Shown here piece by piece: positions 1 through 19,722 of a stretch of 19,722 nucleotides of DNA. The first letter of the stretch is position 1. The number at the start of each line of letters is the position of its first letter. The notes beneath the pieces were generated by a model. The model worked only from the letters and a program-made list of their open reading frames with translations. It made no database searches and was not told the origin of the DNA. A program made the position numbers and the translations under genes. This stretch comes from a bacterium. Lineage in GTDB: Bacteria; T1Sed10-126. The stretch lies in the NCBI GenBank assembly GCA_003557545.1, contig PWOD01000230.1, forward strand, positions 1 to 19,722, read 5' to 3'.

Positions 1-87
1 ACTGTATATATTTTGCTGCTGATTGCTGTTTCCCTGACTGTTCTATTTACAACCCGCTGGTTACTGGGTGTAAAAAATGGGAGTTAA
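1..87 (+). CDS. ABC transporter permease, C-terminal end (partial)
   Basis: The window opens inside a reading frame that ends with TAA at 85-87. The 28 visible residues are mostly hydrophobic (TVYILLLIAVSLTVLF) and end in a short basic tail, as in the last membrane helix of an ABC permease. It overlaps the start of the following ATPase by 11 bases, so the two are very likely co-transcribed and translationally coupled. The permease call rests on this helix and on the neighbour; nothing in the fragment identifies the substrate. Confidence 0.6.
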   Translation, partial: TVYILLLIAVSLTVLFTTRWLLGVKNGS

Positions 88-1165
88 AGTTAAAAACTTA
101 ACTGTGGTGCAGGGAGATTTCTTACTTGATAGTATCGATTTAAAAACTGAAGGTTGCCAGTATTTTGTAATTCTTGGTCCCACTGGCTCCGGCAAGTCCA
201 CACTCCTAAAATCTCTACTTGGCCTCTACAAACCCTGCGGCGGAGAAATATATATTAATGGCGAAGAGATAACAAATCATTTGATCGAAAGCCGTAACAC
301 AGGTTATATTCCGCAGGATCTGGCTTTGTTTCCACATTTAAACGTCCAAAGAAACATCGCCTACGGAATGGAAGTAAGCGGCCTGACAAAGAAACGTCAG
401 AAAGAAAAAATAGAACGGATTTGTGAATGGCTGCACATAAGGGATCTTCTTGAGCGCAGTCCACAGGGATTGAGCGGAGGCGAGAAACAGAAGGTCGCAC
501 TGGCCCGGGCACTGGTTAACGATCCCCAGCTTCTACTGCTGGACGAACCTTTCTCCGCTATTGACCGTGCAACCCGGCGCGAAATATGGACAGAAATGCT
601 GGCGGTTATCAACAAATTGGAAATTCCTGTTATCCACGTAACACATGACCTTGAAGAAGCCTATGCCCTGGGCGAGGAGTTCGCAGTAATGATCAACGGC
701 CAAATAAAGCAGCAGGGAAGCCGAGAAGAGGTATTTCAGCGGCCGCGAACCCGAAGAATCGCCCATTTTTTATCCTACCACAATATTTTTGAAGGTCAGG
801 TTGTTGAAAAGTTAAGCAGCGTTGAAAGCCGGGTGGAATGCCACGGGCTGAGGTTTACATTTGAATGCGACAGGCCGGTTGGAGAGAAGGTTAGTTTCTG
901 TATCAGGCCCCAGGATTTCAAGATAGTTAAGGAAAATGAAAAGTTACGCAGTGAAATAAAAAATAATCTTTTCACCGGCAAGATAACCAACACAATTTTC
1001 AGGCCTGCTGCAGCCTCCATTTACTTTAGACCCGATAACGCCCGGAACAATACCGAGTTTAAAATAAACATGCCCTCCTACATCTACAAACGCCACCAAC
1101 TATCCAACACAAAAATTATTAAAGTTGCTGCCTGGCAAAAAAACATAATCTATCTGGCAGAATAA
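77..1165 (+). CDS. ABC transporter ATPase, molybdate/tungstate-like oxyanion importer class
   Basis: This is the cytoplasmic ATP-hydrolysing subunit of an importer. The ATPase domain (about residues 1-235) has a Walker A motif GPTGSGKST at 34-42, Q-loop Gln80, ABC signature LSGGE at 132-136, Walker B LLLLDEP at 152-158 and H-loop His190 (THD). Residues about 235-362 form a C-terminal regulatory extension with an IRPQD element, as in TOBE/MOBE domains of the ModC/WtpC/CysA/PotA group. At 362 residues it has the normal length for that group. The ATG at 77 overlaps the permease stop, which fits coupled translation. Molybdate or tungstate is my preferred substrate because of overall ModC/WtpC-like character and the adjacent NifX/Mrp locus; sulfate, thiamine or another anion cannot be excluded. 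It converges with the desulfidase-like gene 75 bases away, and I see no convincing terminator between them. Confidence 0.85.
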   Translation: MGVKVKNLTVVQGDFLLDSIDLKTEGCQYFVILGPTGSGKSTLLKSLLGLYKPCGGEIYINGEEITNHLIESRNTGYIPQDLALFPHLNVQRNIAYGMEVSGLTKKRQKEKIERICEWLHIRDLLERSPQGLSGGEKQKVALARALVNDPQLLLLDEPFSAIDRATRREIWTEMLAVINKLEIPVIHVTHDLEEAYALGEEFAVMINGQIKQQGSREEVFQRPRTRRIAHFLSYHNIFEGQVVEKLSSVESRVECHGLRFTFECDRPVGEKVSFCIRPQDFKIVKENEKLRSEIKNNLFTGKITNTIFRPAAASIYFRPDNARNNTEFKINMPSYIYKRHQLSNTKIIKVAAWQKNIIYLAE

Positions 1166-1239
1166 GTGGCCGGGCGGCGGGACACACAGAATACCACCAG
1201 TCAGGCTGTTTTTTCGCACACCCCGGGAGAAGATTCTAG

Positions 1240-2286
1240 CTACGGAGCCAATTTATAAACCATTTTCAGAGCCATGTATCCTTTCAGAGCGCAGCTCGCT
1301 TTTGCTCCTTCACAGACTATTCCGCGCATAGACTCAGCCAGAAGTTCCATGCCTTTTTCGATTTTCAAAAGACCAGCACCACTGTCAAACATCAAACCGG
1401 CCAGCAGCGACAAAGCGGCATGAGCGGTCAAACCACAGCTATCAGAAATTCGCTCGGAATTCTGGACTAAATATATTTGCACAAGAACAGCAAACAGAGC
1501 GGCGGGCAGGAACTTATCACCCTGCTCTTTATACTGTTCGTAAAGAGGCAGGGCCATAAATATTCCCTGGTTACCTGAACCGGTTATGGTTTGGATCCGC
1601 AGCGAATCTCCAGCCATCCGACCGCGAATTACCTTCTCAACCGCCTCCAGCGCGGTTTCATAACCCTGATGATCAAATATTTTCCCCTGCCTGGTTATAA
1701 ATTCACGTACAATTTCCTTAAGAGAGCCGTCATCATTGGTCACGATTCCAAGAACAGCCTCAAGATTGTTTATCGCCGGCAAACTTTCCTCCGACCGCGT
1801 TTGAACTATCTCACCATCACAACTTAACTCCTCTACACTATCATGCTCCCCCGAAATCACGGCACGGCTGCAGTGGGAATCGGTCAGACAGGTTGCTTCG
1901 ACAAAAATTCCACGTTTATCCAGAGGTTCAATTTCCAACCAATCATCCCTATCCAGTAGTTCATATATTTTTTCCAGGTCCTCATCGTTAATAGAAGGAA
2001 AAAGATTCAAGGAGTCGGGGCGTGCATACAAACCACAGGCTGCCGCGGCTTTTGCGCCCTTTTCCCTAATAACCGGAACGTTCACTGTGGAAACATTTCG
2101 ATTCACATCATGGGAAAGAGCGAGGATTACTTTAAGCCGTGCCGGGTCGAACTCCTCGGAAATATTTTGTCCAACTGTCGCACGGGCCCGGGCAACGGCG
2201 TAGGCAATACTGGCCGGTTCCGTGCAGCCCACCACCTCTTTTATTTCACTTTTCAAAAGTTTTTCCCAGTTTTTACTGTCTCTCAT
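1240..2286 (-). CDS. L-cysteine desulfidase / UPF0597 (CyuA-like) family protein, short C-terminus
   Basis: Characterised members of this family (M. jannaschii cysteine desulfidase, E. coli CyuA/YhaM) release sulfide from cysteine using a 4Fe-4S cluster, and they resemble the alpha part of Fe-S L-serine dehydratases. The hallmarks are present: GCTEP with Cys21 as the expected active-site residue, GSGNQG at 236-241, and three candidate cluster ligands, Cys284 (DSCGLTAH), Cys325 (VCEGAK) and Cys332 (SCALK). At 348 residues it is about 80 shorter than the usual 420-440; the missing part is mainly the segment normally found after the last cluster cysteine. The key residues are intact, so it may still work. 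It is the last gene of the nine-gene operon, starting 19 bases after the metallo-hydrolase gene. Supplying sulfide for cluster or cofactor assembly is an inference from context; the true substrate could differ. Confidence 0.8.
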   Translation of the reverse strand: MRDSKNWEKLLKSEIKEVVGCTEPASIAYAVARARATVGQNISEEFDPARLKVILALSHDVNRNVSTVNVPVIREKGAKAAAACGLYARPDSLNLFPSINDEDLEKIYELLDRDDWLEIEPLDKRGIFVEATCLTDSHCSRAVISGEHDSVEELSCDGEIVQTRSEESLPAINNLEAVLGIVTNDDGSLKEIVREFITRQGKIFDHQGYETALEAVEKVIRGRMAGDSLRIQTITGSGNQGIFMALPLYEQYKEQGDKFLPAALFAVLVQIYLVQNSERISDSCGLTAHAALSLLAGLMFDSGAGLLKIEKGMELLAESMRGIVCEGAKASCALKGYMALKMVYKLAP

Positions 2287-2305
2287 TTTAATCAGCCTCT
2301 TTAGT

Positions 2306-2950
2306 TTAAAATTTTATTGTCTGACCTACCGGAGTTTCAAGGTATTTACTTTTATAAAGATCCCTTATCTTCGATTTATTTTTTGTGCAGTGTGCAGGGG
2401 CAATTAGCTTTAACCCCTCAAGCAGCTGATAATCAGCAAAATCATGCAGCCCACCGACTACAGCTTCTATTTTACCTGCCGGAGCAAGTGCATCGAAAAT
2501 ATTCTCCAGACCCGGGTGGGCACAGCCGGTGATCACAGACAGTCCTGTCTTTGTTTCAACCGCAAGGGATTGTTCCTTAATTTTTTCCCCCAGTTCCCCT
2601 CCCGTCCAGAGTCCGTCAGATATTTTTTCTCTTCCTGTAACCGCTTTTAAAGAAGCTGTCTTCCTAATCTCTTCTTTCATATGTTCCGAAAACGATTCTG
2701 GGACAATGATCTCCATGTGGGGTTGAATTATACCCGGCAGTCCACCGGCATGATCCCAGTGTGAATGGGAGATAACAACTTTTTCTACTTGAGAAAGTTT
2801 GATGTTAAATTTTTGCATATTATATAAAAGCCGGCGCACATCCCAACCGGTATCAAACAGAAGTTTAAATTCAGGCAGATAACATGAAAACCCCCAGCCC
2901 GCTTTAAATCCCGGCTGTGCGCTGTTGTCATAAACTATCTGCAGTTTCAT
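2306..2950 (-). CDS. Metallo-beta-lactamase-fold hydrolase (COG1237-like)
   Basis: A 214-residue cytoplasmic metallo-beta-lactamase-fold protein. The metal-binding motif is HSHWDH at residues 62-67, followed by GCAHPG (His145), GGLHDF (His169) and PAHCT (His187), which together supply the expected ligands for a dinuclear metal site. The layout, with a TGCAHPG segment, matches the COG1237 group that includes proteins named for dihydropterin-related phosphate synthase activity in methanogens; it is somewhat shorter than the usual 250-280. Its ATG overlaps the stop of the DUF364 gene by four bases (ATGA), so the two are coupled. Such proteins often sit beside NifX/MTH1175-type and Mrp-type genes in anaerobes. 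The substrate is unknown; a cofactor-precursor phosphohydrolase or cyclohydrolase role is only a guess. Confidence 0.85.
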   Translation of the reverse strand: MKLQIVYDNSAQPGFKAGWGFSCYLPEFKLLFDTGWDVRRLLYNMQKFNIKLSQVEKVVISHSHWDHAGGLPGIIQPHMEIIVPESFSEHMKEEIRKTASLKAVTGREKISDGLWTGGELGEKIKEQSLAVETKTGLSVITGCAHPGLENIFDALAPAGKIEAVVGGLHDFADYQLLEGLKLIAPAHCTKNKSKIRDLYKSKYLETPVGQTIKF

Positions 2951-3693
2951 TTTAAAGCAAGATTCACCTTTCTAGAAACTTTCAACAAAGTACGCGTACC
3001 GCCAGCCTGGCTGACCATCCGCATAGCTCTGGAGGGATCTTCAATCACGGCCCCGCCCAGCAATGTAACACCTTTGCTGGCCATAATCTCCGGTGCAAGT
3101 GGTGTGGAAGGACCAAGAACCACCACCTCGCGAGCATTTTCGCAGAGCGGAAGCAAAGAATCAAATGTATTGTTTATAACGGTTGTTCCGGAGAGAACCA
3201 CGACATCCATTTTGGGTAAATACTGAGGTGCCGACCAGTCGGGATACAGGTACTTATCAGTAAGTTCGCGCTCAAACACATACAGGTCAACTTCATTTTG
3301 AAGCCGGTCTACGAGTGGACAAAAGTTACCAATCATACCCCATTTTTCACCGGGTTTAACCTCTATATACTCCATAACATCACCGTTAATATTTTCTTTT
3401 TCTCCAATTTTTTCACTTAGAGCGGCATTTATCACGGCCATCCCGGCTGCCGAATCAACAAGCCGTGGTTTTAAAGCCAGGCGGGCCAGCTCCATGGCAT
3501 CTCGCTGGTGCAGTTCGCCACTACCGGATTTGAGTTCACAGTAATGTCCGGCCTGACGGCGAAAAGAAAAAGCAACGCCGGCCGCTCCACCTTCCAGCCA
3601 GGCGCCGGTGTAACCAAATCCGATTCTCAAGTCCTTCACTTCGCGCCCGACAAGGCCGGCGGCGACGCTGCTTAAAAGTTCTTCTATAATCAT
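2947..3693 (-). CDS. DUF4213/DUF364 protein, putative heavy-metal chelation domain
   Basis: A 248-residue protein. The first about 85 residues match the DUF4213 (enolase N-like) pattern. Residues about 110-245 form the Rossmann-like DUF364 domain, with GMIGNFCPLVDRL, the conserved VFER segment (YVFERELTD), a SGTTVINNTFDSLL segment, LGPSTPLAP and a GG(T)R-type end. Family annotation suggests heavy-metal chelation or involvement in metal homeostasis; a reaction is not established. Cysteines are few (Cys52, the FCP cysteine and one in LPLCEN), so no obvious cluster motif is present. The gene lies 19 bases after the first ferredoxin-containing ATPase gene and overlaps the metallo-hydrolase gene by four bases. 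Context suggests handling of a metal or metal-cofactor intermediate with the two ATPases. Confidence 0.82.
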   Translation of the reverse strand: MIIEELLSSVAAGLVGREVKDLRIGFGYTGAWLEGGAAGVAFSFRRQAGHYCELKSGSGELHQRDAMELARLALKPRLVDSAAGMAVINAALSEKIGEKENINGDVMEYIEVKPGEKWGMIGNFCPLVDRLQNEVDLYVFERELTDKYLYPDWSAPQYLPKMDVVVLSGTTVINNTFDSLLPLCENAREVVVLGPSTPLAPEIMASKGVTLLGGAVIEDPSRAMRMVSQAGGTRTLLKVSRKVNLALK

Positions 3694-3712
3694 TTTATAT
3701 ACTCTCCTAATA

Positions 3713-4570
3713 TCACAGATAACTGTTCAGGTTTTTCCAGATTTTTCTAAGTTTTGGCGTTAAAAGTTCATTTTTATTTTCAATAACAGTCTGTCTTTTT
3801 TTAAGAGCGTCCAGAACTTTCTTATCATAGGGCAACCGTCCAACAAGAATATGGTTTTGTTGCTGACAGTATTGTTCTATCCTGGAGCTCATATCTTCGT
3901 TGATATTTGCTTTATTAATGCAAACAAAAGATTTTATAGTGAGCTGGTTTGCTACCTCTAAAACCCGCTTGAGGTCGTGAAACCCCGAAACAGTAGGTTC
4001 AGTAACAACCAGCGCCCCATCACTGCCGCGCAGGGAAGCAATTACCGGACAGCCGGTGCCCGGCGAACCGTCTATAAAAGCAATGTCAAAATCATCTTTG
4101 TATTCACTCAACTGTTCTTTTATTTTTATCACCAGCTTACCGCTGGCCTCTTCTCCGCGCTCAAGCTCAGCGTGTATAAGCGGACCAAATCTCGTCTCAG
4201 AGTTAAAAACAGTGCCTGTTTTGTGGGCTTTTAAGGTCAATACATTATCAGGGCAAACATATACGCAGCTTCCACAACCCTCGCACTTAAATGCATTGAC
4301 CTCGCCGTTAGAGTTTATGCCATCAAAACGGCAGACTTCAGCGCAGCGACCGCATCCGGAACATTCTCCCGTTTTAACCGCCCGGGAAGAACCGATATAT
4401 TCCTGACTGCTTCTGATTTGCGGATTTAACAAGACCGGTAAATTACTGGCATCTACGTCGCAATCGGCCATTATTACCCGCTGTTCTGCGAACGCCAGAT
4501 CGGCCAGTGCTGCACACAAAGTAGTTTTTCCGGTCCCCCCTTTCCCGCTGATAACAACCAGTTGTTTCAT
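3713..4570 (-). CDS. ParA/MinD/Mrp-type P-loop ATPase with inserted two-cluster ferredoxin domain
   Basis: A 285-residue member of COG1149, cytoplasmic MinD/Mrp-like ATPases carrying a ferredoxin insert. The deviant Walker A motif GKGGTGKTT lies at 9-17 and a DCDVDASN switch I region at 36-43. The insert holds two cysteine sets: C70-x2-C73-x2-C76-x3-C80, and C96-x2-C99-x2-C102-x3-C106 followed by Pro, expected to bind two 4Fe-4S clusters. FIDGSPGTGCPV and a VVTEPTVSGFHDLKR segment complete the nucleotide fold. Its ATG overlaps the stop of its paralogue by four bases. Paired ATPases of this type sit in ORP/MTH1175 loci, and related Mrp/Nbp35 proteins transfer Fe-S clusters. A role in loading a metal-sulfur cofactor is inferred; the two probably act as a hetero-pair. 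Confidence 0.92.
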   Translation of the reverse strand: MKQLVVISGKGGTGKTTLCAALADLAFAEQRVIMADCDVDASNLPVLLNPQIRSSQEYIGSSRAVKTGECSGCGRCAEVCRFDGINSNGEVNAFKCEGCGSCVYVCPDNVLTLKAHKTGTVFNSETRFGPLIHAELERGEEASGKLVIKIKEQLSEYKDDFDIAFIDGSPGTGCPVIASLRGSDGALVVTEPTVSGFHDLKRVLEVANQLTIKSFVCINKANINEDMSSRIEQYCQQQNHILVGRLPYDKKVLDALKKRQTVIENKNELLTPKLRKIWKNLNSYL

Positions 4571-5400
4571 CTTATCAACTCTTCAATCCGGGAATAAACA
4601 GTCACAAACTTTTCCTTCCACTCCGGTTTTTCTTTGATGAACGGAATCCCTTTCGAATAAAGCCTGGCTATATCTTCGGCCTGCTCAATTCGCAGCAGCA
4701 CAGGTATGTTTTTGCGGTGGCAATAATTTTCAGTATCTTCATCTCTAATTTTCCCGGCTCTGTTAATGATTACCCCGCCAGGTATTTCTAAATCCGCAAG
4801 CATTTCCACCGATTTTTTCAGATCGTGAAAACCAAAAGGAGTAGGCTCGGTTACCAGCACACAAAAATCCATTCCGTCAAGTGCAGTTGTCGAAGCACAA
4901 TTACATCCGGGTGGGAGATCATAGATATTAATAGCGCCCGGCCTGGTTTTCTGTTTAACGGCTTCTATTACAGGGGCAGCATTAGCCTCACCTGTTTTTA
5001 ACTTTCCGTGATAAAAATCAATTTCTCCCCGGCCTTTTTCGACTATACCGGTAACTTTTTCCTGATCGTTTATCGCTCCCCGTGGACAGGCCAGCGCACA
5101 CAGCCCACAGAAGTGACACAACTCCTGCTGAACAACTATCTTTCCAGGAAGCTGAAGAAGAGCGTTAAACTGGCATAATCGCGCGCATTCACCACAGAGG
5201 TCGCATTTTTCGGTATCGACATTAGGATAAAAAACTTTTACCTGTCCGGCCGGCGCCAGCTTAATATCCAGAAAGAGATGACAGTTTGGCTCCTCAACAT
5301 CGCAGTCAAAAAGCACAGCATCTTCCAATGCCAGGGCAAGGTTAAGGGCAACTGTAGTTTTTCCGGTTCCCCCTTTTCCACCGGCAACAGCGAGTTTCAT
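4567..5400 (-). CDS. ParA/MinD/Mrp-type P-loop ATPase with inserted two-cluster ferredoxin domain, paralogue
   Basis: Paralogue of the next gene downstream, with the same architecture. Positions below count from a GTG at 5403 that is directly followed by an ATG; I prefer the ATG at 5400 (277 residues), though the weak upstream site (AGAGAAG) does not decide it. Walker A is GKGGTGKTT at 9-17, followed by DCDVEEPN. The ferredoxin insert has C67-x2-C70-x2-C73-x3-C77 and C96-x2-C99-x2-C102-x3-C106-Pro. DLPPGCNC and a VTEPTPFGFHDLKK segment correspond to the switch II and later motifs. The two proteins have cysteines at nearly the same spacing but differ widely elsewhere, so duplication is old. 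The gene begins about 12 bases after the 120-residue NifX-like gene. Confidence 0.92.
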   Translation of the reverse strand: MKLAVAGGKGGTGKTTVALNLALALEDAVLFDCDVEEPNCHLFLDIKLAPAGQVKVFYPNVDTEKCDLCGECARLCQFNALLQLPGKIVVQQELCHFCGLCALACPRGAINDQEKVTGIVEKGRGEIDFYHGKLKTGEANAAPVIEAVKQKTRPGAINIYDLPPGCNCASTTALDGMDFCVLVTEPTPFGFHDLKKSVEMLADLEIPGGVIINRAGKIRDEDTENYCHRKNIPVLLRIEQAEDIARLYSKGIPFIKEKPEWKEKFVTVYSRIEELIR

Positions 5401-5412
5401 CACGGACTTCTC

Positions 5413-5775
5413 TTAACGGGTGTGATGCTGTGTACATACGTTATTACTGTCGGCTTGAAAAAGTTTGCCTTCATTCCAGGCTTTCAATACATCCTTGACT
5501 GTTCCCGAAGCACCCACGCAAACATCAATACCCATTTTATTGAACATATCTACGGCACGGCGGCCAAGGTTTGAACAAAGAACCAGGTCAACGTCACTAT
5601 TTTCAATTAATTCAGGCGGTTTACCTTTCCCACCCATATGCTCGCTGGTATTGGAAACCGATTCCAATTCTTTGGTTTCATCATCATAAATCACAAAACC
5701 CACGGCGCGGCCAAAATGAGCACTCACCCTGGAATCCATTTCCTCTATATTCTCTACCGGTACAGCTATTCTCAT
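5413..5775 (-). CDS. NifX/NifB-C-terminal-like protein (dinitrogenase iron-molybdenum cofactor family, MTH1175/ORP type)
   Basis: A 120-residue single-domain protein of the family that includes NifX, NafY, the NifB C-terminus, MTH1175 and the orange protein. These bind metal-sulfur cofactors or their precursors. The sequence begins MRIAVPVENI, continues with RVSAHFGRAVGFVIYD and CSNLGRRAVDMFNKMG, and has VCVGASGTVKDVLKAW before a short tail containing CTQHH. The HFGRA segment and the late GAxGTV-type segment are typical. Cys66 (LCSNLG), the cysteine of DVCVG and the CxxHH tail are possible metal contacts, but this is not established. The start is well supported by a GGAGGAAAAG site inside the end of the DUF134 gene, which it overlaps as ATGA. 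It lies just before the two ATPase genes, as expected for a client or carrier protein. Confidence 0.88.
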   Translation of the reverse strand: MRIAVPVENIEEMDSRVSAHFGRAVGFVIYDDETKELESVSNTSEHMGGKGKPPELIENSDVDLVLCSNLGRRAVDMFNKMGIDVCVGASGTVKDVLKAWNEGKLFQADSNNVCTQHHTR

Positions 5776-6083
5776 TTCTTTTCCTCCTCAGTTTTTTTTA
5801 CAGTATAACTACCGCCATGTAAGTGAAGTATCTTGCCTTCCGTTAAAGCCTGACCAATTTTTTTACGAGCTGCTCGCAAAATACGATGCAAAGTCGGCTG
5901 CGAGACCTCCATCATTTCCGCGGCCTCCTGCTGACTGTAGCCTTCGTGATCATTTAAACGAATTGCTTCCAACTCCTCGACTTTCAAACGTATCTGGCCA
6001 CTATCACTGCTGTCGCGAGGGCCATACATTTCCCAGCCCGGGAGAAAACTTATCTTACGTTTACGCGGGCCGCGCGGAGACAT
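5772..6083 (-). CDS. DUF134 family DNA-binding protein, probable local regulator
   Basis: A 103-residue member of DUF134 (UPF0251). It begins MSPRGPRKRK, followed by a PGWEMYGPRD segment, the conserved LKVEELEAIRLNDHEG stretch (33-48), and a sigma-region-4-like helix-turn-helix at about 49-75 (YSQQEAAEMMEVSQPTLHR, then ILRAARKKI). The tail is Lys/Glu rich. No metal-binding cysteine is present, unlike some relatives. The gene starts directly after the stop of the Gly-rich NifX-like gene and overlaps the next NifX-like gene by four bases. DUF134 genes are commonly found next to NifX/MTH1175-type genes, so it most likely regulates this operon. The 20-bp palindrome over the operon promoter (7016-7035) is a natural candidate for its site; that pairing is my inference. 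Confidence 0.88.
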   Translation of the reverse strand: MSPRGPRKRKISFLPGWEMYGPRDSSDSGQIRLKVEELEAIRLNDHEGYSQQEAAEMMEVSQPTLHRILRAARKKIGQALTEGKILHLHGGSYTVKKTEEEKK

Positions 6084-6563
6084 TTAAAATTGTCCCCGCT
6101 GGCCGACTCCGCGACCGCCGCCAAACCCGCGACCGCCACGCCCTCGGCCTGCACCTCCGCCAGGCTGGACCCCACCGATCCCGGGAGGTGGGATTTGAGC
6201 CGGTCCACCTGCTTCTGCTTCACTGACAGGCTCTAAGTCTCCCTTTTCGTAAGCTTTCGCAGCTTCAGATGCTGTCATCCCGGAAGCAACAAACGGCTTT
6301 ATATCAGATTGCCCACAAATAGAAAAAACATTCGGGCCAAAGCTCCCGGCGATTATGGCTTCAGCTTTTTTGCGGGCCACCAGACCAACAGCCTGAATTC
6401 CTGCGCCGCGTTCGGCTGATGCAAACTCGTTGTTGATAACCTCTTCACCCTTTACCTCCCCATCTTCAACTTTGATTAATGTAAAAGTCTGGCACCGCCC
6501 AAACACAGGCGAAACCTGGTCGGCGCCACCACCACGCACGGTCGCCACTGCAACTTTTTTCAT
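6084..6563 (-). CDS. NifX/MTH1175-like protein with Gly/Arg-rich C-terminal tail
   Basis: I place the start at 6563, where MKKVAVATVR begins, because a perfect GAGGAGGT site ends seven bases upstream. A longer frame from 6635 would add 24 residues that encode the ribosome-binding region and are not family-like. The protein has 159 residues. About residues 1-118 are a NifX-type domain (VSPVFGRCQTFTLIKVEDG, ERGAGIQAVG, AIIAGSFGPNVF, FVASGMTASEAAKAYEKG). About 119-159 are a low-complexity tail of Gly, Pro, Gln and Arg, with RG-type repeats near the end. Cys24 in GRCQTF and Cys83 are the only cysteines. This is the second cofactor-binding protein of the operon. Similar Gly-rich tails occur in relatives, but their role is unknown. 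Confidence 0.85.
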   Translation of the reverse strand: MKKVAVATVRGGGADQVSPVFGRCQTFTLIKVEDGEVKGEEVINNEFASAERGAGIQAVGLVARKKAEAIIAGSFGPNVFSICGQSDIKPFVASGMTASEAAKAYEKGDLEPVSEAEAGGPAQIPPPGIGGVQPGGGAGRGRGGRGFGGGRGVGQRGQF

Positions 6564-6652
6564 AACACTTACCTCCTCGTCAGATAATATTAAACTTAAC
6601 CACCTAAAAACTACAACCCCTGTGAAATGCTTCACTTCCCGGTTTACAAAAA

Positions 6653-6922
6653 TTATTTAACCGCAAATTCTCCAACCTGTTTTTTCAAAATCTCTACTTC
6701 TTGACGCAACCGGTCTATTTCTGTATCTTCCTCAGCAGTGCCATTTTGCTGACGAACTCCCAGATTCTGCCGAAAATAACGCTGCGCATCTTCAAGCTGA
6801 CCGGTCTGCCTGAGATACTGTACCCCCGGCGGCAACCCTCTCCAGCCAGAACTGTAGCCCCTTCTCATCCAACCCGGGAGTCCGGTCTGATAATACATAT
6901 TTCGATATCCATGTCCCATCAT
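6653..6922 (-). CDS. DUF5320-like small protein
   Basis: A protein of about 89 residues whose first half is rich in Gly, Arg, Tyr and Trp (YYQTGLPGWMRRGYSSGW) and whose last about 25 residues form a likely coiled coil (TEIDRLRQEVEILKKQV). This fits the DUF5320 type that accompanies NifX/MTH1175-like genes in anaerobes, although the common MPGGDG-type beginning is absent. The frame can be opened with a GTG at 6928, but that codon overlaps the AGGAGGT site at 6927-6933. The ATG at 6922 or 6919 has sensible spacing and I use 6922. It is the first gene of the operon, about 100 bases after the predicted transcription start and 89 bases before the next gene. Function unknown; a scaffold or metal-protein partner is possible. 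Confidence 0.7.
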   Translation of the reverse strand: MMGHGYRNMYYQTGLPGWMRRGYSSGWRGLPPGVQYLRQTGQLEDAQRYFRQNLGVRQQNGTAEEDTEIDRLRQEVEILKKQVGEFAVK

Positions 6923-6956
6923 AAACACCTCCTAAAAAGATCCCTTTGAATAAGAC

Positions 6957-7000
6957 CCGGTATCACCAATGCTCCCTGCCAGTAACACGACTAATACCGG
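6957..7000 (-). promoter_or_regulatory. Inverted repeat in the leader of the NifX/ATPase operon
   Basis: CCGGTAT at 6957-6963 and ATACCGG at 6994-7000 are perfect 7-base arms separated by 30 bases. They lie in the predicted 5' leader, between the transcription start (about 7025) and the first start codon (6922). A closing stem of an RNA structure is possible, but I recognise no riboswitch class and a chance repeat cannot be excluded. Confidence 0.3.
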
Positions 7001-7015
7001 AGCCTACACTCAAGT

Positions 7016-7035
7016 TAATGAATATATATTCATTA
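7016..7035. promoter_or_regulatory. 20-bp perfect palindrome over the operon -10 box, probable operator
   Basis: TAATGAATATATATTCATTA reads identically on both strands across all 20 bases. It shares four bases with the -10 hexamer (7032-7037) of the minus-strand promoter and extends into the start-site region. This is the usual geometry of a repressor site. The DUF134 protein encoded in the same operon is the nearest candidate ligand; the PerR-like regulator at 12417 is a less likely alternative. Confidence 0.6.
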
Positions 7036-7060
7036 TAGTCAGGTTAGTGAAAAAGTGCAA
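7032..7060 (-). promoter_or_regulatory. Sigma-A-type promoter of the NifX/ATPase operon
   Basis: On the minus strand a -35-like TTGCAC (7055-7060) and a perfect -10 TATAAT (7032-7037) are separated by exactly 17 bases. It points into the nine-gene operon with a leader of about 100 bases. The -35 box matches only TTG of the consensus, which would suit activation or tight control. Confidence 0.65.
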
Positions 7061-7278
7061 GGAAAAATTTATTTAGAAAAATAAGAAGAAAATTTCAGTG
7101 TTGAGGTTATTGTATGGAATTTTTCTGCAAACAGACCGGTAAATTCAGTAACACACTCTTCTATTCAATTCCTATCCGGCACCTACGTTGTTAGTAACAG
7201 TGGACAATTTTTGGTTAATCAGGGAAAATACAGTTGTTTGATAGTTTTTTTGGATATTTTCGGTAAAGAGTTGAGACT

Positions 7279-8275
7279 ATGAGCCGTTTTAAAAAACTGC
7301 TTGTTTTTTTCGCTGTTCTCCTGGTTTTCCTGGGAGTTGTTTCTATTTACCAGGCGAATAAATCTTTGCCTGAAAATCTTAATTTAGCCGGTAAAACACA
7401 CCGGATTCCGGCGGAAAATATCCGGTTTTTAAAGGCTCTCTCTTTTATCGACGCCAGTGGAAACAGCAGAGTAGAACAGGAGATTTTTGACGAAATATTC
7501 AACCTGATCAAAAATGCCCGGCATTTTATCCTGGTCGACATGTTTCTTTTTAACGATTTTCTCGGCTACGATCCCCGGACTCACCGCAACTTATCGGGCG
7601 AGTTAACAGAGTTGCTCATCAAAAGGAAAGAAAATAATCCGGATATGAAAATAGTATTTATTACCGATCCAATAAATACCCTTTACGGTTCTCACAACCT
7701 GCAGTATCTGGAAAAATTAAGTGATGCCGGGGTAGAAGTTGTTTTGACCGACCTGCGGCGGTTACGCGATAGCAATCTCGTTTACTCCCCTCTCTGGCGT
7801 ACATTTTTTCAATGGTTTGGAGAAGGTGATGCTGGTTTCTTACCGAATCCTTTTAATCCTTCCGGCGGGGGTTGGCGCTGCGTTCTTACCTGACACTTCT
7901 GAATTTTAAAGCCAATCACAGGAAAATAGTAGTTGCCGATAGCCTGGTCCGGGGAAAAACACTCTATCAAGCATAATTACTTCCGCCAATCCCCACGACG
8001 GCTCCAGCAGACATGAAAATATTGCTCTAAGAATTGACGGTTACATCTGGGAAGATATTTTAAAAAGCGAACAGCCTGTTCTTGATATCTCTTCTTCTGA
8101 AATCAAGCTACCTTCGGAGTCACTTCAAAATTTCGATCAACTTAACGAACAAAACACAGACGAACAAACTGTCAAAGCCCAGATTTTAACCGAAGAAAAA
8201 ATAAGAGACCGGCTCTTAAAACGTATAAACGGACTCGAAAAAAACGATTCTAAAAAAGAAAAGAAAGCAGCTTAA
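7279..8275 (+). pseudogene. Phospholipase-D-family protein, frameshifted and C-terminally truncated
   Basis: The frame starts at 7279 with a membrane anchor or signal sequence (KKLLVFFAVLLVFLGVVS) and a PLD-type N-terminal half (VDMFLFNDFLGYDP, VFITDPINTLYGS, VVLTDLRRLRDSNLVYSPLW). It runs to a stop at 7893. One missing base in the G5 run at 7867-7871 restores LALRSYLTLLNFKANHRKIVVAD, carrying the first H-x-K-x4-D motif. A second missing base in the A5 run at 7955-7959 restores SIITSANPHDGSSRHENIAL, followed by an open frame to TAA at 8273-8275. Related proteins are about 500 residues or more and have a second HKD domain; none follows here. So the second half is lost even if both shifts are sequencing errors. 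The gene diverges from the operon upstream. I found no strong promoter or ribosome binding site for it. Confidence 0.8.
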
Positions 8276-8557
8276 TGATGCTTTCGCCGGAGGACACTTT
8301 TACACAATATATCGGACTTGACCTGAAAAATCACTAAAACGATCATAGCCTGATATTCCATAGTTGGGAGCGTTGGCAAATAAATTCAGGACAATCTGAC
8401 CTCGTGAACCATCACTCATATTTTGCTCTTTTTTTAGTTTGCTATAAACAATTTACAGGCAAGAAAACGTAAAACGTAGTGTCTGACCCCAACTTATGGT
8501 GGGGTTTTTAGTTGATTTTGAGGAGTTTTTTGATTAAGGACAGGTAAGGAAAAAAAG
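8276..8557. other. Stretch without a convincing gene, possibly remnant DNA
   Basis: After the broken PLD gene there is no supported coding region until tRNA-Asp. A 39-codon minus-strand frame at 8300-8419 (starting MSDGSRGQIVLNLF) has protein-like composition but no ribosome binding site and no family I recognise. The TAGTGTCTGACCCC stretch near 8478-8490 recalls ends of degraded mobile elements, but I see no matching inverted repeat or target duplication. A terminator-like hairpin lies at its right side. Confidence 0.35.
8486..8509 (+). terminator. Rho-independent terminator candidate
   Basis: ACCCCA (8486-8491) pairs with TGGGGT (8500-8505) around an 8-base loop, and the T tract runs through 8509. 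It would stop plus-strand transcription coming from the broken PLD gene before it runs into the tRNA-Asp region. The stem is only six pairs but GC-rich. Confidence 0.55.
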
Positions 8558-8631
8558 CGGGGACGACCGGATTTGAACCGGCGATCTCCTCCTTGACAGG
8601 GAGGCGTGTTAAACCACTACACTACGTCCCC
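8558..8631 (-). tRNA. tRNA-Asp (anticodon GTC)
   Basis: The minus strand folds as a standard tRNA: acceptor GGGGACG pairing with CGTCCCC, anticodon stem CCTCC/GGAGG around the loop CTGTCAA (anticodon GTC), and T-loop GGTTCAAATCC. The discriminator base is G, as usual for tRNA-Asp. The 3' CCA is not encoded. A T7 tract follows directly on the minus strand and may help termination. Confidence 0.95.
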
Positions 8632-8663
8632 TACCTGACTTCAATTTCTTTTTAAGAGTGGAT

Positions 8664-8692
8664 ATAATAACTAAATCGAAGTCGAAAATCAA
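8664..8692 (-). promoter_or_regulatory. Promoter of tRNA-Asp
   Basis: Minus-strand TTGATT (8687-8692) and TATTAT (8664-8669) are separated by 17 bases, and the predicted start lies about 25 bases before the tRNA. Both hexamers are close to the sigma-A consensus. Confidence 0.6.
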
Positions 8693-8813
8693 CCTTTATT
8701 ATGAATAAAACTATTTTTAATCGGAGAACCAATCAGCTTACAGATGAACCGATGGTTTATATGGATAATCTGAATGAATTTATTTAACCTGGAAAGGATT
8801 TGAAATTAAACCC

Positions 8814-9200
8814 GTGCAACTAATATACCAACTACTGGCTGAGCTGACTTTTTCCGTTCATCTGATTTTTATCATTTTTGCAATTTTTGGCGGGCTGGCC
8901 TGTCTGCGCTGGAAATGGCTGTTGGTGCTCCATTTACCCTGCCTGACCTGGGCTATTCTGATCTGGTTTTTCCGCTGGCGCTGTCCCCTCACACCGTTAG
9001 AAAATCAGTTTCGCGCAGCGGCCGGGTTAACAACCTATGATGGCGGATTTATCTCCCATTATATCTACCCACTAATTTATATCAGTCCGCCCACAACTGA
9101 ACAGAGAATCATCTTGGGGAGTCTATTAATAATCGGTAACCTGATAGCCTACGGACTGATTTATCAAATCCATTTCAGACCAGACCAACCGAAAGCTTAA
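8814..9200 (+). CDS. DUF2784 family membrane protein
   Basis: A 128-residue integral membrane protein with about three to four hydrophobic segments (roughly residues 10-28, 32-52, 82-92 and 97-118). It carries the DUF2784 hallmarks: WKWLLVLHLPCLTWA, RCPLTPLENQFR at about residues 54-66, and YDGGFISHYIYPLIY. The family has no established function; the CPLT-LEN motif is its signature. The start is a GTG at 8814; the nearest purine-rich sequence (GGAAAGGA) is about 15 bases upstream, so initiation is probably weak. The gene appears monocistronic. Its stop overlaps the stop of the opposing esterase-like gene (9197-9200), so the two converge with no spacer or terminator between them. Confidence 0.85.
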   Translation: MQLIYQLLAELTFSVHLIFIIFAIFGGLACLRWKWLLVLHLPCLTWAILIWFFRWRCPLTPLENQFRAAAGLTTYDGGFISHYIYPLIYISPPTTEQRIILGSLLIIGNLIAYGLIYQIHFRPDQPKA

Positions 9201-10849
9201 TCAACTAATCCCAGACCCTCAAGTGCCGAACTTTCTTGAATGAAAATCAACGCGTCATAACGCATGGGAAGAATTGTCGGAACATAATTTCCCTGTTCCT
9301 GCCGGGGGTTATAGACAACACCAACTGCCCGATGTCCACGGGGATCTTCCAGCAAACCTGACTGGCGCAAACTATCATCGAACAAAAGATAAAACTGTGG
9401 GATATCCAGCCGGTTCAAAAATTCATCATGACTGTTCTGGACTGCTTCTGGAAGTTGCATTACCTGTCCGGGCTGTCCCCACTGTGATCCAGCTTTCACA
9501 GTTCCATGATAACTGGAAAACCCAAGAATGCGAACCTTGTCCATGGTATACTCCTCGCGCATCAACTGACCCATGTTAACCTGGCCCTGTTCGGTCATGA
9601 TCGTTGCCCGGGCGTCGCCTACGTGAGTGTTATGGGCCCAGACAATACCACGAGCATCAGGACCATAATGATCGATCAAACGATGAATAGTATTTTCCAT
9701 GTGATAGACACGTTCATTCCAATTGTCGAGAGTCTGATCAACCATGCCACGATAATGACGTTCGGCATATTTCAAAGCAGATGCTTTCTGACGAATCCGG
9801 AGAGATAACTCTGCTGAACTTTGCGGGGCTATTTCTTGAAAAACAAGCTGATAAAGCTCCTCCATCGGCTGTTCACAGGACTCACCGGTATGCTGAACCC
9901 AGCGAGCATAACTGTGCCCATCATCACGATAATCTTCAAAACAGGAATATTTTTCAGCAATTCTCGAGCGGTATTCAGGAAACTCATCCAGAAGTTCTAA
10001 CAGCCTATCACCACCATCCCAGGTCCCATAAACATCAAGCCCGTAAAAACCCACCTTATCAGCAGTTTGATTATGTTCACGTAGCCAGCTGACAAAATCT
10101 AAAACTACCCGATTAGACCACATCCAGGGGGGCCAGCGGTCAAGTCCGCCAAACAGCTGATCGGTTTCAGTTATTGCACCATCAAAATCCTTAACAAACT
10201 TATTCAATTGATATAGAGAAGCCCAATCTCCCTCAACAACAACAAAATCAAACTCATGTTCCTCAATCAGACGGCGACTTATCTCGGCGCGCCAGTGATA
10301 ATATTCTTCGGTACCGTGTGAGGCTTCTCCCAGCAGCGCAAGCCGGCCTTCGGCCAGATGGTCAATTAGCGGATCAAGCTCTCCAGTTTGCTCGAAGGGC
10401 CGGGTAAACTCTGTCAGTCGCTCGATATCCCGGGGGGAACCGGTAGAAGTTACTTCGGTAGCATCCGGACAACCTTCTTCAAGACAGTTTTTGACAGCCT
10501 CCTCCATCTCCGGTGCCATGTTGTCTTGATATCCAACCCAGTGTTGTTTGCCGATGAAGGTCGCAGGAACAGCAATTCTAAAAACCCCATGAAGTTCAGA
10601 AAGCTGCTGTAATAACGCTTGATTTTCACGGTCACGATATACTTCCAGTTTTTTGATTGATAGTTCAGGATAGTCATCGGCCAGCCGGTCAAGAAAAACC
10701 TCCTGCCGTTCACAGAAGGGACAACCCTCTCCCCAGAAAAAATAGAGTGTTGTTTCACTGGATACAGCCTCTTGCTGGCCCAGGCAGGAACTCCCCAGGA
10801 AAATCAAAAGCAGACCGACAAATAATACTACCTTGTTTGAAAAACTCAT
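9197..10849 (-). CDS. Exported fusion: thioredoxin/glutaredoxin-like domain plus erythromycin-esterase-like domain
   Basis: A 550-residue protein. Residues 1-21 are a signal sequence ending LGSSC; Cys22 could be lipidated, though Gly at -3 is atypical for a lipobox. Residues about 32-125 are a thioredoxin-fold domain with a CPFC redox motif at 43-46 and the cis-Pro region AVPAT at 93-97. Residues about 140-548 match the erythromycin esterase family, with LLGEASHG (Glu175, His178), VVVEGDW (Glu206), PWMWSNRVVLDFVSWLR, FYGLDVYG, WAHNTHVGD (His409) and a C-terminal MRYDALIFI. These cover the residues needed by EreA/EreB-type enzymes. The combination is unusual. The gene is monocistronic, preceded by an AGGGGTG ribosome binding site. 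Macrolide resistance should not be assumed: most members of this superfamily are uncharacterised hydrolases. A thiol-linked role outside the membrane is an inference. Confidence 0.88.
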   Translation of the reverse strand: MSFSNKVVLFVGLLLIFLGSSCLGQQEAVSSETTLYFFWGEGCPFCERQEVFLDRLADDYPELSIKKLEVYRDRENQALLQQLSELHGVFRIAVPATFIGKQHWVGYQDNMAPEMEEAVKNCLEEGCPDATEVTSTGSPRDIERLTEFTRPFEQTGELDPLIDHLAEGRLALLGEASHGTEEYYHWRAEISRRLIEEHEFDFVVVEGDWASLYQLNKFVKDFDGAITETDQLFGGLDRWPPWMWSNRVVLDFVSWLREHNQTADKVGFYGLDVYGTWDGGDRLLELLDEFPEYRSRIAEKYSCFEDYRDDGHSYARWVQHTGESCEQPMEELYQLVFQEIAPQSSAELSLRIRQKASALKYAERHYRGMVDQTLDNWNERVYHMENTIHRLIDHYGPDARGIVWAHNTHVGDARATIMTEQGQVNMGQLMREEYTMDKVRILGFSSYHGTVKAGSQWGQPGQVMQLPEAVQNSHDEFLNRLDIPQFYLLFDDSLRQSGLLEDPRGHRAVGVVYNPRQEQGNYVPTILPMRYDALIFIQESSALEGLGLVD

Positions 10850-10925
10850 ATTATTTCACACCCCTGATAAAAATTGAACGACCCGTACCGGTTGCTAGTT
10901 CAACAACCGAAAACTGACTGTTACT

Positions 10926-10934
10926 ATATTATCA
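10926..10934 (-). promoter_or_regulatory. Extended -10 promoter candidate for the thioredoxin-esterase gene
   Basis: On the minus strand the sequence TGATAATAT is an extended -10 element (TG-n-TAATAT) about 75 bases before the start codon. No good -35 hexamer is present, which is tolerated with extended -10 sites. Between it and the gene, CGGTTG and CAACCG arms (about 10889-10909) could form a leader hairpin. Confidence 0.35.
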
Positions 10935-11024
10935 AATTCAGGGGCTCAGAGTAAGTTAATTTAGAAAAACAGGCTGTTTTTATCTATATTATTAGCGGAC
11001 CGGGCGGCCTGTTGTATAGCGGTT

Positions 11025-11069
11025 TATTAGCTTATTCGCTTAAAAAAGAAGAAGCTAATATAATTTTTT
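11025..11069 (+). terminator. Terminator-like hairpin with no known plus-strand gene upstream
   Basis: TATTAGCTT (11025-11033) and AAGCTAATA (11052-11060) are perfect 9-base arms around an 18-base loop. They are followed by TAA and a T6 run to 11069. The rest of 10850-11160 holds no gene that I can support: it contains the esterase promoter region, an A/T-rich hairpin at 10965-10981 and the tail of tRNA-Ile. On the plus strand this would end a short transcript of unknown origin. Confidence 0.4.
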
Positions 11070-11120
11070 CCTGGTTGATAGGCTTTTCTTGATAAGATTA
11101 ACTGATTCGAGGAGTTATTG

Positions 11121-11138
11121 AAAAAAGCTTGTTTAAGC
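11121..11138 (-). terminator. Weak terminator candidate after tRNA-Ile
   Basis: On the minus strand GCTT-AAAC-AAGC followed by T6 lies about 22 bases after the tRNA 3' end. The stem is only four pairs, so this is weak support; the T tract is the main evidence. Confidence 0.3.
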
Positions 11139-11160
11139 GGTTTGGAAGCATGGGGTTAAG

Positions 11161-11236
11161 TGGGCCAAGCTGGATTTGAACCAGCGACCTCACGCTTATC
11201 AGGCGTGCGCTCTAGACCAGGCTGAGCTATTGGCCC
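11161..11236 (-). tRNA. tRNA-Ile (anticodon GAT)
   Basis: The minus strand folds as a tRNA: acceptor GGGCCAA pairing with TTGGCCC, D-arm GCTC/GAGC, anticodon stem CACGC/GCGTG around the loop CTGATAA (anticodon GAT), and T-loop TTCAAAT closed by GCTGG/CCAGC. The discriminator is A and the CCA is not encoded. It stands alone here and not in a 16S-23S spacer, the commonest place for tRNA-Ile(GAT). Confidence 0.95.
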
Positions 11237-11240
11237 TAAA

Positions 11241-11260
11241 CGGTCAGACCGAGCTGACCG
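11241..11260 (-). promoter_or_regulatory. Hairpin in the tRNA-Ile leader
   Basis: CGGTCAG (11241-11247) and CTGACCG (11254-11260) are perfect 7-base arms around a 6-base loop. The hairpin ends four bases before the mature tRNA 5' end and lies downstream of the predicted promoter, so it would be in the precursor RNA and could guide 5' processing. Confidence 0.45.
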
Positions 11261-11280
11261 ATTGTAAATACACAGGTAAT

Positions 11281-11308
11281 AATTTACTTGATATCTGTAA
11301 AATGTCAA
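11281..11308 (-). promoter_or_regulatory. Promoter of tRNA-Ile
   Basis: The minus strand has a perfect -35 TTGACA (11303-11308) and a -10-like TAAATT (11281-11286) 16 bases away. The predicted start is about 38 bases before the mature tRNA. Confidence 0.55.
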
Positions 11309-11403
11309 CCTATTTAAGGGGTAATCGGGAAGATTAATCATCCGGCAACCGGAACAGAGGGGTTTTTGACTGTTTACAAATCAAACAGAAGGAACCATCA
11401 ATA

Positions 11404-12420
11404 ATGACTCAAACTAAGGAGTTCAAAAACAGATTTTCCTGGTCAAGCAGCCGTTCCGAGCTTTTTGCTGAGTGTAAACGAAAGTATTACTATCAATATT
11501 ATGGTTTCTGGGGGGGCTGGAAAAAACAGGCTGACAGGCGACTGAAAACTCTCTACATGCTTAAACAGCTGGATAATAGATTTTTATGGAAAGGTAATAT
11601 TATCCACGAAGCAATCGCTTTCTTAATTCTATCCAGGCTAAAAAAACAAGCGCTCCCGTTGGAGCAGTTCAAGGAAACGGTTGTCAAAAGAATGCGAAAT
11701 CAGTATCGTGAATCACTGACCGGCCAATATCGCTCAAACCCCAAATATAAATTTGGTCTGCTCGAGCATGAATACAACGAACAGATTAATGATAAAGCAT
11801 GGTGTGAAATCCGTGACTCGGTTATCAGGGGGATCGACCATTTTACCGGTTCAACTATTTTTTCTAAAATAAAACAGCTCGATCCCGGAGCCTGTCTGGC
11901 AATTGAGGGTGACCTGCGCAAACCGAAAAATATCTGGGGCAGATTATCGCCGGACCTGTTTACCTACCTGTCTCTGCCCTATACAGCATATGCCGATAGT
12001 TTTAAAATAGGCGAAATACCTATCTGGGCAAAGATCGATTTTGCGTTTCAGGAACCGAGTGGGACGGTTCATATTATCGACTGGAAATCTTCAGTTAACC
12101 GTACCAACTTCGACCCTTTCCAGCTCAAAGTCTATGGTCTTTATGCTCAAAAAAACTGGGTTTCAAAAACTGTGCCGATCAAACTATCCTTTTATAATGT
12201 GAGTAATGACAGAATCCAGCAGGAAGATTTCAACCGGGATGACCACACAAGCTGTCTTAAAAAAATCAGGCTGGATATCGCCAGGATGCAGAAGCTACTG
12301 GTTAACAAATCTGACAATACAGGCAGGGAAGAAGATTTTGTTAAAACCGATAATAAAAGCAGCTGTCGGTACTGTAGATACCGCCGCGTTTGTTTATCAG
12401 ACGAGGATAAAGCTGTTTAA
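11404..12420 (+). CDS. PD-(D/E)XK superfamily nuclease with Cas4/AddB-type Fe-S cysteines
   Basis: A 338-residue RecB-family-like nuclease. It begins with an FSWSSSRSELFAEC segment (Cys24) and RKYYYQYYG. It has a KGNIIHEA motif (His69), a KIDFAF motif with Asp212, VHIIDWKSS with Asp226 and Lys228, and a QLKVYGLYA helix (Gln240, Tyr244). The C-terminal CRYCRYRRVC supplies Cys321, Cys324 and Cys330. With Cys24 this makes the one-plus-three cysteine arrangement that binds a 4Fe-4S cluster in Cas4 and AddB. All residues for a metal-dependent nuclease are therefore present. It is longer than Cas4 and no cas gene or repeat array is nearby, so it is better named a stand-alone PDDEXK_1-type exonuclease. 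DNA repair is a plausible role. An AAGGA lies about 11 bases before the ATG. Its stop overlaps that of the opposing PerR-like gene. Confidence 0.85.
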   Translation: MTQTKEFKNRFSWSSSRSELFAECKRKYYYQYYGFWGGWKKQADRRLKTLYMLKQLDNRFLWKGNIIHEAIAFLILSRLKKQALPLEQFKETVVKRMRNQYRESLTGQYRSNPKYKFGLLEHEYNEQINDKAWCEIRDSVIRGIDHFTGSTIFSKIKQLDPGACLAIEGDLRKPKNIWGRLSPDLFTYLSLPYTAYADSFKIGEIPIWAKIDFAFQEPSGTVHIIDWKSSVNRTNFDPFQLKVYGLYAQKNWVSKTVPIKLSFYNVSNDRIQQEDFNRDDHTSCLKKIRLDIARMQKLLVNKSDNTGREEDFVKTDNKSSCRYCRYRRVCLSDEDKAV

Positions 12421-12839
12421 AAACTGGCCGGTTTAGAATAACAACACTCACATAATCCGGTCAGGGTCATGCTGATATCCTCAAGTTGAAATGGCAGATT
12501 CCATGATTCAATCTCTTCTGTTAAATCTAAGGGGATATCAATAATCCGTTTACATTTTTGACAACGGGCATGGGGATGAAAAGTATGGCGTATTTCATAA
12601 TAGTCGGTAGAGCTAATTCCAGAAAGCTGACGTAAAAAGCCAACTTCCAGAAATACTTTCAGACAGTTATACACCGTTGCCCTGGACAGCTGATTGTCAT
12701 TCTCACGATCCAGCTCAAGCAGATCGGCAGCAGTAAAGTGTCCGTCAGCCTGTTTACAGAGATCGATAAAATATTTTCTTTCCCGAGTAACCTGCCGATC
12801 ATGGTTGCGCAACTTCTCAATAACATTTGTTTTTTCCAC
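12417..12839 (-). CDS. Fur-family transcriptional regulator, PerR-like
   Basis: A 140-residue Fur-family repressor. The winged helix lies in about residues 10-75, with the recognition-helix segment LSRATVYNCLKVF. The structural zinc site is Cys93-x2-Cys96 and Cys130-x2-Cys133. Candidate regulatory metal ligands are His34, Glu82, His88, His90 and Asp101. Aligned on the first zinc cysteine these match B. subtilis PerR His37, Asp85, His91, His93 and Asp104; the Asp at the last position is typical of peroxide-sensing PerR, while Glu82 replaces an Asp. Peroxide sensing is therefore likely but unproven. The start is GTG at 12839, with a GGAGGG site six bases upstream. The promoter carries an A/T-rich inverted repeat, which suggests autoregulation. 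Confidence 0.85.
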   Translation of the reverse strand: MEKTNVIEKLRNHDRQVTRERKYFIDLCKQADGHFTAADLLELDRENDNQLSRATVYNCLKVFLEVGFLRQLSGISSTDYYEIRHTFHPHARCQKCKRIIDIPLDLTEEIESWNLPFQLEDISMTLTGLCECCYSKPASF

Positions 12840-12869
12840 GAAAATCCCTCCGATATTTTTATCAAATCA

Positions 12870-12889
12870 TAAATATAGTATAATATTTA
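12870..12889. promoter_or_regulatory. PerR/Fur-box-like inverted repeat, probable autoregulatory operator
   Basis: TAAATAT (12870-12876) and ATATTTA (12883-12889) are perfect 7-base arms around a 6-base centre that is itself the -10 box. Composition and symmetry resemble PerR/Fur operators, though spacing differs from the 7-1-7 consensus. The site is ideally placed for the regulator encoded just downstream. Confidence 0.55.
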
Positions 12890-12905
12890 GTCCAAACAAA
12901 AACAA
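12877..12905 (-). promoter_or_regulatory. Promoter of the PerR-like gene
   Basis: The minus strand has TTGTTT (12900-12905) and TATACT (12877-12882) with 17-base spacing. The leader to the GTG start is about 30 bases. The -10 box lies inside the operator-like repeat. Confidence 0.6.
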
Positions 12906-12941
12906 GCTACAGGTCACACTGGCTACGAACTAATATTTTGC

Positions 12942-14117
12942 TCAGCTATAACCGGCATTAATCTCAACATAACCCCGGGTTAAATCACAGGTTATGCTGC
13001 GAGCCCGTCCAGCTCCATCTCCCAGGTTTATTTTTATCAGATGATTTTCAACTTTCTCCATCTGTTTTTTTAATTGAGCTTTCGAACCAACCGGCGCGCC
13101 CGACTTAAAAACTACAGTTCCATCGATCTCAATACGTAGAGCTTTCTGATCAAAATCAACCCCGGAGGCACCAATCGATGAGTAAATCCTCCCCCAGTTA
13201 GGGGGGAATTGGTAAAAAGCTGTCTTTACCAGGGGTGACCCGGTAATTTCCTCGGCCACCAGCGCGGCGGCCTGGTCGGACCGGGCACCGTTAACCAAGA
13301 CTTCAATGGTACAACTGGCACCTTCGCCATCACTAACAATTTTGCCGGCAAGCAGTTGAGCCGCCTTCTGAAGGGTTATTTGAAACTCCCGCGAACAGGG
13401 ATGGTCGGCGGTTAGTGGGGTTTTCCCCGGAAGGTTAGCCGCCCAGACTAAAACAGTATCATTAGTAGACATATCACCATCGACAGTAATCTGATTGAAT
13501 GATTGACTGGCGGCCTGAACAAGCTGCTCCTTAAGCCAGCCGGATTCAACCGGATAATCGACAAATAGAAAGGCCAGCATCGTCGCCATCCTGGGGTTAA
13601 TCATACCGGAACCCTTAGCCACACCAAAAATATGAGCCTCCAGACCGGGCATGGGTAAACAGACAGTTTTCGTTCTGGTATCGGTTGTGAGAATTGCCCG
13701 GGAAAACTCAGCGGGATCCCGCTGAAGCTGATCAACCGCGGAGGGTAATGCAGCAGAGATATTTTTTAACGGAAGTCGCCGGCCAATATATCCGGTTGAT
13801 GCAGATAGCACCTGATCAGTTTCAAGATTAAGATGTCGGGCTGTCTCTTCAATTAGCTGCTGATTATCAGCGATCCCATCTTCGCCGGTGGCAGCATTTG
13901 CCACACCGCTATTAACCACCAGAGCGTGAAACTGAGTTTTTAAAGAAAGCTTCTGTTTAGTATCAATAACCGGTGCAGCCGGAAGTTTATTTTCTGTGAA
14001 AACTCCCACAACAGTAGACGGAAATGAACTATAGGCCAGACCCAGATCATATTTGCCGTCACGTTTAACACCAGAGGACACTCCACTCCAGAGAAAATTT
14101 TCAGGATATTTAGCCAT
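12942..14117 (-). CDS. argJ: Glutamate N-acetyltransferase / amino-acid acetyltransferase (ArgJ)
   Basis: ArgJ transfers the acetyl group from N-acetylornithine to glutamate and, in bifunctional forms, uses acetyl-CoA to make N-acetylglutamate, giving the cyclic arginine pathway in the cytoplasm. The 391-residue length is normal. The precursor cleaves itself at the MATML motif: expected cut Ala178/Thr179, with Thr179 as the nucleophile. The flanking KGSGMI and the oxyanion-hole region ASTGYIG (106-112) are present, as are QITVDGDMSTND and SDGEGASC. It starts at 14117 with an AAGGTGAG site and lies 49 bases after argC on the same strand. Whether the enzyme is mono- or bifunctional cannot be read from the sequence. 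No argB, argD or argF is in the window. Confidence 0.95.
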   Translation of the reverse strand: MAKYPENFLWSGVSSGVKRDGKYDLGLAYSSFPSTVVGVFTENKLPAAPVIDTKQKLSLKTQFHALVVNSGVANAATGEDGIADNQQLIEETARHLNLETDQVLSASTGYIGRRLPLKNISAALPSAVDQLQRDPAEFSRAILTTDTRTKTVCLPMPGLEAHIFGVAKGSGMINPRMATMLAFLFVDYPVESGWLKEQLVQAASQSFNQITVDGDMSTNDTVLVWAANLPGKTPLTADHPCSREFQITLQKAAQLLAGKIVSDGEGASCTIEVLVNGARSDQAAALVAEEITGSPLVKTAFYQFPPNWGRIYSSIGASGVDFDQKALRIEIDGTVVFKSGAPVGSKAQLKKQMEKVENHLIKINLGDGAGRARSITCDLTRGYVEINAGYS

Positions 14118-14166
14118 AAAAAACTCACCTTTTCGGGTTGAAAATTAGATTATTTGCGACTGGCCT

Positions 14167-15177
14167 CTACCCGTTAAACAGCCCTGCTGTATCCTCAAAT
14201 CCAAGCATTAAGTTGGCATTCTGTACGGCCTGTGAAGCGGCTCCCTTAAGAAGATTGTCCAGACAGCTGAAAACAACAACAGAGCCTGAATCCTCCACCA
14301 CAGAAATGTCACAAAAGGGAGTTTTAGCGACTGCTTTAATTCCAACCGGTTTATCACGGTAACGTATAATTTTTGAAGAGTTGGCCAGACTCCGGAGAGT
14401 TTTCTGAAGATCAGCCGCCGATTTGGAGGGATTAAGCTTAAAATAAATTGCGGCTTCAATCCCCCGATCAGCCGGGATAATATGGGGAACAAACAGAAGA
14501 TCCAGATGAGGATTTGACGAATGGGCAACGATCTCCGGTTGATGGCGGTGGACAGCCACCTTATAGGGTTTGATTTCTTGATTACAATTAATAAAGCTGG
14601 TCGCTTCAAGCGGTTTACGACCGGCTCCTGTGAGTCCTGATTTAGCATCAACAAAGACCGGGCCGGCGATTAAATCCGCTTTCAGCAGGCTGATAAGAGG
14701 TAACAAAACTGCAGTAGCATAGCAGCCGGGATTAGCGACGAGCTTAGCCGGTTTTATCTGGTTGAAATTATGTTCAACCAATCCATAAACTGCAGACTGT
14801 AAATTATCAGGATCAGAATGTTTAACCCCGTAAGCCGACTCAAACAGCTCAACCGTCGGCAATCTATAGTCCGCAGCCAGATCGACTACAAGAGTTTTGG
14901 ATAGGTCAATTTTGGAAACTATCTCCATCGACACGGTATGTGGAACTGCCAGAAAAAGCAGATCAAGTCGAGAAATAGGATCAAACTCAAGAGGTTCACA
15001 GGTAAGATCTACAAGATTTTTAAACCGGGGATAAATATCTGCGAAAGGCTGTCCGGCAAAGCTCCGAGATGCAAGATATGAGAGGTCGATATGGGGATGC
15101 CGATTTAATATCTCGACCAGTTCGGCCCCGGCCAACCCTGTTGCACCAACAACCCCTGCCTGCGGGGAAGAAGTCAT
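14167..15177 (-). CDS. argC: N-acetyl-gamma-glutamyl-phosphate reductase (ArgC)
   Basis: ArgC reduces N-acetylglutamyl phosphate with NADPH in arginine synthesis. The 336-residue protein has the nucleotide motif GATGLAG at 11-17, a DLAADYRL segment, the catalytic ANPGCYAT with Cys152, and SGLTGAGRKP. The catalytic-base region (VHRHQPEI) and VPHIIPADRGI follow. The ATG lies three bases after the rpsI stop and I see no ribosome binding site in front of it, so translation is probably coupled to S9. That makes arginine synthesis part of a ribosomal-protein transcript here, which is unusual. argJ follows. No arginine-repressor-like operator is visible upstream. Confidence 0.95.
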   Translation of the reverse strand: MTSSPQAGVVGATGLAGAELVEILNRHPHIDLSYLASRSFAGQPFADIYPRFKNLVDLTCEPLEFDPISRLDLLFLAVPHTVSMEIVSKIDLSKTLVVDLAADYRLPTVELFESAYGVKHSDPDNLQSAVYGLVEHNFNQIKPAKLVANPGCYATAVLLPLISLLKADLIAGPVFVDAKSGLTGAGRKPLEATSFINCNQEIKPYKVAVHRHQPEIVAHSSNPHLDLLFVPHIIPADRGIEAAIYFKLNPSKSAADLQKTLRSLANSSKIIRYRDKPVGIKAVAKTPFCDISVVEDSGSVVVFSCLDNLLKGAASQAVQNANLMLGFEDTAGLFNG

Positions 15178-15180
15178 GAT

Positions 15181-15705
15181 TTAACGTTTAGAAACCTGAG
15201 GTTTAGAACGTGCACCGGGCTGGTTGATCTTTTTCCGTTCAACTTTACGATCATCACGGGTCAACTGACCGGCTGAATGTAATGGGGGTCGGGCATTAGC
15301 ATCCATTTCAACGAGGGCACGAGCAAGTCCAAGCTTCAAAGCCCCCGACTGTCCGGTTTTTCCCCCGCCTGTCAAACTGGCAGTCAGATCGATCTTTTCC
15401 TCAAACCCCAAACAGGATAGAGGCTCAAGCGCATCTATGACCCAGCGCGCACGATTGTCAAAATAATTTTCAAGCTCATAACCATTCACCGTGTGATTAC
15501 CACTGCCGGCGGTAATCCAGACACGGGCTATTGAACGTTTGCGACGACCGGTTCCATAAAATTTTCCCTCCTGCTTAACAATCGGATCAACCGGTTTTTC
15601 CTCTTCAATTACTTCTTCAGCTGTTTCTTCAGCTGCTTCCTCAAGACTATCATTCAACTCTTCCAACCGCTCTTCAACGACCTGATTTTTTTCCTCTTCA
15701 ACCAT
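15181..15705 (-). CDS. rpsI: 30S ribosomal protein S9 with acidic N-terminal extension
   Basis: A small-subunit protein at the head whose C-terminal tail reaches the P-site tRNA. The S9 core runs from about residue 48 (FYGTGRRKRSIARVW) through GGGKTGQSGALKLGLARAL to DDRKVERKK. Usual length is about 130; this one has 174, with an extra 45 residues at the N-terminus in which 17 of the first 37 are Glu or Asp. The extension is in frame behind a GGAGG-type site (TGGAGGAAAACA), so it is probably real. The C-terminal tail also departs from the family: where most have K-Y-G-x-K-K-A-R before QFSKR, this one reads INQPGARSKPQVSKR, keeping the final SKR. Gene order after rplM is standard. Confidence 0.95.
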   Translation of the reverse strand: MVEEEKNQVVEERLEELNDSLEEAAEETAEEVIEEEKPVDPIVKQEGKFYGTGRRKRSIARVWITAGSGNHTVNGYELENYFDNRARWVIDALEPLSCLGFEEKIDLTASLTGGGKTGQSGALKLGLARALVEMDANARPPLHSAGQLTRDDRKVERKKINQPGARSKPQVSKR

Positions 15706-15741
15706 TGTTTTCCTCCATTTTATACTGAGCTATCAATCCAC

Positions 15742-15777
15742 AAAAATAACGTGGTAGGCCAACAACTTACCAACGTT
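15742..15777 (-). terminator. Attenuator- or terminator-like hairpin between rplM and rpsI
   Basis: On the minus strand AACGTTGGTA (15768-15777) can pair with TACCACGTT (15748-15756) as nine pairs with one bulged base, around an 11-base loop. An ATTTTTG stretch follows. This resembles a weak terminator and might lower rpsI-argC-argJ relative to rplM, or act in RNA processing. Confidence 0.4.
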
Positions 15778-15785
15778 CTGTTTCG

Positions 15786-16235
15786 TTATACCGTATCCTT
15801 TTCCCAATCATAGGGAATCGGTTGCTGAGCCTGCTGTTGATGTTCAGCACCGGAATAAACCCGCAAATGCTTAAGTATTTTAGCCCGCAAACGATTTCGG
15901 GGCAACATTCTTTTGACCGCAAGGGTCACCAACTTTTCCGGATTATTTTCTCTTAAATCACCCATTGAGGTAGATTTTAATCCTCCAATAAAGCCGGAGT
16001 GCTGGTGATAAAACTCATCGGTTGCCTTATTACCGGTCAGTTTAACTTTTCCCGCATTAATTACCACTACTCCATCTCCACAATCAAGGTGCGGAGTGAA
16101 TTCCGGTTTGTTTTTGCCACGTAACACAGTCGCAACGCGGGTGGCCAGGCGACCCAGTGCTTTGTCCTCCGCATCAAAAATAACCCAGCGTCTTTCATCC
16201 GGTTTAATTTTAGGTATATATGTTTTTTGACTCAT
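15786..16235 (-). CDS. rplM: 50S ribosomal protein L13
   Basis: An early-assembling large-subunit protein. The recognisable segments are WVIFDAEDKALGRLAT, the DGVVVINAGKVKLTGNKA segment, a GLK motif, VKRMLPRNRL and LKHLRVYSGAEH. The open frame extends upstream to 16268, but that part translates the ribosome binding site; the start at 16235 has GGAGGA six bases upstream and gives 149 residues, near the usual 142-148. The C-terminus has a Gln-rich stretch (HQQQAQQP). It follows truA by 57 bases and precedes rpsI, the standard pair. Confidence 0.96.
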   Translation of the reverse strand: MSQKTYIPKIKPDERRWVIFDAEDKALGRLATRVATVLRGKNKPEFTPHLDCGDGVVVINAGKVKLTGNKATDEFYHQHSGFIGGLKSTSMGDLRENNPEKLVTLAVKRMLPRNRLRAKILKHLRVYSGAEHQQQAQQPIPYDWEKDTV

Positions 16236-16292
16236 AGTAAATCCTCCAGTGACCTTCAGCTCAAACATATGCCGTTCGAGACCGTTAGCTGT

Positions 16293-17120
16293 TTAAAAAT
16301 ATTTAGCTTGGTTTAATCTATCAACTTGCTGCTTTGCCTGCATGAAATTCAGGGTCAAATCTGTTGAATGATAGAAAACTCTCAACAGATAACAGCCCTG
16401 TGGTGGCGCGGGTTTTAACGAATGTTTAGACTGACCAACCAGCTCAACCAGCTGTTCAAAAGAGCAGTTACCAACTGCAACTTCACGAACAGCACGCGCT
16501 ACTGAGCGAACCATCTTATAACGAAAGCTTCTGGCTCCTACCACCAGCCAGCACTGACCGGGATAAGTTAGTAGCTGCAACTTTAACGGCCAGTTTTCTG
16601 CCTGAAAGGTTGAGCCGCCCGATCCAGAAAAAATTCTGGTTGGGACACCACCGTCAAGAAATTCAACTGCCCGAGCAGCCCGGTTAACATTGAATTGACG
16701 ATTAACCCAACCACAAGGCTCAGAAAAAAGCCGGGACAGGGATCTATTCATCTGAATAAATCTATATCCATAAAATCTTCCCAGAGCTGAATGGCGAGCA
16801 TCGAACTGCCGGCTAACCGGAACAATTCTCAACAACTTAACAGCCCGGTTCCGAGTGTAACTATTAAATATCTTTAGCCAGTCATCCGGTCCGGTTGTCA
16901 GCTTTCTAAGGTGCGATTCTGCCAGAGAAAAATGAAACGGCTGACAGACAGCATGAACTCCGCGATCGGTTCTACCCGCAGGATAAATTTTTAAAGAACA
17001 ATCAAGCAGCTCTCCCAGCAGTCGTTCGATCAGTCCCTGAACTGTGGGTTTATCTGCCTGTTTTTGAAAACCATAATATTTACTGCCGTTATAAGCACAA
17101 TCAACACGATACCTGGCCAT
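16293..17120 (-). CDS. truA: tRNA pseudouridine(38-40) synthase TruA
   Basis: TruA isomerises uridines 38-40 in tRNA anticodon stems. The 275-residue protein has YNGSKYYGFQKQ, the catalytic AGRTDRGVHA with Asp52, an ARHSALGRFYGYRF segment, FRYKMVRSVARAVREVAVG and the APPQGCYLLRV ending. It is slightly longer than the usual 245-260 because of a C-terminal extension of about 25 residues. It sits between rplQ and rplM, its normal Firmicutes location. The ECF-transporter ATPase and permease genes that usually stand between rplQ and truA are missing; only 20 bases separate the two. Confidence 0.94.
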   Translation of the reverse strand: MARYRVDCAYNGSKYYGFQKQADKPTVQGLIERLLGELLDCSLKIYPAGRTDRGVHAVCQPFHFSLAESHLRKLTTGPDDWLKIFNSYTRNRAVKLLRIVPVSRQFDARHSALGRFYGYRFIQMNRSLSRLFSEPCGWVNRQFNVNRAARAVEFLDGGVPTRIFSGSGGSTFQAENWPLKLQLLTYPGQCWLVVGARSFRYKMVRSVARAVREVAVGNCSFEQLVELVGQSKHSLKPAPPQGCYLLRVFYHSTDLTLNFMQAKQQVDRLNQAKYF

Positions 17121-17140
17121 TATTTCAGCCGGCCCGGGAA

Positions 17141-17494
17141 CTACCCAACAAACTCAATCAGCGCCCGTGGCGCTCCATCACCCTTACGATGATCCAGTTT
17201 CAGGATACGTGTATAACCACCCGGCCGTTCAACATAGCGAGGACCGATCTTTTCAAACAACTTTTTAACTGCCAGATCATTATTCAGCCGCCGTTTAATC
17301 AGACGACGATTATGAACAGTATCCTCACCTGCGCGGGTTATAATTTTTTCGATGTAAGGACGCAATTCCTTAGCCTTAGCGATTGTAGTTATAATCTGTT
17401 CTTCACGAATCAGGTTACAACTAAGCTGCCGCAGCGTAGCTTTTCGATGTGCTGCATCCCTGTTTAATTTTCTTCCTTTTTTCCGATGTTTCAC
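17141..17494 (-). CDS. rplQ: 50S ribosomal protein L17
   Basis: A 117-residue large-subunit protein of normal length. It begins MKHRKKGRKLNRDAAHRKA and has LRQLSCNLIREEQIITTIAKAKELRPYIEK, the family core, plus the C-terminal GGYTRILKLDHRKGDGAP segment. It overlaps the end of rpoA by four bases, so translation is probably coupled. Confidence 0.97.
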   Translation of the reverse strand: MKHRKKGRKLNRDAAHRKATLRQLSCNLIREEQIITTIAKAKELRPYIEKIITRAGEDTVHNRRLIKRRLNNDLAVKKLFEKIGPRYVERPGGYTRILKLDHRKGDGAPRALIEFVG

Positions 17495-18534
17495 TCTTCT
17501 GCCTCCTGTTGTTCATCGCGGTCGATCTGTTCAACCAGGTAACTTACATCCTTCATACCCAGTTTGAGACCAAACTCGGCCAATTTTTCGAGAATCTCTT
17601 CCAGAGATTTTTTACCGAAGTTACGAGTCTCGAGCATCTCATCTTCAGTTTTGCTGACCAGATCGCCGAGAATTTCAATGTCTGCGTTCTTCAAACAGTT
17701 TCTCGACCGAACCGAAAGCTCCAACTCATCAATAGGAGTACTGAGCACCTCTTTAAGCTTCTCCTCCTCAGGAGAAAGACCTTTTTCTTCAGTTTCTATC
17801 TCGGTTTCTTCAAAATTAATGAAATATTGAAAATGTTCTTTAAGTATCTTTCCAGAGTGACCAATTGCATCCCGGGGGGTAATGCTGCCATCCGTCCAGA
17901 CCTCAATTACCAGACGGTCATAATCAGTCATCTGACCAACCCGGGTATCCTCGACCAGATAATTAACCTTCTGAATCGGAGAATAGAGAGCATCAATCGG
18001 AATAATACCTTTGGATCGGCTCTCCGACTTAGTAACTTCATCAACTCCCTGGTAGCCTCGCCCTTTTTCAATCGTTAATTCAAGGGTAAGTTCGCCATCT
18101 TCACAAATATTGGCTATCTCATGTTCAGGATTAAGAACTTTAATCCCTTCAACGTCCTGCAGATCTTCACCCGTAAGAACCACCGGACCCTGCTTTTCAA
18201 TCTCAACCGTTACCTTACTCTGCTCATCACCAATATCAAGTTTCAGCTCCTTGAGATTAAGCAGAATATCGACACCATCTTCCTGCACGCCGGGCAAGCC
18301 AACAAATTCGTGTGGAACGTCACCTTCAGCCGTTTTAATTTTCACACCGGTAATTGCGGAACCGGTAATTGATGAAAGCAAAACCCGCCGGAGACTATTA
18401 CCGACTGTGTCACCAAAGCCAGGTTCAAAAGGTTCAATTGCAAACTTGCCATAATCATCGGTTTCCGAAGCATCTAACTCATCAATCGTTTTAGGCAAGA
18501 CAATGTCTTTCATAATACTCTTAGTATTTGCCAT
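17491..18534 (-). CDS. rpoA: DNA-directed RNA polymerase subunit alpha
   Basis: Alpha dimerises to nucleate RNA polymerase and, through its C-terminal domain, contacts UP elements and activators. The N-terminal domain carries YGKFAIEPFEPGFGDTVGNSLRRVLLSSI, and the C-terminal domain has LSVRSRNCLKNADIEILGDL and FGKKSLEEILEKLAEFGLKLG. At 347 residues it is about 30 longer than usual. The extra length is a short N-terminal addition (ANTKSIMKD) and an acidic tail of about 20 residues (VSYLVEQIDRDEQQEAEE). The interdomain linker is also strongly acidic. These features suggest a high-salt cytoplasm. The start has a GGGGG-type site eight bases upstream. Confidence 0.97.
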   Translation of the reverse strand: MANTKSIMKDIVLPKTIDELDASETDDYGKFAIEPFEPGFGDTVGNSLRRVLLSSITGSAITGVKIKTAEGDVPHEFVGLPGVQEDGVDILLNLKELKLDIGDEQSKVTVEIEKQGPVVLTGEDLQDVEGIKVLNPEHEIANICEDGELTLELTIEKGRGYQGVDEVTKSESRSKGIIPIDALYSPIQKVNYLVEDTRVGQMTDYDRLVIEVWTDGSITPRDAIGHSGKILKEHFQYFINFEETEIETEEKGLSPEEEKLKEVLSTPIDELELSVRSRNCLKNADIEILGDLVSKTEDEMLETRNFGKKSLEEILEKLAEFGLKLGMKDVSYLVEQIDRDEQQEAEE

Positions 18535-18561
18535 AGGAATAACCCCCTGCTATTTCAGAAA

Positions 18562-19191
18562 TTATTTTGAATAAAGTTCAACAATTAGCTGTTCTTCAAA
18601 TTCTATCTCATCAACATCAGACCGCTCCGGGTCACGAAGAACCGTCCCACGAACCCGTTCGGCGTCCAGATCAAGCCAACCTTTAAGACCACGCTGTTTG
18701 GCTAACGAGGTATATTTTTTCACCTCGGTATTTTCCCGCATCTTCTCGGTTGTTTCTATAACATCGCCCTTATCAACCAGGTAGGAAGCCACATCAACAC
18801 GACCTCCATTTACCAGGATATGCCCCTGATTAATAAACTGCCGGGCCTGGGCACGGCTACCTGCTATACCCAGACGCCATACGACATTATCCAACCGTGA
18901 TTCGAGAATCACAAGTAGATTTTCACCGGTGATTCCGTGCTGCTGGTCGGCCTGTTTAAAAATCTTTCTAAACTGAGCTTCCAGCACGCCATAGGTTCTT
19001 TTCATCTTCTGTTTTTCACGCAACTGAATAGCGTATTCAGAGGGTCTTCCATAACGAAATGTCCGCTCACCAGGGGGAAAACGGCGCTGTTCCATAGCAC
19101 ATTTGGAAGTCCTGCACCTTTCTCCCTTTAGATATAATTTCTGATCTTCACGTCTGCAAAGACGACAAACCGGTCCAGTATAACGTGCCAT
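18562..19191 (-). CDS. rpsD: 30S ribosomal protein S4
   Basis: Primary 16S rRNA-binding protein that nucleates 30S assembly and often acts as a translational repressor of this operon. The 209-residue protein is the zinc-containing (C+) type, with Cys9, Cys12, Cys26 and Cys31. The S4 RNA-binding domain follows (ESRLDNVVWRLGIAGSRAQARQFINQGHILVNG). It lies between rpsK and rpoA, as in clostridia and Halanaerobiales; in Bacillus it is elsewhere. Length is normal. Confidence 0.97.
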   Translation of the reverse strand: MARYTGPVCRLCRREDQKLYLKGERCRTSKCAMEQRRFPPGERTFRYGRPSEYAIQLREKQKMKRTYGVLEAQFRKIFKQADQQHGITGENLLVILESRLDNVVWRLGIAGSRAQARQFINQGHILVNGGRVDVASYLVDKGDVIETTEKMRENTEVKKYTSLAKQRGLKGWLDLDAERVRGTVLRDPERSDVDEIEFEEQLIVELYSK

Positions 19192-19243
19192 AATTATCCA
19201 ACACTCCAGATTCTAAAAAATATTTGCCTGTTATTCCCCAATT

Positions 19244-19606
19244 TTACAACCGCCGTCGTTTGGCCTGTTTACAGCCATTATGTGGTTTGGGGGTAACATC
19301 TTTTATCTCAGTAATTTTCAGATCGATTGTTTCAAATGCTCGCACAGCCGCTTCCCGACCGCTCCCCGGCCCTTTAACGTAGACCGTAAGCGAGGTCACG
19401 CCCATATCTTTGGCTTTGTTACCACAATCTTCAGCCGCCAGCTGAGCAGCGTAGGGAGTACCCTTTCGGGTTCCTGAAAAACCAATTGCTCCGCCACTCG
19501 ATGTGGTCAGGGTATTACCCGATGTATCACTGATAGTGATTACGGTGTTGTTGTAGGTGGACCTGATATGTGCCACCGCGTGTGCTTCTGCCTTTTTTTT
19601 AGCCAT
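19244..19606 (-). CDS. rpsK: 30S ribosomal protein S11
   Basis: A platform protein of the small subunit. The 120-residue sequence has AHIRSTYNNTVITISDTSGN, a GFSGTRKGTPYAAQLAAE segment, VKGPGSGREAAVRAFE and the C-terminal DVTPKPHNGCKQAKRRRL; the Asn-Gly in PHNGC is the usual isoaspartate site. It is slightly short of the usual 127-130 at its N-terminus. The start follows an AGGAGG site. About 70 bases separate it from rpsM. Confidence 0.97.
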   Translation of the reverse strand: MAKKKAEAHAVAHIRSTYNNTVITISDTSGNTLTTSSGGAIGFSGTRKGTPYAAQLAAEDCGNKAKDMGVTSLTVYVKGPGSGREAAVRAFETIDLKITEIKDVTPKPHNGCKQAKRRRL

Positions 19607-19676
19607 ACTAACCTCCTGATTTTGAAAAAAATTACACTATTTAAAAGATTGAAATTAACTCAAATTGGGTGATAGA

Positions 19677-19722
19677 TCAGGTCGGTGCTGGTGCCGAACT
19701 TTTGCCTGCAACCGTCTTTCTC
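19677..19722 (-). CDS. rpsM: 30S ribosomal protein S13, C-terminal end (partial)
   Basis: Only the last 14 residues lie in the window: RKTVAGKSSAPAPT, ending with TGA at 19677-19679. RKTVAGK is the typical S13 C-terminal motif, and the position directly before rpsK is standard. The Ser/Pro/Ala end is a little longer than in many S13 proteins. Confidence 0.85.
   Translation of the reverse strand, partial: RKTVAGKSSAPAPT

Follow-up and report, generated by a model that had tools for sequence, protein, structure and literature searches.

A short L-cysteine desulfidase homologue in a candidate ORP-type metal-sulfur operon of a soda-lake bacterium

The window analyzed here, a 19,722-nucleotide stretch of DNA from a soda-lake bacterium, carries a row of nine genes resembling a kit with which metal-sulfur clusters are built and carried. 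We consider it about an even chance (probability of roughly 0.5) that this operon is a module of the ORP/MTH1175 kind that assembles and carries iron-sulfur (metal-sulfur) clusters in an anaerobe, and that it has recruited its own source of sulfide, a short homologue of the L-cysteine desulfidase CyuA. The ORP core has been described before. The dedicated desulfidase clade and its link to DUF364 appear to be new, and no earlier description came up when the literature was searched for papers naming these families or COGs together. The locus touches on two questions, namely the supply of sulfur for Fe-S clusters in strict anaerobes without a standard cysteine desulfurase and the role of the NifX/ORP/MTH1175 proteins, which are very widespread. 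Both become testable through a single desulfidase clade that is linked to NifX/ORP genes in several phylum-level groups, and DUF364, whose structure was solved in 2010, gains a specific partner.

Gene content and layout of the operon

All nine open reading frames (positions 1240-6928) are located on the minus strand and, from the first to the last gene of the operon, are separated by 89, 0, -4, 9, -4, 19, -4 and 19 bases. The sequence-only reading, which had described nine genes in one direction with overlaps or gaps of at most 89 bases, was thus correct in this respect and in the span of the operon, except that the end it gave, 6922, falls two codons short of the GTG start at 6928. The 89-base gap presupposes that the first NifX-like gene starts at position 6563, an ATG with a GAGGAGG ribosome site, and not at 6635, an upstream GTG without one. 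Judging by the spacing of the genes, the nine presumably form one transcription unit; promoter and terminator scans gave counts equal to or only modestly above those of shuffled sequences and yielded no usable operon boundary.

Table 1. Genes of the operon and its convergent neighbours (window coordinates).
Feature	Position	Strand	Basis or remark
Short-type CyuA (L-cysteine desulfidase homologue), 348 aa	1240..2286	-	Pfam SDH_alpha/CyuA; residues vs MmCyuA (PMC12647591)
MBL-fold metallo-hydrolase, 214 aa	2306..2950	-	Pfam Lactamase_B; HSHWDH motif
DUF4213+DUF364 protein, 248 aa	2947..3693	-	Pfam; closest solved relatives 3NPG, 3L5O
MinD/ParA-type ATPase copy B (ORP-type), two 4Fe-4S ferredoxin motifs	3713..4570	-	Pfam CbiA/ParA + 2x Fer4
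MinD/ParA-type ATPase copy A (ORP-type), two 4Fe-4S ferredoxin motifs	4567..5403	-	Pfam CbiA/ParA + 2x Fer4
NifX-fold (PF02579) protein, 120 aa, 3 Cys	5413..5775	-	Pfam Nitro_FeMo-Co; closest solved PH0822 (2YX6), 1T3V/1O13
DUF134 putative DNA-binding regulator	5772..6083	-	Pfam DUF134
NifX-fold (PF02579) protein with Gly/Pro/Arg C-terminal tail	6084..6563	-	Pfam Nitro_FeMo-Co; closest solved MTH1175 (1EO1)
Small Gly/Met/Tyr-rich protein, DUF5320-like (weak)	6653..6928	-	Profile of DUF5320 neighbours
WtpC/ModC-like molybdate/tungstate ABC ATPase	77..1165	+	Convergent neighbour; third gene of modA-modB-wtpC run
3' end of modB permease	1..87	+	Remainder on contig C160

The family names given in the sequence-only reading also held for the two NifX-fold proteins, the two ATPases with eight cysteines and the DUF134, DUF364, MBL and desulfidase genes. 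Each ATPase contains a GKGGTGKT P-loop and two CxxCxxCxxxC motifs, which give it eight cluster-type cysteines. The DUF364 protein scores 130.2 (DUF4213) and 53.3 bits (DUF364) with Pfam, both over the cut-off. The DUF5320 name is weak: the small protein has no Pfam match even at an E-value of 5 and matches a profile of DUF5320 neighbours built in this analysis (E = 1e-6).

The locus is similar to the ORP complex/MrpORP of Desulfovibrio (PMC6345978) in that a NifX-fold ORP is encoded together with a pair of proteins that each have two 4Fe-4S motifs, and in relatives of the locus there are Mrp-NifX fusions of the MrpORP type; MrpORP passes Fe-S clusters to Orp3/Orp4 and aconitase (PMC6345978). 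In contrast to the two divergent operons of the ORP complex, the window locus is a single operon, with no divergent ORP operon upstream of position 6928 and no MrpORP; it holds DUF134 (Fur in relatives) instead of a sigma-54 activator, which would take the place of sigma-54 control, and the desulfidase, DUF364 and MBL genes are added. The tailed NifX-fold protein resembles IssA of Pyrococcus furiosus and MTH1175, its closest solved relative, in that a cationic tail rich in Gly and Pro comes after the NifX-fold domain; MTH1175 was placed in the IssA clade by the IssA study (PMC5524996). The tail (pI 12, 19 Gly in ~42 residues) is, however, shorter than that of IssA (PF2025) and contains only two aromatics and no Trp. 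This scarcity of aromatics was counted against the module reading.

The short CyuA clade and its gene neighbourhood

The window CyuA matches the solved L-cysteine desulfidase of M. maripaludis (9FSL) with a profile E-value of 3e-67. As named in the sequence-only reading, it is a desulfidase homologue, and it keeps every catalytic residue of cysteine desulfidase: C21 and E23 correspond to catalytic Cys23 and Glu25 of MmCyuA, C284, C325 and C332 to the [4Fe-4S] cluster ligands Cys287/329/336, and R223 and N239 to the substrate ligands Arg223 and Asn239. All seven are present in each of the 12 intact short CyuA proteins compared with MmCyuA (PMC12647591). Since C21 and E23 are kept, while the corresponding pair of MmCyuA is reported not to be conserved in serine dehydratases (PMC12647591), a serine dehydratase identity was rejected. 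An AlphaFold2 model of the desulfidase made from a two-sequence alignment had a pLDDT of 44, too low to be of use.

The short proteins (345-362 aa) constitute one side of a tree branch with 100/100 support and sit on a long stem. Compared with the ~400 aa enzymes, they are missing a segment in the middle of the protein and roughly 45 residues at the C-terminal end, and K63 is replaced by R in all members. On sequence grounds, short CyuA is a homologous clade and not standard CyuA, the full-length C-terminal domain being absent, and it probably frees sulfide from cysteine for metal-sulfur kits. An ordinary cysteine-catabolic CyuA was rejected as both clade and gene context differ, the window protein belonging to the separate short clade and, unlike MmCyuA, being situated inside a metal-sulfur gene cluster.

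NifX-fold, ORP-ATPase, MBL, DUF364 or DUF5320 genes were found less than 8 kb away from 11 of the 12 intact short CyuA genes and from one fragment, the genes with such neighbours coming from four phylum-level groups. None of 21 long CyuA genes had these ORP-type neighbours (Fisher P 6e-8, fragment left out), a value that overstates independence, since the linkage goes back to a single stem in the tree; the length classes were defined from the matches, not in advance. The better argument is that the linkage survives rearranged gene orders, and chance adjacency was rejected on this basis. The sequence-only reading had joined the desulfidase, MBL and DUF364 genes to the NifX/ATPase set; when relatives were searched for loci in which the three are unlinked, linkage was found instead, the genes recurring with the NifX/ATPase set in unrelated lineages. 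The nine-gene combination as a conserved set did not stand. In G001, the only relative in the family, the locus consists of NifX-DUF134-MBL-CyuA-DUF364 and both ATPases are missing; elsewhere, Mrp, a fused MrpORP, DUF89 or Fur is used.

DUF364 lies directly beside short CyuA in 6 of 13 loci, on the same strand and with either gene first. The DUF364 protein of the window shares the DUF4213+DUF364 architecture and the reported association with metal transporters of Dhaf4260 (3L5O; PMC2954201) and differs from it in its closeness to a desulfidase. Fur is next to short CyuA (within 8 kb) in 6 of 13 loci and FeoA/FeoB in two. A CoA-disulfide reductase is encoded in several loci (the copy that was tested has a rhodanese domain at its C-terminus), and an MrpORP fusion was seen in two genomes, beside short CyuA in G270 and on a second contig in G133. 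In G298, short CyuA lies near FeoAB/Fur on a contig that has no ORP gene. The latter, the lack of ATPases in G001 and the presence of a fragment only in G296 were counted against the module reading. A collection-wide contig scan with the two-sequence desulfidase alignment retrieved only the known relative G001, its patterns being too narrow, and phylum-centred searches around G133 and G094 gave no new case because those phyla are tiny.

Sulfur supply, metal and proposed mechanism

No PLP cysteine desulfurase was found in the draft genomes G094, G296, G298 and G299 (89-97% complete), G296 having only an N-terminal CyuA fragment. Methanococcales likewise are without this enzyme and have CyuA (PMC12647591). 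The source genome, G000, contains a NifS-type desulfurase above cut-off, so CyuA is not the sole sulfur source there; this, too, was counted against the module reading. We tentatively propose that the short CyuA clade could be a dedicated PLP-free sulfur donor for metallocluster assembly, serving NifX-fold scaffolds and ATPases with DUF364 as a direct partner, and replacing IscS/SufS/NifS as the source of Fe-S sulfur in some lineages.

In the proposed module, short CyuA would hold a [4Fe-4S] cluster on C284/C325/C332, and C21/E23, which are present, would help to release sulfide, along with pyruvate and ammonia, from cysteine. Either free or in the form of a transient [4Fe-5S] species, this sulfide would be used together with iron on the NifX-fold proteins, of which the one with the Gly/Arg tail may hold an anionic Fe-S polymer, as IssA does. 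By analogy with ORP/MrpORP, the two ferredoxin-bearing MinD-type ATPases may load clusters and pass them on in an ATP-dependent cycle. A small-molecule ligand or chelate might be what the MBL hydrolase and DUF364, the closest partner of the desulfidase, act on. Regulation would be by DUF134 here and by Fur in many relatives. The complete build-and-carry set of the sequence-only reading is likewise an inference.

It is also conceivable, though unlikely, that what the operon builds or stores is thiomolybdate/thiotungstate or a Mo-Cu-S unit resembling the one in D. gigas ORP; the adjacent ModABC would then supply the metal and CyuA the sulfide. The end of contig C160 overlaps the window start by 121 identical bases, and across this overlap modA (TIGR01256 above cut-off), modB and wtpC form a series that reaches as far as the end of the convergent operon. 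In addition, DUF364 is reported beside tungstate, molybdate and vanadium transporters (PMC2954201), ORP is known to bind a Mo-Cu-S cluster (cited in PMC6345978), and MoaA is present in G000 and G001. However, transporter and operon are two convergent transcription units, not one operon; the other short-CyuA loci gave no match to a Mo/W transporter next to the module, and Fur and FeoAB recur there instead; and MoaA was not found in 5 of 13 draft genomes (G302 (94% complete), G296, G270, G133 and G299), besides G301 (66% complete). As several module genomes are without MoaA, Moco/Wco cannot be what the module makes in general. On the choice of metal, which the sequence-only reading had left open, the wider evidence favours iron over Mo/Cu despite the adjoining ModABC/WtpC transporter, which makes a Mo/W role possible in the source genome. 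That this transporter is not one for iron was counted against the module reading.

A role in cysteine and sulfide homeostasis, in which surplus cysteine is degraded, sulfide is buffered as iron sulfide and cluster delivery is secondary, seems rather improbable. CyuA is reported to protect M. maripaludis against cysteine (PMC12647591) and to ferment cysteine in E. coli (PMC9040844), IssA is made under abundant sulfur (PMC5524996), and CoA-disulfide reductase-rhodanese occurs in related loci. Yet no CyuP-type cysteine importer was seen in the window operon, none of the 21 ordinary long CyuA genes, whose products do this job, lies in such a context, and two cluster ATPases would be costly for a detoxifying unit. 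Least probable is that short CyuA, tied to the product of DUF364, now acts on an amino acid or thiol other than cysteine: the long stem, the lost segments, the K63 replacement and the tight coupling with DUF364 would fit, but C21, E23 and all cluster and substrate ligands are kept. A second, divergent form of DUF364 is linked to CyuA in G001 and is also present on contig C160.

The operon and its gene families

The ORP/MTH1175-type iron-sulfur module, joined by a distinct desulfidase clade and by DUF364, is the best reading of the operon. Its component parts are of known kinds; the papers searched contained no description of the combination, of the short CyuA clade or of its close coupling to DUF364. 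All nine genes lie on the minus strand with intergenic gaps of -4 to 89 bases, which bears out the one-direction run proposed in the sequence-only reading. The 89-base gap, a value also given in the sequence-only reading, results from the most likely placement of the tailed NifX start. Pfam assigned families to eight of the nine genes, as had been claimed, while the DUF5320 label of the first small gene, which had no match in Pfam, derives solely from a profile built in this analysis. The ATPases with cluster cysteines were also recovered: each contains a GKGGTGKT P-loop and two CxxCxxCxxxC motifs.

Features of the window and of loci L039 (on C160, another contig of draft genome G000) and L047 (in genome G296)
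Sequence	Positions	Strand	Feature
Window	6928-1240	minus	Nine-gene operon
Window	6563	minus	ATG with GAGGAGG site, most likely start of tailed (Gly/Arg) NifX gene
Window	7279-8600		Upstream of operon; phospholipase-D-like frame (HRKIVVAD motif), several frameshifts, likely pseudogene
Window	9197-10849		Unusual pairing: erythromycin-esterase-family protein whose N-terminal stretch resembles glutaredoxin (weak Pfam match)
Window	12417-12839		Fur-family regulator, 5.5 kb from operon
L039	4700-8500		Putative ZnuABC-like cluster of metal ABC transporter genes, recognised by sequence motifs
L039	8527-10100		Decayed CyuA-like copy (stops, frameshifts) beside second DUF364; counterpart pair intact in G001
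L047	9547-11163		CyuA N-terminal piece sharing an open frame with CoA-disulfide reductase; may reflect a fusion, decay or an assembly error

Short and long forms of CyuA

In the CyuA tree, short (345-362 aa) and long forms (398-481 aa, plus two fusions) are split by one branch with a support of 100/100. Compared with the long form and the M. maripaludis enzyme (MmCyuA), short CyuA lacks ca. 45 residues at the C-terminus and a segment in the middle of the protein, and a KN pair present in all long proteins is RN in all short ones. The only solved structures matched by a five-protein CyuA profile were L-cysteine desulfidase 9FSL and its relatives. In MmCyuA, Cys23 and Glu25 are catalytic, Cys287, Cys329 and Cys336 are cluster ligands, and Arg223 and Asn239 lie near the substrate (PMC12647591). 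Every one of the 12 intact short proteins keeps equivalents of all these residues, a conservation that makes cysteine desulfidase activity likely. The N-terminal G296 fragment lacks the cluster cysteines. At loci L048 and L050, long CyuA domains form the C-terminus of two proteins of ~1300 residues.

Recurrence of the gene set

A survey of ~290 diverse genomes with DUF364, NifX, CyuA and MBL models, together with three phylum-centred searches, yielded 12 intact short CyuA genes and the fragment. Neighbours scored within 8 kb were NifX, ORP ATPase, MBL, DUF364, DUF134, DUF5320 or MrpORP genes. They were found near 11 of the 12 intact genes and the fragment, and near none of 21 long CyuA genes (Fisher P 2.4e-8 with the fragment, 6e-8 without it; since the linkage falls on the short clade's stem, these values overstate independence). 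Retention of the set despite rearranged gene order is stronger evidence. Ten of the 13 short-CyuA loci contain MBL and seven contain DUF364; in six of the latter DUF364 is directly adjacent, three times upstream and three times downstream, always on the same strand. The one intact short gene with none of the scored neighbours is that of G298, which lies within a Fur-FeoA-FeoB cluster.

G001, whose isolate name T1Sed10_126 refers to soda-lake sediment, is the one family-level relative of G000 sampled; all others share only the domain. Its gene order is NifX(tail)-DUF134-MBL-CyuA-DUF364, and the two ORP-type ATPases were not found in its genome. Across the survey, desulfidase, MBL and DUF364 do recur with NifX and ATPase genes, but the nine-gene combination is not fixed. 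MBL and DUF364 also lie near NifX genes that have no CyuA: at least 13 of 58 loci for MBL and at least 10 of 57 for DUF364 fall within 10 kb of a listed NifX, both counts including G000 and G001. The short desulfidase thus joins a wider neighbourhood. Further recurrent partners of the short desulfidase, varying by locus (L043, L044, L030, L032, L041), are CoA-disulfide reductase, DUF89, TrmO-like, class I methyltransferase, DnaJ-like and FmdB-like proteins.

Metal and sulfur supply

The window is one contig of the 2.15-Mb G000 draft, and its left end is identical to the end of C160 over 121 bases. The joined contigs carry a modA-modB-wtpC run convergent to the operon; ModA scores above the TIGR01256 cut-off, and WtpC is the best match of the third gene, yet below its cut-off. 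By this gene order a molybdate/tungstate transporter adjoins the operon, and DUF364 has been reported to associate with Mo/W-type transporters (PMC2954201), both of which favour Mo/W as the metal. As a general answer, however, Mo/W is disfavoured: MoaA was not found in G302, G296, G270, G133 or G299, and the other short-CyuA loci gave no match to an adjoining Mo transporter. Given the ZnuABC-like cluster on the contig of modAB, the operon region is flanked by more than one metal transporter.

Counted for iron are Fur within 8 kb of short CyuA (6 of 13 loci), FeoAB beside it in two loci, MrpORP fusions in two genomes with short CyuA, and CoA-disulfide reductase in several loci. The reductase, which has a rhodanese domain in the copy tested, could provide an additional route to sulfide. 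G296 belongs to the genus of G298; there, Fur and a FeoAB-like pair adjoin the CyuA fragment, together with the reductase and a fragment of MBL. Desulfovibrio MrpORP is an Fe-S carrier (PMC6345978), and the tailed NifX protein is nearest to MTH1175, which Vaccaro et al. (PMC5524996) assign to the IssA clade.

NifS-type cysteine desulfurase is present in G000 and several other genomes. It was not found in G094, G296, G298 and G299 (93, 91, 97 and 89% complete), where only other PLP aminotransferase-fold proteins were detected; among the four, G296 has no more than the CyuA fragment. Methanococcales are likewise reported to have CyuA and to be missing the desulfurase (PMC12647591). This absence and its parallel make it plausible, from gene content, that the short desulfidase would act as sulfur donor.

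C160 also carries a second, divergent DUF364, in appearance orthologous to the one adjoining CyuA in G001.
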